Shown here: positions 1 through 64,000 of the stretch, one piece after another
Layout: every line of letters starts with the position of its first letter
How positions within the stretch are numbered: position 1 is the first letter of the stretch
Origin: Herbaspirillum frisingense GSF30
GTDB lineage: Bacteria > Pseudomonadota > Gammaproteobacteria > Burkholderiales > Burkholderiaceae_D
Assembly: GCF_000300975.2 (NCBI RefSeq)
Contig: NZ_AEEC02000014.1
Location: forward strand, 1 to 64,000
Direction of reading: 5' to 3'
DNA length: 64,000 nt
Notes under the pieces: generated by a model
Told to the model about the DNA's origin: nothing
The model's input: the letters and a program-made list of their open reading frames with translations, nothing else
Databases searched by the model: none
Made by a program: the position numbers and the translations under genes

Positions 1-75
1 GGAGCGGGAGAAGAGTCTCGAACTCTCGACCTATACCTTGGCAAGGTATCGCTCTACCAACTGAGCTACTCCCGC
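1..75 (-). tRNA. tRNA-Gly (GCC), last A of CCA off the window edge
   Basis: Read on the minus strand this begins GCGGGAGTAGCTCAGTTGG and folds as a normal cloverleaf. The acceptor stem GCGGGAG pairs with CTCCCGC, the D arm carries AGTTGGTAGA, the anticodon loop reads TTGCCAA with GCC, and the T loop is TTCGAGA. Discriminator T and the first two C of an encoded CCA sit at positions 3 to 1. It lies 70 bases downstream of pgsA with no clear terminator between them, so it may be co-transcribed with the uvrC-pgsA end of the operon. Confidence 0.97.
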
Positions 76-145
76 ATCGGAAACAGAACGCTATTATAAG
101 TCACCGTTGGCGTTTGTCAACTATTGAACTTGGTTTTTTAATTAT

Positions 146-745
146 TTATTTAATTATCTTCTTGCGGTTTTCAGCGTCGGCTTCCTTGATCATCGGCATG
201 GCGCGACGCAGGTAATACAGCATTGACCACACCGTCAACACCGCCGCCACCAGCAGCAGCAGGCTGCCCCACAGACGGGTATCGATGATGGAGAACAGCG
301 TGTCGTAGTACAGCAGCATGGGGATGGCAATCATCTGGGCGGTGGTCTTGATCTTGCCCAGCGAACTGACGGCCACCGACTTGGACGCACCGATCTGGGC
401 CATCCACTCGCGCAGGGCCGAGATGGCGATCTCGCGACCGATGATGACGAAGGCGATCACCGGGTGTACGCGATCCAGATGCACCAGCACCAGCAGTGCA
501 CCGGTGACCATGAGCTTGTCGGCCACCGGGTCGAGGAAGGCACCGAAGGCCGAGGTCTGGTTCCAGCGCCGGGCCAGGAAGCCGTCGAACCAGTCAGTCG
601 CAGCAGCGACGATGAACACGGCGGTAGCGGCGATACCTTGCTCATAGCGGTTCAGGCCGATCTCGGGCAGATAGTAGACACCGACGACCAGGGGAATGAG
701 CGCCACCCGCAACCAGGTCAGCAGAATCGGAATATTGAAAGGCAT
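146..745 (-). CDS. pgsA: CDP-diacylglycerol-glycerol-3-phosphate 3-phosphatidyltransferase
   Basis: Makes phosphatidylglycerol phosphate from CDP-diacylglycerol and glycerol-3-phosphate, the committed step to acidic phospholipids in the inner membrane. The 199-residue protein opens MPFNIPILLTWLRVALIP and carries the full CDP-alcohol phosphotransferase signature: DWFDGFLARRW followed by GAFLDPVADK, supplying the conserved aspartates. Several hydrophobic helices span the rest. The frame is open for a further 38 codons upstream, but MPFNIP matches the usual family start, so I place it at 745. It follows uvrC by 122 bases, the usual uvrC-pgsA-tRNA order of betaproteobacteria. Confidence 0.95.
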   Translation of the reverse strand: MPFNIPILLTWLRVALIPLVVGVYYLPEIGLNRYEQGIAATAVFIVAAATDWFDGFLARRWNQTSAFGAFLDPVADKLMVTGALLVLVHLDRVHPVIAFVIIGREIAISALREWMAQIGASKSVAVSSLGKIKTTAQMIAIPMLLYYDTLFSIIDTRLWGSLLLLVAAVLTVWSMLYYLRRAMPMIKEADAENRKKIIK

Positions 746-867
746 ACGTCTTGGAGGGTGGGTGCGGCGTACACAAAAAAAATTTACCGAATAGTAGCAG
801 AGTCGTCCCCTGCTGCGCCCGCCTTTCATTCGGCTGGCGCCGCGCGGCGCATCGCGCACGTGACGGA

Positions 868-2733
868 TCAGTGCAATTGCCGGTAGATTTCCTCGGCCAG
901 CTGGCGCGAGATACCTTCCACCGAAGCCAGGTCATCCACGCTGGCATCGACCACGCCGCGCAAGCCACCAAAGCGCACCAGCAGGCGCTGGCGACGCTTG
1001 GCACCGATGCCTTCGATCTCTTCCAGGCGCGAGGTCTGGCGTGCCTTGGCGCGCTTGGCCCGCATGCCGGTGATGGCGAAGCGGTGCGCTTCGTCGCGGA
1101 TCTGGGCGATCAACATCAGCGCGGCCGACTCCTTGCCCAGTTCCTTGGGCGCGCGTCCATCTGCGAAGACCAGGGTTTCCAGGCCGACCTTGCGCCCTTC
1201 CCCCTTGGCTACGCCGACGATGAGGCTGATGTCCAGGCCCAGTTCAGTAAGGACCTGGCGTGCCATTTCCACCTGCCCCTTGCCGCCGTCGATCAGGACG
1301 ATGTCGGGCATGACGCCTTCGCCGTTGGCGACCTTTTCATAACGGCGCGTGAGCACCTGGCGCATGGCGGCGTAATCATCACCCGGGGTGATGTCGTTGA
1401 TGTTGTAGCGGCGGTATTCACCGTTCTGCATGGCATGGTGATGGAACACCACGCAGGATGCCTGCGTGGCCTCGCCCTGGGTGTGGCTGATGTCGAAGCA
1501 TTCGGCGCGCAGTTCGTCCAGGTCGTCGCGTTCCAGCTCGAGCACCTCGGCCAGGGCACGCGTGCGGGCCTGCTGCGAACCCTGTTCGGAGAGCAACCGG
1601 GCCAGCGCGATGCCGGCACCCTTGGTCGCCATGTCCAGCCACTGCCGGCGCTGCCCCTGGGGCTGGAAGGTCAGCGTGATGCGGTGGCCACACTGTTCCA
1701 TCAGCGCCACCATCAGGGCCGGATCGTCGAATTCGGTCCCCACGATCAGCGAGCCGGGGACGAACTTGTCGATGTAATGCTGGGCCAGGAAGGCCTTGAG
1801 CACTTCGACCTCGATGCTGTCCTCGGCGGTATCCATCGCATCGTCGACGTGCGTGGGGAAATAGGCACGGTCGCCGAGATGACGTCCGCCGCGCACCATC
1901 GCCAGGTTGACGCAGGCACGACCGCCCTGCACCACCACCGCAATGATGTCGATGTCGGCGTCGCTGACGGTTTCCATGCTCTGCTGGTGCAACACACTGG
2001 AGAGCGAGCCGATCTGGTCGCGCACGGCAGCGGCCTGCTCGAACTTGAGGTCGGCGGCGAAGGCATGCATCTTCTGCTCCAGCGCTTCCATCACCTCGCT
2101 TTGGCGACCACGCAGGAATTTCGAGGCGTTCTCGACGTCGATGGCGTAGTCCTCACGACTCACCAGATTCACGCAGGGGCCGCTGCAGCGATGGATCTGG
2201 TGCAGCAGGCAGGGACGCGTGCGATTGGTGAAGACCGTGTCTTCGCAGGTGCGCAGCAGGAAGACCTTCTGCAGGATCTGGATCGATTCCTTGACCGCGC
2301 CGGCATTGGGAAACGGCCCGAAATACTGGCTGCGCTTGTCCACCGCACCACGGTAATAGGCCATGCGCGGAAAGGCGTGGCCGGTGATCTTCAGATAGGG
2401 GTAGGACTTATCGTCGCGAAAGAGGATGTTGAAACGCGGCCGCAGGGTCTTGATCAGGTTGTTTTCCAGCAGCAGCGCTTCGGCTTCGCTACGGGTCACC
2501 GTGGTTTCCAGGCGGGCGATGCGCTCGACCATCATGGCGATGCGCGGGCTGGTCAGGGTCTTCTGGAAATAGCTGGAAACCCGCTTCTTGAGGTCGCGTG
2601 CCTTGCCCACGTAGAGCACATTGTCTTCGGCATCGAAGTAGCGATAGACGCCGGGCAGGTGCGGCAGGCGGCCGACCGTTTCAAGCACGATCTCGCGTGG
2701 ATCGGGCAACGCAGAGGCAGGAATATCGGACAT
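868..2733 (-). CDS. uvrC: Excinuclease ABC subunit C
   Basis: Makes both incisions around bulky DNA lesions in nucleotide excision repair after UvrA/UvrB recognition. The 621 residues are full length. An N-terminal GIY-YIG nuclease domain is seen (LPGVYRYF, then [14 protein letters not shown]). A central UVR helix pair contacts UvrB ([16 protein letters not shown]). An RNase H-like nuclease domain follows ([10 protein letters not shown]), and the C-terminal helix-hairpin-helix pair is [13 protein letters not shown] and [12 protein letters not shown]. It starts 15 bases after nagZ stops, so it is probably translated from the pdxJ-acpS-nagZ transcript. Confidence 0.98.
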
Positions 2734-2748
2734 GGATATGACGGCAGC

Positions 2749-3777
2749 TTACAGCGATTGCAGCAATGTGCGCGCAGCCAGATAGCGCGCATCGGCTTGC
2801 AGCGCATCCCAGCCCGGGGCCTGGCCCAGCGGCAGCAGGCTGGCACGGCGTGTGGCGGAAGCGGTATCGGTGCCGCCCTTGAGACCGGCCAGGATGGCAT
2901 CGGCCTTGTCGGGCGAATTGCAGATCAGCGCCACGTCGCAACCCGCATCCAGCGCAGCCTGCGCGGCCTCCAGCGGGCCACCGGCGACACTGGCGCCGTG
3001 CATGCTGAGGTCGTCGCTGAAGATCACACCCTGGAATCCGAAACGCTCGCGCAGCAGCGACAGCCATACCTTGGAAAAACCGGCCGGCTGGGCATCCACC
3101 TTGGGATAGATGACGTGGGCCGGCATCACCGCCGCCAGGCTCATGCCGAGCCAGTCGTAGGGCGTCGCATCCTCGCCGAGGATGTCATCCAGTTCCCGCT
3201 CGTCGACCGGGATGGCCACATGCGAATCGGCCGTGACGAAACCGTGCCCGGGGAAATGCTTGCCGCAATTGGCCATGCCGGCCAGCGCCAGGCCGTGATT
3301 GAGACTCTTGGCCAGCAAGGTCACCACGCGCGGATCGCGATGGAAGGAGCGGTCGCCGATCACGGTGGAGACGCCGTAGTCGAGGTCAAGCACCGGCGTG
3401 AAGGACAGGTCGATGCCACAGGCGCGCAACTCGGCGGCCAGCACGAAACCGGTGGCGGTCGCCAGCTTGGTGGCCTGCAGCACATCACGGTCCCACAGCT
3501 GACCCAGTTGACCCATGGCCGGCAGGCGGGTGAAACCGTCGCTGCGAAAACGCTGCACACGCCCACCTTCGTGATCGACCGTGATCAGGATGCCGGGGCG
3601 TGCCTGGCGGATGGCGCTGGTCAGCGCGATCAACTGCGCACGGTTCTCGTAGTTGCGGGCGAACAGGATGACGCCGCCGGTCAGCGGGTGCTGCAGGCGG
3701 GCGATATCGGCGGCATCCAGCCGCGTGCCGACCACGTCCAGCATCACCGGACCCAGGGGCTGGACGGCTTGGTTCAT
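2749..3777 (-). CDS. nagZ: Beta-N-acetylhexosaminidase
   Basis: Cytoplasmic glycoside hydrolase family 3 enzyme that removes N-acetylglucosamine from anhydro-muropeptides during peptidoglycan recycling. The 342-residue protein contains the family motif KHFPGHG followed by DSHVAIP, which supplies the mobile-loop His/Asp acid-base pair, and the nucleophile region VIFSDDLSM. The start MNQAVQPLG at 3777 is chosen because its ATG overlaps the acpS stop (ATGA), a typical translational coupling. The frame is open 29 codons further, but that stretch is acpS read out of frame. Confidence 0.95.
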
Positions 3778-4166
3778 GACTTCTCCACGATGACAAAGGC
3801 GACGGCGTATTCCACTTCGTCGGTGATGGTGACGTGGGCGCTGAGGCCCTGCTCTTGCATCCATTGTTGCAAGGCGCCGCTGCAGACCACCACCGGCTTG
3901 CCGCTGGGGGCATTGAGGACCTGCATGGCGCGCCAGGTCATGGGCATGCGCATGCCCATGCCGATGGCCTTGGAAAAGGCTTCCTTGGCCGCGAAACGGG
4001 TGGCCAGGAAGCGGATGCCACGGGCCTCCACCTTGGCCTTGCGCCGCAGGTATTTTTCCATTTCCTGCGGCCCCAGGATCTTGCCGGCGAAGCGATCGCC
4101 GTGGCGCTTGAGCGCCGCTTCCAGGCGCGGGATCTTGAGGATGTCGGTACCGATGCCGTAGATCAT
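3774..4166 (-). CDS. acpS: Holo-[acyl-carrier-protein] synthase
   Basis: Transfers 4'-phosphopantetheine from CoA to the serine of acyl carrier protein, activating AcpP, which is encoded at 17.4 kb in this window. The 130-residue length and motifs are those of Acp[17 protein letters not shown] holds the Mg-binding Asp, and [12 protein letters not shown] is the second signature. It sits 10 bases after pdxJ and overlaps nagZ by 4 bases. The pdxJ-acpS pair is widely conserved in proteobacteria. Confidence 0.97.
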
Positions 4167-4176
4167 GCGATGCGCC

Positions 4177-4956
4177 TCAAGCCTTGGTGCTGGACTTGGT
4201 CGCTTCCAGGCGCGCCTTGACCATGATGGCCTTCATTTCGGAGACCGCATTGCGCCAGCCCACGAAGACCGCATGCGCCACCACGGCATGGCCGATGTTC
4301 AACTCGGCGATCTCGGGAATGGCGGCAATCGCCTGGACGTTGGTGTAGTGCAGACCGTGCCCGGCATTGACCTTCAGACCGAGCTTGATGCCGGCCTGGA
4401 CGGCGATGCGGATGCGTTCCAGTTCTTCCTGCTGCTCCTGCTCGCTGGTGGCGTCGGCGTAGCGACCGGTGTGCAGTTCGATCACCGGCGCGCCGGATTC
4501 GGCGGCGGCCTGGATCTGTTGCACGTCGGGATCGATGAAGAGCGAGACGCGTACCCGTTCCTGCTGCAACTGGCGGATGGCGGACTGCACATCGGCAAAG
4601 TGGCCGGTCACGTCCAGCCCGCCTTCGGTGGTGACTTCAGTGCGCTTTTCCGGCACCAGGCAGACATCCTGCGGCTTGATGAGACAGGCGAAGTCGATCA
4701 TTTCCTTCGTCACTGCCGCTTCCAGGTTCATGCGGGTCTGCAGCAGCGGGCGGATGGCCTTCACATCGTCGTCGCGGATGTGGCGACGATCTTCACGCAG
4801 GTGCAGGGTGATGACGTCGGCACCGGCTTCCTCCGCTTCCAGGGCAGCCCGGATGGGATCGGGATAGCGGGTACCGCGCGCATTGCGCAGGGTGGCGACG
4901 TGGTCGATGTTGATGCCCAGTTCGATGGTCGGGCCGGCGGGCTGCAGGAAACTCAT
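4177..4956 (-). CDS. pdxJ: Pyridoxine 5'-phosphate synthase
   Basis: Condenses 1-deoxyxylulose-5-phosphate with 3-amino-2-oxopropyl phosphate to form pyridoxine 5'-phosphate, the last ring-closing step of vitamin B6 synthesis. It is a TIM-barrel protein. The family start region [18 protein letters not shown] is followed by the glutamate and arginine motif [13 protein letters not shown] and the phosphate-binding end region [14 protein letters not shown] place the start at MSFLQPAG (259 residues). An in-frame ATG 20 codons upstream (5016) would add a segment without family similarity. Neither start has a strong ribosome binding site. Confidence 0.95.
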
Positions 4957-5098
4957 GGCGTCAGGATGCTTCGTGTGAGTGATATTCGGATGTGCTGTAT
5001 GCATCTGGCCGCGCATCGCAGATGATGCGGCCAGACGATGATTGTAGCGACTTGGGAGCGTGCGTGGGAGGAGCGACGGCGAGCGCGCCGCCGCCGGA

Positions 5099-5959
5099 TC
5101 ACAATTGCATGAGGTCGATCAGGATCTGGCGCGTATTCAACTGCGCCCCACCAAGATGGTGCGCCAGCAGATAGCGCATCAGGAATTTGCTCTGGAGCTG
5201 GGTGGTAGGGTCGCTGTAGTCCTCGCGCTCCATGTCCAGCAGGGTCTTGCCGCTGACCTTGGGCGCACGGTCGGAAATGCGCTCCGGACGCGTCCCCTGC
5301 TCCGGATCGACGACATAGATGCCATCGGCCTGGACCGTCTTGCCGCTGACCACGCAATGACTCCAGTTGCCGGCCACGCCGGTCTGCCTGAGCAGGACCC
5401 GTTCGAACTGGCGCAGCACGATCGGTGCATTCTCGCCATGGGCCAGCTTGTTCAGGGTCGCCACGTAATGATCGAACAGCGCCGGGTGTGCGTCTTCGCG
5501 GGCCAGCAGCTTGACCAGCAATTCGTTGAGATAGAAACCGCACAGCAGCGCCGACTTCTCCAGTGGCAGCAGGCCACCGACCCATTCGGCATCGGTCAGG
5601 GTACGCACCTCGGACTTGCCGCTCCACGACAGCGACAGTGGCTGGAAGGTCTGCAAGGCGCCACGCAACTTGGAATGCGGGCGCTTGGCGCCCTTGGCCA
5701 CCAGCGCCACGCGACCATGGTCACGCGAGAAGACGTCGATGATGAGACTGGTTTCCTTGTAGGGATAGCTGTGCAGCACGAAGCCCGGCTGCGCCAGTAC
5801 CTTGTGCTCCTTCTCCGGCACGGCGCGGCTGCGCGCACGAGGCGCGGCCGGCTTGCGCGCAGGAGCCTTGACAGGCGCCTGCGGCACGACTGCCGGCGCT
5901 GCGGCATTTGCCGGGTCAGCCTGGCTGTCGAGCTGGGATTCGGTGAGCATGGTAGTCAT
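5099..5959 (-). CDS. recO: DNA repair protein RecO
   Basis: Recombination mediator that, with RecR, loads RecA on SSB-coated single-stranded DNA. The 286-residue protein has the N-terminal OB fold ([25 protein letters not shown] in pieces) and the helical domain typical of RecO ([15 protein letters not shown]). It carries about 50 extra N-terminal residues rich in Ala, Pro and Arg ahead of the OB fold, which look disordered. ATG at 5959 or the one three codons later are both possible starts. It follows era by 103 bases, the usual rnc-era-recO-pdxJ order. Confidence 0.93.
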
Positions 5960-6062
5960 GGATATCCGTCCTGAATGCGTGAAGCCACGTCGTTAGGGCG
6001 CGGCGTAATGCCATGATGATGCAGGAATTTCGCGCAGCCCGCAGGACGGGCCGCAGCCGGGA

Positions 6063-6992
6063 TCATTCGTAGCCGTAGGCACGCAGGCCGGCTTCGTTGT
6101 CGGCCCAGCCCGATTTGACCTTGACCCAGATCTCCAGGTAGACCGGACCGCCGAAGAGACGCTCCATGTCCAGCCGCGACTGGGTGGAAATTTCCTTCAG
6201 GCGCGCGCCCTTCTGACCGATCACCATGGCCTTGTGGGTGTCGCGTTCGACCAGGATGGCGGCGAAGACGCGGCGCAGGTTGCCTTCCTGCTCGAACTTC
6301 TCGATCAGCACCGTGCTGGTATAGGGCAGTTCTTCGCCGACAAAGCGGAACACCTTTTCACGCACGATTTCGGAGGCCAGGAATTTCTCGCTGCGGTCGG
6401 TGATGTCGTCTTCGTCGAACATCGGCGGATTCTGCGGCAGCAGCTTGCGCACCTCCTCCTGCAGACGATCCAGCTGGAAGCGCTGCTTGGCCGAGACCGG
6501 CACCACGGCGGCGAAGTCATGATGCGAGGCCACTTCGGCAGCAAAGGGCATGAGGGTGGTCTTGTCCTTGTTGCGGTCGGCCTTGTTCAATACCAGGATG
6601 CAGGGCACGTTGGACGGCAGCAGGTCCAGCACCTGCTTGTCGGCCGGGCCGAAGGTGCCCGCCTCGATGACGAACAGGATCACATCAGCTGCCGTCAGGG
6701 TATTGGTGACGGTGCGGTTCAGGGTCTTGTTGAGCGCATTGCTGTGACGGGTCTGGAAGCCGGGCGTATCGACATAGACGTACTGGGTGTTCTCGATGGT
6801 CTGGATGCCGGTAATGCGATGGCGCGTGGTCTGGGCCTTGCGCGAGGTGATGCTCACCTTGGCGCCGACCAGTACGTTCATCAGGGTCGACTTGCCGACG
6901 TTGGGACGACCGACGATGGCGATGTAACCGCAACGGTAATCGTCTGCCGGGGTCTGCGCCGACGCGTCGCCGGCCATGGGGGAATCTGTCAT
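6063..6992 (-). CDS. era: GTPase Era
   Basis: Essential GTPase that binds the 3' end of 16S rRNA and assists 30S subunit maturation. G motifs are all visible: GRPNVGKST (G1), DTPG (G3) and NKAD (G4). A C-terminal KH RNA-binding domain follows, with [13 protein letters not shown]. At 309 residues it is the usual length. Its ATG overlaps the rnc stop by 4 bases, so RNase III and Era are translationally coupled. Confidence 0.98.
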
Positions 6993-7978
6993 GCTGTTCT
7001 GGATTGCGTGGCGGATGAAGCCGCCGAAATGGGTTCTGCCGCGACCGTTTCAGCGCGGTCGCCAGTGTTGTTCTTGCCCTCGTTGCGGGTGGCCGCCGCA
7101 GGGCTCTTCGGCTCCTTGGCGGACTTGGCCGGCTTGCTGGCCGGAGCACGCTCGGAGGAGGACGCCCCCTCCGGACGATTGCCCTTGCCGCTTTCCTGGT
7201 CCGGTGCATCGGGCTGGATGGTGGCGATGCCGGCCAACTTCAACTGGGTGGTGCGGGTGCGCGGCTTGCGGCCGGCCGAGGGCGTCTTGGCCAGCGCCAG
7301 CTGCACTGCCTCCAGCGCCAGTTTGGCAGCGGCCTGTTCACCGGCGCGGCGACTGCCACCGGTGCCGAAGACCTGGATGTCCAGCTTGGGCACCAGGCAT
7401 TCGATCTCGAATTCCTGGCTGTGGGCGGCACCGTGGGTGGCAATCACGTTGTATTGCGGCAGCGGGATTTTCTTGCCCTGAAGGAATTCCTGCAGCAGTG
7501 TCTTGGCATCCTTGCCCAGCGTACGGGGATCGACGTGTTCCAGCACCGGGACGTAGAGCGAACGGATCACCGCGCGCGCCGCCTCGAAACCGGAATCGAG
7601 GAAGATGGCGCCGAACAGCGCCTCCAGGGTATCGGCCAGGATCGAGGGGCGGCGGAAACCGCCCGATTTCAGCTCACCCTCACCCAGGCGCAGGAACTGC
7701 GACAGCTCCAGCCGCTGGGCGATCTCGTACAGGGACTGCTGCTTGACCAGATTGGCGCGCAGGCGGGAAAGGTCGCCTTCGTCGATCTTGTCGTAGCGTT
7801 CGAACAGCAGGGATGCCACCACGCAGTTCAGTACCGAATCGCCGAGGAATTCCAGCCGCTCGTTATGCAAGGCGCTATGGCTACGATGGGTCAAGGCCTG
7901 CTGCAGGAGCGACGCATCCTTGAAAGTGTGGCCTAGCCGTTGTTGCAAGAGTTGAGGATCCATTTTTTCATCCGTCAT
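6989..7978 (-). CDS. rnc: Ribonuclease III with long C-terminal tail
   Basis: Double-strand-specific endonuclease that processes rRNA precursors and regulatory RNAs. The nuclease signature [12 protein letters not shown] and the second acidic motif ([15 protein letters not shown]) are present. They are followed by a double-stranded RNA-binding domain ([20 protein letters not shown]). About 100 residues of low-complexity Ala/Pro/Ser/Lys sequence follow that domain, making 329 residues against about 226 in E. coli. The start may be ATG at 7978 or, five codons later, [11 protein letters not shown]. Neither has a strong ribosome binding site. Confidence 0.96.
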
Positions 7979-8166
7979 TCAGTCTGCCGCCCCGTTCGCG
8001 CAGCGGCGCGAGGATCGGGGATTACCAGCCTGACCAGTCAGCGGGATCGGTGCAAAGCAAAGCTCAATACTGCTCCGGGTCTGCCTCCACAACGCAAAAT
8101 TGCCAAATGGAAACTACGGAAAACTGCGAAACCTTCGAAAGCTGCTCGATCAGAACGTGGCGCGCC

Positions 8167-9081
8167 TTAGTGGAAGCTGCCGATCCGCTTGATATCGCCC
8201 AGGTTCATCCAGACAAAGAAGGCCTTGCCGACGATGTTCTGGTCCGGCACGAAGCCCCAGTAACGACTGTCGAGGCTGTTGTCCCGGTTGTCGCCCATCA
8301 TGAAGTACTCGCCCGGCGGCACCGTGCAGGCAAAACCTTCAGCGTTGTAGGTGCACAGCTCATGATGCGGGAAGGCATCCGGGTTGGGCACGAAGTTGGG
8401 AGCACGCTCATCAGTGAGGATCTTGTGTTCCACGCCGGTCAGGTTTTCCTGCCATTGCTTATAGTACGTCAGATTTTCCTCGTCCAGATAATCCGGCAGC
8501 GCTTTATAAGAAATTTGTTCACCATTTACGGTTAAGCGCTTGTTTTTATAGACAATTTTATCACCAGGAACGCCAACCACGCGCTTGATGTAGTCCACCG
8601 ACATGTCCTTCGGATACTTGAAGACCATGACGTCGCCGCGCTGCGGCTGGTTCACTTCGATGATCTTCTTGTTGATGATGGGCAGGCGGATGCCGTAGGT
8701 GAATTTGTTCACCAGGATCAGGTCGCCGACCAGCAAGGTGGGCACCATGGAGCTGGAAGGAATCTTGAATGGCTCGTAGAGGAAGGAGCGCAGGCAGAAC
8801 ACCAGGGCGATCACCGGGAAGAAGCTGCCCGAGTACTCGATCCAGGCCGGCTGCTTCATCAGGCTGGCCTGCAGGTCGGCGCGGCCGGTGGCCACGGCGC
8901 CGTCACGCTTGATGCCCTGGGCCTCGTCACGCGCCACGCGGGCATCGAACTCGGCCAGGGCGGCATCGGCGCGGGCGCGACGCTGCTTGGACAGGAAGAA
9001 GGTATCGGCGAACCAGATCACGCCGGTCACCAGCATCAGGACGAACAGAATGAGTGCGAAGTTGCCCAACAAAGCCTGCAT
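8167..9081 (-). CDS. lepB: Signal peptidase I
   Basis: Inner-membrane serine protease that removes signal peptides from exported proteins. Two N-terminal membrane segments are seen (about residues 5-25 and 85-105). The catalytic region PSSSMVPTLLVGD carries the nucleophile serine, and YIKRVVGVPGD carries the general-base lysine. The conserved GDNRDNSLDSRYWG box follows. At 304 residues it is normal. It begins 1 base after lepA stops. The 188 bases between lepB and rnc hold no gene I can support. Confidence 0.98.
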   Translation of the reverse strand: MQALLGNFALILFVLMLVTGVIWFADTFFLSKQRRARADAALAEFDARVARDEAQGIKRDGAVATGRADLQASLMKQPAWIEYSGSFFPVIALVFCLRSFLYEPFKIPSSSMVPTLLVGDLILVNKFTYGIRLPIINKKIIEVNQPQRGDVMVFKYPKDMSVDYIKRVVGVPGDKIVYKNKRLTVNGEQISYKALPDYLDEENLTYYKQWQENLTGVEHKILTDERAPNFVPNPDAFPHHELCTYNAEGFACTVPPGEYFMMGDNRDNSLDSRYWGFVPDQNIVGKAFFVWMNLGDIKRIGSFH

Positions 9082-9082
9082 G

Positions 9083-10876
<1,794 letters not shown>

Positions 10877-10894
10877 TAACAGACTGGAAACGAT

Positions 10895-10940
10895 GAAAAA
10901 AGGCGCTCCGAAGCGGGCAGTGCCCAGCCGAGCGCCTTTG
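10895..10940 (-). terminator. Rho-independent terminator-like hairpin just before lepA
   Basis: On the minus strand AAGGCGCTC pairs with GAGCGCCTT (9 bp), the loop holds a nested GGGCA/TGCCC helix, and a run of T follows. The T run ends about 19 bases before the lepA ATG. It may end the mucD-glutaredoxin transcript. However, a candidate lepA promoter lies upstream of it, so it could also act as an attenuator in the lepA leader. Confidence 0.75.
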
Positions 10941-10961
10941 CAACAGCTTATTCGACCCGGC

Positions 10962-10967
10962 ATTTTA
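10962..10967 (-). promoter_or_regulatory. Candidate -10 box of a lepA promoter
   Basis: TAAAAT on the minus strand, about 86 bases before the lepA ATG. No good -35 box is seen at 16 to 18 bases, so the call is weak. A start near 10955 would place the whole terminator-like hairpin at 10900-10940 inside the leader. Confidence 0.3.
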
Positions 10968-11124
10968 CCGGATTTCAGAGTGACAAGCCCGACTTTCAGG
11001 TGCCGGGCTGCGCTCGCGGAGGCGAAAAAACCTCAGGAAAGCGCGCCACGCGGCGCTGCCGAGCATGACCGACAGGCAACTTTTACTTGCGCGGAAATGA
11101 ATCGACAGGCTCCCTCACACAGCT

Positions 11125-11433
11125 TTACCTGGCGGCAAGAAAATCCTGCAAGCGCAGCGGATCAAGATGGTAATGACACAACTGCAACCACTGCCCATCC
11201 CTCGCCTGCCCCATCAGGACCGGCACCAGCTCGTCATAGCGCGCCACCAGAGCCGGATCAGCATCCACATCGATCATTTCGATATGCGCCGGCTGCGCAC
11301 CCAGCGCGGCGCGCAAGGCGTCACGCAAGTCATCACACAGGTGACAATAACTGCGCGAATAGATGATGAACTGCAATTCTGCGGGCTGGGCCGGCTGACC
11401 TTCACTAGGGGATGCAGGGGACGTATGGGACAT
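11125..11433 (-). CDS. Glutaredoxin-like thiol protein (DUF836 type)
   Basis: A 102-residue protein with a thioredoxin-fold start: FIIYSRSYCHLCDDLRDAL carries a CHLC redox pair directly after a beta strand, as in the DUF836 glutaredoxin-like family. A cis-proline-like segment, ELVPVLM, follows. The first 18 residues are Ser/Pro/Gln-rich and unlike the family. It lies after mucD and before lepA, a position such small genes often hold in betaproteobacteria. Its redox partner and substrate are not evident from sequence. Confidence 0.8.
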   Translation of the reverse strand: MSHTSPASPSEGQPAQPAELQFIIYSRSYCHLCDDLRDALRAALGAQPAHIEMIDVDADPALVARYDELVPVLMGQARDGQWLQLCHYHLDPLRLQDFLAAR

Positions 11434-11467
11434 GTGACAGAAGGGCGATCAATCCCGGGCGATGGAT

Positions 11468-11502
11468 GGAAAAAGGCTGCGACTCCCGGGAATCGCAGCC
11501 TT
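11468..11502 (-). terminator. Terminator after mucD
   Basis: Minus strand AAGGCTGCGA / TCGCAGCCTT stem (10 bp) with TTTT following. It lies 44 bases past the mucD stop and separates the sigma-E operon from the glutaredoxin-like gene. A second small hairpin (CAATGCC/GGCATTG) sits at 11509-11526. Confidence 0.75.
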
Positions 11503-11545
11503 GAGCATCAATGCCCGCAGGCATTGCTTAGCGGAGCGGACTTCC

Positions 11546-13024
11546 TCAGTTGCCGCCGTTCGGGCGCAGCGGCACGAATTGCGAGGAGTCGCCACGGCGT
11601 ACCAGTACCGCGGCGCGCTTCTTGGCATCCAGCTTGGCGACCAACTGCCCGAATTGCTTCGCATCCTTGACATCGACTTCGTTCAGGCGCTGGATCACGT
11701 CGCCCGGGCGGATGCCGGCGGCTGCGGCGGCACCGCTGACGGCCTCCACCAGCACGCCGTTATCGACCTTCAATTCCTTCTTCTGGGCGTCAGACAGGTC
11801 GCTCACCACCAGGCCCAGGGCATTGGGGGTGTTATCCGGCTTGGCTTTCTTTTCCTCGGCCTGCTTGGGCTTGTCGGCTTCCAGCTCGACCACGGTCACC
11901 GTCAGGTCACGCGCACTGCCCTTGCGCCAGATGTTGACGGTCGCCTTGGCCCCCGGCTTGGTGGCACCCACCATGCGCGGCAGATCGCTGGGGCGTTCGA
12001 TGGCAGCGCCGTTGTACTTCAGGATGATGTCGCCTGCTTCCAGGCCAGCCTTCTCGGCCGGGCCGCCGGCTTCCACACGCTGCACCAGGGCCCCCTGGGC
12101 ACGCGCCAGGCCCAGCGACTCGGCCACATCCTTGGTCACTTCGCCGATCTGCACGCCGATGCGGCCACGTGTCACGCGACCGCTGGCCTTCAACTGGTCG
12201 GCCACGCGCAGCGCCTCATCGATGGGCACGGCAAAGGAAATCCCCATGAAGCCACCAGAACGGCTGTAGATCTGCGAGTTGATGCCGACCACTTCGCCCT
12301 TGAGATTGATCAGCGGGCCACCGGAGTTGCCCGGATTGACGGCAACGTCGGTCTGGATCAGCGGCAGATAGTCGCCGGTATCACGCGCCTTGGCCGAGAC
12401 GATGCCAGCAGTGACCGTGTTTTCCAGCCCGAAGGGCGAGCCGATGGCCAGCACCCACTCTCCGACGCGAATCTTGTCGGAGTCGCCCATGTTCAGACGC
12501 GGCAGATTGCTGCCGTCGATCTTGAGCACAGCCACATCGGTGCGGGTATCGGAGCCGACGATCTTGGCTTTGAATTCACGCTTGTCGGTCAGGGTCACAT
12601 AGACCTCGCTGGCACCTTCCACCACGTGGGCATTGGTCAGGATGAAGCCGTCGGCGGAGATGATGAAGCCGGAACCAACACCACGCGGCACCTCCTCCTG
12701 CTGCCCCTGCCCACCCTGTTTGCCATTGCCACGAGGCGTTCCGGGCTGCTGCTGGCGTGGGACGGGGATACCGAAGAAACGCCGGAAGAATTCCTGCATT
12801 TCCGGATCATCCATCCCGCCCTGCCCCTGGGCATTCTGGCGTACGCGCTCGGTAGTCCGGATATTGACCACACCGGGGCCGGTGCGCTCGACGATGTCGG
12901 CAAAATCGGGCAGCGCGGCCACACTTGGCGAGGCCACGGGCGGCGCAGCCAGCACGCCCGGAGCGGCGGCCACAACGGAGGCGGCCAGCAAGGCGCTGGC
13001 AAAGGTCTTCTTCAACGGAGTCAT
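11546..13024 (-). CDS. mucD: Periplasmic serine protease of the DegP/HtrA family (MucD-type)
   Basis: Envelope protein quality-control protease and chaperone. An N-terminal signal peptide is clear (MTPLKKTFASALLAASVVAA then AAPGVLA). The trypsin-like triad is visible as NAHVV (His), RTDVAVLKI (Asp) and GNSGGPL (Ser). Two PDZ domains follow (about residues 280-370 and 400-490). A Gln/Gly-rich linker lies at about 75-100. The length is 492 residues. It is the fourth gene of rpoE-rseA-rseB-mucD, 16 bases after rseB, so sigma-E stress should induce it. Confidence 0.95.
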   Translation of the reverse strand: MTPLKKTFASALLAASVVAAAPGVLAAPPVASPSVAALPDFADIVERTGPGVVNIRTTERVRQNAQGQGGMDDPEMQEFFRRFFGIPVPRQQQPGTPRGNGKQGGQGQQEEVPRGVGSGFIISADGFILTNAHVVEGASEVYVTLTDKREFKAKIVGSDTRTDVAVLKIDGSNLPRLNMGDSDKIRVGEWVLAIGSPFGLENTVTAGIVSAKARDTGDYLPLIQTDVAVNPGNSGGPLINLKGEVVGINSQIYSRSGGFMGISFAVPIDEALRVADQLKASGRVTRGRIGVQIGEVTKDVAESLGLARAQGALVQRVEAGGPAEKAGLEAGDIILKYNGAAIERPSDLPRMVGATKPGAKATVNIWRKGSARDLTVTVVELEADKPKQAEEKKAKPDNTPNALGLVVSDLSDAQKKELKVDNGVLVEAVSGAAAAAGIRPGDVIQRLNEVDVKDAKQFGQLVAKLDAKKRAAVLVRRGDSSQFVPLRPNGGN

Positions 13025-13040
13025 TGCAACAGTCTCTCTT

Positions 13041-14075
13041 CTATTTGGATGTCAGTTCAATGGAATCGGCGACTTGCCGGATCGCGGCGGCGGGCACTTC
13101 ACCAACCACCGTCAACCAGTAGTCTCCCTGGCGGCGACCGAGGATATTCAGGGCCCCTTGCTGGATCGTACCTTCTTCCCCGCCCTGGCTACCGGGCTCG
13201 ATGAACACCGAGATGGCGGCCAGACCATCGGAAAACACGATCTGTGACACCTCACGTCCGGCTGGCTGGTTCTGGGCAGGCACCGGTCCGTCCGGCGTCA
13301 CACCGGGGATCATGCGTCTTACCTGCTGGATCTTACGAAATCCCGACGGTGGCGTAATCCGCCATGCGGAAAGATCGACCGGGCTCATGGCAGTCTTTTC
13401 CACCTGCCAGCCGCGCGTATCCCTGTAGGTGGGGTTGACGCGGCTGCGATCAATCCCGCCGATCTCTATTTGTGTGAAGGCGATCTGCTCGATCACCTCC
13501 CCCTTCGCTCCCAGCGTCTGGGCGCGTAACAACAGGCCCGTGGCCTTGTCGCCGCAGAACCGGTAACCGTAACGCAGCTTGTCCAGTGGCTCCAGCACCA
13601 CGGCATCACACACCCGTCCGGCCACGCGCTCGGGGGCGCCAGCCTTGAATCGATAGTGGACAGCCAGTTCATCGGGGCGGGCATCCAGGATCGCCGGGAA
13701 CACATCCCGGCTCACACGTTTTTCCATGCGCATGATGCGTACGTCAGGCAGATAGCCGACGACATCATCATTGTTGCGAATGAATTCGCTGGGCTTGCCA
13801 TCGAGCAGCTCCAGCTTTTCGTGCTCGGTCTTGCCGGCGACCACGTGCGTGACACGCGAACTGCGGATCAAAGAGCCCTGCTGATAGACGAAACTACCCG
13901 AATAATTCAATCGCTGCGCGGCAGATTGCATTTTTTGCAACTGCGTCGGCAATGGGGAAGGAGTGGAAGCTTCACTGGCAGGAGATGCTGAAACGCCATC
14001 CGCCGCATGAGCGGATGGCGAGAACAACATGGGCAGGAAGCAGAGTACGCCGTACAGACGCCCCGTTTGACGCAT
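13041..14075 (-). CDS. rseB: Sigma-E factor negative regulatory protein RseB
   Basis: Periplasmic protein that binds the anti-sigma factor RseA and shields it from the site-1 protease until mislocalised lipoprotein or LPS is sensed. The 344-residue form begins MRQTGRLYGVLCFLPM with a signal peptide ending near SAHA. The mature part shows RseB features such as LNYSGSFVYQQG and the LolA-like fold. The start at 14075 lies 1 base after the rseA stop. The frame is open 41 codons upstream inside rseA, and those codons have no family similarity. Confidence 0.93.
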   Translation of the reverse strand: MRQTGRLYGVLCFLPMLFSPSAHAADGVSASPASEASTPSPLPTQLQKMQSAAQRLNYSGSFVYQQGSLIRSSRVTHVVAGKTEHEKLELLDGKPSEFIRNNDDVVGYLPDVRIMRMEKRVSRDVFPAILDARPDELAVHYRFKAGAPERVAGRVCDAVVLEPLDKLRYGYRFCGDKATGLLLRAQTLGAKGEVIEQIAFTQIEIGGIDRSRVNPTYRDTRGWQVEKTAMSPVDLSAWRITPPSGFRKIQQVRRMIPGVTPDGPVPAQNQPAGREVSQIVFSDGLAAISVFIEPGSQGGEEGTIQQGALNILGRRQGDYWLTVVGEVPAAAIRQVADSIELTSK

Positions 14076-14076
14076 C

Positions 14077-14781
14077 TTATTTATCGGCGTCAGAGGAGAA
14101 GGCAGCAGAACGGGCGTATTGCGCCGAACTATAGGAAGGCGAGAAACGCTGGTGGGCAGACAGGTACTGGTCGATACGCGGGTCGCGCTTGACTTCACCC
14201 TGCTGGGCCAGCGAACTGAACTGGTTCACGTTTTGCGGATTGCCGCTGGTATCGGCCACCGTGGCAATCGCCGACGGTACCGAAGGGGCAGCCAAGGGAG
14301 CCGAAGCCACCTGAGCGACCGGAGCCGCCATTCTGGCATCGGCATTGACTACCGCCTGCTGCGGCATGGCCACGAACACTGCGGCCACGGCAGCTGCAGC
14401 CGCTGCCGCGCTGGGCATCAACAGACGCACCAGACGGCTGGGACGAGCCGCGCGATGATCACCATTGGCGGCAGTCTTGACTGCAGCTGGCTGAACCTCA
14501 GCAGCGGCAGGCACTGCCGCGGTCACTGCGGCAGCCTGCGGCGCCACGATGGCCGGCTCGGCGTCCAGCAATGCCGCCATGCGGGCCGAGAAGCCGGCGC
14601 TCAGGGAGACATCCATCTCTTCCGAACGCAGCACCTCGCCGATGCGGTGGTAATCTTCCCACGCGTCCTGGGCGTTCTCGGAAGAACGCAAGGCCGCGAA
14701 GGCAAGGGTCATTTCGTCAGAGCTCAACTCGCCATCGGCAAGGGCTGAGATCTGTTCTCTGGTCGTTACTTTGGTATCCAT
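14077..14781 (-). CDS. rseA: Anti-sigma-E factor RseA
   Basis: Single-pass inner-membrane protein that holds RpoE inactive at the membrane. The N-terminal cytoplasmic domain (ISALADGELSSDEMTLAFAAL, then AWEDYHRIGEVLR) is the sigma-binding part. One membrane segment rich in alanine lies near residues 120-140. The periplasmic tail is Ala/Pro-rich and would contact RseB. At 234 residues it is a usual size. It starts 76 bases after rpoE. Confidence 0.93.
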   Translation of the reverse strand: MDTKVTTREQISALADGELSSDEMTLAFAALRSSENAQDAWEDYHRIGEVLRSEEMDVSLSAGFSARMAALLDAEPAIVAPQAAAVTAAVPAAAEVQPAAVKTAANGDHRAARPSRLVRLLMPSAAAAAAAVAAVFVAMPQQAVVNADARMAAPVAQVASAPLAAPSVPSAIATVADTSGNPQNVNQFSSLAQQGEVKRDPRIDQYLSAHQRFSPSYSSAQYARSAAFSSDADK

Positions 14782-14857
14782 AAGCAGTCACCCGGCAAAA
14801 ATCTTAGTTCCATACCCGCTTTATTATTTTCTTTCTTACAACAGGCTTGCGGCCTCA

Positions 14858-15460
14858 TTACCAGCGCTTGTCCGCCGCCGTATCCAGCAAGGGACGCAAC
14901 TTCTCGGCAATTGCTTCCCGGGCGCGGAAAATGCGACTGCGCACGGTGCCGATCGGACAATTCATCGCATCTGCAATCTCGTCGTAGCTCAACCCCTCGA
15001 TCTCGCGCAACGTGATGGCAGTACGTAATTCTTCCGGCAATGCCTCCATCGCCACGTTGACCGTTTGAGCAATTTGCTTGGTAGCCAACATCGACTCTGG
15101 AGTGTTGATGTCCCTCAGATGGTCCGCATCGTCAAAAGTTTCAGCTTCTTCTGCATCGGCTTCTGTCGAAGTTGGCGCCCGACGGCCCATGGTGACCAAA
15201 TAGTTCTTGGCAGTGTTGATACCGATGCGGTACAGCCAGGTATAGAAGGCCGAATCGCCGCGAAATTGCGGCAATGCCCGATAGGCCTTGATGAAGGCTT
15301 CCTGTACCACGTCTTCAGCTTCGGCCTGGTCGCGCACCAGGCGCGAGACCAGCCGCATGAGCTTGCGTTGATACTTGACTACCAATAGCTCGAACGCCTT
15401 CTTGTCGCCGCGCTGGACGCGCTCAACAAGCTGCTGATCTATTTCGCGTTCTGTCGTCAA
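14858..15460 (-). CDS. rpoE: RNA polymerase sigma-E factor, TTG start
   Basis: Extracytoplasmic-function sigma factor for envelope stress. Region 2 shows DVVQEAFIKAYRALPQFRG and FYTWLYRIGINTAKNY. Region 4 shows LREIEGLSYDEIADAM and CPIGTVRSRIFRAREAI, both close to E. coli RpoE. The reading frame has no ATG at the start. TTG at 15460 is preceded by AAGGA at 7 bases, and an in-frame stop lies 12 codons upstream with no ATG or GTG between, so TTG is the best start (200 residues). It heads rpoE-rseA-rseB-mucD. The 91 bases upstream carry no clear terminator. Confidence 0.96.
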   Translation of the reverse strand: MTTEREIDQQLVERVQRGDKKAFELLVVKYQRKLMRLVSRLVRDQAEAEDVVQEAFIKAYRALPQFRGDSAFYTWLYRIGINTAKNYLVTMGRRAPTSTEADAEEAETFDDADHLRDINTPESMLATKQIAQTVNVAMEALPEELRTAITLREIEGLSYDEIADAMNCPIGTVRSRIFRAREAIAEKLRPLLDTAADKRW

Positions 15461-15551
15461 ACCGGGTTCCTTGTTTTTTATGGCCGTGTTGTTTTATCGT
15501 CATTGCCCGTGGCAGATGCTTCCAGCCCGGCAATTTTCAAGTCTGCCGACC

Positions 15552-16049
15552 TTATTTTTCGAGCATCTTCGCTTTGGCCGTATTGTGACTGATCAGCCAG
15601 CGACATGCCACGGAAAGTGAACGGAAGGTATCTTCAGAAACCGAATCCGGAAGAATGGGAATGGTACGGGTCTTGCCGTTTTCCAGGCGCAGGCGCAGAA
15701 ACAGCATGCCTGGCCAGATGGTGCTGCCGGCCAGCAATTGGGCCAGCCCGGCCTTCATGACCTGCGGCTTGGCGCGCGCCGACTGCACCAGGTGCTCCAC
15801 CACGCGGATCTGCCCGGTGCCGGAAATATGCAGCCAGATGACCTTGCGATCGCGCAATACCATGGCCAGGGCGACTGCGGCTGCCAGGATGCAGCCTCCG
15901 GCGAGGCCCAATCGCGCCGGCAAGGACAGCGCGCCCGGCATCAGCAACGACATCAGTATGCCGGCCAGCGCCACGCACAGGCAGGCAAAGCCAGTGACCA
16001 GCAGGAGTAGCCGGGACGGTTTGATATCCGCAGAAACTGCTATAGACAT
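15552..16049 (-). CDS. YgfX-like small membrane protein
   Basis: 165 residues. Two hydrophobic segments (about residues 12-35 and 40-63) are followed by a soluble part with VIWLHISGTGQIRVVEH, LAQLLAGSTIWPGMLFLRL and a final LPDSVSEDTFRSLSVACRW. This layout and the closing Leu-Pro-Asp-Ser...Phe-Arg motif resemble the YgfX family (PF07254), whose E. coli member sits in the inner membrane and is linked to cell-division toxicity. I infer the family by pattern only. It lies between the fabF terminator and rpoE on the same strand, so it may be read together with rpoE. Confidence 0.6.
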   Translation of the reverse strand: MSIAVSADIKPSRLLLLVTGFACLCVALAGILMSLLMPGALSLPARLGLAGGCILAAAVALAMVLRDRKVIWLHISGTGQIRVVEHLVQSARAKPQVMKAGLAQLLAGSTIWPGMLFLRLRLENGKTRTIPILPDSVSEDTFRSLSVACRWLISHNTAKAKMLEK

Positions 16050-16084
16050 GAGATGCTCGGGAGCGATGGCGCCGTTAAAACGAC

Positions 16085-16112
16085 AAACCCGGCTTCCTGG
16101 GAAGCCGGGTCT
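16085..16112 (-). terminator. Terminator after fabF
   Basis: ACCCGGCTTCC / GGAAGCCGGGT perfect 11-bp stem with a 2-base loop on the minus strand, then a T-rich but interrupted tail. It ends the acpP-fabF transcript 7 bases after the fabF stop. Confidence 0.75.
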
Positions 16113-16118
16113 TGCATT

Positions 16119-17360
16119 TTACATCTTGCCGATGACCAGGGTACCGTTGGTACCACCGAACCCGAAGGAGTTCTTGACAGCAATATCGATCTTCATGTCC
16201 CGCGCCTGGTTGGCGCAGTAATCCAGATCGCACTCCGGATCCTGATTGAAGATGTTCATGGTCGGCGGCGACACCTGATTGTGCACGGCCAGTACAGTCA
16301 GCACGGTCTCCAGACCGCCAGCGCCACCCAACAGGTGACCGGTCATGGATTTGGTCGAATTGACAACCATCTTGTAAGCATGGTCGCCGAATGCAGCCTT
16401 GATCGCGTCCGACTCGTTCTTGTCGCCCAAGGGGGTCGACGTACCGTGCGCGTTCAGGTACTGCACCTCATCGCCATTGACGCCTGCATCGCGCAGTGCA
16501 TTGAGCACGCAGCGACGCGGACCGTCAAGGTTGGGGGCAGTCATGTGGTAAGCGTCGCCGCTCATGCCGAAGCCGAGCAGTTCCGCATAGATCTTGGCGC
16601 CACGGGCCTTGGCGTGTTCGTACTCTTCGAGCACCATCACGCCGGCACCCTCGCCCAGCACGAAGCCGTCGCGATCCTTGTCCCACGGACGGGACGCGGT
16701 CGCGGGATCATCGTTGCGGGTCGACAGCGCGCGCGCCGAAGCGAAACCACCGATGCCCAGCGGCGAGACACTGGATTCAGCGCCACCAGCAACCATCACA
16801 TCCGCATCACCGTACATGATCATGCGCGCGGCGGAGCCGATGCAGTGCAGACCGGTGGTGCAGGCGGTGACAATCGCCAGGTTAGGGCCCTTCAGACCAA
16901 ACTTGATGGACAAGTTGCCGGAGATCATGTTGATGATCGAGGCCGGGATGAAGAAGGGACTGATGCGGCGCGGACCACGGTTGGTCAGTTCGGCGTGGGT
17001 ATCTTCGATCAGCGGCAAGCCGCCGATGCCCGAACCGATCATGACACCGATGCGCTCGGCATTCTCGTCGGTCACCGTCAAGCCACTGTCCTGGATGGCC
17101 TGGATACCGGCGGCCATGCCATAGTGGATGAAGGTGTCCATATGACGCGCTTCCTTGGCGGGGATGTAATCCTCGATATTGAAGCCCTTGACTTCACCGG
17201 CAAAGTGCGTGGTGAAGGGGGTAGCGTCGAATTTGGTGACGGTAGCGATGCCGGACTTGCCTTCCTTGATGGCACTCCACGTATCGGCGACGTTGTTGCC
17301 GACAGGCGAGATGCATCCCAGGCCGGTAATGACTACACGACGTTCACGAGTGCGGCTCAA
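16119..17360 (-). CDS. fabF: 3-oxoacyl-[acyl-carrier-protein] synthase II, TTG start
   Basis: Elongating condensing enzyme of type II fatty acid synthesis. The catalytic Cys-His-His set is visible: [18 protein letters not shown] and [12 protein letters not shown]. At 413 residues it is full length. The start is TTG at 17360, read as [13 protein letters not shown], with AGGAG six bases before it and no nearby ATG. It lies 33 bases after acpP and is probably co-transcribed with it. Confidence 0.97.
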
Positions 17361-17393
17361 GCAATTCTCCTGAAACTTTGACCAAAGCCCTTA

Positions 17394-17633
17394 TCAGGCC
17401 TTGACTTGCGACTTGGCGTAGTCGATCGCCTGTTGCACGGTGGTGATCTTTTCGGCTTGTTCGTCGGGGATTTCCATTTCAAACTCATCTTCCAGTGCCA
17501 TGACCAGCTCGACGGTGTCCAGCGAGTCGGCGCCCAGGTCGTCCACGAACGACGATTCGTTCTTGATGTCGGCTTCGGCGACGCCCAGTTGCTCAGCGAC
17601 GATCTTCTTCACGCGTTGTTCGATATCGGACAT
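17394..17633 (-). CDS. acpP: Acyl carrier protein
   Basis: Carries growing acyl chains on a phosphopantetheine arm. The 79 residues include the attachment motif [12 protein letters not shown] with the modified serine. The acidic helices are typical ([16 protein letters not shown]). It has its own promoter candidate and a strong ribosome binding site (GGAGG), which fits its need for high expression. fabF follows. Confidence 0.98.
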
Positions 17634-17674
17634 AGTGTTCCTCCAGAGGGATGATAGGTTACAAAAGTGCGCGC

Positions 17675-17680
17675 ATTTTA
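17675..17680 (-). promoter_or_regulatory. acpP promoter candidate (extended -10)
   Basis: TGCTAAAAT on the minus strand is an extended -10 box, about 42 bases before the acpP ATG. The -35 region (AATTTT) is poor, as is common with extended -10 promoters. A weak fabG terminator lies upstream, so acpP-fabF has reason to own a promoter. Confidence 0.5.
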
Positions 17681-17764
17681 GCAGGTTTGCGCGGGGAAAA
17701 TTTACTTTTAACTATTCCTGGCAAGATTGCGCCAAGTGCAGCTTAACTTCAAACAAAAGTCGGC

Positions 17765-17785
17765 AAAAGGACTTGAATCAAGCCC
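17765..17785 (-). terminator. Weak terminator after fabG
   Basis: Minus strand GGGCTTG / CAAGTCC stem (7 pairs, one G-T) with a 3-base loop, then TTTT. It lies 12 bases past the fabG stop. It may be leaky, allowing some read-through into acpP. Confidence 0.45.
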
Positions 17786-17796
17786 TCAGGACTTAC

Positions 17797-18552
17797 TCAA
17801 CCCATGTACATGCCACCGTTCACATTGAGGGTGGTACCGGTGATGTAGGCGGCTTGCGGCGAGGCCAGGAAGGCCACCGCATAGGCGATCTCCTCGGCCG
17901 CACCCAGACGACCCAGCGGAATCTGCTGCAAGATCGCGGCGGACTGCTGCTCGTTCAAGGCCTTGGTCATGTCGGTATCGATGAAGCCGGGCGCCACGCA
18001 ATTGACGGTGATGTTGCGGCTGCCGATCTCGCGCGCCAGCGCGCGGCTCATGCCGGCCACGCCGGCCTTGGCGGCGGCGTAGTTCATCTGGCCGGGATTA
18101 CCGGCCTCGCCCACCACCGAAGTGATGTTGATGATGCGACCGCTGCGGGCCTTCATCATGCCGCGCAGTACCGCGCGGGAGAGACGGCCCACGGCCGTGA
18201 GGTTGGTGGCGATGACGCTGTCCCACTCCTCGTCCTTCATGCGCATGGCCAGTTGGTCCTGGGTGATACCGGCATTGTTGACCAGGATGGACAGCGAACC
18301 GAATTCCTTCTGCACCTGCTCCACCACGGCCACGCTGGCCTCGGCATCGTTGACGTTCAACACCACGCCGCGACCGGCTTCCGACCCCAGCGCCGCCAGG
18401 TATTCACTGATGGCGGCCGCGCCGGCCTCGGAGGTGGCGGTACCGACCACCTTGGCACCCTGGCGCGCCAGTTCGGTGGCGATGGCACGACCGATACCGC
18501 GCGACGCGCCGGTCACCAGGGCGACCTGGCCCTGCAGATTCTGTGCACTCAT
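17797..18552 (-). CDS. fabG: 3-oxoacyl-[acyl-carrier-protein] reductase
   Basis: NADPH-dependent short-chain dehydrogenase that reduces 3-oxoacyl-ACP. It carries GASRGIGRAIA (cofactor loop), NNAG, the active-site serine in ITSVVGEAGN, and YAAAKAG with the Tyr/Lys pair. At 251 residues it is normal. Its ATG overlaps the fabD stop by 4 bases. Confidence 0.97.
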   Translation of the reverse strand: MSAQNLQGQVALVTGASRGIGRAIATELARQGAKVVGTATSEAGAAAISEYLAALGSEAGRGVVLNVNDAEASVAVVEQVQKEFGSLSILVNNAGITQDQLAMRMKDEEWDSVIATNLTAVGRLSRAVLRGMMKARSGRIINITSVVGEAGNPGQMNYAAAKAGVAGMSRALAREIGSRNITVNCVAPGFIDTDMTKALNEQQSAAILQQIPLGRLGAAEEIAYAVAFLASPQAAYITGTTLNVNGGMYMG

Positions 18553-19481
18553 TTCAGCAACTCCAATACTTTGTTCAGGGATTCCTGGTCGACGATGGCC
18601 TCACCCACCAGTTCGCCATTGATACGCTTGGTCAGGCCGGTCAGCACCTTGCCGGGACCACATTCGATCAGGTGGGTCACGCCACCGGCGGCCATCTTCT
18701 GCACGGTCTCGACCCAGCGCACAGGCGCTGCAGCCTGGCGCACCAGCGCATCCTTGATGGCAGCCGGATCGCTGACCACGGCCACATCGACGTTATTGAT
18801 CAGCGCAATCTGCGGTGCGGCAAATGCCACGTTGGCCAGATAGGCTTGCAGGCGATCCGAAGCCGGCTTGAGCAGCGACGAGTGGAACGGCGCCGACACC
18901 GGCAGCGGCAACGCACGCTTGGCACCCTTGGCCTTGGCGATGTCGCAGGCGCGGCCGACCGCAGCCTTGTGACCGGCGATCACCACTTGCGCCGGCGCAT
19001 TGAAGTTGACCGCCTCGACCACTTCACCTTGCGCGGCTTCGGTACAGGCGGCGCGCACGTCGTCGTCGGACAGACCGAGAATGGCGGCCATGCCACCCTG
19101 CCCGACCGGCACCGCTTCCTGCATGGCCTGGGCGCGGAAGCGCACCAGCGGCACGGCATCCTTGAACTGGATCACACCGGCGGCGACCAGCGCCGAGTAT
19201 TCACCCAGGCTGTGGCCGGCAACCAGCGACGGCACCTTGCCACCGGCGGCCAGCCAGGCGCGATAGAACGCCACGGCAGCCGTCAGCATGACGGGCTGGG
19301 TGTTGGTGGTCAGGTCCAGGTCTTCCTTGGGGCCTTCGGCAATGAGCTTGCCCAGGTCGAACTGCAGCGCGTCGGAGGCTTCGGCGACGGTCTGGCGAAC
19401 GATCTCGTTGTCGGCAAAACCGTTGAGCATCCCGATCGCCTGAGAACCCTGGCCCGGGAAAACAAAAGCAAATGTTGTCAT
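18549..19481 (-). CDS. fabD: Malonyl CoA-acyl carrier protein transacylase
   Basis: Transfers malonyl from CoA to ACP to feed fatty acid elongation. The serine nucleophile is in GHSLGEYSALVAAG, the N-terminal FPGQGSQ motif is present, and the His of the dyad is in PVSAPFHSSLL. The length is 310 residues. It is coupled to fabG by a 4-base overlap and follows fabH by 75 bases, a gap holding only a GC-rich inverted repeat (GGCGCC twice). Confidence 0.97.
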   Translation of the reverse strand: MTTFAFVFPGQGSQAIGMLNGFADNEIVRQTVAEASDALQFDLGKLIAEGPKEDLDLTTNTQPVMLTAAVAFYRAWLAAGGKVPSLVAGHSLGEYSALVAAGVIQFKDAVPLVRFRAQAMQEAVPVGQGGMAAILGLSDDDVRAACTEAAQGEVVEAVNFNAPAQVVIAGHKAAVGRACDIAKAKGAKRALPLPVSAPFHSSLLKPASDRLQAYLANVAFAAPQIALINNVDVAVVSDPAAIKDALVRQAAAPVRWVETVQKMAAGGVTHLIECGPGKVLTGLTKRINGELVGEAIVDQESLNKVLELLK

Positions 19482-19556
19482 GCTTGGATGTGATTGAGTT
19501 TGGATAAAAATGCGGGGCCGGCGCCAGAGAACCCGGCGCCACGCTCCCTGCCCTGC

Positions 19557-20543
19557 TTACATGCGCGCCAACACGGCGCCCCAGGTGAAGCCGCCGCCCA
19601 CGCCTTCCATCATGACGGTGTGACCTGGCCGGATACGACCATCGCGCACCGCCTGGTCCAGCGCCAGCGGGATCGAGGCAGCCGAGGTATTGCCGTGTTC
19701 GGCAACGGTGACCACCATCTTTTCCAGTGGCAGCCCCATCTTCTTGGCCGTCCCCTGCATGATGCGGATATTGGCCTGGTGCGGCACCAGCCAGTCCACG
19801 TCGCTGGACTGCATGTTGGCTGCTTCCAGCGCTTCACGCGCCACTTTGTCCAGCACCGAGACGGCCAGCTTGAACACGGCCGGACCATCCATGTACAGAT
19901 AGGCGGAACCGGCCACTGCACCATTGTTCACACTGCCCGGCACACAGAGGATGTGGCCGTGGCTGCCGTCGGCGTGCAGCTTGGTCGCCAGCACGCCCGG
20001 CTCCTTCGAAGCACTCATGACGATGGCGCCGGCGCCGTCACCGAAGAGCACGCAGGTGGTGCGATCCTTGAAGTCGAGGATGCGCGAGAAGACTTCCGCG
20101 CCGATCACCAGCACGTTCTTGTGGGCGCCGGACTTGATGAAGCTGTCAGCCACCGACATGGCATAGACGAAGCCGCTGCACACTGCCTGCACGTCCATGG
20201 CCGGCGCGCCGTTGGTGATCCCCAGCTTGCGCTGGACCACACAGGCGGTGCTGGGAAAGCCTCCCAGGTGATCCGGGGTGGACGTCGCCAGGATGATCAG
20301 GTCGATGTCGTTGGGCTGCATGTTGGCCGCCTCCAGCGCGCGCTGCGCTGCGGCCAGGGCCAGGTCGCTGGAGAGCTGGGTCGGCTCGGCGTAGTGACGC
20401 GCGGAGATACCGCTGCGCGTGACGATCCATTCATCCGAGGTCTCGATACCCTGCTCTGCCAGTTGTGCAGCCAGTTCGTGATTGGTCACGCGCTTGGTCG
20501 GCAGGTAGCTGCCAGTGCCGACGATTTTGCTGTAAGTGGTCAT
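19557..20543 (-). CDS. fabH: 3-oxoacyl-[acyl-carrier-protein] synthase III
   Basis: Starts fatty acid synthesis by condensing acetyl-CoA with malonyl-ACP. The Cys-His-Asn triad is visible as [20 protein letters not shown] and [10 protein letters not shown]. The length is 328 residues. It starts 17 bases after plsX and sits in the plsX-fabH-fabD-fabG unit. Confidence 0.97.
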
Positions 20544-20560
20544 GCCGTCTTCTTGCTCTG

Positions 20561-21661
20561 TTAATTCGGTTGATCCAGCGAGACCGGTGCCGCAGGCTCC
20601 ATCGCCACGACAGCCGTCTCGGCCGCGCGCCCCTGTCCCTGGGGCATCAGCTCCGCCATGGTGGCGGCAATACGGGCGAGCACATCATACTTGGCCGCAT
20701 CATACGCGCGGCGGATGGCCCATTCGAACGCATACACATCGGCGCCGCCATGGCTCTTGAACACCAGGCCCTTCAGGCCCAGCAGGCTGGCGCCATTGTA
20801 ACGGGAGGGATTGAGCCGGCGCGACAGCGCCTTGATGGCGCCATAGGCGATCAGGGCGCCCAGCTTGTTGATGAAGCCCTTCTTGAATTCACTGGTGAGC
20901 ACGCTCTTGACGAAACGCCCCAGCCCCTCGGAGGCCTTCAGGGTGACATTGCCGACGAAACCGTCGCACACCACCAGGTCGGTCGTGCCTTCGAAGATAT
21001 CGTTGCCTTCCACGTTGCCGTAGAAGTTGAGGATACCCTTCTCGTGGTCGGCACGCAGCAGCCCGGCGGTCGCCTTGACCAGCTCGTTGCCCTTCATGTC
21101 TTCCTCACCCACGTTCAAGAGGCCGACGGTCGGTTTGGGCTTGCCCTCCATGACCGCCACCAGGGCCGAACCCATCAGTGCAAATTGGTGTAAATGCTGA
21201 GGCTCGCAGTCGACATTGGCGCCGAGGTCGAGCATGTAGGTAGGGCCATCCTTCTGGTTCGGCAGGATGGTGCAGATGGCCGGGCGATCCACGCCGGGCA
21301 GGGTCTTGAGCACATAGCGCGACACTGCCATCAGGGCCCCGGTATTGCCAGCCGACACGGCCGCCTGGACCACGCCATCCTTGACCAGGTTCACGGCCAC
21401 GCGCATGGAGGAATCCTTCTTGCGGCGCAGTGCGACCTCGATCGGGTCTTCCATGGTCACCACCTCGGTGGCGTTCTGGATCTGCACACGCGGCTCGCCG
21501 GCCAGCCGGTATTTCTTCAGCAGCGGCAGCAGCACGCTTTCCTGCCCTACCAGGATCAGCTCGGCATCGGATTCACGCTTCAGGAAGGAGGCAGCGGCCG
21601 GGAGAGTGACTGACGGGCCATGATCGCCACCCATGCAGTCGATTGAAATTTTGATGGTCAT
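20561..21661 (-). CDS. plsX: Phosphate acyltransferase PlsX
   Basis: Makes acyl-phosphate from acyl-ACP, the acyl donor for glycerol-3-phosphate acylation, and so links fatty acid to phospholipid synthesis. It shows the PlsX start [16 protein letters not shown], the [12 protein letters not shown] box and the [13 protein letters not shown] motif. At 366 residues it is usual. It has its own promoter candidate upstream, after the rpmF terminator. Confidence 0.97.
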
Positions 21662-21690
21662 CGATTTGATTCAGAGCCTTGCCAGCCCAC

Positions 21691-21718
21691 ATTATGAGGC
21701 AGATTGGAGACCGCTCAA
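21691..21718 (-). promoter_or_regulatory. plsX promoter
   Basis: Minus strand TTGAGC (21713-21718), 16-base spacer, CATAAT (21691-21696), about 30 bases before the plsX ATG. It lies between the rpmF terminator and plsX, so it probably drives plsX-fabH-fabD-fabG. Confidence 0.55.
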
Positions 21719-21806
21719 AATAGCACGCACGTACAGCGCGGAAAGTGAAGGTTCACGCAAGCAGGCAGGCACGTCCGCACGCGGATTACACGGATGCAAC
21801 GGACAT

Positions 21807-21860
21807 AAAAAAGCGGCGCAAAATGAACCTCCTGAATCAGAAGCTCATTGCGCCGCTTTT
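21807..21860 (-). terminator. Terminator after rpmF
   Basis: AAGCGGCGCAA / TTGCGCCGCTT stem with a long, itself partly paired loop, and a run of T on the minus strand. It lies about 30 bases past the rpmF stop and separates yceD-rpmF from plsX. The hairpin also has T-rich bases on the plus side. Confidence 0.75.
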
Positions 21861-21890
21861 CTCCAAAAACAGCAAGCTCAATGAATGAGA

Positions 21891-22073
21891 TTACTCGTCG
21901 TTCTTGGTCTTCAGCACCTTGCGACCACGGTAGAAACCGTTCGGGCTGATGTGGTGACGCAGGTGGGTTTCACCAGTCGTCGGCTCCACAGCCAGCGGGG
22001 GTGCAGTCAGAAAGTCGTGTGCGCGATGCATACCGCGCTTGGACGGGGTCTTTTTGTTCTGTTGAACGGCCAT
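21891..22073 (-). CDS. rpmF: 50S ribosomal protein L32
   Basis: Small 60-residue ribosomal protein. [20 protein letters not shown] is the family start, and the middle reads [14 protein letters not shown]. It carries no zinc-binding cysteines, so it belongs to the cysteine-free form. It follows yceD by 113 bases, the conserved yceD-rpmF-plsX order. Confidence 0.98.
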
Positions 22074-22186
22074 GATTACTCCTAAACCTTACTTAAGATT
22101 GAAAATTTTAACACACCGGATTGCGTTTTTCCGCAAACCCACTGTGCCGCTGCCCGGCAACGCCAGACATTCCCCAACAATACTTG

Positions 22187-22684
22187 TTACTGCTTCAACT
22201 TCTTCAGTACCTCAAACGGGGAAGCCCGTTCAGCACCTTTGGCCTCGGCCGCCACACCACCCTCAGGACAGACATCATGCTTGGGTGCCACCGGCAGGGC
22301 CAGCAGCGCATCGTCTTCGATCAGGTAGTTCACATCGAAGGCTGCCGATCCGACGATGACGTCGATCTCGTCATCATCCAGCAGTTCTTCGATGGTGTCG
22401 GCTTGCGCCTCATCTTTTGCCAATACCAGCAGCGACTTCGAATCAATCTCGAAATTCAATGCCGTCAGGCAACGCTGACAGATCAGATTAACTGCACCCG
22501 ACACTGCCAGACTGAGTTGAGCATGCCCCAGCTTGTCGATGTCGCCGGAAAGAGCCCAACGAATCGTGCCGGAACGGTCAACCGTCTCTTGCGCCAGACG
22601 ACCTAATTCAGCAACCGGAATCTCACCCTGCGCCTGCTGTTTCAGCCTGCAGAATTCGAACGCGTCGATAACAAATGCATTCAT
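22187..22684 (-). CDS. yceD: YceD family protein (DUF177)
   Basis: The family is linked to 23S rRNA accumulation in plants and E. coli. Its exact reaction is unknown. The 165-residue protein carries the DUF177 CxxC motif NLICQRCLTAL, an acidic stretch (EELLDDDEIDVI) and a C-terminal cysteine in HDVCPEGG. MNAFVIDAFEFCRLKQ at 22684 is chosen as start because a promoter with a TSS near 22706 lies right in front. A longer frame to 22717 would begin inside that promoter. Confidence 0.88.
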   Translation of the reverse strand: MNAFVIDAFEFCRLKQQAQGEIPVAELGRLAQETVDRSGTIRWALSGDIDKLGHAQLSLAVSGAVNLICQRCLTALNFEIDSKSLLVLAKDEAQADTIEELLDDDEIDVIVGSAAFDVNYLIEDDALLALPVAPKHDVCPEGGVAAEAKGAERASPFEVLKKLKQ

Positions 22685-22712
22685 AGCCAAAGCAGAATCC
22701 GGAAAACCTGCG

Positions 22713-22742
22713 ATCATAACAGAAAATTTCCTTACCAGTCAA
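22713..22742 (-). promoter_or_regulatory. yceD-rpmF promoter
   Basis: Minus strand TTGACT (22737-22742), 18-base spacer, TATGAT (22713-22718). Each box differs from consensus by one base. The expected transcription start near 22706 leaves a 22-base leader before yceD. Confidence 0.7.
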
Positions 22743-22889
22743 AGCCTTAGCACACCATTTGCGGCAGACAGGCGAAAAAATCGCCCAACCTGTCGCGGCA
22801 AACCCTCTTTTACGTCGATTTTCCGCCAGAATCCCGGTTTTACTTGCCCACGTCGCCTGTCGACATCAGCCACCACACCACCACACACC

Positions 22890-23531
22890 ATGTTGCAACA
22901 GCATCCCGAAACCTCCCCTACCCGCCTGATCCTGGGCTCCAGTTCGATCTATCGAAAGCAATTGCTGAGCCGGCTCGGCCTGCCTTTCGAGACCATGATC
23001 CCGGACATCGACGAAACCCCGCATGCCACTGAGACGCCCGAGGCCACCGCCCTGCGACTGGCGCGTGAAAAGGCCGCCGCCATCGGCGAGCGCAGCGGGC
23101 CGGCCCTGGTGATCGGCTCGGACCAGGTCGCCACCCTGGATGGCCTGCAGATCGGCAAACCCGGCAACCATGCCAATGCACTACGGCAATTGCAGTTGAT
23201 GCGCGGGCGGGAAGTCGTCTTCCATACCGCCCTGTGCCTGTGGGATGGTCGAAATGGGCAGGCTGGCGCGACTGCGCAAGTCTGCAATGTGCAGACGCTG
23301 GTCCGCTTTCGGGACTTGGAGGATGCAGAGCTGGACGCCTACCTGCGCATCGAACAGCCCTACGACTGCGCCGGCAGCGCAAAGAATGAAGGCCTGGGCA
23401 TTGCCATCCTGGAAAGCATACGCAGTGACGACCCCACTGCACTGACCGGCCTGCCACTGATCGCCCTGACCGGCATGCTGCGCCAGGCTGGAATCCGCTT
23501 CTTCAGGACGGAGAACGCCGGCAATCAGTAA
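22890..23531 (+). CDS. yceF: Maf-like nucleotide pyrophosphatase, YceF type
   Basis: House-cleaning pyrophosphatase; the E. coli YceF subgroup acts on 7-methyl-GTP. The 213-residue protein shows LILGSSSIYRKQLLSRLG (substrate loop), DIDETPHATETP, VIGSDQVATLDG and YDCAGSAKNEGLGI, all in the YceF pattern. The start at 22890 is the family start. The frame upstream is open but lies in the yceD promoter region. It is divergent from yceD, as in E. coli, and its stop overlaps the convergent DUF1289 gene by 7 bases. Confidence 0.93.
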   Translation: MLQQHPETSPTRLILGSSSIYRKQLLSRLGLPFETMIPDIDETPHATETPEATALRLAREKAAAIGERSGPALVIGSDQVATLDGLQIGKPGNHANALRQLQLMRGREVVFHTALCLWDGRNGQAGATAQVCNVQTLVRFRDLEDAELDAYLRIEQPYDCAGSAKNEGLGIAILESIRSDDPTALTGLPLIALTGMLRQAGIRFFRTENAGNQ

Positions 23532-23743
23532 TTGCGACGCGGATAACCCTCGGCCAGGATGCGCTGCCACACCACCTCGCGCTGCTCCACATCCATGAAG
23601 ACCCATTGCGCGACCTCATCGACGGTGCGACCGCAACCGCGGCAGACATCATCGAATGTGGTCGAGCAAACCGCCACACATGGCGTATCGGGCCGCTCGG
23701 GCGCAGGAGACAAGGACGAGGGAGACAGGGATGTGGAAGACAT
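23525..23743 (-). CDS. DUF1289 family small cysteine protein
   Basis: 72 residues. The conserved core is CVAVCSTTFDDVCRGCGRTV followed by EVAQW and a W-rich helix, giving four cysteines in the C-x3-C-x7-C-x2-C spacing typical of DUF1289. The spacing suggests metal binding, but no function is established. The first 20 residues are Ser/Pro-rich. Its stop overlaps the end of yceF by 7 bases on the opposite strand. Confidence 0.85.
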   Translation of the reverse strand: MSSTSLSPSSLSPAPERPDTPCVAVCSTTFDDVCRGCGRTVDEVAQWVFMDVEQREVVWQRILAEGYPRRNY

Positions 23744-23914
23744 TGACAGAATCTGAACAGAAAACGTGAAGCGGCATGATCGGTCATATCGACCAGCCTC
23801 ATGCGCGCCGTGTCCGCCATCTTACCAAGAACCGGTGCACTACCACCCCTGACACCAGAAGGGATAATCAGTCCTGACAGGGAAAACCCGAACGGAAATG
23901 CGGAAACGACAGAC

Positions 23915-23946
23915 AAAAAAAAGCCCGCGACCAAGAGGTGCGGGCT
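23915..23946 (-). terminator. Strong rho-independent terminator
   Basis: Minus strand AGCCCGC / GCGGGCT with an 11-base loop followed by eight T. It ends either the candidate sRNA or the transcript from the HPP gene and small lipoprotein. Confidence 0.85.
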
Positions 23947-23983
23947 TCAATCCAATTTCTTAAGGAGGAGATTGGAGGAGACA
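23915..23983 (-). ncRNA. Candidate small RNA with an anti-Shine-Dalgarno loop
   Basis: Seen: on the minus strand a -10 box TATAGT (23990-23995), with CAGACT as a weak -35 at 17 bases, precedes about 65 bases that end in a strong terminator (AGCCCGC / GCGGGCT stem, eight T). Between them CCAAT / ATTGG (23952-23975) closes a 14-base loop reading CTCCTCCTTAAGAA, and a second TCCTCC lies just 5' of it. CCTCCTTA equals the 3' end of 16S rRNA, so the loop could pair with ribosome binding sites. Neither strand has an open frame here. Inference: a base-pairing sRNA. Alternatively it is only the end of the HPP operon transcript. Confidence 0.5.
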
Positions 23984-23989
23984 GGTGCA

Positions 23990-24018
23990 ACTATAGCGAC
24001 GGCCCACTGCCGAGTCTG
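23990..24018 (-). promoter_or_regulatory. Candidate promoter of the small RNA
   Basis: TATAGT (23990-23995) with CAGACT (24013-24018) at a 17-base spacing. Only the GAC core of the -35 matches. The rest of the 23744-24091 gap shows no gene to me. Confidence 0.35.
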
Positions 24019-24091
24019 CTTTATTGTGGCAATAGCAGATATTCACCACCCGCATAACTGTTGCAGCACCACCTCATCCACCTCACCCGCG

Positions 24092-24217
24092 TCACGCCAC
24101 CTGAGCAACACTGTGCAGAGCCGACGTCACCGGCCGTGGCGGAGTACCACCCTTGCGCTCACAAGCTTGCACCAGCAACAGCACGCATAGCGCCAGGACC
24201 GTGCCACTCATTCTCAT
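24092..24217 (-). CDS. Small lipoprotein, 41 residues
   Basis: Unrecognised small gene. ATG at 24217 is preceded by GGGAGC at about 7 bases. The product starts MRMSGTVLALCVLLLVQAC, a short basic start, a hydrophobic helix and a cysteine after Val-Gln-Ala that fits a relaxed lipobox. After the cysteine come ERKGGTPPRP and a 14-residue tail. It lies 57 bases downstream of the HPP gene on the same strand and is probably in its operon. It recalls other tiny envelope lipoproteins in size only. Confidence 0.55.
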   Translation of the reverse strand: MRMSGTVLALCVLLLVQACERKGGTPPRPVTSALHSVAQVA

Positions 24218-24274
24218 GATCAGCTCCCGATGTGAAGTGTCATGCAAGCACGATCCACCCTGGCGGGCAGCCTG

Positions 24275-25471
24275 TCAAGCCACGCTGCGCAAGCCCGGCT
24301 CCATGCGGGCGCTGGCCAGGTTCTTTTCGTAGAGCGCAGCAATCATGTCCGATTGCGTCATCATCCCGGCCAGCTTGCCGTCGGCCTGCACAATGGGGAT
24401 CTGGTGCAAGCCATCGGCCATGCGCGGCACCAGCTCCAGCACCGGCGTATCCACCTGCGCCGTGATCACGGGACGGCTCATGATCTGCCCCACCACCTCC
24501 GGCTTGTCCGAATGACTGAACGGCACCCGGCGCAAGAGCTGCCGCAATTGCGCCACCAGTCCGGTATGCACCTCCACCCCGGCATGCTCCAGGAAATCGC
24601 TGCGACTGACGATACCAATCACATGCTGCCCCCGATCCAGTACGGGCATGGCGCGCAAGCGGTGCTGCTGCAACAGCCGCCAGGCCTCATCCAGCCGGGT
24701 GGCAAACTCCACCGCCACCACATCACGGGACATCACCGCCGCACACAGGGTCTGGCCGAAGCGGCGGTGGTAGGCGCGCATCTCAGTCTGCAGAAAGATT
24801 TCCTCCAGATCGTCGCGACCGATGTCGAGCACCTGATTGAAATCTTTCAGCACCTCATCCAGATCTTCATGCGAAAAGCCCAGCCGCGTGATCGGCAGTT
24901 CATCGCGCGTCTGGTGCGGATGCGGTGCCGCGCTGTGCTGCGCATGGGGATAGCGGCGCCCGGTGGCGTTGTTGAAAAACAGTGCCGTCAGCAACAGCAG
25001 CGCCGAATTGAGCAGCACCGGCGACAACACGAAGGCATAGCCCATCTCATGCACCACTGGCCCACCCAGTACGGCGGTCAGCGCCACCGCGCCGCTGGGC
25101 GGATGAATACAGCGCAGCAGGAACATCGCGCCGATGGCCAGCGAGATTGCCAATGCCGCCGCCAGCGCCGGCTCCTGGACCAGCCTCGCGCAGGTCACAC
25201 CGATAAGCGCCGCGCACAGGTTGCCACCGATGATGGACCAGGGCTGGGCCAGCGGACTGGATGGCACCGCGAACAACAGCACCGCCGACGCCCCCATGGG
25301 CGCGATCAGCCAGATGGTGTGGACTTCATGCGGAAGGACTGCATAACTGATCAGGCCGACCAGCAGAATCCCGAACAGACTGCCGGCGCAGGAGCGCATG
25401 CGCTCGAAGCGATCGACATTGGTCTTGGCAGGAATAAAACTTTTGAACCACAGCAAGATAGAATCGGGCAT
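24275..25471 (-). CDS. HPP family membrane protein with two CBS domains
   Basis: 398 residues. The N-terminal half is an HPP domain (PF04982): four or five membrane helices with the naming motif LRCIHPPSGAVALTAVLGGP. Plant chloroplast HPP proteins carry nitrite, but the bacterial substrate is not known. The C-terminal half holds a CBS pair (about residues 240-390; MSRDVVAVEFATRLDEAW and MSRPVITAQVDTPVLEL), likely an adenylate sensor. Start MPDSILLWFK at 25471 has AGGGA about 6 bases before it. A divergent MarR gene with a shared operator candidate suggests its regulation. Confidence 0.85.
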   Translation of the reverse strand: MPDSILLWFKSFIPAKTNVDRFERMRSCAGSLFGILLVGLISYAVLPHEVHTIWLIAPMGASAVLLFAVPSSPLAQPWSIIGGNLCAALIGVTCARLVQEPALAAALAISLAIGAMFLLRCIHPPSGAVALTAVLGGPVVHEMGYAFVLSPVLLNSALLLLTALFFNNATGRRYPHAQHSAAPHPHQTRDELPITRLGFSHEDLDEVLKDFNQVLDIGRDDLEEIFLQTEMRAYHRRFGQTLCAAVMSRDVVAVEFATRLDEAWRLLQQHRLRAMPVLDRGQHVIGIVSRSDFLEHAGVEVHTGLVAQLRQLLRRVPFSHSDKPEVVGQIMSRPVITAQVDTPVLELVPRMADGLHQIPIVQADGKLAGMMTQSDMIAALYEKNLASARMEPGLRSVA

Positions 25472-25542
25472 ATCCGTTCCCTGACAACTTGGGCAGACGA
25501 CAACCTGGGACGCAGCCACGTACCAGGCCAAACCGCAATTAC

Positions 25543-25555
25543 ATCACAAGATGAT
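25543..25555. promoter_or_regulatory. Candidate MarR operator between HPP and marR genes
   Basis: ATCACAAGATGAT is an inverted repeat (ATCA / TGAT, 5-base centre) at the middle of the 159-base divergent intergenic region, 71 and 75 bases from the two starts. This position suits a regulator that controls both genes. Confidence 0.35.
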
Positions 25556-25630
25556 ATATATGTCCCGCTTACCCCGTATTGCGCAGTTCCGCGCACCGGC
25601 AAACTCCCTCCACGATGAAGGCCAGTCCTC

Positions 25631-26056
25631 ATGAAAAGCGCCAGCCGCCTGCAAAAGGAGGATTTCGAAGCCCTGTCGGATTTTCGCTACCAGTTGCGCC
25701 GCTTCCTGCGCTTTTCGGAAGACGCCGCGCAAAGTGAGGGCCTCACTCCCTTGCAATACCTGTTGCTATTGCATATCAAGGGCTTTCCCGGGCGCGAGTG
25801 GGCCAGCATCAGCGAACTGGCCGAACGCTTGCAGGCCCAGCACCACGGCGTGGTGGCGCTGGTTACGCGCTGCGTGAAGGCGGGACTGGTCACCCGTGCC
25901 CCGGATGATCGCGACAAGCGACTGGTGCAAGTCCGGCTGACCGAACTGGGCGAGCAGTACCTGCACCGCCTGGCGCAATTGCACCGCGACGAACTGCAAT
26001 CCCTGTCGGGCGTGTTCCAGGTCTCGCACATCTCGGCCTTCAACGACCGCGACTGA
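25631..26056 (+). CDS. MarR family transcriptional regulator
   Basis: 141 residues with the winged helix-turn-helix of MarR: LTPLQYLLLLHIKG, then ASISELAERLQAQHHGVVALV, and the wing signature VTRAPDDRDKRLVQVRLTELG. It is divergent from the HPP-CBS gene, so that gene is its likely target, probably with autorepression. The ligand is unknown. Confidence 0.9.
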   Translation: MKSASRLQKEDFEALSDFRYQLRRFLRFSEDAAQSEGLTPLQYLLLLHIKGFPGREWASISELAERLQAQHHGVVALVTRCVKAGLVTRAPDDRDKRLVQVRLTELGEQYLHRLAQLHRDELQSLSGVFQVSHISAFNDRD

Positions 26057-26156
26057 GCTTGCACATCGCCGTCCGGCTGGGCGCCTGTGGATGTCCGCAG
26101 GCCCTGCCGCGGCAAGCTGCTGTTATGCTTGCGACAACTTGCCACCACCCATCCCC

Positions 26157-27179
26157 ATGAATCGCAAACCCGCCACCGCCGCTGCGCCCTCCCGCGCCAT
26201 CACCAAGGAAGACGTGGCGCGCGCTGCCGGTGTTTCGCACATCACGGTATCGCGGGTCATCAATACGCCGGAGAAGGTGGCCCCCGCCACCCGTGAGCGG
26301 GTCGAGGCCTTCATCAGCAGCATGGGGTACATCCCCAACATGCTGGCCGGCGGGCTGGCCTCGCGGCGCACACGCATCGTGGCCGCCATCGTGCCCACCA
26401 TCAGCCATTCGATCTTCGCCGAAACCGTGCGTGGGCTGTCCGAACAACTCAGCCTGCAGGGCTACCAGTTGTTGCTGGGACAGACCAATTATTCGGAAGA
26501 AGCGGAAACAGGGCTGGTGGAAGCCTTCATCGGCCGTCGGGTCGACGGCCTGGTGCTGACCGGCGTGCAGCATTCGGTACGTACCCGCCAGCGCCTCAAG
26601 GCGGCCGGCATCCCGGTGGTGGAAACCTGGGATCTAACCCCGCAACCGATCGACATGCTGGTCGGTTTCGACAACCATGCCGCCGGCCACGCCATGGGGC
26701 AGTACCTGCACCGCAAGGGTTATCGCCGCATGGCCTTCGTGGGCGGCGAAGACCCGCGTGGCCTGGCACGCTATGCCGGCATGCGCGAGGCGCTGCTGGC
26801 ACAGTCGGCAGCGGAGCCGGTGCATCTGGTCATGCCCATGGGCTCCTTCCTGCAGGCCGGGCGCGAAGCCATCTGCCGGCTCCTGGCATTACAACCCGGC
26901 ATCGACGCCGCCTTTTTCAGCAATGACGTCCTCGCCGCAGGCGCTGCCCTGGAGTGCGCCCGACGCGGCATCGCCGTGCCGCAGCGCATCGCGCTGGCCG
27001 GTTTCGCCAATCTGGATATCGCGCCGGAAGTCTTGCCCGCCCTCACCACCGTCCAGATCAGCGCCCACCAGATCGGACTGACGGCCGCCGAGATGCTGCT
27101 GACCCGCTTCGATGGCGATGCAGTCACGCAAACGGTATGCGATCTCGGCTACGCCATCCTCGAACGCGACAGCGCCTAA
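26157..27179 (+). CDS. LacI family transcriptional regulator (GntR-gluconate-like)
   Basis: 340 residues. The N-terminal helix-turn-helix ITKEDVARAAGVSHITVSRV is followed by the hinge helix (PNMLAGGLASRRT) and a periplasmic-binding-type sugar domain. The core resembles gluconate-type GntR repressors (HSIFAETVRGLSEQL). The start at 26157 (MNRKPATAAAP) fits the family. An upstream in-frame ATG at 26091 would add 22 unrelated residues. No sugar operon lies beside it, so the target is not visible in this window. Confidence 0.88.
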   Translation: MNRKPATAAAPSRAITKEDVARAAGVSHITVSRVINTPEKVAPATRERVEAFISSMGYIPNMLAGGLASRRTRIVAAIVPTISHSIFAETVRGLSEQLSLQGYQLLLGQTNYSEEAETGLVEAFIGRRVDGLVLTGVQHSVRTRQRLKAAGIPVVETWDLTPQPIDMLVGFDNHAAGHAMGQYLHRKGYRRMAFVGGEDPRGLARYAGMREALLAQSAAEPVHLVMPMGSFLQAGREAICRLLALQPGIDAAFFSNDVLAAGAALECARRGIAVPQRIALAGFANLDIAPEVLPALTTVQISAHQIGLTAAEMLLTRFDGDAVTQTVCDLGYAILERDSA

Positions 27180-27218
27180 GGCTCAGGAGGCTCAGGAAGC
27201 CCAGCAAGCCCAGGGACC

Positions 27219-28964
27219 TCAGGACATAAGGTCGTCGGCAGTCGCCTGTTCGACCCGATTGCGCCCGATCCGCTTGGCCCGGTACAGGGCCAGATCGGCG
27301 TGCTTGATCAGTTCGTCGAGTCCCTCGCCATCACCCAACGCCGCCACGCCGAAGCTGGCACTGACCTTGATCCGGCGCCCGTCCTCGATCTCGAAATCGG
27401 CGTGCTCCAGGGCCGCACGCAATTTCTCGGCAGCGCTGCCAGCCTGCGCCAGGTCGGCTTCCGGCAGCAGGATGACGAACTCCTCGCCGCCATAGCGTGC
27501 CAGCACATCCACCTTGCGCAGCAAGCCGGCCACGAGCTGGGCCACGCCGCGCAGGATGACGTCGCCAGCCTGGTGGCCGTAGGTGTCGTTGATGCGCTTG
27601 AAGTGGTCGATATCGAACAACACCACCGCCATGCCCCGCCCATAGCGCTGCGACAGGCCCATCTGCTGGCCGGCCTGGGTGAAGAAGGCACGCCGGTTCA
27701 GCACCCCCGTGAGGAAATCGGTATTGGAGGAGGTCTGCAGCTGCGTGATCAATGCTTCGCGCTCGCTGGCCAGGCTATTGCGCTCTCGCATGCGCTGCTT
27801 GAGCACTCGCAGGGCGCGCATCATGGCAGCGATCTCGTCGCGATGGCGCGCCTCCGGGATTTCCTGCTCCAGCTTGCCCTCCACCAGACCGGCCACCAGA
27901 TCGGTGGCCCGCACCAGCGGCTGCACCACACGCCGCCGAATGAGCACCATCAGCAACTGGAAGAACAGGCAGGCCGTCAGCGTCAGCCCCACGACCAGCA
28001 CCAGCAGGTTGCGCGCCCGGGCATTGTTCTGTTCAGCCTGCCGCATCAATTCAGCCAGCAACAGGTCGCGCAGATCGGTGATGGATTGCATCTGCGGCAC
28101 ATAGAACTTGTAGAGATCGGCGGTGCTGACGCCATAGCTGCTGGAATGCAGGCCAATCTGCAGCAGGAAGTCGAGGAACTGGAATCCGCTATCGAAATAC
28201 TCCTTGTCCACCCGGTCCAGCGCCTCGGCAAACTGCGGCTGGCTCGCGTAGCCAGCCATCTGCGCAGCCACCACACCGCGCAACAGTTCGATGCGGCCAT
28301 ACAGGCGCCCGATTTCGATGACCTCATCCTGGGTCAGCTGGCGCTGCGCGATCAGCGGCGCGACGAAGCGCGAACCGACCTGCCCGGCGTACTCGCGCAG
28401 GCTGGCGGTGGCACGCACGGCCGACAGACCATCGCGCAGGCGCGGGTCGGCCCGATCCACTTCCAGGGTCAATTCGCTGACCACGCGAATCATCAGCGGC
28501 ATCAGGTCCACCATGCCGGCGACGGCGGCCAGCACCAGCACGTCGCTGCGATTGTCGGCCGACAGGCGCGCCACCCGATCCAGATTGGCCCGGGCCGGCC
28601 CCAGTCCCTGCTCCACCGTGCGCACCTTGTCCAGCGCCCAAGACTGGCGCAAGCGGGCATCGGCTTCCAGCGCCGCATGCAAACTGGCCAGGGCGACGTC
28701 GGTCTGTTGCCGGGCGCCGGCCAGTTGCTTCAGGAGTGCCTCGGATTGTTGCGGTGATGCGCCCAGGAAAGCATTGGCCGGGCCACGCTCGGCCGAAACC
28801 TTCTCCATGGCCAGCAGAGCCAGCCGCAGATTGCGCAAGGCAGGCACACTGTTGGCGCCGTTGCGATAGGTACTCCATTCCGTCCAGACCAACGCCACTG
28901 CAAATGCCAGAAACAGCATCAGCAAGCCGATGGAAATGAGCCGGAACAGACGATTCAAGGACAT
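27219..28964 (-). CDS. Membrane diguanylate cyclase with NIT-like sensor and HAMP
   Basis: 581 residues. Membrane helix about 7-27; a large helical periplasmic part with MEKVSAERGPANAFLG, resembling the ERG motif of nitrate-sensing NIT domains; a second membrane helix near 320-345; HAMP (RRRVVQPLVRATDLVAGL); then GGDEF. The active site reads YGGEEFVILLP, and RKVD five residues before it matches the RxxD product-inhibition site, so it should make cyclic di-GMP and be feedback-controlled. Start MSLNRLFRLI at 28964 precedes the first membrane helix. It is separated from an EAL-GGDEF gene by tRNA-Ser. Confidence 0.9.
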   Translation of the reverse strand: MSLNRLFRLISIGLLMLFLAFAVALVWTEWSTYRNGANSVPALRNLRLALLAMEKVSAERGPANAFLGASPQQSEALLKQLAGARQQTDVALASLHAALEADARLRQSWALDKVRTVEQGLGPARANLDRVARLSADNRSDVLVLAAVAGMVDLMPLMIRVVSELTLEVDRADPRLRDGLSAVRATASLREYAGQVGSRFVAPLIAQRQLTQDEVIEIGRLYGRIELLRGVVAAQMAGYASQPQFAEALDRVDKEYFDSGFQFLDFLLQIGLHSSSYGVSTADLYKFYVPQMQSITDLRDLLLAELMRQAEQNNARARNLLVLVVGLTLTACLFFQLLMVLIRRRVVQPLVRATDLVAGLVEGKLEQEIPEARHRDEIAAMMRALRVLKQRMRERNSLASEREALITQLQTSSNTDFLTGVLNRRAFFTQAGQQMGLSQRYGRGMAVVLFDIDHFKRINDTYGHQAGDVILRGVAQLVAGLLRKVDVLARYGGEEFVILLPEADLAQAGSAAEKLRAALEHADFEIEDGRRIKVSASFGVAALGDGEGLDELIKHADLALYRAKRIGRNRVEQATADDLMS

Positions 28965-29296
28965 GATGAGCCCGCTACGAAGGCAAGTGCATTTGACGAA
29001 TATAACAAGGCCGACCAATCGACGGCACGACTACATCGCGAGCAGGGATGAAAAAAGCGGGCGGCGCAGACACGGCGCCACGAAAGCAGGCATGCGCTCC
29101 CACGTCATGGGAGCAACCGGCGCATCACGCGCTTCCCCCTCGTGAACGCGTGACGACCGATACGATGAACAAAGCGCGGCGATGCGCTTGCTCCGGAAGC
29201 ATTTCCCGCGCAGGCGGCGGGCGGGCAAATCAGGTAGCCAATGACGAAACCTCAGACAAAGGCGACCAGCCAACACGACAACCCGAAACGACAGGC
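28965..29296. other. Intergenic stretch without a recognised gene
   Basis: About 330 bases between the GGDEF gene and the tRNA-Ser terminator. I see a GCTCCCA / TGGGAGC hairpin (29096-29114) and CACGCG / CGCGTG repeats near 29127-29153. Short open frames here lack ribosome binding sites and family features. Confidence 0.5.
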
Positions 29297-29331
29297 AAAA
29301 AAATAAGGCCCTGAAAAATTCAGAGCCTTAT
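29297..29331 (-). terminator. Terminator after tRNA-Ser
   Basis: Minus strand ATAAGGC / GCCTTAT with a second inner helix (CTG/CAG) and six T following. It lies 30 bases past the tRNA 3' end. Confidence 0.8.
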
Positions 29332-29359
29332 CTATACAACTGCTACAACTGCGAGCCAA

Positions 29360-29450
<91 letters not shown>

Positions 29451-29494
29451 GGTTAACTTCGGTCGTTTCACTGCGTGGTGCAGCAAAGACAGCG

Positions 29495-29523
29495 ACTATA
29501 GCAGAACTATTTTCATAGTGGAA
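29495..29523 (-). promoter_or_regulatory. tRNA-Ser promoter candidate
   Basis: TATAGT (29495-29500) with TTCCAC (29518-29523) 17 bases upstream on the minus strand. A start near 29488 leaves a 38-base leader. Confidence 0.45.
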
Positions 29524-29712
29524 TGTTTTTTTGAAAAAACTTTAAAAAAAGAGCTTTTCATCTTCTTGAACCGGAAGCAGCGTGGCGAAAGAATCCTTCT
29601 TCACCTACAAACCGCTCAGACTGCATTTCTCATCATCATCTTGTCATAAATCACTTCTAGCATCCGTAAACTATTTGTCGTTCTTTGGACTCTCAGACCC
29701 GGATTCAGCCAG

Positions 29713-31599
29713 ATGGCGCCCCTATCCAACGCTACCTTCCCGCTCGGCGCAGAAGTCGTCGATCTCATTGCCCGTGCCTCGGGTGCCGCCCTGCGTGGCG
29801 TCGAAGATCCGGACCCGATGCTGTCCCTGCTGCACGAGATCATCGCCCAGCGCAAGCTCTCCGCCCTGTTCCAGCCCATCGTGCGCATGCGCAATGGCGA
29901 AATCCTGGGCTATGAAGGATTGATCCGAGGGCCCTCCAATACTCCCCTGCACTCCCCGCTGGCGCTGTTCAAGGTAGCGCGCGCGCACAACCTGTCGGTG
30001 CAGATGGAATACCTGTGCCGGCACATCGTGCTGACCCGCTTTGCGCAACTCGGCCTGCCGGGCAACCTGTTCCTCAACGTTTCCCCCGGGGCGCTGATGC
30101 AGCCCGAGGCGATCCAGGGCGAAACCCTGCGCTATCTGGAAAAGCTGGGCGTGAATCCGCAGCGCATCATCATCGAGCTGACCGAGAACGAACCTACCTA
30201 CGACTACGCCCTGCTGCGCAATGCCGCCATGCACTACCGCGACATGGGCTTCCAGATCGCCATCGATGATCTCGGTGAAGGCTTTTCCAGCCTGCGCCTG
30301 TGGTCGGAACTGCAGCCGGAATACGTGAAGATCGACATGCACTTCGTGCAGGGCATCAACCACGATCCGATGAAGCTGCAATTCGTGCGCTCGATCCAGG
30401 AGATCGCCGAGAAGTCCGGCTCCATCGTCATCGCCGAAGGCATCGAATCGCAGGCCGAGCTGCTGACCATCCGCGACCTGGGCATCGCCTGCGGCCAGGG
30501 CTACCACATCTCGCGCCCGCTGCCGGAGCCGCCGGTCTCGATCTCGGAAGACGTCACCAAGACCCTGCGCCGCGACAAGGTACCGCTCCATGCCAACAAG
30601 TACGGCCCCGGCAAGCGCAGCGCCACCGTCGCCAAGCTGCTGCGCGAGACGCAATACGTCAGCCCGGAAGTCACCAACGATGCGGCCTACGACATGTTCG
30701 TCAACGATCCGCAGCTGCAGGCCCTGCCGGTGGTCAGCAACGGCTTGCCGATCGGCCTGATCAACCGCTACAGCATGGTGGAGCGCTTCGCCCGCCTGTA
30801 CGGGCGCGAGCTGTACGGCAAGAAGTCCTGCGCCTTCTTCATGGACCCCAATCCCCTGCTGACCGAGCAGGACACCAGCCTGCAAGATCTCTCCAACCTG
30901 CTGGTGCAGGCCGAGACGCACCACCTCTCCAACGGCTTCATCATCACCGACCGGGGCCAGTATGTGGGCCTGGGCACCGGCCACGACCTGCTGCGCGAAA
31001 TCACGCAGATGCAGATCGACGCCGCCCGCCACGCCAATCCGCTCACGCAGTTGCCGGGCAACGTCCCCATCAACGACCACATCGAATACCTGCTGCAAAG
31101 CGGCGTCGAATTCTGCATCTGCTACTGCGACCTGGACCAGTTCAAGCCCTTCAACGATGTCTATGGCTATCGCAAGGGCGACGACATGATCCAGGCTACC
31201 GGCCGCGTGCTGCAGCAGGCCTGCGATCCTGCCCTGGACTTCATCGGCCACATCGGCGGCGACGATTTCCTGATCATGTTCCAGAGCGAAGACTGGGAAA
31301 AGCGCTGCCGCGTCATCCTCGACAACTTCGACGCCGAGGCCCGCGCCTTCTACTACGACGAAGACCTGGCGCGTGGCGGCTACTACACCGAGGATCGCCA
31401 GGGCAACCGGGTGTTCCACCCGCTGGTTTCGGTATCGCTGGGCGCGGTGAAGATCGAGCCTTCGCAATACTCATCACCGCACCAGATCGCCTCGGCCGCC
31501 ACCCGTGCCAAGAAACAGGCCAAGAAGATCCAGGGCAACAGTCTCTTCATCGAGCGCCGCATCCCGGCCACCTTCTCCTGGGCCATGAAGGACGCCTAG
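29713..31599 (+). CDS. EAL-CBS-GGDEF protein, probable cyclic di-GMP phosphodiesterase
   Basis: 628 residues, no membrane segment. The N-terminal EAL domain (about 40-285) keeps the metal and catalytic residues: EGLIR for EAL, FLNVSP, IIELTENE, AIDDLGEGFSSL, KIDMHFV, IAEGIES and QGYH. A CBS pair follows (about 310-440). The C-terminal GGDEF domain reads IGGDDF, with Asp for the usual Glu and no RxxD inhibition site, so it may only bind GTP. I infer hydrolysis of cyclic di-GMP tuned by nucleotides. I see no strong ribosome binding site at the chosen ATG. Convergent serS follows. Confidence 0.9.
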   Translation: MAPLSNATFPLGAEVVDLIARASGAALRGVEDPDPMLSLLHEIIAQRKLSALFQPIVRMRNGEILGYEGLIRGPSNTPLHSPLALFKVARAHNLSVQMEYLCRHIVLTRFAQLGLPGNLFLNVSPGALMQPEAIQGETLRYLEKLGVNPQRIIIELTENEPTYDYALLRNAAMHYRDMGFQIAIDDLGEGFSSLRLWSELQPEYVKIDMHFVQGINHDPMKLQFVRSIQEIAEKSGSIVIAEGIESQAELLTIRDLGIACGQGYHISRPLPEPPVSISEDVTKTLRRDKVPLHANKYGPGKRSATVAKLLRETQYVSPEVTNDAAYDMFVNDPQLQALPVVSNGLPIGLINRYSMVERFARLYGRELYGKKSCAFFMDPNPLLTEQDTSLQDLSNLLVQAETHHLSNGFIITDRGQYVGLGTGHDLLREITQMQIDAARHANPLTQLPGNVPINDHIEYLLQSGVEFCICYCDLDQFKPFNDVYGYRKGDDMIQATGRVLQQACDPALDFIGHIGGDDFLIMFQSEDWEKRCRVILDNFDAEARAFYYDEDLARGGYYTEDRQGNRVFHPLVSVSLGAVKIEPSQYSSPHQIASAATRAKKQAKKIQGNSLFIERRIPATFSWAMKDA

Positions 31600-31639
31600 C
31601 CGGCACGCTCAGGAAAACGTTTTCTCACCCGCACACCCG

Positions 31640-31674
31640 CAAAAAAACGGCCGCCTCATCAACGAGGCGGCCGT
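31640..31674 (-). terminator. Terminator after serS
   Basis: ACGGCCGCCTC / GAGGCGGCCGT perfect 11-bp stem; the minus strand continues with seven T. It lies 28 bases past the serS stop and can also slow plus-strand read-through from the EAL gene. Confidence 0.8.
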
Positions 31675-31701
31675 TCGTGCGTCCTGCAGTGGTACAGCGG
31701 A

Positions 31702-33063
<1,362 letters not shown>

Positions 33064-33178
33064 TCACGGGGTTCCAGCCCCCTTCCCCCGCAAGAAAATG
33101 CTGCGGCCCTGGTAGCGGCCACCGGCCTTGCGGGTTACCATTCGGCCCATTCCCGTCATCCAGAGAGCTTCCCCGCCC

Positions 33179-33802
33179 ATGTCCGACCAGCCCGACCCGC
33201 GCCCGCAGCGCGATGTTCCCGTCCTGTTTTCCCTGCTGGGCCTGGTGGCCGCCTTCGCCGTGGGACTGTGGGCCGGCATCCACTACATGTCCAATGACGC
33301 CAGCCTGTTCTACGGACTGATCGCCGGCCTCTCCTTCGGCGCCGCCTTCGCCTTCGGGCAGCAGATCAAGAACCGCTTCATCCCGCCCAAGGTGCGCAAG
33401 ACCGACTGGAAGGTGCAGGCCCCGGGCGCGGCCGAATTGTCCAGCGGCCGCCTCGCGGCACAGCAGGCGCGCAAGATCAGTGTCGAATTCGACGATCAGG
33501 AAATCCGAACCATGGTGCGTGGCGCCAAGCGCGAAGGCATCGCCTGGAGCGCCATCGACGACGTCACCATCCGCATCAGCGACGACAGCCTGCCCCAGCC
33601 GCAATGGATCATCGCCGGCCAGACGGCCGAGGGTATCAAGGGCGTACTGGTCCCCAACGACGCCGATGGCCTGGAAGAGCTGATGGAAGCGATGAAGCAG
33701 CGCCTGCCCGGCTATGACAACGACAAGAACTATGAGACCGTGATCGCCGCCATGTCCGCCATGGAAGGCAGTTTCCACGTCTGGCACCGGGCGGCCGCCT
33801 GA
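33179..33802 (+). CDS. Uncharacterised two-helix membrane protein
   Basis: 207 residues, family not recognised. Two adjacent hydrophobic segments (about 14-36 and 40-60) follow a short Pro/Arg-rich start. Then comes a basic linker (NRFIPPKVRKTDWKVQ) and a soluble domain with alternating strands (ISVEFDDQEIRTMVRG, WSAIDDVTIRISDD). The soluble half resembles a PH-like or DUF-type membrane-anchored fold, but this is only an impression. It is divergent from serS. Confidence 0.7.
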   Translation: MSDQPDPRPQRDVPVLFSLLGLVAAFAVGLWAGIHYMSNDASLFYGLIAGLSFGAAFAFGQQIKNRFIPPKVRKTDWKVQAPGAAELSSGRLAAQQARKISVEFDDQEIRTMVRGAKREGIAWSAIDDVTIRISDDSLPQPQWIIAGQTAEGIKGVLVPNDADGLEELMEAMKQRLPGYDNDKNYETVIAAMSAMEGSFHVWHRAAA

Positions 33803-33838
33803 TCTCAAGCCTGAGGCATCAGGCCCTGCCGGTACGGA

Positions 33839-34783
33839 TCAGCCTGGTTCGCCCGCATCCGCCATGGTTGGCTCCCGGGCCAGCCTTTCTGCCAGGAAGT
33901 TGACGAAAGCCCCCAGCCGCGGCGGCAGGTGGCGGGTCGCCGGATAGAGCGCCCACAGATCGCCGCAATAGTGCGTCCTGAAACCCCATTGCGGCAGGAC
34001 CTGGACGATACGCCCCTGCGTCAGCGCCTCCCGGGCGACGAAATACGGCAGGCTGCCGATACCGAGATGGCGCAGCACTGCATCCAGTCGCACCCCGGTA
34101 TGGTTGGCCGCATAACGCCCCCGCACCTCGACCGTGACCCGTTCGCCCTGCCGGCGGAAGCGCCAGCGCGCGTCCCCGGGCGCCTCGCCGAGGTAGATGC
34201 AGGAATGTGTCTTGAGTCCCTGTGGATGCTGAGGCGTCCCGTGCTGCGCCAGGTACTCCGGCGTGGCGCACAGCAGGTGCTCGATGCGCGTCAGCCTGCG
34301 GCCCATCAGGCCCGGCGGCGGCTGGTCGGTGATGCGGATGGCCAGATCCACCTCCTCATCGATCAGATCCATGTAGCGGTCTTCCAGCCTCAACAGGACG
34401 TCCACCCTGGGATGGGCGGCAAGGAAATCCGGCACATGCGGATGTACCAGGTAATGCCCGACCGCCTTGGGCACGCTCACCCTGACCTGCCCCTGCGGCG
34501 CGGCATCAAAACCACCGGAGGCGGCCAGCACCGATTGCGCGGCGTCCAGCATTTCCCGGCAACGCTGGTGGATGTCACGCCCGCTCTCGCTCAGCCGCAG
34601 CTTGCGGGTGGTTCGTTGCAGCAACTGCGTGCCGAGTGCCTTTTCCAGGCGTGCAATGGCCCGGCTGACAGCCGAGGGCGTCGCGCCCAGCTGGCGTGCC
34701 GCTTCCGAGAAACTGCCCGTCTCCACCACCTTGGCAAAGACAGCCATTTCGTTGAGCAGGGCGATGCTTTGATTTGTGCTCAT
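33839..34783 (-). CDS. LysR family transcriptional regulator
   Basis: 314 residues. The N-terminal helix-turn-helix reads FAKVVETGSFSEAARQLGATP and SAVSRAIARLEKALG. The effector domain is of the CrgA/DsdC-like group (VRVSVPKAVGHYLVHPHVPDFL). It is divergent from the AlaX-like gene with 95 bases between them, so that gene is a possible target. The effector is unknown. Confidence 0.92.
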   Translation of the reverse strand: MSTNQSIALLNEMAVFAKVVETGSFSEAARQLGATPSAVSRAIARLEKALGTQLLQRTTRKLRLSESGRDIHQRCREMLDAAQSVLAASGGFDAAPQGQVRVSVPKAVGHYLVHPHVPDFLAAHPRVDVLLRLEDRYMDLIDEEVDLAIRITDQPPPGLMGRRLTRIEHLLCATPEYLAQHGTPQHPQGLKTHSCIYLGEAPGDARWRFRRQGERVTVEVRGRYAANHTGVRLDAVLRHLGIGSLPYFVAREALTQGRIVQVLPQWGFRTHYCGDLWALYPATRHLPPRLGAFVNFLAERLAREPTMADAGEPG

Positions 34784-34878
34784 GGGGCAAAGATTATTTG
34801 CTTGGGTAATGGATTATCGCAACTTCACCCGGGCGATACAATTCCCATCCCTCTCCCTGATCGACCGAAAGGCCAGCC

Positions 34879-35517
34879 GTGACCGACCGCCTCTACCTGA
34901 CCCAGCCGACGCTGGAAGCCGATACCGAAGTGTTGAGCTGCACTCCCCTGGAAGATGGTCGCTACGCGGTTCACCTGGCGGCCACGCCGTTTCATCCGCA
35001 GGGCGGCGGCCAGCCCAGCGATGTCGGCTGGCTGGGCGAAGTCGAGGTAACGAAGGTCGTGAGCGAAGGCGACGAGATCATCCATTACACCAGCGCGGCC
35101 GTTGCAGCCGGCCCGATCCGCGCCAGGGTGGATGCCCAGCCACGGCAGCTGCATGCGCGGCTACATTCCGGTGGGCATGTGATCGGCTATGTGATGGCAC
35201 AACTGGGATGGCGCGCCACCAAGGCTCACCACTGGCCAGGGGAAGGTCGTGTCGTCGGCGTCAGCGCCCCCGACGCCGGCGCGCAGGAACTGGAAGCGGC
35301 AGAGATCGAACACCGCTGCAATGCCCTCATTGCCGACGACCTGGCCTGCGCGCTCTCCAGCGAAGGTGGACGCCGCCAGGTCGGTTTCGGCGCCCTGCCC
35401 GCCTATCCCTGCGGCGGCACGCATGTGGCGTCACTGGGCGAGATCGGCAGGATCGCCATCCAGTCGGTACGAGTGAAAAAGGGTGAGGCCTCGATCCGCT
35501 ACGATGTGGTGGCCTGA
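34879..35517 (+). CDS. Alanyl-tRNA editing protein, AlaX-like
   Basis: 212 residues. A free-standing editing domain that hydrolyses mischarged tRNA-Ala (seryl or glycyl). The zinc ligands are in place: HSGGHVIG gives the H-x3-H pair, and PCGGTH gives the Cys-x3-His pair. An N-terminal beta-barrel part (FHPQGGGQPSDVG) is as in AlaRS. It is divergent from a LysR regulator. Its TGA stop lies in the loop of a 7-bp perfect hairpin (35508-35524). Confidence 0.93.
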   Translation: MTDRLYLTQPTLEADTEVLSCTPLEDGRYAVHLAATPFHPQGGGQPSDVGWLGEVEVTKVVSEGDEIIHYTSAAVAAGPIRARVDAQPRQLHARLHSGGHVIGYVMAQLGWRATKAHHWPGEGRVVGVSAPDAGAQELEAAEIEHRCNALIADDLACALSSEGGRRQVGFGALPAYPCGGTHVASLGEIGRIAIQSVRVKKGEASIRYDVVA

Positions 35518-35524
35518 GGCCACC
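35508..35524. terminator. Small hairpin over the AlaX stop codon
   Basis: GGTGGCC / GGCCACC with TGA as the 3-base loop. It sits between the convergent AlaX and rarA genes. No T run follows, so termination strength is doubtful. Confidence 0.35.
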
Positions 35525-35538
35525 TTCTACGGTCGCAC

Positions 35539-36843
35539 TCAGTCGTTACCGGCTTCCTCATCCCACTTGCGCAGGGTCGCCAGCTTCTCGCCGATCTTGA
35601 TCTCCAGCCCACGCGGCACCGGCTGATACCAGCCCGGCTCATCGATGCCATCCGGCAGATAGGTCTCCCCGGCAGCATAGGCATTGGGTTCGTCATGGGC
35701 ATAACGGTATTCATGTCCGTAGCCCAGTTCCTTCATCAGCTTGGTCGGCGCATTGCGCAGGTGCACCGGTACCTCGCGGCTCTTGTCCTGCTTCACGAAG
35801 GCGCGGGCGGCATTGTAGGCGTTGTAGCCGGCATTGCTCTTGGCCGCCACGGCCAGGTAGATCACCGCCTGGCCCAGCGCCAGCTCGCCTTCGGGGCTTC
35901 CCAGACGTTCGAAGGTCAGCGCGGCGTCGTTGGCGATCTGCATGGCACGGGGGTCGGCCAGGCCGATGTCCTCCCAGGCCATGCGCACGATGCGGCGTGA
36001 CAGGTAGCGCGGATCGGCGCCGCCGTCCAGCATGCGGGTCAGCCAGTACAGCGCCGCGTCCGGGTGGGAACCGCGCACCGACTTATGCAGGGCTGAAATC
36101 TGGTCATAGAAATTGTCACCGCCCTTGTCGAAACGGCGGCTGTTCAGGGTCAGCGCATTTTGCAGGAAATCGGCCGTCACCAGCACCGTACCGGTGGTGC
36201 GGGCAGCGGTTTCAGTCTGCTCCAGCAGGTTCAGGAAGCGACGTGCATCGCCGTCGGCGTAGCCGATGATGGTATCGGTGGCCTGCTCGTCGAAGTGCAG
36301 CTCGCCCAGCGCCTTTTCCTGGGCGCGCTTGAGCAGGAGCCGCAGTTCGTCGTCGCTCAGGGACTTGAGCACATACACCTGCGCCCGCGACAGCAGCGCC
36401 GAGTTGACCTCGAAAGAGGGATTCTCGGTGGTGGCGCCGATGAAGGTCACCAGGCCGCTCTCGGCGTAGGGTAGCAGCGCATCCTGCTGCGACTTGTTGA
36501 AGCGATGGATTTCATCCACGAACAGGATGGTGTGCTTGCCCATGGCCAGGTTCTGCTCGGCCTGTTCCATCGCCGCACGGATATCCTTGACCCCCGAGAA
36601 CACCGCTGACAAGGCGATGAATTCGCACTGGAAGGCCGTTGCCGTCAGGCGCGCCAGCGTGGTCTTGCCCACCCCCGGCGGCCCCCAGAAGATCATGGAA
36701 TGCGGCTTGCCCGACTGAAACGCCAGGCGCAAGGGCTTGCCTTCGCCCAGCAGGTGCGATTGGCCGATGACCTCGTCCAGCGTCTTGGGACGCAGGGCTT
36801 CGGCCAGCGGCGCGGCGGGTTCTTGTGCAAACAGGTCAGCCAT
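35539..36843 (-). CDS. rarA: Replication-associated recombination protein A (MgsA/RarA AAA+ ATPase)
   Basis: Clamp-loader-like ATPase that acts at stalled forks and helps restart replication. Walker A is GPPGVGKTTLA, Walker B is ILFVDEIHRFNKSQQD, and sensor 1 is TFIGATTENPSFEVN. The C-terminal tetramerisation domain includes MGHEYRYAHDEPN-like sequence (GYGHEYRYAHDEP). At 434 residues it is normal. It lies in the conserved serS-rarA-lolA-ftsK neighbourhood, although here a ferredoxin gene and inversions break the run. Confidence 0.95.
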   Translation of the reverse strand: MADLFAQEPAAPLAEALRPKTLDEVIGQSHLLGEGKPLRLAFQSGKPHSMIFWGPPGVGKTTLARLTATAFQCEFIALSAVFSGVKDIRAAMEQAEQNLAMGKHTILFVDEIHRFNKSQQDALLPYAESGLVTFIGATTENPSFEVNSALLSRAQVYVLKSLSDDELRLLLKRAQEKALGELHFDEQATDTIIGYADGDARRFLNLLEQTETAARTTGTVLVTADFLQNALTLNSRRFDKGGDNFYDQISALHKSVRGSHPDAALYWLTRMLDGGADPRYLSRRIVRMAWEDIGLADPRAMQIANDAALTFERLGSPEGELALGQAVIYLAVAAKSNAGYNAYNAARAFVKQDKSREVPVHLRNAPTKLMKELGYGHEYRYAHDEPNAYAAGETYLPDGIDEPGWYQPVPRGLEIKIGEKLATLRKWDEEAGND

Positions 36844-37102
36844 GCGGGGGCTCCCCGGCCAGACTGGTTGCGTGGTCCGGCGATGGCGAGCGCATCGGGG
36901 CGGTCTCGAAAATCGGTTTCATGTTCTTTCAGGATGCGGGCGCGGCGCCGGATTGCAAGGCGCATTCGCCAAAGGCCGTAGTCTAACGCAGCAGCGGGAC
37001 GATGAGGGCAGATGGCGGGCAGAGGGCTGGCAGAGGGCAGCAGGCATCGGGCGCAAGCGTTACAATGCCGCCTGCCCTTTTGACTGCCCACCCCGAATTG
37101 CC

Positions 37103-37441
37103 ATGCCCTTCGTCGTCACCGATTCCTGTATCCAGTGCAAGTACACCGATTGCGTCAGCGTCTGCCCCATGGACTGTTTCATGGAGGGGCCAAATTTCCT
37201 GGTCATCGATCCGGACGGCTGCATCGATTGTTCCATGTGCGTACCGGAATGCCCGGTCGGGGCCATCTACAACGCCACTGATCTGCCGACGGCGCTGGCG
37301 CACTTCGAGGACCTCAACGCCAAGCTGGCCAGGCAAGCCGGCTGGAAGCCCATCACCCAGGCCAAGGCGCCCCTGCCGGAACATGCGCAATGGAAGGACC
37401 GGACCGACAAGCTCCCGCTGCTGCAGATGCCGCCGGCCTGA
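37103..37441 (+). CDS. fdxA: Seven-iron ferredoxin FdxA
   Basis: 112 residues, electron carrier. Two cluster motifs are visible: CIQCKYTDCVSVCPMDC for a 3Fe-4S cluster and CIDCSMCVPECP for a 4Fe-4S cluster, followed by the long C-terminal tail of FdxA proteins (LAHFEDLNAKLARQAGW). A TACAAT box at 37061-37066 may be its -10. It is divergent from rarA and convergent with lolA. Confidence 0.95.
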   Translation: MPFVVTDSCIQCKYTDCVSVCPMDCFMEGPNFLVIDPDGCIDCSMCVPECPVGAIYNATDLPTALAHFEDLNAKLARQAGWKPITQAKAPLPEHAQWKDRTDKLPLLQMPPA

Positions 37442-37462
37442 TCCGCCCTCTTCAAAAACCAA

Positions 37463-37494
37463 ACAGCCCCGCAGGCTCGCGCTTGCGGGGCTGT
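37463..37494. terminator. Bidirectional terminator between fdxA and lolA
   Basis: ACAGCCCCGCA / TGCGGGGCTGT perfect 11-bp stem with a 10-base loop. The minus strand continues TTTGGTTTTTG, the plus strand TGCTTT. Confidence 0.75.
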
Positions 37495-37514
37495 TGCTTT
37501 GGAGCGCGGCGGGG

Positions 37515-38234
37515 TCAGTTGTCGAACACGTCCGCGCCCTTGGGGACCACGAAATTGAAGCTGTTGCCCTTCAGCGAAGGGTTCTTCTCGAAGCTGTCGA
37601 AAGTCAGCACCGACACCTGGCCGAAGGAATCATGCAATTCCATCGCCACCGGCGTGCCGTTCTTCAAGCCGATACCGATGTTGTCGAAGGTGGTATCACG
37701 GCTCTTGGGGGTGGCTTGCAGCCATTCCAGGCCATCCTTGTTGCCGGCTTCCTTCAAGGTAAAGTTCTTTTCCAGGTCGTTGCTGCCGAACAGGATCGCG
37801 GCCGGGGAAGAACCCAGCGCATTGCCCAGCTTCTTGGTGGTGACCTGGTTCAGGTCCTTGTCGTAGATGAAGAGTTTTTCTCCATCGGCCTGGATCACCT
37901 GCTCATAGGGTTTCTGGTAGGTCCAGATGAACTTGCCCGGGCGCGAAAACACGAAGCTGCCGCTGGAGGTATTGACTACCTTGGATGTGCCGTTCTCGTT
38001 GCGCACCATGCGCTGGGTGAAGCTGCCCTTGGCCGATTGCGTGCTGCTGACGAATTGCTTGAACTGGTCCAGCGCGGCGGCCGAAGCACGGCCCGGCGTG
38101 AGCGCGGTGATGGCGATGGCACCGGCCACGGCCAGTGCCGAGAGGCCGGCAGCCATGACCATGCGGCGCAGCTTGAGGTTGAGGGTGCGGGCTTGCGCGG
38201 GACGCGAGCGCAAAGCGGTTCTGGAATTGTCCAT
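37515..38234 (-). CDS. lolA: Outer-membrane lipoprotein carrier protein
   Basis: Periplasmic chaperone that takes lipoproteins from LolCDE to the outer membrane. The 239-residue form begins with a 24-residue basic stretch before a signal peptide (VMAAGLSALAVAGAIAITAL ending at ASA). Starts at the internal Met 25 or 27 would give a conventional signal peptide. The mature part shows GSFTQRMVRN, GSFVFSRPGKFIWTY and the C-terminal FNFVVPKGADV. It follows ftsK, as in many proteobacteria. Confidence 0.93.
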   Translation of the reverse strand: MDNSRTALRSRPAQARTLNLKLRRMVMAAGLSALAVAGAIAITALTPGRASAAALDQFKQFVSSTQSAKGSFTQRMVRNENGTSKVVNTSSGSFVFSRPGKFIWTYQKPYEQVIQADGEKLFIYDKDLNQVTTKKLGNALGSSPAAILFGSNDLEKNFTLKEAGNKDGLEWLQATPKSRDTTFDNIGIGLKNGTPVAMELHDSFGQVSVLTFDSFEKNPSLKGNSFNFVVPKGADVFDN

Positions 38235-38344
38235 GTTGTTCGATTCCTTCTTGATTGATCCACCCGGAGGTGGCAGCCGGCGCGAAAGTGGCCGGCCTTC
38301 AGGGCGTGGTGGAAGACGTCCGCGACGATGCCGATGCGGACTTC

Positions 38345-40684
38345 CTATTCGGCTGCATCCGCGGCACCCGCCGGCACCAGGATTTCACGGTTGCCGTTGG
38401 ATTGCATGGTGGATACCAGTCCGCTCTGCTCCATCTGCTCCAGCAGGCGCGCGGCACGGTTGTAGCCGATGCGCAGATGACGCTGCACCAGCGAGATCGA
38501 GGCACGGCGATGCTTGAGGACCACGGCCACGGCCTGGTCGTACATCTCGTCGCCTTCGCCGCCACCGGCGCCGGCTGCGGCACCACTGCCACCGCCGTCG
38601 GCGTCTTCCAGCACGCCTCCCTCTAGGATGCCCTCGATGTAATTCGGTTCCCCCTGGGATTTCAGGTGTTCCACCACCCGGTGCACTTCATCGTCGGAGA
38701 CAAAGGCGCCGTGCACCCGTACCGGCAGGCCGGTGCCAGGCGGGTTGTAGAGCATGTCGCCCATGCCCAGCAGGGTCTCGGCGCCCATCTGGTCGAGGAT
38801 GGTGCGGGAATCGATCTTGGACGACACCTGGAAGGCGATGCGGGTCGGTACGTTGGCCTTGATCAGGCCGGTGATCACGTCCACCGAGGGCCGCTGGGTC
38901 GCCAGGATCAGGTGGATGCCTGCGGCGCGCGCCTTCTGGGCGATGCGGGCGATCAGTTCTTCCACCTTCTTGCCCACCACCATCATCAGGTCGGCCAGTT
39001 CGTCGATGATGATGACGATGGTTTCCAGCTGCTCCAGCGGTTCCGGTGCATCCGGGGTGAGGCTGAAGGGGTTGGGGATCTTCTCGCCGCGCTTGTCGGC
39101 GTCCGCGATCTTCTGGTTGTAGCCGGCCAGGTTGCGCACGCCCAGCTTGGACATCTTCTTGTAGCGGCGCTCCATCTCTTCCACCGCCCAGTTCAGGGCG
39201 TGGCCGGCCTGGCGCATGTCGGTCACCACGGGCGCCAAGAGATGCGGGATGCCTTCGTAGATCGACAATTCCAGCATCTTGGGGTCGATCAGGATCAGGC
39301 GCACCTGGCGTGGCGAGGACTTGTACAGCAGCGACAGGATGGTGGCGTTGATGCCGACCGACTTGCCCGAACCGGTGGTGCCGGCCACCAGCAGGTGGGG
39401 CATCTTGGCCAGGTCGGCTACCACCGGATTGCCGGCGATGTCCTTGCCCAGCGCCACGGTGAGGCTGGAGTGGCTGTCGTTGTAGACCTTGGAGCCGAGG
39501 ATTTCGGTCAGGCGTACGATCTGGCGCTTGGGGTTGGGCAACTCCAGGCCCATGTAATTCTTGCCCTGGATGACTTCCACCACGCGGATCGAGGTCAGCG
39601 ACAGCGAGCGCGCCAGGTCGCGCGCCAGGTTAACGATCTGGCTGCCCTTGACGCCGGTGGCCGGTTCGATCTCGTAGCGGGTGATCACCGGGCCGGGATA
39701 GGCGGCCACCACCTTGACCTCGACGCCGAAGTCGGAAAGCTTCTTCTCGATCAGCCGGCTGGTGAATTCCAGGGTCTCTACCGACACCGTCTGCTGCGAT
39801 GGCGGCGCTTCATCCAGCAGCGACAGCGGCGGCAGTTCGCTGTTGAGGTCGTCGAACAGGCTGGTCTGTTTTTCCTTCTGCACGCGGTCCGACTTCTGCA
39901 CTTCCACGATCTGCGGTTCGATGCGGATCGGCGGTGCCTCGACGATCTTGGCGCGCTCCTGGACCACGGTTTCCTCGCGCTTGACGGCGGCTTCCTGGCC
40001 GGCGCGACGGTCGGCGCGGGCGGCGAAGAAATCGCGCACCCAGAACAGGCCGTCCTCGATCAGGCCGCCGATGCGCTCCACCGCTGCCAGCCAGGACACC
40101 TGGAACAGCAGCGAGAACCCCAGCCCGAACAGCAACAACAGCAGCAACGTCGAACCGGTAAAGCCGAAGGTCGGCTGCATGCCGGCACCGATCATCTCGC
40201 CCAGCACGCCGCCGGAGGAATGCGGCAGCTTGGGAGTAAAACGGTGCATGCGGGTGAATTCGATACCCATGCTGCCGGTGAGCATGAAGACGAAGCCGAC
40301 GGCGCGGATCAGCGGTTCCTGCTGGTGCTCCGGCTCGACCGGCTGCTCCACCAGGAAACGGTTGGACAGGCGGCGATAGCCGGTCCACACCGAACGCGCC
40401 ACCAGCACGCACCACCACCAGGCCGACAGGCCAAAGATATAGAGCATCAGGTCGGCCATCCAGGCGCCCACCCGGCCGCCCCAGTTACCCACGCGCGGCA
40501 CCGAACTGGCCACCGACCAGCCGGGGTCGGTCTTGGAATAGGTCAGCAGGATCAGTACCAGGTAGAGCAGCAAGGCCGCCAGCGCCAGCCAGCGTGCCTC
40601 CGATAGCAACCGCACCAGGCGACTGGGCATAGGAGGCGCCGGGGCCTTGGTATTGCGGATGTGGGCTTGACTCGTCTTCGACAT
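38345..40684 (-). CDS. ftsK: DNA translocase FtsK
   Basis: Septum-anchored DNA pump that aligns chromosome ends and activates XerCD at dif. 779 residues. Four N-terminal membrane helices (about 30-200) are followed by a linker rich in charged residues. The RecA-like motor carries Walker [12 protein letters not shown] and Walker [14 protein letters not shown]. The C-terminal gamma winged helix ([23 protein letters not shown]) reads KOPS sites. The start [11 protein letters not shown] at 40684 is preferred to an upstream in-frame ATG. lolA follows 110 bases later. Confidence 0.97.
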
Positions 40685-42116
<1,432 letters not shown>

Positions 42117-42160
42117 AAAATGCTGCGCTGCGAGAACTCGTAGCGCAACAAGGCATCAAA

Positions 42161-42195
42161 ACGCCGGTGACGAGTATTCGTCCCGGCGTTTTTTG
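42161..42195 (+). terminator. Terminator after trxB
   Basis: ACGCCGG-T-GACGA / TCGTC-CCGGCGT with TTTTTT following. A second hairpin of 11 pairs with a 2-base centre (TGCGCTGCGAG / CTCGTAGCGCA, 42123-42146) lies just before it. Confidence 0.8.
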
Positions 42196-42261
42196 TTTAC
42201 ATTAAGCTTATTCTAAAGACAACAAAAGCGCCCTTCCCCTCATTTCAACAAGGAAAGCACC

Positions 42262-42576
42262 GTGCCACGCTCCTCTGCTGCCGTCACTACCGTGTTTGCC
42301 TCGCTGACCCTGGGCGCCGTACTGGCTGCCTGCAGTGCCTCGCGCGAAAGCGCCGACGCCGCTGCCGGCCCCGGCCAGTGCGATGCCTCCCGTGCCGATC
42401 ACCTGATCGGCGAGAACCTGAGCGGCTACCTGGAACGCCAGGCCCAGGCCGAATCGGGCGCGGCCGAGGTGCGCGTGCTCAAGCCTGACGACGTGGTCAC
42501 GATGGAATTCAATCCGCGCCGCCTCAACCTCTACATCGATCCCGGCAAGGTCATCATCAAGGTCGCCTGCGGCTGA
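42262..42576 (+). CDS. Peptidase inhibitor I78 family lipoprotein
   Basis: 104 residues. A signal peptide ends in the lipobox LAAC (residue about 24). The mature part has the I78 pattern: a first cysteine (GQCDASRADHLIGENL), VRVLKPDDVVTMEFNPRRLN, then a closing cysteine in IIKVACG. Family members inhibit serine proteases of the subtilisin and trypsin type. The target here is unknown. It sits between trxB and smr on the same strand. Confidence 0.85.
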   Translation: MPRSSAAVTTVFASLTLGAVLAACSASRESADAAAGPGQCDASRADHLIGENLSGYLERQAQAESGAAEVRVLKPDDVVTMEFNPRRLNLYIDPGKVIIKVACG

Positions 42577-42661
42577 GGCCTGCGATCACGCTGTCGAGCG
42601 ACTGCACTTCTGCTAAAGTTGCCAGCTCAGGGAAACGTAGGCTACAGGGTTGGGTGCTGTC

Positions 42662-43315
42662 ATGGCGACAATGAAGGACTTCTCGGCGCTCAAGGGATTG
42701 CGCCGCGATCTGCAGGAACAGGAAAAAGCGCGCGCGCTGGCCTTGGCCGAGCGCCAGCGTCAGGAAGCGGCCGCCCGCGAGGAGGCCAATCTGTTCCGCC
42801 ACAGCATCGGCCAGGTGGCGCCGCTGCATCAGCGGGTGGTCGACAAGACCCTTCACCTGCCCGATCCCCCCTTGCCCATTCCACGCCAGCACATCGCCGA
42901 TGAACAGGCGGCGCTGCTGGAGTCGCTCTCCGACGAATTCACCATCGAAACCCTGATGGACAGCGACGAGAACCTCAGTTTCGCCCGCCCTGGCGTGGGT
43001 GCCGATGTGCTCGGCAAGCTGCGGCGCGGCAACTGGGTGATCCAGGCCCAGCTCGACCTGCACGGTTATCGCCGCGATCAGGCGCGTGAAGCGCTGGGCG
43101 AATTCCTGCGCCAGTCACGCCGGCGCGGTCTGCGCTGCGTGCGCATCATCCACGGCAAGGGACTGGGTTCGGTCAACAAGGAGCCCGTGCTCAAGCACAA
43201 GGTACGCAACTGGCTCGCGCAAAAAGATGAAGTGATGGCCTTCTGCCAGGCCCGCGCCGCCGATGGCGGGGCCGGTGCGCTGGTGGTGCTGCTCAAGTCC
43301 AGCGAGCGCAGCTAA
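42662..43315 (+). CDS. Smr domain protein
   Basis: 217 residues. The C-terminal Smr domain shows LDLHGYRRDQAREALGEFL, then VRIIHGKGLGS and the closing VKHKV-like NWLAQ segment. Related SmrB acts as an endonuclease on mRNA at collided ribosomes, while MutS2-type Smr domains nick DNA. The N-terminal half is charged and probably helical. Start candidates are ATG at 42650, 42662 and 42671. I choose MATMKDFSALKG. It is convergent with the LRR-kinase gene. Confidence 0.88.
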   Translation: MATMKDFSALKGLRRDLQEQEKARALALAERQRQEAAAREEANLFRHSIGQVAPLHQRVVDKTLHLPDPPLPIPRQHIADEQAALLESLSDEFTIETLMDSDENLSFARPGVGADVLGKLRRGNWVIQAQLDLHGYRRDQAREALGEFLRQSRRRGLRCVRIIHGKGLGSVNKEPVLKHKVRNWLAQKDEVMAFCQARAADGGAGALVVLLKSSERS

Positions 43316-43329
43316 GGCCCGCAGCCCGC

Positions 43330-44640
43330 CTACGCAAGTTCGTCGAGCATGGCCACAATGGCCTCGAAATGCGGGCGCGACGCCGCATCCGCCGACAGGC
43401 AGGCCTGCCGCAATCCGGCCAGCACCGCCCGTCCCTTTTCCTCGGCCGGCTGGCTGTGTGCCAGCAACTCTTCCAGCAGACAACCGTAAGCCCGCACCTC
43501 CATGGCCTGCACGCCCCAGGCATGGGGCTTGGCGGTGTCGTAGAACCAGGCCGCACCGAAGTCGCCCAGCAGCGCCGCACCGGAACGATGCAGGATATTG
43601 TGGGCATACAGGTCGCCATGGACGATGCCCTGCGCATGCAGGTGCGCCGCCGCCGAAGCGATATCGCGCGCGATCGCCAGCGCCTGCGACCACGGCAGCG
43701 CCATCGCTTCGGGATACACGTCGCGGGTGCAGGACTGCAGACTGGGCGGCCCGGCCAGGTTGGCATAGTCCGGATCGATCAGCGGCATCACCAATCCCGC
43801 CACGCCCTGCGGATGTCCCTGCAGGCGGCCCAGCACCGGAATCAGCCCGCGATGCCGGCCTGCCATGATGCAGGCGGCCATTTCGCGTTCCGGCAGGCCA
43901 TCGCTGGTGACGGCGCCCTTGAAGAGCTTGACCGCCACCGGCTGTGGCGCACCATCGACATGCCAGCGGGCGGCATGGATCACCCCGGAGGCGCCCTCGC
44001 CCAGCTTGTCCTGCAGCTGCAGATCGTCCCAGGCGATGTCCGCCACCTGCGCCAGGCCATCGGCCCGTTCTTCCACCGGCGCGCACCAGGGGTTGCCGGC
44101 CATGGCCAGCCAGCTCAGTCGCGGCAAGGTCAACAGCCAGTGCGGGAATTCTTCCAGCGCATTGGCGGCCAGGCGCAGCAGTTCCAGATTGCGGCAGGCC
44201 GCCAGTTCTGGCGGCAAGGCGCGCAGGCGGTTACCGGCCAGCATCAGCTTTTGCAAGGGCCGGCAACGGCCGATGCTGGCCGGCAGTGCCTCGATGCGAT
44301 TGTCGGTCAATACCAGCCAGCGCAACGAGGGCGGCAGGGAGTCGGCCGGCACCGTTGCGATCTGGTTGGCCTTGAAGCCGATCATCTCCAGCGACGGGCA
44401 ACGGCCGAGGACAGCTGGCAATTCGGTGAACAGATTGTCGGAACAGAAGACGATGCGCAGCCGCGTCAGGCGTGGCAGGTCGTCCGGCAAGGCGCTGAGC
44501 TGGTTGCCGCTCAGATCGAGGATTTCCAGCGTATCGGCCAGGGTGAAAATCTCCGGCGGGAATTCACGCAGGCCGCAAGACAGTGAAAGCCGCGTCACGC
44601 CAGCCAACTCGCCACTACGCAATTGTTCCAGGGTATGCAT
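43330..44640 (-). CDS. Leucine-rich-repeat protein kinase fusion
   Basis: 436 residues, no signal or membrane segment. Residues about 15-190 form seven or so leucine-rich repeats (LEILDLSGNQLSALPDDL, LRWLVLTDNRIEALPASI). Residues 205-436 form a protein kinase fold: glycine loop GEGASG (214-219), VAVK with Lys 238, catalytic loop HGDLYAHN (Asp 343, with HGD for HRD) and DFG at 360-362. All core residues remain, so activity is likely. Substrate unknown. Such fusions exist in some pseudomonads and Burkholderiales. It lies between smr and a radical SAM gene. Confidence 0.9.
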   Translation of the reverse strand: MHTLEQLRSGELAGVTRLSLSCGLREFPPEIFTLADTLEILDLSGNQLSALPDDLPRLTRLRIVFCSDNLFTELPAVLGRCPSLEMIGFKANQIATVPADSLPPSLRWLVLTDNRIEALPASIGRCRPLQKLMLAGNRLRALPPELAACRNLELLRLAANALEEFPHWLLTLPRLSWLAMAGNPWCAPVEERADGLAQVADIAWDDLQLQDKLGEGASGVIHAARWHVDGAPQPVAVKLFKGAVTSDGLPEREMAACIMAGRHRGLIPVLGRLQGHPQGVAGLVMPLIDPDYANLAGPPSLQSCTRDVYPEAMALPWSQALAIARDIASAAAHLHAQGIVHGDLYAHNILHRSGAALLGDFGAAWFYDTAKPHAWGVQAMEVRAYGCLLEELLAHSQPAEEKGRAVLAGLRQACLSADAASRPHFEAIVAMLDELA

Positions 44641-44705
44641 GCAAAAAAGCCTGATTCGATCAAAGCGCGCAGTGTACCAGCCAAGCCCCTCCGCAAGACT
44701 TCAGT

Positions 44706-46013
44706 TCAGAACAGATCAAGCTGATCATCCTTGCCCCGCTTGCCCTGCCCGCCCCGGGCCGTCGGCACCAGCAACGGCCGCCGGAAACGGCTGGCATCCA
44801 GCGTGGCGAAGGCGCGGTTGCGATGGTCGATGCCCAGCCGGCGACTGGCCTTGTCGAAGCGCTGCTGCAGGAGCTCGGCCCAGACACCGGTGCCGCGCAT
44901 GCGGGTGGCGAAATCGGCGTCGTAATCCTTGCCACCCCGCATGTCCTGGATGCGGTTCATCACCCGTGCCGCCCGGTTCGGGAAGTGCGCCTGCAGCCAC
45001 TGCCTGAACAAGGGGCTGACTTCCCATGGCAGGCGCAGCACGATATAGCCGGCCTGGCTGGCACCGGCTTCCACGGCCGCTTCCATGACCCGCTCCAGGT
45101 CCGGCTCGGTGACGAAGGGAATCACCGGCGCAATCGATACGCTCACTGGAATACCTGCCTCGGCGAGCGTACGGATCACCCGCAGGCGCCGCGCCGGACT
45201 GGCCGCCCTGGGTTCCAGGGCGCGGGCGATGACCGGGTCCAGCGTGGTGATGGTGACGGCGGCAATGGCCTGGCGCTTGGCTGCCATCGCCGCCAGCAGG
45301 TCGATGTCACGCTCGATCAGGGACGACTTGGTGATCAGGGCCACCGGGTTTTCGCAATCGTGCAGGATCTGCAGGATGCGGCGGGTCAACTGGCGCTCGC
45401 GCTCGATGGGCTGGTAGGCGTCGGTATTGATGCCCACCGTGATGGTGTCAGGCTGGTAGGACGGCCGGGCCAGCTCGCGCAGCAATAGTTCCGGGGCATT
45501 GGTCTTGGCCACCAGCCGGCTTTCGAAATCCAGGCCCGGCGAGAGGCCCAGGTAGCTGTGCGAGGGTCGGGCAAAACAGTAGATGCAGCCGTGCTCGCAG
45601 CCGCGGTAAGGATTCAGGGACAGCGAGAACGGCAAGTCGGGCGAGGCATTGCGGCTGATGATGGACTTGGCCGTCTCTTCCGTGACGATGGTCTTCAGGC
45701 GCGGCGGTTCCTCGTCCTGTTCGCCAGCATCGGTGGTCTCGGTCTGTTCCGCGCCAGCGGCCGGTTCACCGGTCGATGGACCATCACCGGCAAATTGCAG
45801 AGGCTGCCAGCCATCATCGAATTCCTCGCGGTTCACCGATTCGTAGCGCCCGCGCAGGTTGGTGACCGCACCCCGCCCCTTTTGCGCCACCTGTTGGCGA
45901 TGGATGAAGGTAGCCGGTGTGATGGTCGCATCATCGTCGGCCGAGGACGATGGCGCCGGCTGGTCAGGAAACGGCCGGGCGATGCCCTGTGGGAATTTGG
46001 GGAAGGAAGCCAT
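44706..46013 (-). CDS. PA0069-family radical SAM protein, probably SOS-controlled
   Basis: 435 residues. The radical SAM cysteines C139-x3-C143-x2-C146 are in YRGCEHGCIYCFARP. The fold and later motifs (IAPVIPFVTEPDLERVM) match the spore-photoproduct-lyase-like group (COG1533) often called DNA repair photolyases, although no reaction is proven for this family. The first 100 residues are poorly conserved and acidic. MASFPKFPQG at 46013 is chosen because a LexA box covers 46037-46056. A longer frame to 46052 would start inside that box. Confidence 0.88.
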   Translation of the reverse strand: MASFPKFPQGIARPFPDQPAPSSSADDDATITPATFIHRQQVAQKGRGAVTNLRGRYESVNREEFDDGWQPLQFAGDGPSTGEPAAGAEQTETTDAGEQDEEPPRLKTIVTEETAKSIISRNASPDLPFSLSLNPYRGCEHGCIYCFARPSHSYLGLSPGLDFESRLVAKTNAPELLLRELARPSYQPDTITVGINTDAYQPIERERQLTRRILQILHDCENPVALITKSSLIERDIDLLAAMAAKRQAIAAVTITTLDPVIARALEPRAASPARRLRVIRTLAEAGIPVSVSIAPVIPFVTEPDLERVMEAAVEAGASQAGYIVLRLPWEVSPLFRQWLQAHFPNRAARVMNRIQDMRGGKDYDADFATRMRGTGVWAELLQQRFDKASRRLGIDHRNRAFATLDASRFRRPLLVPTARGGQGKRGKDDQLDLF

Positions 46014-46036
46014 AGCTAGCTGATTTAGCTGAATAA

Positions 46037-46056
46037 TACTGTATATATACACAGTA
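46037..46056 (-). promoter_or_regulatory. LexA (SOS) box
   Basis: TACTGTATATATACACAGTA on the plus strand differs by one base from the E. coli LexA consensus and keeps CTGT-N8-ACAG. It lies 24 bases before the radical SAM start and 166 bases before the divergent sigma-54 activator, so the radical SAM gene is the likely target. Confidence 0.8.
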
Positions 46057-46221
46057 TATTGCCCACACTTCCAGCCGCCTGCAAACCCTGTTTCAATTTA
46101 GCCGGCTGCCGGATTAATCAGGTATGCTTGTTCACCCCAGGCTTCCCGAAAGATAAGAAATAGAACACCGGGCAGACACGAAGACAGGGCATAAGGATCG
46201 CAAAGGTCCAAGGAGACAAGG

Positions 46222-48255
46222 ATGCAATACCAGGCAAACCGGCCAGGCGCCGGTGCATTGCTGGGCGCAGCGCCCCTGGTGCAGGCCACGGCCGACGGCG
46301 AGCCGGACCTGCAGGCCATTGCGCGCTCGCACCAGCGCAGTTCTTCCTACGGCATCACTCGCGGTCAGCGGCCCGATCTGGAACAGCTCTCGCGTGCCGA
46401 CCTGGCGCAGACGCTGGAGGCCAGCCAGTCACTGTCCGGCCATGCCCGGCCGGTGATGGAAACCCTCTACGACCAGATTCGCAATACCCACAGCATGGTG
46501 ATCCTGTCGGACGCCGAAGGCACCATCATCCATACCCTGGGCGACCGCGATTTCCTGGCCAAGGCCGACCGCGTGGCGCTCGGTCCCGGCGGGCGCTGGT
46601 CGGAGCAGTTGCGCGGCACCAATGCCATCGGTACGGCCCTGTTCGAACAGAAACCGACCACGGTCCACGCCCAGCAGCACTACCTGGATGCCAATCGCTT
46701 CCTGACCTGCTCGGCAGCCCCCATCTTCGACCATCGCGGCAAGGTGCTGGGAGTGCTGGACGTGTCGGGCGAATGCGGCAGCTTCCACAAGCACACCATG
46801 GCCCTGGTGCGCATGTCGGCGCAGATGATAGAAAACCACCTGCTGGCCGGCAGTTTTCCCGATTGCATCACCCTGCACTTCCACAGCCGCGCCGAATTCG
46901 TGGGCACGCTGGTGGAGGGTATCGTCAGCTTCACGCCGGGCGGACGTTTCCTGGCGGCCAACCGCAGTGCCCAGTTCCAGCTGGGCCTGACGCTGGCGGC
47001 ACTGCAGTCGCATACCTTCACCTCGCTGTTCGGGGTGCCGTTGTCGCTGTTGTTCGAGCAGCACCGCAAGGCCGCGCCCGGCCTGCTGGAGCTGTGCCTG
47101 CACAATGGCATCCGCATCCACGGTCGCGCCGAGCTGCGGCTGCGCGACCAGCATTTCCAGAACGCCCGTGAAGCAGTCATCGAGGCGCCAGAACTTGGAA
47201 CGGCGCCAGCAGCGGCAGCAGCGTCTGCACCCGCGTTGGCGCCGGCCTGCCACCCACCGGCCGTGCGCGGACCTGCAGACCTGCCCGATCTGCAGGCGCT
47301 GGAGACCGGCGACGCCCGCATGAGCGACATCATCGGCAAGCTGCGCCGGGTGATCGACCGCGCCATCCCGGTCTTGATCACCGGCGAGACCGGCACCGGC
47401 AAGGAGTGGCTGGCGCAGGCCATCCACCGCGCCAGCGCCTGTTCGCGTAGGGCGCAAAGCCAGGGGATGGCGGCGCCCTTTGTGGCGGTCAACTGCTCGG
47501 CCATTCCGGAAAACCTGATCGAAGCCGAACTGTTCGGCTATGAAGACGGCGCCTTCACCGGCGCGCGCCGCAAGGGTGCCATCGGCAAGATCGCGCAAGC
47601 CCAGGGCGGCACGCTGTTCCTCGATGAAATCGGCGACATGCCATTGTCACTGCAGGGTCGTTTGTTGCGGGTGCTGCAGGAGCGTGCCGTCACGCCGCTG
47701 GGCAGCCAGCGTGTGATCCCGGTGGAATTCGCACTGGTGTGCGCCACCAACCAGCCGCTACGCGAGATGGCAGCGCGCCATGCCTTCCGCGAAGACCTGT
47801 ACTACCGCATCAATGGCTTGCAGGTCAGGCTGCCCGCCCTGCGCGAACGCAGCGACCTGGATTGCCTGATCGAGCGCATCCTGCAGGAAGAAGGCGGCCC
47901 GCAGGCGCCGCGCTTCGATGCCCAGGCCCTGGCGCTGCTGCATGCCAGCCGCTGGCCGGGCAACCTGCGGCAATTGTCCAACCTGGTCCGCACCGCGCTG
48001 GCCATGGCCGAGGGCGAAGCAGCCATCAGCCTGCGGCATCTGCCGGACGACTTCCTCGAAGACGCGGCGGCCAGCTCCCCGCTGGCCAGCGTTGACGACG
48101 AACCACCCTCTCCGCCACTTTCCATGCAGGACACCGAATGGGCCGCCATCGAACGCGCATTGCGCAGGCATGACGGCAATGTCAGCGCTGCCGCCAAGGC
48201 GCTCGGGGTGTCGCGCAATACGCTGTACCGTCGCTTCAAGTCACGCGGGCACTGA
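46222..48255 (+). CDS. Sigma-54-dependent activator, AcoR-like
   Basis: 677 residues. An N-terminal GAF-like sensor (about 75-220) is followed by a PAS-like part and the AAA+ domain with Walker A GETGTGKE (about 388) and the sigma-54 loop GAFTGAR (about 443). A Fis-type helix-turn-helix closes the protein (NVSAAAKALGVSRNTLYRRFK). Start MQYQANRPGAG has AGGAG before it. It faces the DUF779 and aldehyde dehydrogenase genes, and a -24/-12 promoter lies before the latter, so these are its probable targets, induced by an alcohol, aldehyde or acetoin. Confidence 0.93.
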   Translation: MQYQANRPGAGALLGAAPLVQATADGEPDLQAIARSHQRSSSYGITRGQRPDLEQLSRADLAQTLEASQSLSGHARPVMETLYDQIRNTHSMVILSDAEGTIIHTLGDRDFLAKADRVALGPGGRWSEQLRGTNAIGTALFEQKPTTVHAQQHYLDANRFLTCSAAPIFDHRGKVLGVLDVSGECGSFHKHTMALVRMSAQMIENHLLAGSFPDCITLHFHSRAEFVGTLVEGIVSFTPGGRFLAANRSAQFQLGLTLAALQSHTFTSLFGVPLSLLFEQHRKAAPGLLELCLHNGIRIHGRAELRLRDQHFQNAREAVIEAPELGTAPAAAAASAPALAPACHPPAVRGPADLPDLQALETGDARMSDIIGKLRRVIDRAIPVLITGETGTGKEWLAQAIHRASACSRRAQSQGMAAPFVAVNCSAIPENLIEAELFGYEDGAFTGARRKGAIGKIAQAQGGTLFLDEIGDMPLSLQGRLLRVLQERAVTPLGSQRVIPVEFALVCATNQPLREMAARHAFREDLYYRINGLQVRLPALRERSDLDCLIERILQEEGGPQAPRFDAQALALLHASRWPGNLRQLSNLVRTALAMAEGEAAISLRHLPDDFLEDAAASSPLASVDDEPPSPPLSMQDTEWAAIERALRRHDGNVSAAAKALGVSRNTLYRRFKSRGH

Positions 48256-48616
48256 GCGGTTCCAGAGCGTCATATTCTTCATCGGAAAACAGCCGCGAGC
48301 GCGTCAGGAAGCGCTTGCCGCTGCCATTCTCCAGCGAGAACATGCCACCGTTGCCATTGACCACGTCAATGATCAGCTGCGTGTGCTTCCAGTACTCGAA
48401 CTGGTCGGCGCCGATGTAGAACGGCACGCCGTCGATCTCCCCCAGGTACACATCGGTGTCGCCCAAGGTGAAGTCTCCTTCGGGGTAGCACATTGGCGCG
48501 CTGCCATCGCAGCAGCCGCCGGACTGGAAAAAGATCAAAGCGCCATGGCGTGTCTTCAACTGGCGCAGCAGTGCCACCGTGGCGTCGGTGGCGGTAACCC
48601 GGGGTAAGGCGCTCAT
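48236..48616 (-). CDS. DUF779 family protein
   Basis: 126 residues. The core FFQSGGCCDGSAPMCYPEGDF carries the vicinal cysteines typical of DUF779, then GVPFYIGADQFEYWKHTQLIIDVV. Genes of this family sit next to ExaC-type aldehyde dehydrogenases. Function unknown, a metal or thiol role is a guess. Start at 48616 has AGGAG at 7 bases. An ATG two codons upstream would sit only 1 base from it. Its end overlaps the sigma-54 activator gene by 20 bases on the other strand. Confidence 0.88.
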   Translation of the reverse strand: MSALPRVTATDATVALLRQLKTRHGALIFFQSGGCCDGSAPMCYPEGDFTLGDTDVYLGEIDGVPFYIGADQFEYWKHTQLIIDVVNGNGGMFSLENGSGKRFLTRSRLFSDEEYDALEPLSARVT

Positions 48617-48641
48617 CGGCATGCTCCTGGAAAGTCCACAT

Positions 48642-48678
48642 AAAAAAGGCGCCGGCCGTGGGAGAACGGACCGGCGCC
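48642..48678 (-). terminator. Terminator between aldehyde dehydrogenase and DUF779 genes
   Basis: Minus strand GGCGCCGG-t-CCGT / ACGG-c-CCGGCGCC stem with six T. It lies 54 bases past the dehydrogenase stop and 26 bases before the DUF779 start. Confidence 0.75.
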
Positions 48679-48731
48679 CAAGCTGCCTTGCTGCAAGGAG
48701 CCAAGGAGACAAACGAAGGATCGGAACCCGA

Positions 48732-50252
48732 TCAGAAGAAGCCCAGCGCCTTGGGGCTGTAGCTGACCAGCAGGTTCTTGGTCTGCTGGTAGTGGTCCAG
48801 CATCATCTTGTGGTTTTCACGACCGATGCCGGATTGCTTGTAGCCACCGAAGGCCGCATGCGCCGGATACAGGTGATAGCAGTTGGTCCACACGCGCCCG
48901 GCCTGGATCTCGCGGCCCATGCGGAAGGCACGGGTGCCATCGCGGGTCCATAGGCCTGCACCCAGGCCGTAGAGGGTGTCGTTGGCGATGGCCAGGGCTT
49001 CTTCCTCATCCTTGAAGGTGGTCACCGAGACCACCGGGCCGAAGATTTCTTCCTGGAAGATGCGCATCTTGTTGTTGCCCTCGAACACCGTCGGCTTGAC
49101 GTAGTAACCCGAGGCCAGGTCACCGCCCAGTGCTTCACGACCGCCGCCGGCCAGCACCTTGGCGCCTTCCTGCTTGCCGATGTCGATGTAGGACAGGATC
49201 TTTTCCAGCTGCTCCTGCGAGGCTTGCGCACCGATCATGGTGCTCTTGTCCAGCGGGTTGCCCTGCTTGATGGCAGCCACGCGCTTCAGGGCGCGTTCGA
49301 TGAAGCGCTCGTAGATCGATTCCTGCACCAGCACGCGCGAGGGGCAGGTGCAGACTTCACCCTGGTTCAGGGCGAACATGGCGAAACCTTCCAGGGCCTT
49401 GTCGAAGAAGTCGTCATCCTTGTCCAGCACGTCGGCGAAGAAGATGTTGGGCGACTTGCCGCCCAGCTCCAGGGTCACCGGGATCAGGTTCTGGGAGGCG
49501 TATTGCATGATCAGGCGACCGGTGGTGGTCTCGCCGGTGAAGGCGATCTTGGCGATGCGCTTGTTGGAGGCCAGCGGCTTGCCGGCTTCCACGCCAAAGC
49601 CCTGCACGATATTGAGCACGCCCGGCGGGATCAGGTCGGCGATCAGTTCGATCAACACCATGATGGAGGCCGGCGTCTGTTCGGCCGGCTTCAACACCAC
49701 GCAATTGCCCGCAGCCAGCGCCGGCGCCAGCTTCCACACCGCCATCAGGATGGGGAAATTCCAGGGAATGATCTGGCCCACCACGCCTAGCGGCTCATGG
49801 AAGTGATAGGCATAGGTGTCGTTGTCGATGGTGCCGATGCTGCCTTCCTGGGTGCGCACGGCGGCGGCGAAGTAGCGGAAATGGTCGATCGCCAGCGGGA
49901 TGTCTGCAGCCATGGTTTCGCGGATCGGCTTGCCGTTGTCCAGGGTCTCGGCGGTGGCCAGCAGCTCCAGATTGGCTTCCATGCGGTCGGCGATCTTCAA
50001 CAGCAGGTTGGCACGATCGGTGGGCGAGGTCTTGCCCCAGCTCTTCTTGGCGGCATGGGCGGCGTCCAGCGCCAGCTCCACGTCCTCGGCGCTGGAACGG
50101 GCCACTTCACAGAAGGCGCGTCCGATCACCGGGCTGATGTTCTCGAAGTATTCCCCCTTCACCGGCGGGACGAATTTGCCGCCGATGAAGTTGTCGTAAC
50201 GTTGCTTGAAAGGGTCACGTACGCCGAGTTTGCTGATGTCTGCCAGGTTCAT
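48732..50252 (-). CDS. exaC: NAD-dependent aldehyde dehydrogenase, ExaC type
   Basis: Oxidises acetaldehyde and similar aldehydes to acids. 506 residues. [20 protein letters not shown] is the cofactor region, [10 protein letters not shown] holds the general-base Glu, and [11 protein letters not shown] the nucleophile Cys. The whole sequence resembles Pseudomonas ExaC/AcoD. Start [10 protein letters not shown] has CGGAGA before it. The open frame continues 72 codons upstream across the sigma-54 promoter, so the longer form is rejected. Regulation by the neighbouring AcoR-like activator is inferred. Confidence 0.93.
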
Positions 50253-50325
50253 GTCGTCTCCGTTATGGTGATGGTTGAAATCCCGCACGCATCGATGGCC
50301 GCGGCGGGCGTTCGACCTCCTGAGG

Positions 50326-50341
50326 GGCAAATCGCATGCCA
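50326..50341 (-). promoter_or_regulatory. Sigma-54 promoter of the aldehyde dehydrogenase gene
   Basis: Minus strand TGGCATGCGATTTGCC: the -24 GG and -12 GC are 10 bases apart, as required. A start near 50315 gives a leader of about 63 bases. Upstream, repeats of TGTCA (50396 and 50406) and GCAACAG (50438 and 50448) each lie one helical turn apart and could be activator sites. Confidence 0.75.
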
Positions 50342-50474
50342 GCCGGCAGAGGCCCGTCCCAGGCGGCCCAGCGGCCTGTACCACCGGTGTGGCGCTGTCA
50401 CGCTGTGTCAGACTGGCGCAATCCGTCACGCCACGGCGCAACAGACTGCAACAGCTTTCCGGCTGCAATGGACG

Positions 50475-50499
50475 TAAAAAAACCGGCCAGCGGCCGGTC
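50475..50499 (-). terminator. Terminator after glnB
   Basis: Minus strand ACCGGCC / GGCCGGT stem with a 3-base loop and seven T, 21 bases past the glnB stop. Confidence 0.85.
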
Positions 50500-50519
50500 T
50501 CGGGGAGAGCGGAACCTGC

Positions 50520-50981
<462 letters not shown>

Positions 50982-51037
50982 TCAGGCTCGCCTAGCTTTC
51001 AACCACCCTGCGCAAGCGAGCCCTCAAAAAGCCGGTT

Positions 51038-53095
<2,058 letters not shown>

Positions 53096-53220
53096 ATCGT
53101 GCGGACTTTCTTGCTCTGTGCGGGTCGCCGCGATGGCGACGCGTTCTGTCGGTTTTGCGTAGAATGCCTGTTCGAGCGGGGCCGTGGGCCGCGCCTTCTT
53201 ATGCAGGTCACTCGCAGTCC

Positions 53221-54363
53221 ATGGATTATCGCACGCGAATCGTTTCTTCTCTGGCCGAGATCGGCCCCGGCCGCTGGGACGCACTGGTGGCCACCCAGGC
53301 CGAAGGCAACCCCTTCCTCAGCTACGCTTTCCTGCATGCGCTGCACGAGAGCGGCGCGGCCAGTGCCGACACCGGCTGGGAGCCGCATTACCTGACGCTG
53401 TGGCAGGACCAAGCCCTGGTGGCGGCCTTGCCCCTGTATCGCAAGTTCCACTCCTATGGTGAATATGTCTTCGACTGGGCCTGGGCCGAGGCCTACCAGC
53501 GCCACGGCGTCGAATACTATCCCAAGCTGCTGGCCGCCATCCCCTTCACGCCGGTGCGCGGGGCGCGGCTGATGGCAGTCGACGAGACGGCCCGCGCCGG
53601 CCTGCTGGCCGCCTTGCAGGCGCTGCAGCAGGAGGGCGAACACTCGTCCACCCACATCCTCTACCCGCCCCCGGAGCAGGCGGAACAGCTGGCCGATGCC
53701 GGTTTCCTGCTGCGCAGCGGCGTGCAGTTCCACTGGCACAACGAAGGCTATGGCAGCTTTGCCGAGTTCGTCGATACCCTGGATCGCAAGAAGCGCAAGA
53801 ACATCCTGGCCGAGCGGCGCAAGGTGGCTGAACAGGGCGTGCAATTCACCTGGCTGCGGGGTAGCGAAATCACCGAGGCCCACTGGCGATTCTTCAACCG
53901 CTGCTACCGCCATACCTATGCGGCGCATTATTCGACGCCCTACCTGAACCTGGATTTCTTCCGCCGCATCGGCGCCACCATGCCGCAGCACCTGCTGCTG
54001 ACCCTGGCCCTGCGTGATGGCCAGCCCATCGCCTCCTCACTCACCGTGCATGACGGCGACACCCTCTACGGTCGCTATTGGGGCGCGCTGGAACACGTCC
54101 CCTGCCTGCACTTCGAGACCGCCTACTACCAGCCGCTGGAATTCTGCATCGCCGAAAAGATCCGCTGGTTCGAAGGCGGCGCCCAGGGCGAGCACAAGAT
54201 GGCACGCGGCTTCCTGCCGCAGAAGACCTGGTCGGCACACTGGCTGGCGCATCCGGGGTTCTACGATGCCGTGGAGCACTTCCTGGCCCGCGAAGTCGGC
54301 GGCATCGATGGTTATATCAACGAGCTCAACGAGCGCAATCCCTTCCGCGATCCGCCCCGCTGA
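53221..54363 (+). CDS. FemAB/GNAT-like acyltransferase (DUF482/PF04339)
   Basis: 380 residues. It shows the pattern of the PF04339 peptidoglycan-biosynthesis-like family: [21 protein letters not shown], then AFPFTPV-like ([14 protein letters not shown]), a lysine-rich helix ([20 protein letters not shown]) and [12 protein letters not shown] at the end. The family has a double GNAT fold, and its substrate in Gram-negative bacteria is not known. Start at 53221 ([10 protein letters not shown]) is chosen over an upstream ATG. It is divergent from nadE. Confidence 0.88.
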
Positions 54364-54372
54364 GGCGGCGTA

Positions 54373-54410
54373 AAAAAAACCGGCCCGCAGCAATGCTGCG
54401 GGCCGGCCTC
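54373..54410. terminator. Strong terminator between acyltransferase and iron-binding protein genes
   Basis: CCGGCCCGCAGCA / TGCTGCGGGCCGG, 13-bp stem with a short loop. The minus strand continues with eight T, so it mainly ends the iron-binding protein gene. It can also act on plus-strand transcripts. Confidence 0.8.
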
Positions 54411-54422
54411 CTGCCATCCGGA

Positions 54423-55457
54423 TTACTTGTAACCGACGCGATCCAGCATCTGCAACACCTTCTGCTGGTTGGCACCAACGGCGCCGATGTTGATCACTTC
54501 AGCCTTGAACGGACCCATCTTGACCAGCGCCGGGTTCTCGGTCTTCACGCTCTTGACGGCCGGCCATTCGTTATTGCCTTCAGCGAAGTAGCGCTGGGCC
54601 GCATCGCTGGCCAGGTATTCCAGGAACTGCACGGCTTCGGCCTTGTGCGGGGCATGCTTGGCCACGCCACCACCGGCGATGTTGACGTGCGCGCCATAGC
54701 TCTTCTGGTTGGGCCAGACGATGCCGACCTTTTCCATCAGGGCCACATCTTCCGGCTTGGTGGAACGCAGCAGGCGGGCCACGTAGTAGGAGTTGGAAAT
54801 GGCCACGCCACATTCGCCCGAACCCACGGCCTTGATCTGGTCGGTATCGCCACCCACCGGCTGGCGTGCCTGGTTGGCGACCATGCCCTTCAAGATGGCT
54901 TCGGTCTTGGCCGCGCCATCATGCTCCAGCAGCGCGCCGAACAGCGAGACGTTGTAGGGGTGCGAGCCGCTGCGGGTACAGAGTTTGCCCTTGTTCTTCG
55001 GGTCGCCCAGGGCCTCGTAGGTGTCCACGTCTTCCGGCTTGACGCTGGTCTTGTTGTACACGATCACGCGGGCGCGGGTGGAGAATCCGAACCACTGGGT
55101 GCCGTCGCTGCCCTCCTTGCTGTGCAGGTTGGCGGGGATGCGTTCGTCCAGCAGCTTGGACTTGACCGGCTGGAACAGGCCATCGCTCTGGGCCTTCCAC
55201 AGGCGCGCCGCATCCACCAGCAGGATCACGTCGGCGGGACTGGAAGCACCCTCGCTCTTGAGGCGCGCCAGGATGCCGGCATCATCGCCATCGACGCGGT
55301 TGATCTTGATGCCGGTGGCCTTGGTGAAGTCGGCGTAGAGCGCTTCGTCGGTCTGGTAGTGGCGTGCCGAGTACAGGTTCAGGACCTTTTCCTGCGCGAA
55401 GCTGGAGGCGGCAATGGCAGCCAGTACGGCGCCGACGGCGAATTGACGGGAGAACAT
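54423..55457 (-). CDS. Ferric iron ABC transporter substrate-binding protein
   Basis: 344 residues, periplasmic, FbpA/FutA type. Signal peptide MFSRQFAVGAVLAAIAASSF ends at AQ. The mature start is EKVLNLYSARHYQTDEALY. The iron-binding tyrosine pair is seen in ISNSYYVARLL. No permease or ATPase gene lies beside it, so partners must be elsewhere. A Fur-box-like site is found about 200 bases upstream. Confidence 0.92.
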   Translation of the reverse strand: MFSRQFAVGAVLAAIAASSFAQEKVLNLYSARHYQTDEALYADFTKATGIKINRVDGDDAGILARLKSEGASSPADVILLVDAARLWKAQSDGLFQPVKSKLLDERIPANLHSKEGSDGTQWFGFSTRARVIVYNKTSVKPEDVDTYEALGDPKNKGKLCTRSGSHPYNVSLFGALLEHDGAAKTEAILKGMVANQARQPVGGDTDQIKAVGSGECGVAISNSYYVARLLRSTKPEDVALMEKVGIVWPNQKSYGAHVNIAGGGVAKHAPHKAEAVQFLEYLASDAAQRYFAEGNNEWPAVKSVKTENPALVKMGPFKAEVINIGAVGANQQKVLQMLDRVGYK

Positions 55458-55659
55458 GGACCATCCTTTTCAAAAAGAGTGAACGACCGCCGTGGCGAAA
55501 CGGCGTTTTCTTTTGGCGCGGAAGGCGGTCCGGGGAGCGGGCTCCAGGATGGACTTGGCTGTCGCAGCGGGCGGCCTGATGGCTGCCTCGTTATGGGTAT
55601 GCGTGTGCATCTGCGTGTACATACGCGAGAGGTAAAGCGCAGGCGAATATATCACAAAT

Positions 55660-55678
55660 AAGAAGCATTATCATCTTC
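55660..55678 (-). promoter_or_regulatory. Fur-box-like site
   Basis: Minus strand GAAGATGATAATGCTTCTT matches 13 of 19 bases of the Fur consensus, with its centre intact. It is 203 bases upstream of the iron-binding protein start. A perfect 12-base palindrome TCTTCTAGAAGA overlaps its end (55674-55685). The remaining part of the 349-base gap shows no gene I can support. Confidence 0.4.
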
Positions 55679-55716
55679 TAGAAGACATATCGGAAAGCCG
55701 TGCTGTGAACGTAGAA

Positions 55717-55747
55717 ACGCCCTTGCCAACTGATGTGGCAAGGGCGT
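55717..55747 (-). terminator. Terminator after ppx
   Basis: ACGCCCTTGCCA / TGGCAAGGGCGT perfect 12-bp stem with a 7-base loop. The minus-strand tail is only TTTC. Confidence 0.55.
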
Positions 55748-55806
55748 GATGACGTGCTGTGAGTGCAGCGAAAGCGACAAAGACAGCGAAGGCGAACGAA
55801 GCGCGC

Positions 55807-57264
55807 TCAGATCACCTTGACGGCGAAATCGACGCCGATGCCGGCCCACCACTCCTGCTCCTTCTGGAACCAGAAGGAAATGCTGGGATGCTCCTTGATG
55901 TAGTCGCGACGGATCTCCAGGTCGATGCGGCTCTTGAGCTTGACCCTTACCTTGTCCAGGTCCAGCGTGATGTGCGCGTGGCGGAACATCACCGCCAGCC
56001 GCAGCGCCAGCACCGCCTTGGCGAAATCGACGTCCGCCAGCATCTCGCTGATCTTCTTCAGGTTGCCCTTCTGACCGAGGATCAGGGTACTCATCAAACG
56101 CTGCTCGCGGGTGGTAAAGCCCGGCAGGTCGGCATTGGCGATCATGTAGGCCGAATGCTTGTGGTAACCGGTGGGCGACACCACCAGCCCGGTCTCGTGC
56201 AGCAAGGCGCTCCAGTAGAGATAGCGGGCGTAGGAGTCGGTGGCCGGCTTCAGCAGATCGAAGAAACCTCGCGCGGTATCGGCCACGCCATGGGCGCGGG
56301 CGGCATCGACGTGGAAGCGGCGGGCAAACTCTTCGACCGAACGATCGCGGCGGTCGGCCTTGGTGGCGCGCAGTTGCAGGTCCCACATCACGCCCATGCG
56401 CAGGCCGGCTTCCACCGGGGTGATGACCTCGATGCGGAATTCCTGCATGAAGCCGATCAGCACCGCCAGGCCGCCCATGATCACACCGGCACGGTCGGGT
56501 TTCATGCCGTCCAGCGCGATCTGGCTGACATGACCGAAGTCGATCAGGCGCTGCATCAGGTCGGCCAGGCTGGGCAGGCTCACGCGGCCATCACCCATGC
56601 CGTTGCGACGGATGGTGTCGGCAATGGCGCGCATGGTGCCGGAAGAGCCATAGACATTCACCTCGGCCGGGTCGAAGCTGAACAGGTGTACCGCATCTTC
56701 GACATGCGAGCGGGCCGAGATGATGGCGCGTTCGAAGGCCGCCGTGGTGATGGCACCATCGGGGAAGAAGGCCAGGCTTTGATTGACGGTGCCGATGCCG
56801 AAGGATTCGACGTGACGGATATGCTCGCCCAGGCCACGGATCACCTCGGTGGAACCGCCGCCGATGTCGATGACCATGCGTTCTTCACCGGCATCGGCCA
56901 GCACGCCGGCCACGCCCATGTAGATCAGGCGGCCCTCTTCCTCACCGGAAATGATCTCCACCGGATAACCGATGGCCCGCTCCAGTTCCGGCAGCAGGTC
57001 GGCGGCGTTCTTGGCCACGCGCAAGGTATTGGTGGCTACCACCCGCACTGCGGTCAGCGGATAGTCACGCAGGATGGCGCGAAAGCGGGTGAGCGAATCG
57101 ATGGCGCTCTGACAGGCCTGCTGGGTCAGGTTGCCGCTCTTGTCGATGCCCGCCGCCAGGCGGATGGGGTCGCGCGCGCTCTTGATGACGCGTATGCCGT
57201 CGTCCTCGTACTTGCCGATATGCAAGCGAAAACTGTTGGAACCGAGATCTACCGCAGCAAACAT
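55807..57264 (-). CDS. ppx: Exopolyphosphatase / Ppx-GppA phosphatase
   Basis: Releases phosphate from the ends of polyphosphate, and may also hydrolyse pppGpp. 485 residues. N-terminal ASKHA motifs AAVDLGSNSFRLHIG, VVATNTLRVAKN, GEEEGRLIYMGV and VIDIGGGSTEVIRG. The C-terminal helical domain has HD-type residues (YWSALLHETGLVVS, YHKHSAYMIANADLPGF). It is divergent from an RsmI-like methylase. Confidence 0.93.
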   Translation of the reverse strand: MFAAVDLGSNSFRLHIGKYEDDGIRVIKSARDPIRLAAGIDKSGNLTQQACQSAIDSLTRFRAILRDYPLTAVRVVATNTLRVAKNAADLLPELERAIGYPVEIISGEEEGRLIYMGVAGVLADAGEERMVIDIGGGSTEVIRGLGEHIRHVESFGIGTVNQSLAFFPDGAITTAAFERAIISARSHVEDAVHLFSFDPAEVNVYGSSGTMRAIADTIRRNGMGDGRVSLPSLADLMQRLIDFGHVSQIALDGMKPDRAGVIMGGLAVLIGFMQEFRIEVITPVEAGLRMGVMWDLQLRATKADRRDRSVEEFARRFHVDAARAHGVADTARGFFDLLKPATDSYARYLYWSALLHETGLVVSPTGYHKHSAYMIANADLPGFTTREQRLMSTLILGQKGNLKKISEMLADVDFAKAVLALRLAVMFRHAHITLDLDKVRVKLKSRIDLEIRRDYIKEHPSISFWFQKEQEWWAGIGVDFAVKVI

Positions 57265-57453
57265 GCATGTCCTTTCGCAATCGCACTAGAAGCCAATTGC
57301 TAAATAATTTAAACCTCACCTTGTCTCCATCCCGACAAGATAATCGGCGCGCATTACACTTTGATGACAGCCGGCACCCTGTAGAATGGCGGCTCGGCGC
57401 TGCCATGCTGCGTCGCACATATTATTTTATACAATTTATCCCATTTCCCTTCC

Positions 57454-58218
57454 ATGCCCGGCATTCTTTACCTGGTTCCCAACACACTGGGCCCCACCGA
57501 GCCTCCCGCCGACGCCAGCGTGACGCATCCGCTGGAAAGCATCATCCCGCGCCAGGTGCAGGCGATCGCAGCGCGCCTGGATTATTTCGTCGCCGAGAAC
57601 GCCAAGACCACGCGCGCCTTCCTGAAACTCCTGGGCAGCAGCCAAGCCCTGGCCAAGCCCATCCAGGAAATCCAGATCGCCGAGCTCAACGTCAACACAC
57701 CGCCGGCCGCCCTGCCCTCGCTGCTGGCTCCCCTGCTGGAAGGCCGTGATGGTGGCCTGATCTCGGAAGCAGGCGTGCCGGCGGTGGCCGACCCCGGCGC
57801 CAACCTGGTCCGGCTGGCGCACCAGCATGGCATCCAGGTGCGCCCGCTGGTGGGCCCCTCTTCCTTGCTGCTGGCGGTCATGGCCAGTGGTCTCAATGGC
57901 CAGAGCTTCGCCTTCAACGGCTACCTGCCTACCGATGCCGAGGCGCGCGCCAAGCGCATCCGCCAGCTGGAAGATCGCGCCCGCAAGGAAAAGCAGACCC
58001 AGCTGCTGATCGAAACGCCCTATCGCAACACCGCCATGCTGGAGGCGCTGGTGCAATCCTGCCAGCCCGGCACGCTGATCTGCGTGGCCACCGACCTGTC
58101 GCTGGCCAGCGAGTCGGTACGCACGCAGACAGCCGCGCAGTGGAAGGCCGCCCTGGCTGCCGGCAAGGCACCGGACTTCCACAAGAAACCGACCGTCTTC
58201 CTGCTGCTGGCCGAATAG
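57454..58218 (+). CDS. RsmI-like SAM-dependent methyltransferase
   Basis: 254 residues of the tetrapyrrole methylase fold. SAM and substrate motifs resemble RsmI but are altered: LYLVPNTLG for YVVATPIGN, GLISEAGVPAVADPGANLVRL and VGPSSLLLAVMASGLNGQSFAFNGYLP. RsmI 2'-O-methylates C1402 of 16S rRNA. This shorter paralogue is common beside sppA in betaproteobacteria and its target is uncertain. A TTTGAT-N16-TAGAAT promoter may lie at 57360-57387. Confidence 0.88.
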   Translation: MPGILYLVPNTLGPTEPPADASVTHPLESIIPRQVQAIAARLDYFVAENAKTTRAFLKLLGSSQALAKPIQEIQIAELNVNTPPAALPSLLAPLLEGRDGGLISEAGVPAVADPGANLVRLAHQHGIQVRPLVGPSSLLLAVMASGLNGQSFAFNGYLPTDAEARAKRIRQLEDRARKEKQTQLLIETPYRNTAMLEALVQSCQPGTLICVATDLSLASESVRTQTAAQWKAALAAGKAPDFHKKPTVFLLLAE

Positions 58219-58255
58219 CGTCGCCCCAACGCGAGAGACGCGGCGCCCCAATGAC

Positions 58256-58288
58256 AAAGGCCGGTTGTGATACACAACCGGCCTTTTT
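58256..58288. terminator. Bidirectional terminator between methylase and sppA genes
   Basis: AAAGGCCGGTTGTG / CACAACCGGCCTTT, 14-bp stem with a 3-base loop, T run on the plus side and TTTG on the minus side. Confidence 0.85.
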
Positions 58289-58308
58289 GCATGCTCCGTC
58301 CCGAGGCG

Positions 58309-59352
58309 TCAGCGCAGGGTGGAAAGCGGCGTCGACATCAGCGTCTTGGCAAAGCCCGCACCGAAGGCCACGCCGAATTTCTTGAGCACCCGTTCGGAGA
58401 GGTTTTCGGTCTGGGTGTAATCCACCACATCCTCGGCCTTGAGCACGTCGCGGGCCACGCTATCGACCGTGCCATAGCCATCGGCCAGACCCAGCTCGAT
58501 CGCCTTGGAACCGGTCCATACCAGCCCGGAGAAGGTATCCGGCGTTTCCTTCAGGCGCGCGCCACGACCCTGGCGCACCACCTCGATGAACTGCTGGTGG
58601 ATCTCCTGCAGCATCGATTGGGCGTATTCACGCTGCTTCGGGCTTTGCGGGCTGAAAGGGTCGAGGAAGCTCTTGTTCTCGCCCGCGGTCAGCAGGCGGC
58701 GTTCCACGCCCAGCTTGTCCATCAGACCGGTGAAGCCGAAGCCGTCCATGAGCACGCCCACCGAACCGATCAGGCTGGCCTTGTTGACGTAGATCTTGTC
58801 GGCCGCCGCGGCGATGTAATAGCCGCCGGAGGCGCACACTTCCTCCACCACCACGTAGATCGGCTTCTTGGGATAGGCCTTGCGCAGGCGGGTGATCTCG
58901 TCGTTGATCATGCCGGCCTGCACCGGGCTGCCACCGGGGCTGTTGATCTTGAGGATCACGCCGACCGAGTCGGAGGCGGCAAAGGCCTTGTCCAGCGCCG
59001 GGATCACCACCCCTGCCGAGCCCTGCCCTTCGGAATCGATGGCGCCCTTGATCTCGACCAGGGCGGTATGGGTGCCCAGCGGCTCGCTCTCAGTCTTGTT
59101 ATAGGTGAAGGCCAGCCAAGCGCCCAGCACAATCACCACCAGGATGGCGATGCGGAAGAAGATGCCCCAGCGGCGCCGGGCGCGCTGTTCCTTGACGGCA
59201 AACAGGGCCAGTTTTTCCAGGACGTCGCGCTCCCAGCCGCTCTTCTTGTCCTCGCGCACGCTGGCGGGGATGGAGGGCGATGGTGGCGATGGCGGCGTTT
59301 GTGGCGGGACTGGCGGCTTGTCTTGCTGGTTTTCAGATTCGTTGTTGCTCAT
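58309..59352 (-). CDS. sppA: Signal peptide peptidase SppA, short form
   Basis: Inner-membrane serine protease of family S49 that degrades cleaved signal peptides. 347 residues. A charged and Pro-rich cytoplasmic start precedes one membrane helix (about 62-82). The nucleophile serine is in EEVCASGGYYIAAAADKIYVN and the general-base lysine in LTAGENKSFLDPFSP. It belongs to the half-length form. It lies in the run rluC-gph-Rieske-sppA. Confidence 0.93.
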   Translation of the reverse strand: MSNNESENQQDKPPVPPQTPPSPPSPSIPASVREDKKSGWERDVLEKLALFAVKEQRARRRWGIFFRIAILVVIVLGAWLAFTYNKTESEPLGTHTALVEIKGAIDSEGQGSAGVVIPALDKAFAASDSVGVILKINSPGGSPVQAGMINDEITRLRKAYPKKPIYVVVEEVCASGGYYIAAAADKIYVNKASLIGSVGVLMDGFGFTGLMDKLGVERRLLTAGENKSFLDPFSPQSPKQREYAQSMLQEIHQQFIEVVRQGRGARLKETPDTFSGLVWTGSKAIELGLADGYGTVDSVARDVLKAEDVVDYTQTENLSERVLKKFGVAFGAGFAKTLMSTPLSTLR

Positions 59353-59399
59353 AGGCTCACTCTAAGCAGCGCAGCAGCCTGCGCCGGTTTCCCCGAAGC

Positions 59400-59798
59400 T
59401 CATGCCTCGACGGGCTTGACGATGTCGTCCGGACGCCAGTAGACCTGGCCGTCGCGTTCCACCGCCATGATCTTACGCAAGTGCGCGCCGGTACAAGGAC
59501 CGCCCTCGCATTTTCCGGTATCGGGCGCATAAACGGCGCCATGTGTTGCACACATGAGATACAGACCGCTGGATTCGAAGAACTCGCCCTCGGCCCAGTC
59601 CAGTTCGATGGGGACATGGGCGCAGCGGTTCAGGTAGCCATAGACCACTCCGCCATAGCGCACCACGAAACCGGTGGTCTCGTCGCCATGCACCTGCACC
59701 GGGAAGCGCTTGCCCAGGCCGCCTTCGGCCAGATCGCCGGAGGCGCAGATGAGGATGTCGCCGGAAGCGTTCACGTAGCCGTCCTCAGGCCTGCTCAT
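59400..59798 (-). CDS. Small Rieske 2Fe-2S protein
   Basis: 132 residues. Cluster ligands are C-x-H in NRCAHVPIELDW and C-x2-H in LMCATHGAVYAPDTG, so a Rieske cluster is expected. There is no signal or membrane segment, so a soluble carrier is likely. Its ATG lies inside the end of the phosphatase gene (14-base overlap), so the two are translationally coupled. Partner unknown. Confidence 0.9.
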   Translation of the reverse strand: MSRPEDGYVNASGDILICASGDLAEGGLGKRFPVQVHGDETTGFVVRYGGVVYGYLNRCAHVPIELDWAEGEFFESSGLYLMCATHGAVYAPDTGKCEGGPCTGAHLRKIMAVERDGQVYWRPDDIVKPVEA

Positions 59799-60444
59799 TG
59801 AGCCACTGGTGCAGCTCGCGGATGGAGCGCGCCGAATACAGCGGCGAGAGCGTCTGCAACTGCTGTGGCGGATGCGCGCCGAACTCCACCGCCACGCCCG
59901 CGGCACCGGCGTTGATGGCCATCTGCAGGTCGTGGGTGGTGTCGCCGATCATCAGCGTGCGGTGCATGTCCTGGCCCAGCTCGCGGGTCAGCTCCTGCAA
60001 CATGGCCGGATGCGGCTTGGAGAAGGTCTCGTCGGCGCAGCGGGTGGCGTCGAACATGGACAGCAGGCCGGTGGTGTTCATGGCCCGGTTCAGCCCGACC
60101 CGGCTCTTGCCGGTGGCCACTGCCAGGAAATAGCCCTGCTGCGACAGGTCGGTCAGCATTTCGGGCACGCCCTCGAAGAGCGTGAGGTCCTTGTCCTGGC
60201 CCAGGTAATGGTGGCGGTAACGCTCCACGATGCGCGGATAGTACTTGGGGTCGACATCGGGAATGGCGGCCTGCATCGCGTCCTGCAGGCCCAGGCCGAT
60301 CACGTAGGAAGCTGCGCTCTTGTCGGGAATCGGCAGGCCCAGGTCGCGCGCTGCGGCCTGGATGCAGCGCACGATGGTGGACGTGCTGTCCATCAGGGTG
60401 CCATCCCAGTCGAAGACGATCAGGTCGAATTGCTTTCTTGCCAT
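59785..60444 (-). CDS. HAD-family phosphatase, Gph-like
   Basis: 219 residues. Motif I DWDGTLMDS, motif II ATGKSRVGL, motif III KPHPAML and motif IV IGDTTHDLQMA are complete. It resembles phosphoglycolate phosphatases, although the substrate cannot be told from sequence. Start MARKQFDLIVF at 60444 is the family start. The frame runs on upstream without similarity. It follows rluC by 128 bases. Confidence 0.9.
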   Translation of the reverse strand: MARKQFDLIVFDWDGTLMDSTSTIVRCIQAAARDLGLPIPDKSAASYVIGLGLQDAMQAAIPDVDPKYYPRIVERYRHHYLGQDKDLTLFEGVPEMLTDLSQQGYFLAVATGKSRVGLNRAMNTTGLLSMFDATRCADETFSKPHPAMLQELTRELGQDMHRTLMIGDTTHDLQMAINAGAAGVAVEFGAHPPQQLQTLSPLYSARSIRELHQWLNEQA

Positions 60445-60572
60445 GTCTGATGCTCTTTCTGCGGGCATGTCCGCCGCCGGCTTGCCAGCGCGACAAGGCA
60501 GCAGCGAAACATGCGATTTTGTTAATGCCGGGCAGAAAGTATCATATCCCGGCCGACTACGTGCACTGTCCT

Positions 60573-61640
60573 TCAGTCCTCCGCGCCAGCCAGCATGTTG
60601 TAGGGCAGGAGATCGCCCTCGGCCCCACCTTCCAGGCTGCGCAGGAATTTTGCGCATTCATCGGGCAGGCCGGCTTTCAGGGTGACGGTCTGGCCGGTTT
60701 CCGGATGCAGGAAGCTGATGCGCCAGGCATGCAGGAACATGCGCTTGAAAGCAATACGCTTGCCATCGGCCTTCTGCAGCGCCTTGTTCAAGGGGAAGTC
60801 GCCGTACTTGTCGTCGCCGACAATGGGAAAACCGCTGGAAGACAGGTGCACCCGGATCTGATGGGTGCGACCGGTCTTCAGTTCAGCTTCCAGCAGGGCA
60901 AATTCACCGAAGCGACGCAAGAGCGAGAACACCGTATGGGACGGCTGGCCATCGGCCTGCACCCGCACCCGGCGCTCACCGTCAGGCGTGCTGTACTTGA
61001 ACAGCGGCAACTTCACGTGCTGGCGGGCATTCTTCCAGTCGCCCTGGACCAGGGTCAGGTAGCGCTTGTCGGTCTGGCCCTCGCGCATCTGTTCATGCAG
61101 GTTCGTCAGCGCCGAACGCTTCTTGGCGATCAGCAGCACGCCCGAGGTGTCGCGGTCCAGCCGGTGCACCAGCTCCAGGAACTTGGCCTGAGGCCGTGCC
61201 GCCCGCAACTGCTCGATGACACCGTAGCTCACGCCGGACCCGCCATGCACGGCCACACCGGCCGGCTTGTCGATGACCAGCATGTGGCTGTCTTCCAGCA
61301 GGATGCGGAATTCCGCTCCCGGGACTACAGTTTCTTGCTTCTCTGCAACTCGTATTGGCGGCACACGCACGACATCGCCCTCGACCAGACGATAGGTCTG
61401 GTCGATACGGCCCTTGTTGACGCGCACCTCGCCCGAACGCAGGACACGATAGATATGGCTCTTGGGAACGCCTTTGCAAACCCGCAGCAGGAAATTGTCA
61501 ATCCGCTGGCCCGCCTCTTCGTCGGAAATGGTCAGCAACTGCACCTGAGGGACGCTCTGCGAGGCTGTTGCGTTCCGGGAGGCCGGCGCCGCGTCGGCGC
61601 TTTCAGAAGCCCCCCTAGAAAATCTCGCTAAGTCCTTCAT
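60573..61640 (-). CDS. rluC: 23S rRNA pseudouridine synthase RluC
   Basis: Modifies 955, 2504 and 2580 of 23S rRNA in E. coli. 355 residues. An N-terminal S4 domain (GQRIDNFLLRVCKGVPKSHI) is followed by the catalytic loop HRLDRDTSGVLLIAK with the essential aspartate, and GRTHQIRVHLSSSGFPIVGD. It is divergent from rne, as in E. coli. Its own promoter is not clear. Confidence 0.95.
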   Translation of the reverse strand: MKDLARFSRGASESADAAPASRNATASQSVPQVQLLTISDEEAGQRIDNFLLRVCKGVPKSHIYRVLRSGEVRVNKGRIDQTYRLVEGDVVRVPPIRVAEKQETVVPGAEFRILLEDSHMLVIDKPAGVAVHGGSGVSYGVIEQLRAARPQAKFLELVHRLDRDTSGVLLIAKKRSALTNLHEQMREGQTDKRYLTLVQGDWKNARQHVKLPLFKYSTPDGERRVRVQADGQPSHTVFSLLRRFGEFALLEAELKTGRTHQIRVHLSSSGFPIVGDDKYGDFPLNKALQKADGKRIAFKRMFLHAWRISFLHPETGQTVTLKAGLPDECAKFLRSLEGGAEGDLLPYNMLAGAED

Positions 61641-62438
61641 TTTGAATATATAATCGATTGACGCCGATCAAAAAACGGCGTTAGTAGAATAAAAAAGGAA
61701 CATTCTACACAAGAGGAGTCTTCGTCAGCCTCGCTCATTTGCAAAATTGACGAAGGGGGCCCCGAAAACCACGACGCGCGGCATCGCAGACGCAATAAAA
61801 GCGCTGCAACGGTTGACAATACAGCCGATCATGTCGCTTGCCTGGTCCACGTAAAGGCCTCGAAACGAGTACGCACCTTCCCTTTGCGAGTCCAGTTTGC
61901 ACCGCAGTTGCAATCGGACAGCGCACTTGGAAGTGGAACAGATTTGTTTGGATCATCAGGATAAAAGTCTGGCAAGACTCGCATCCGGTGACCCGACCCA
62001 GGACAGCAGTGCACAGCCCCCCGGCGACCAGCAGCGCAAGCATGGCAGGCTCATCAGCCCGCCCCCTTGCAGCGCATCGCTCGGGCCATGCCGCAATTCG
62101 GGCCGGGCCATCGCGAAGCTTGCCGGTTGATGCAGTAGAACCCGATCGCCGTCGCCAACCTCACTATGTTACGTTTGGCTCCACAGACCAGCTTACCGTC
62201 CGCAGTTGCCTGCGCGACCGCCTATGGCGGAGCGCGCGGCGCGGATACGGTGCTGCCCGGCGTCCCGGTCCACTGCATCCGCGCCCCCTTGTGCTGGAGC
62301 GCCCGCTAAGGCGCACTCACACAATCAAGGCAATTCCCTCCCCAATCACTTCGTTCTCGCGTACATCCCCTGTACTTTTGGCCCGCTACCACATACGGAC
62401 GGGCCATTTGAAGGATCTTCGGATCCCGGAGTGAAAAC
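61641..62438 (+). promoter_or_regulatory. rluC/rne divergent region and long structured rne leader
   Basis: About 800 bases without a supported gene. Seen on the plus strand: inverted repeat CTTCGTCA / TGACGAAG (61720-61755); a hairpin at 62238-62285 with GGCGCGGAT / ATCCGCGCC, one mismatch, then CGGTG / CACTG; TGGCCCG / CGGGCCA at 62379-62406; and GGATC-TTCG-GATCC at 62413-62426, a UUCG-capped helix one base before the GGAG ribosome binding site. TTGACA at 61813 has no good -10. E. coli rne also has a long structured leader used for autoregulation. Confidence 0.5.
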
Positions 62439-64000
62439 ATGAAACGTATGTTGTTCAACGCAACGCAGCAGGAAGAACTGCGCGTAGCGATCGTTGACGG
62501 TCAGAAGCTGATCGACATCGACATCGAAACCACCGGACGCGAGCAGCGCAAGTCCAACATCTACAAGGGCGTGATCACCCGCATCGAGCCCTCGCTGGAA
62601 GCCTGCTTCGTCAACTACGGCGAGGAACGCCACGGCTTCCTGCCCTTCAAGGAAGTGGCCCGGTCCTACTTCAAGGAAGGCATCGACGTCCGCAACGCCA
62701 GCATCAAGGAAGCGCTGCGCGAAGGCCAGGAAATCATCGTCCAGGTCGAAAAGGAAGAGCGCGGCAACAAGGGCGCGGCCCTGACCTCCTTCATCTCGCT
62801 GGCCGGTCGCTACCTGGTCCTGATGCCCAACAACCCGCGTGGTGGTGGCGTCTCCCGCCGCGTCGAAGGCGAAGACCGCCAGGAACTGCGCGAGACCATG
62901 GACAAGCTGGACCTGCCCAACGGCATGTCCGTCATCGCCCGCACCGCCGGCATCGGCCGCAACGTCGATGAACTGCAGTGGGACCTGAACTACCTGATGC
63001 AACTGTGGCGCGCCATCGAAGGCGCCGGCCAGTCCGCCTCGGGCGCCTTCCTGATCTACCAGGAATCGTCACTGGTCATCCGCGCCATCCGCGACTACTT
63101 CCAGCCCGACATCGGCGAAATCCTGATCGACACCGACGACATCCACGACCAGGCCCAGCAGTTCATGGCCCACGTGATGCCGGACATGGTCCACCGCGTC
63201 AAGCGCTACCGCGACGACGTGCCGCTGTTCTCCCGCTTCCAGATCGAACACCAGATCGAGACCGCCTACTCGCGTACGGTCCCGCTGCCGTCCGGCGGCG
63301 CCATCGTGATCGACCACACCGAAGCCCTGGTGTCGGTGGACGTGAACTCGGCGCGTGCCACCCGTGGCAGCGACATCGAGACCACCGCCTTCAACACCAA
63401 CCTCGAAGCGGCTGATGAAGTGGCCCGCCAGTTGCGCCTGCGCGACCTGGGTGGCCTGATCGTAATCGACTTCATCGACATGGAGAACTCCAAGAACCAG
63501 CGCGAAGTCGAAGGTCGCCTGAAAGACGCCCTGCACCACGACCGTGCCCGCGTCCAGATGGGCAAGATCTCCCGCTTTGGCCTCATGGAACTGTCGCGCC
63601 AGCGCCTGCGTCCGTCGCTGTCCGAAGGCAGCCACGTGACCTGCCCGCGCTGCAACGGCACCGGCCACATCCGCGATACCGAATCCTCCGCCCTGCAGGT
63701 GCTGCGCATCATCCAGGAAGAGGCGATGAAGGAAAACTCGGCCGCGATCCATGTGCAGGCGCCGGTGGACGTCGCCGCCTTCCTGTTGAACGAGAAGCGC
63801 GGTGAAATCCTGAAGATCGAGACGCGTCATCGCGTCACGGTCATCATGATCCCCAACAAGCACCTGGAAACCCCGCACTACAAGATGGAGCGGATCAAGC
63901 ACGACGATCCGCGCCTGGACGACGCCCAAGCCAGCTACAACATGGCCGAGCAGGCCGATACCGACATCGGCTACAGCAAGCGCCAGAAGGAAGAAGTGCG
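62439..64000 (+). CDS. rne: Ribonuclease E, N-terminal catalytic part (cut by window edge)
   Basis: Single-strand endonuclease that starts mRNA decay and processes rRNA and tRNA. The visible 520 residues cover the S1 domain (about 35-120), the 5' sensor, and the DNase I-like catalytic site with aspartates in [15 protein letters not shown] and [10 protein letters not shown]. The zinc-link cysteines are in [10 protein letters not shown]. Start [13 protein letters not shown] has GGAG 7 bases before it. The frame is open to the edge, so the C-terminal scaffold is not seen, and RNase G is excluded mainly by the length of the leader and position beside rluC. Confidence 0.97.

Follow-up and report, generated by a model that had tools for sequence, protein, structure and literature searches.

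An RF02278 small RNA of Herbaspirillum frisingense with a conserved upstream box and a candidate LysR-type regulator

Background

A short minus-strand segment in the genome of Herbaspirillum frisingense GSF30 raises the question of whether it encodes a small RNA (sRNA), which messenger RNAs such an RNA would pair with and what would switch it on. The segment lies in a stretch of 64,000 nucleotides (the window) on contig C80 of the 5.41 Mb genome. The original prediction, made from the letters alone, described a promoter element, a hairpin and a terminator, and proposed an RNA that pairs with ribosome-binding sites. Here we survey the gene, its relatives and the DNA ahead of it, and discuss how it may be controlled.

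We hold it very likely that the segment encodes a trans-acting RF02278 sRNA which pairs at ribosome-binding sites, mainly of transporter mRNAs, and which is under the control of a box-bound LysR-type activator. In this scheme an RNA of about 65-72 nt would be transcribed from its own promoter, with termination at an intrinsic terminator. The 5' end of the RNA, UGUCUCCUCC, would pair with ribosome-binding sites like GGAGGAGACA, and the loop of the first hairpin, CUCCUCCUU, would pair with them less strictly. Translation, chiefly that of transporter mRNAs, would be blocked by this pairing, and Hfq would probably take part. The box upstream of the -10 hexamer would be bound by one LysR-type regulator, whose gene lies next to another copy of the box; this regulator would switch on the window sRNA along with two sister sRNAs, two small-protein units ending in RF02278 RNAs and a peptide unit.

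The RNA gene and its structure

The following features of the gene were recorded, all on the minus strand.

23915 to 23983, minus strand: RF02278 small RNA gene (Betaproteobacteria toxic sRNA, or double-hairpin RNA), 69 nt, by Rfam score and fold z-score
23951 to 23976, minus strand: first hairpin, by minimum-energy fold; three of five tested pairs change on both sides among 34 members
23915 to 23948, minus strand: intrinsic terminator hairpin with U8 tail, by sequence and fold; the six core pairs tested are paired in 100% of cells, and three of them change on both sides
23990 to 23995, minus strand: -10 hexamer TATAGT, found as TATAGT in 29 of 30 aligned loci and as TAAAGT in L070

The TATAGT hexamer, the CCAAT/ATTGG hairpin with its loop, and the GC-rich hairpin with eight T running to 23915 are all present on the minus strand as first described. 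The RF02278 covariance model of Rfam was matched over its full length (1-64) at 23915-23983 with 57.1 bits, the gathering score being 50, and the Rfam scan of the whole window gave three matches, namely two tRNAs and this RNA. Weak matches of other Rfam families at the same site (Pseudomon-1/ErsA, suhB/mmgR, anti-hemB and others) were rejected, as they lie far under their own cut-offs and share similar hairpin-plus-terminator shapes. The fold of the RNA has a z-score of -4.96 and none of 200 shuffles was equally stable. Covariation was analyzed on 34 aligned members of the 64 distinct sRNA sequences extracted by script: over 11 pairs in the two helices 99.5% of 374 cells were paired and six of the 11 pairs change on both sides, and sliding the partners as a control lowered the pairing to 22-45%. 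The present data carry the family membership, the structure and the conservation of the RNA, its -10 and its upstream box directly: there are two hairpins, of which the second is an intrinsic terminator, with covariation in both helices, a C/U-rich 5' arm complementary to ribosome-binding sites, and an occurrence in Betaproteobacteria that is often multicopy.

The -35 element is poor (GCAGAC at 24019-24014 with an 18-nt spacer, read by eye), and a simple scan for promoters and terminators picked up neither the promoter nor the terminator of the sRNA. The statement that no open frame fits on either strand was not literally true, since a mechanical 129-aa frame on the plus strand (23801-24190) crosses the RNA; one-base indels between orthologues, for example in L063, shift this frame.

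The genome holds 14 RF02278 matches at E<=1, four of them over the cut-off. Matches at E<=1 also appear in 11 of 14 control genomes, never over the cut-off, and little weight can therefore be given to the weakest of the 14 matches here. At E<=0.001 the family was found in 107 of 116 genomes of the Oxalobacteraceae (in 102 of them over the cut-off, single genomes having as many as 21 matches), in 99 of 150 sampled genomes of the order and in none of the 14 controls; order genomes outside the Oxalobacteraceae usually have one or two matches each, with exceptions of up to six. Within the genus, blastn matches to the sRNA occur in all 34 genomes, some of them being paralogues. At 28 loci (L044-L071) the alignment with the window takes in the upstream block as well, and L072 and L073 are more divergent. 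The original prediction was to fall if loop and stem proved unconserved while the terminator was conserved; this is not the case, as conservation of the 5' site, the stem and the -10 equals or exceeds that of the terminator stem, though the loop varies. By sequence evidence the sRNA gene is real and ordinary in kind. RF02278 is already described as a family, and the gene is a further copy of it in another genome.

The shared upstream box

Ahead of the -10 lies one further element.

24016 to 24056, minus strand: box TAT-N11-ATAWC-N-G-N-TAT-N9-AAA-NN-RG, a proposed LysR-type activator site, by recurrence and spacing

The last TAT of the box ends 36 nt before the -10 of the window sRNA. In the alignment of orthologues the block ahead of the -10 shows much stronger conservation than the sequence lying further out, and a script found that the block also precedes paralogues and copies in other genera: 50 of 68 upstream sequences have the strict form and 18 do not. 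In 49 of the 50 the box starts 58 or 59 nt before TGTCTCC, and in the remaining one, a copy in L026, the regular expression matched at -66. Among the 18 others at least five carry a variant (the second copies in L025 and L042, and those in L027, L029 and L071), and L069, on the plus strand, is not an sRNA. The pattern was derived from such sites, here and in other genera, so the sites used to build it match by construction. A shorter pattern with up to one mismatch was too loose, giving 16 sites in this genome against 11 in the reversed control, and AAANNRG was for that reason appended after the sites had been inspected. A palindrome, TATTGCCACAATA, was also considered as the regulator site and was set aside, the constant element across orthologues and paralogues being the longer TAT-N11-ATAWC-NGNTAT box.

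With up to one mismatch the box occurs in all 34 Herbaspirillum genomes, 3-7 times in each and mostly six times, and not at all in the reversed control; among the matches listed, the sites in the other Herbaspirillum genomes look orthologous. The six sites in this genome precede the window sRNA, the sRNAs on contigs C35 and C62, two small-protein genes on C81, which are followed by the RF02278 RNAs L005 and L006, and a frame of 26 aa on C74. Counted by eye, the distance of 36 nt from the last TAT to a -10-like hexamer is kept at all six. Across the Oxalobacteraceae the box is present in 79 of 116 genomes with 214 sites, and the reversed control gave a single site in each of three genomes (G057, G085 and G112). 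A further check covered 29 of 34 RF02278 loci (all but L288, L295, L296, L298 and L303). One of the 29, L279, is an Oxalobacteraceae member and has the box with two mismatches; the box was absent at up to two mismatches from the 28 other-family loci examined (two of which overlap).

The region C81:76500-81800 (L201) contains two tandem units, each made of the box, a small protein (77 and 105 aa) and an RF02278 RNA. The two RNAs, at C81:79162-79223 and 79970-80032, score 46.5 and 44.7 bits and are under the cut-off. The small proteins end in ...LNRMA...QPN.AAELR..A.R, and no Pfam family was found over its cut-off in either of them; proteins of about 105 aa like these follow the box, by eye, in 12 of the regulator loci of other genera described below. 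At C74:1711-1751 (minus strand, L202) the box and a -10 are followed by a hydrophobic frame of 26 aa (MNIVADILPY...), which may represent a small membrane peptide or a further RNA.

The candidate regulator

Divergent from the box at C81:78652 lies a gene for a LysR-type transcriptional regulator (LTTR) of 319 aa, which has the LysR helix-turn-helix domain (PF00126) and the substrate-binding domain (PF03466) of that class. Its best NCBIfam matches are to BsrA and to the LeuO-like regulators, yet at 206 and 162 bits they are far under the equivalog cut-offs of 480 and 262; as both cut-offs are missed, the protein was not filed under either name. A match to the LTTR at E<=1e-70 occurs in 95 of the 116 family genomes, two of them at under 60% identity (G010 and G051), which by this divergence are perhaps not orthologous.

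The best 30 of 107 LTTR matches, five of them from Herbaspirillum itself, were scanned for a divergent box beside the gene, which was found in 24 loci at up to two mismatches and in 14 at up to one, and in none in the reversed control. Over the family genomes the box (up to one mismatch) is present in 75 of 95 LTTR-positive and in 4 of 21 LTTR-negative genomes (p 4e-7, not corrected for kinship); counted by hand per genus the figures are 30 of 34 against 2 of 10 (p 1e-4). One family genome of 1.7 Mb, G102, has the LTTR at 75% identity, and neither the box nor RF02278 at E<=0.001 was found in it, which counts against a link of the LTTR with the box.

We infer from this that the LTTR beside the C81 box is a candidate activator of the box-led genes. 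The half-site pattern of the box is LTTR-like and does not name one particular LTTR, and a different regulator could act on the box while the RNA is as described here. We judge this unlikely, though it is the most serious of the alternatives: the binding of the box by the LTTR is itself inferred, the box is missing at up to one mismatch from 20 of the 95 LTTR-positive genomes, which speaks against the link, and 4 of the 21 LTTR-negative genomes have one; against it, the box recurs divergently beside the LTTR at 24 of the best 30 loci, and 17 of the 21 LTTR-negative genomes are without the box.

Sass and colleagues noted a common motif upstream of three double-hairpin RNAs of Burkholderia cenocepacia, and stated that the factors governing sRNA accumulation in that species were yet unknown. 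In a limited search no link between LysR-type regulators and RF02278 was found in the literature, and as far as searched the shared box in the Oxalobacteraceae family and the candidate LysR-type regulator are unreported. The useful addition made here is on the side of control: with the box, its fixed phase to the -10, the limited number of its sites and a specific candidate for the regulator, the question of regulation becomes testable for Herbaspirillum and its family.

A second promoter class

Copies of RF02278 that lack the box (more than three mismatches) often carry another motif. TGCRNYGCASMA, which we take to be a PhaR-type motif, is found in the 250 nt upstream of 28 out of 42 such copies, a set that includes near-identical relatives, and in none of the 42 in the reversed control; among 56 box-bearing copies it was found in one. 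L001 (C90:36039-36103 of this genome) is among the box-less copies with the motif. The site TG[N]TGC[N]3GCAA has been footprinted for PhbF, the regulator of polyhydroxybutyrate (PHB) in H. seropedicae (PMC3206438), and TGCRNYGCASMA has in common with it the TGC and GCA triplets, not the whole site. This likeness of sequence suggests that the box-less copies may be controlled by the PHB regulator. The LTTR loci have 27 distinct box promoters, and in 20 of these a TGC-N3-GCA core also lies behind the box; of 44 sRNA promoters with the box none has the core there, both reversed controls being 0. We read the PhbF-type core as a hint of a link between RF02278 RNAs and carbon storage.

A wider proposal can be offered only tentatively, and we place it somewhat below an even chance: a single LTTR may run an Oxalobacteraceae sRNA regulon of three independently transcribed sRNAs, the window's among them, two small-protein genes with their RNAs and a 26-aa peptide unit. 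If that were true, a switch responding to carbon storage or nutrients would act through the RNAs called 'toxic' as its output arm and turn off uptake genes.

Pairing arms and predicted targets

Two stretches of the RNA can pair with ribosome-binding sites.

23974 to 23983, minus strand: Site 1, the 5' arm UGUCUCCUCC, complementary to GGAGGAGACA ribosome-binding sites, by conservation, openness and genome sites
23959 to 23970, minus strand: Site 2, the loop CUCCUCCUUAAG (CTCCTCCTTAAG in DNA), which shares CCUCCUU with the 16S rRNA 3' end

With up to one mismatch, the DNA forms of both arms, TGTCTCCTCC for Site 1 and CTCCTCCTTAAG for the loop, occur once each in the window, the shuffle means being 0.13 and 0.11. 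Site 1 (23983-23974) does not change in the 30 aligned same-genus loci L044-L073, and its first nine bases, UGUCUCCUC, are identical in all 34 aligned family members. By partition-function probabilities its first seven bases are unpaired and its last three lie inside the first hairpin, so the second TCCTCC that had been placed outside the helix is open in the first seven bases of TGTCTCCTCC and paired in the last three. The loop is variable between orthologues, with CTC lost in L045, L051 and L056, and two extra pairs possible inside it would leave about 8 nt fully open; in the window copy it is longer than in the Rfam consensus of RF02278 (CUCCUCCUUAAGAA).

The loop had been described as a copy of the 3' end of 16S rRNA. 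In this genome 16S rRNA ends in CCTCCTTTCT (GGATCACCTCCTTTCT), and therefore the loop shares with it CCTCCTT (7 nt) alone and not CCTCCTTA, which is presumably the E. coli form of the end. In pairing with GGAGGAGACA, Site 1 reaches -19.4 kcal/mol against -9.8 for the 16S 3' end, opening costs being left out. The loop was also considered as the main pairing arm and was rejected, as its complement (AAGGAGGAGA-N1-9-ATG) occurs before ATG once in the genome, against seven times for Site 1. The 5' end UGUCUCCUCC, more conserved than the loop, is probably the main pairing arm.

The seven sites of the form GGAGGAGACA-N0-8-ATG (none in the reversed control), which are short, point to a set of predicted targets. 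By Pfam, five of the genes encode transport proteins (two DctP proteins and one each of an NMT1-type protein, a branched-chain amino-acid permease and a low-affinity iron permease), a sixth encodes a GNAT acetyltransferase, and no Pfam family was assigned to the seventh. The looser form GGAGGAG-N3-11-ATG has 102 sites against 24 in the reversed control, and seven of the 102 continue with ACA where about 1.6 are expected (p about 0.001 on a flat model); this excess is suggestive only, because ACA may belong to a common form of the ribosome-binding site.

Relatives of the RF02278 type are reported to be expressed and to repress mRNAs at ribosome-binding sites (PMC5688073, PMC11722255), and expression, Hfq dependence and repression by pairing are carried over to the window RNA by analogy with them. 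The window RNA resembles the double-hairpin RNAs of B. cenocepacia in its two hairpins, its C/U-rich unpaired stretches and its intrinsic terminator, and also in occurring in several copies per genome, mostly as short transcripts of their own as those RNAs are described; of these, ncS03, ncS05, ncS27 and ncS62 are expressed (PMC5688073, PMC4603805). Its 5' arm and first loop are related to those of S17 of Bordetella pertussis, an RNA whose report describes Hfq dependence, repression by pairing at the ribosome-binding site and many transporter-related targets (PMC11722255). According to that report, a direct target is repressed via Site 1, as supported by compensatory mutants, with Site 3 helping; two of the predicted targets that were tried gave no response; and 70 of the genes raised on deletion of S17 have complementarity near the ribosome-binding site, with 32 genes or operons being transporter-related (PMC11722255). 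NcS27 is reported in a review to affect genes of phenylalanine/tyrosine catabolism and carbohydrate transport. The transporter class of the targets predicted here agrees, by analogy, with the class reported for S17 and NcS27. The idea of a base-pairing sRNA aimed at ribosome-binding sites thus finds support, and it is what members of RF02278 are reported to be.

S17 differs from the window RNA in its origin, being cut by RNase E from a 190-nt precursor (PMC11722255), whereas the window RNA has its -10 just ahead of the mature 5' end; with the -10 in that position, processing would presumably not be needed.

An improbable alternative is that the RNA acts as a decoy, its copy of the anti-Shine-Dalgarno sequence sequestering Shine-Dalgarno sequences indiscriminately and slowing growth globally with no specific targets. 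The CCTCCTT shared with 16S rRNA would fit this, as would the name 'toxic', which papers on relatives trace to growth inhibition in E. coli, and the slower growth on overexpression of ncS27 (PMC5688073, PMC4603805). The most conserved arm, however, is UGUCUCCUCC, whose UGUCU part is absent from the 16S end; repression by S17 needs Site 1 to pair with a particular mRNA, and 91 or 92 genes were raised when S17 was deleted (PMC11722255); and overexpression of S17 in E. coli BL21 was not clearly toxic (PMC11722255).

Genomic neighbourhood and a catalogued orthologue

The sRNA gene lies between two protein genes of the same strand.

24275 to 25531, minus strand: HPP transmembrane and CBS domain protein, upstream neighbour, a mechanical open reading frame, by Pfam PF04982 and PF00571
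23525 to 23743, minus strand: DUF1289 protein, downstream neighbour, by Pfam PF06945

Of the best 80 of 368 loci found in named genomes with the HPP-CBS neighbour, 17 have a match to the sRNA region on the downstream side of that gene, all of them titled Herbaspirillum. Between the HPP-CBS gene and the sRNA there is a short frame (24092-24217, minus strand) with a lipobox-like LVQAC, in which no Pfam match was found at E<=0.1. That the RNA is merely the terminator or 3' untranslated region of the HPP-CBS or the small lipoprotein-like transcript, with its C/U-rich stretch arising by chance, is hardly tenable: it does lie on the same strand downstream of both frames with a terminator at its end, and two sister copies follow small-protein genes with no box directly ahead, but a conserved -10 and a box, set at a fixed distance from each other, stand directly ahead of it, the DNA further upstream is unconserved and the covariation of its first hairpin is above the controls.

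In H. seropedicae four RF02278 RNAs have been catalogued, among them Hsnc059 with 93 nt, a GC content of 49.46% and RF02278 at 25-93 (PMC7011215). Of 14 loci computed, four (L049, L050, L061 and L075) have an orthologous stretch that likewise gives 93 nt, 49.46% GC and a 69-nt core, whereas the GC content of the window's own stretch is 51.61%. Hsnc059 is probably the orthologue of the window sRNA, an identification that rests on length, GC content and coordinates and not on sequence comparison, and the window sRNA has thus probably already been described in the form of an orthologue. In the available text of that study northern blots are named for five other RNAs and not for Hsnc059 (PMC7011215).

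In four loci (L016, L018, L025 and L026) RF02278 RNAs stand as tandem pairs about 200 nt apart, and every RNA is preceded by a separate box or by a variant form of the box.
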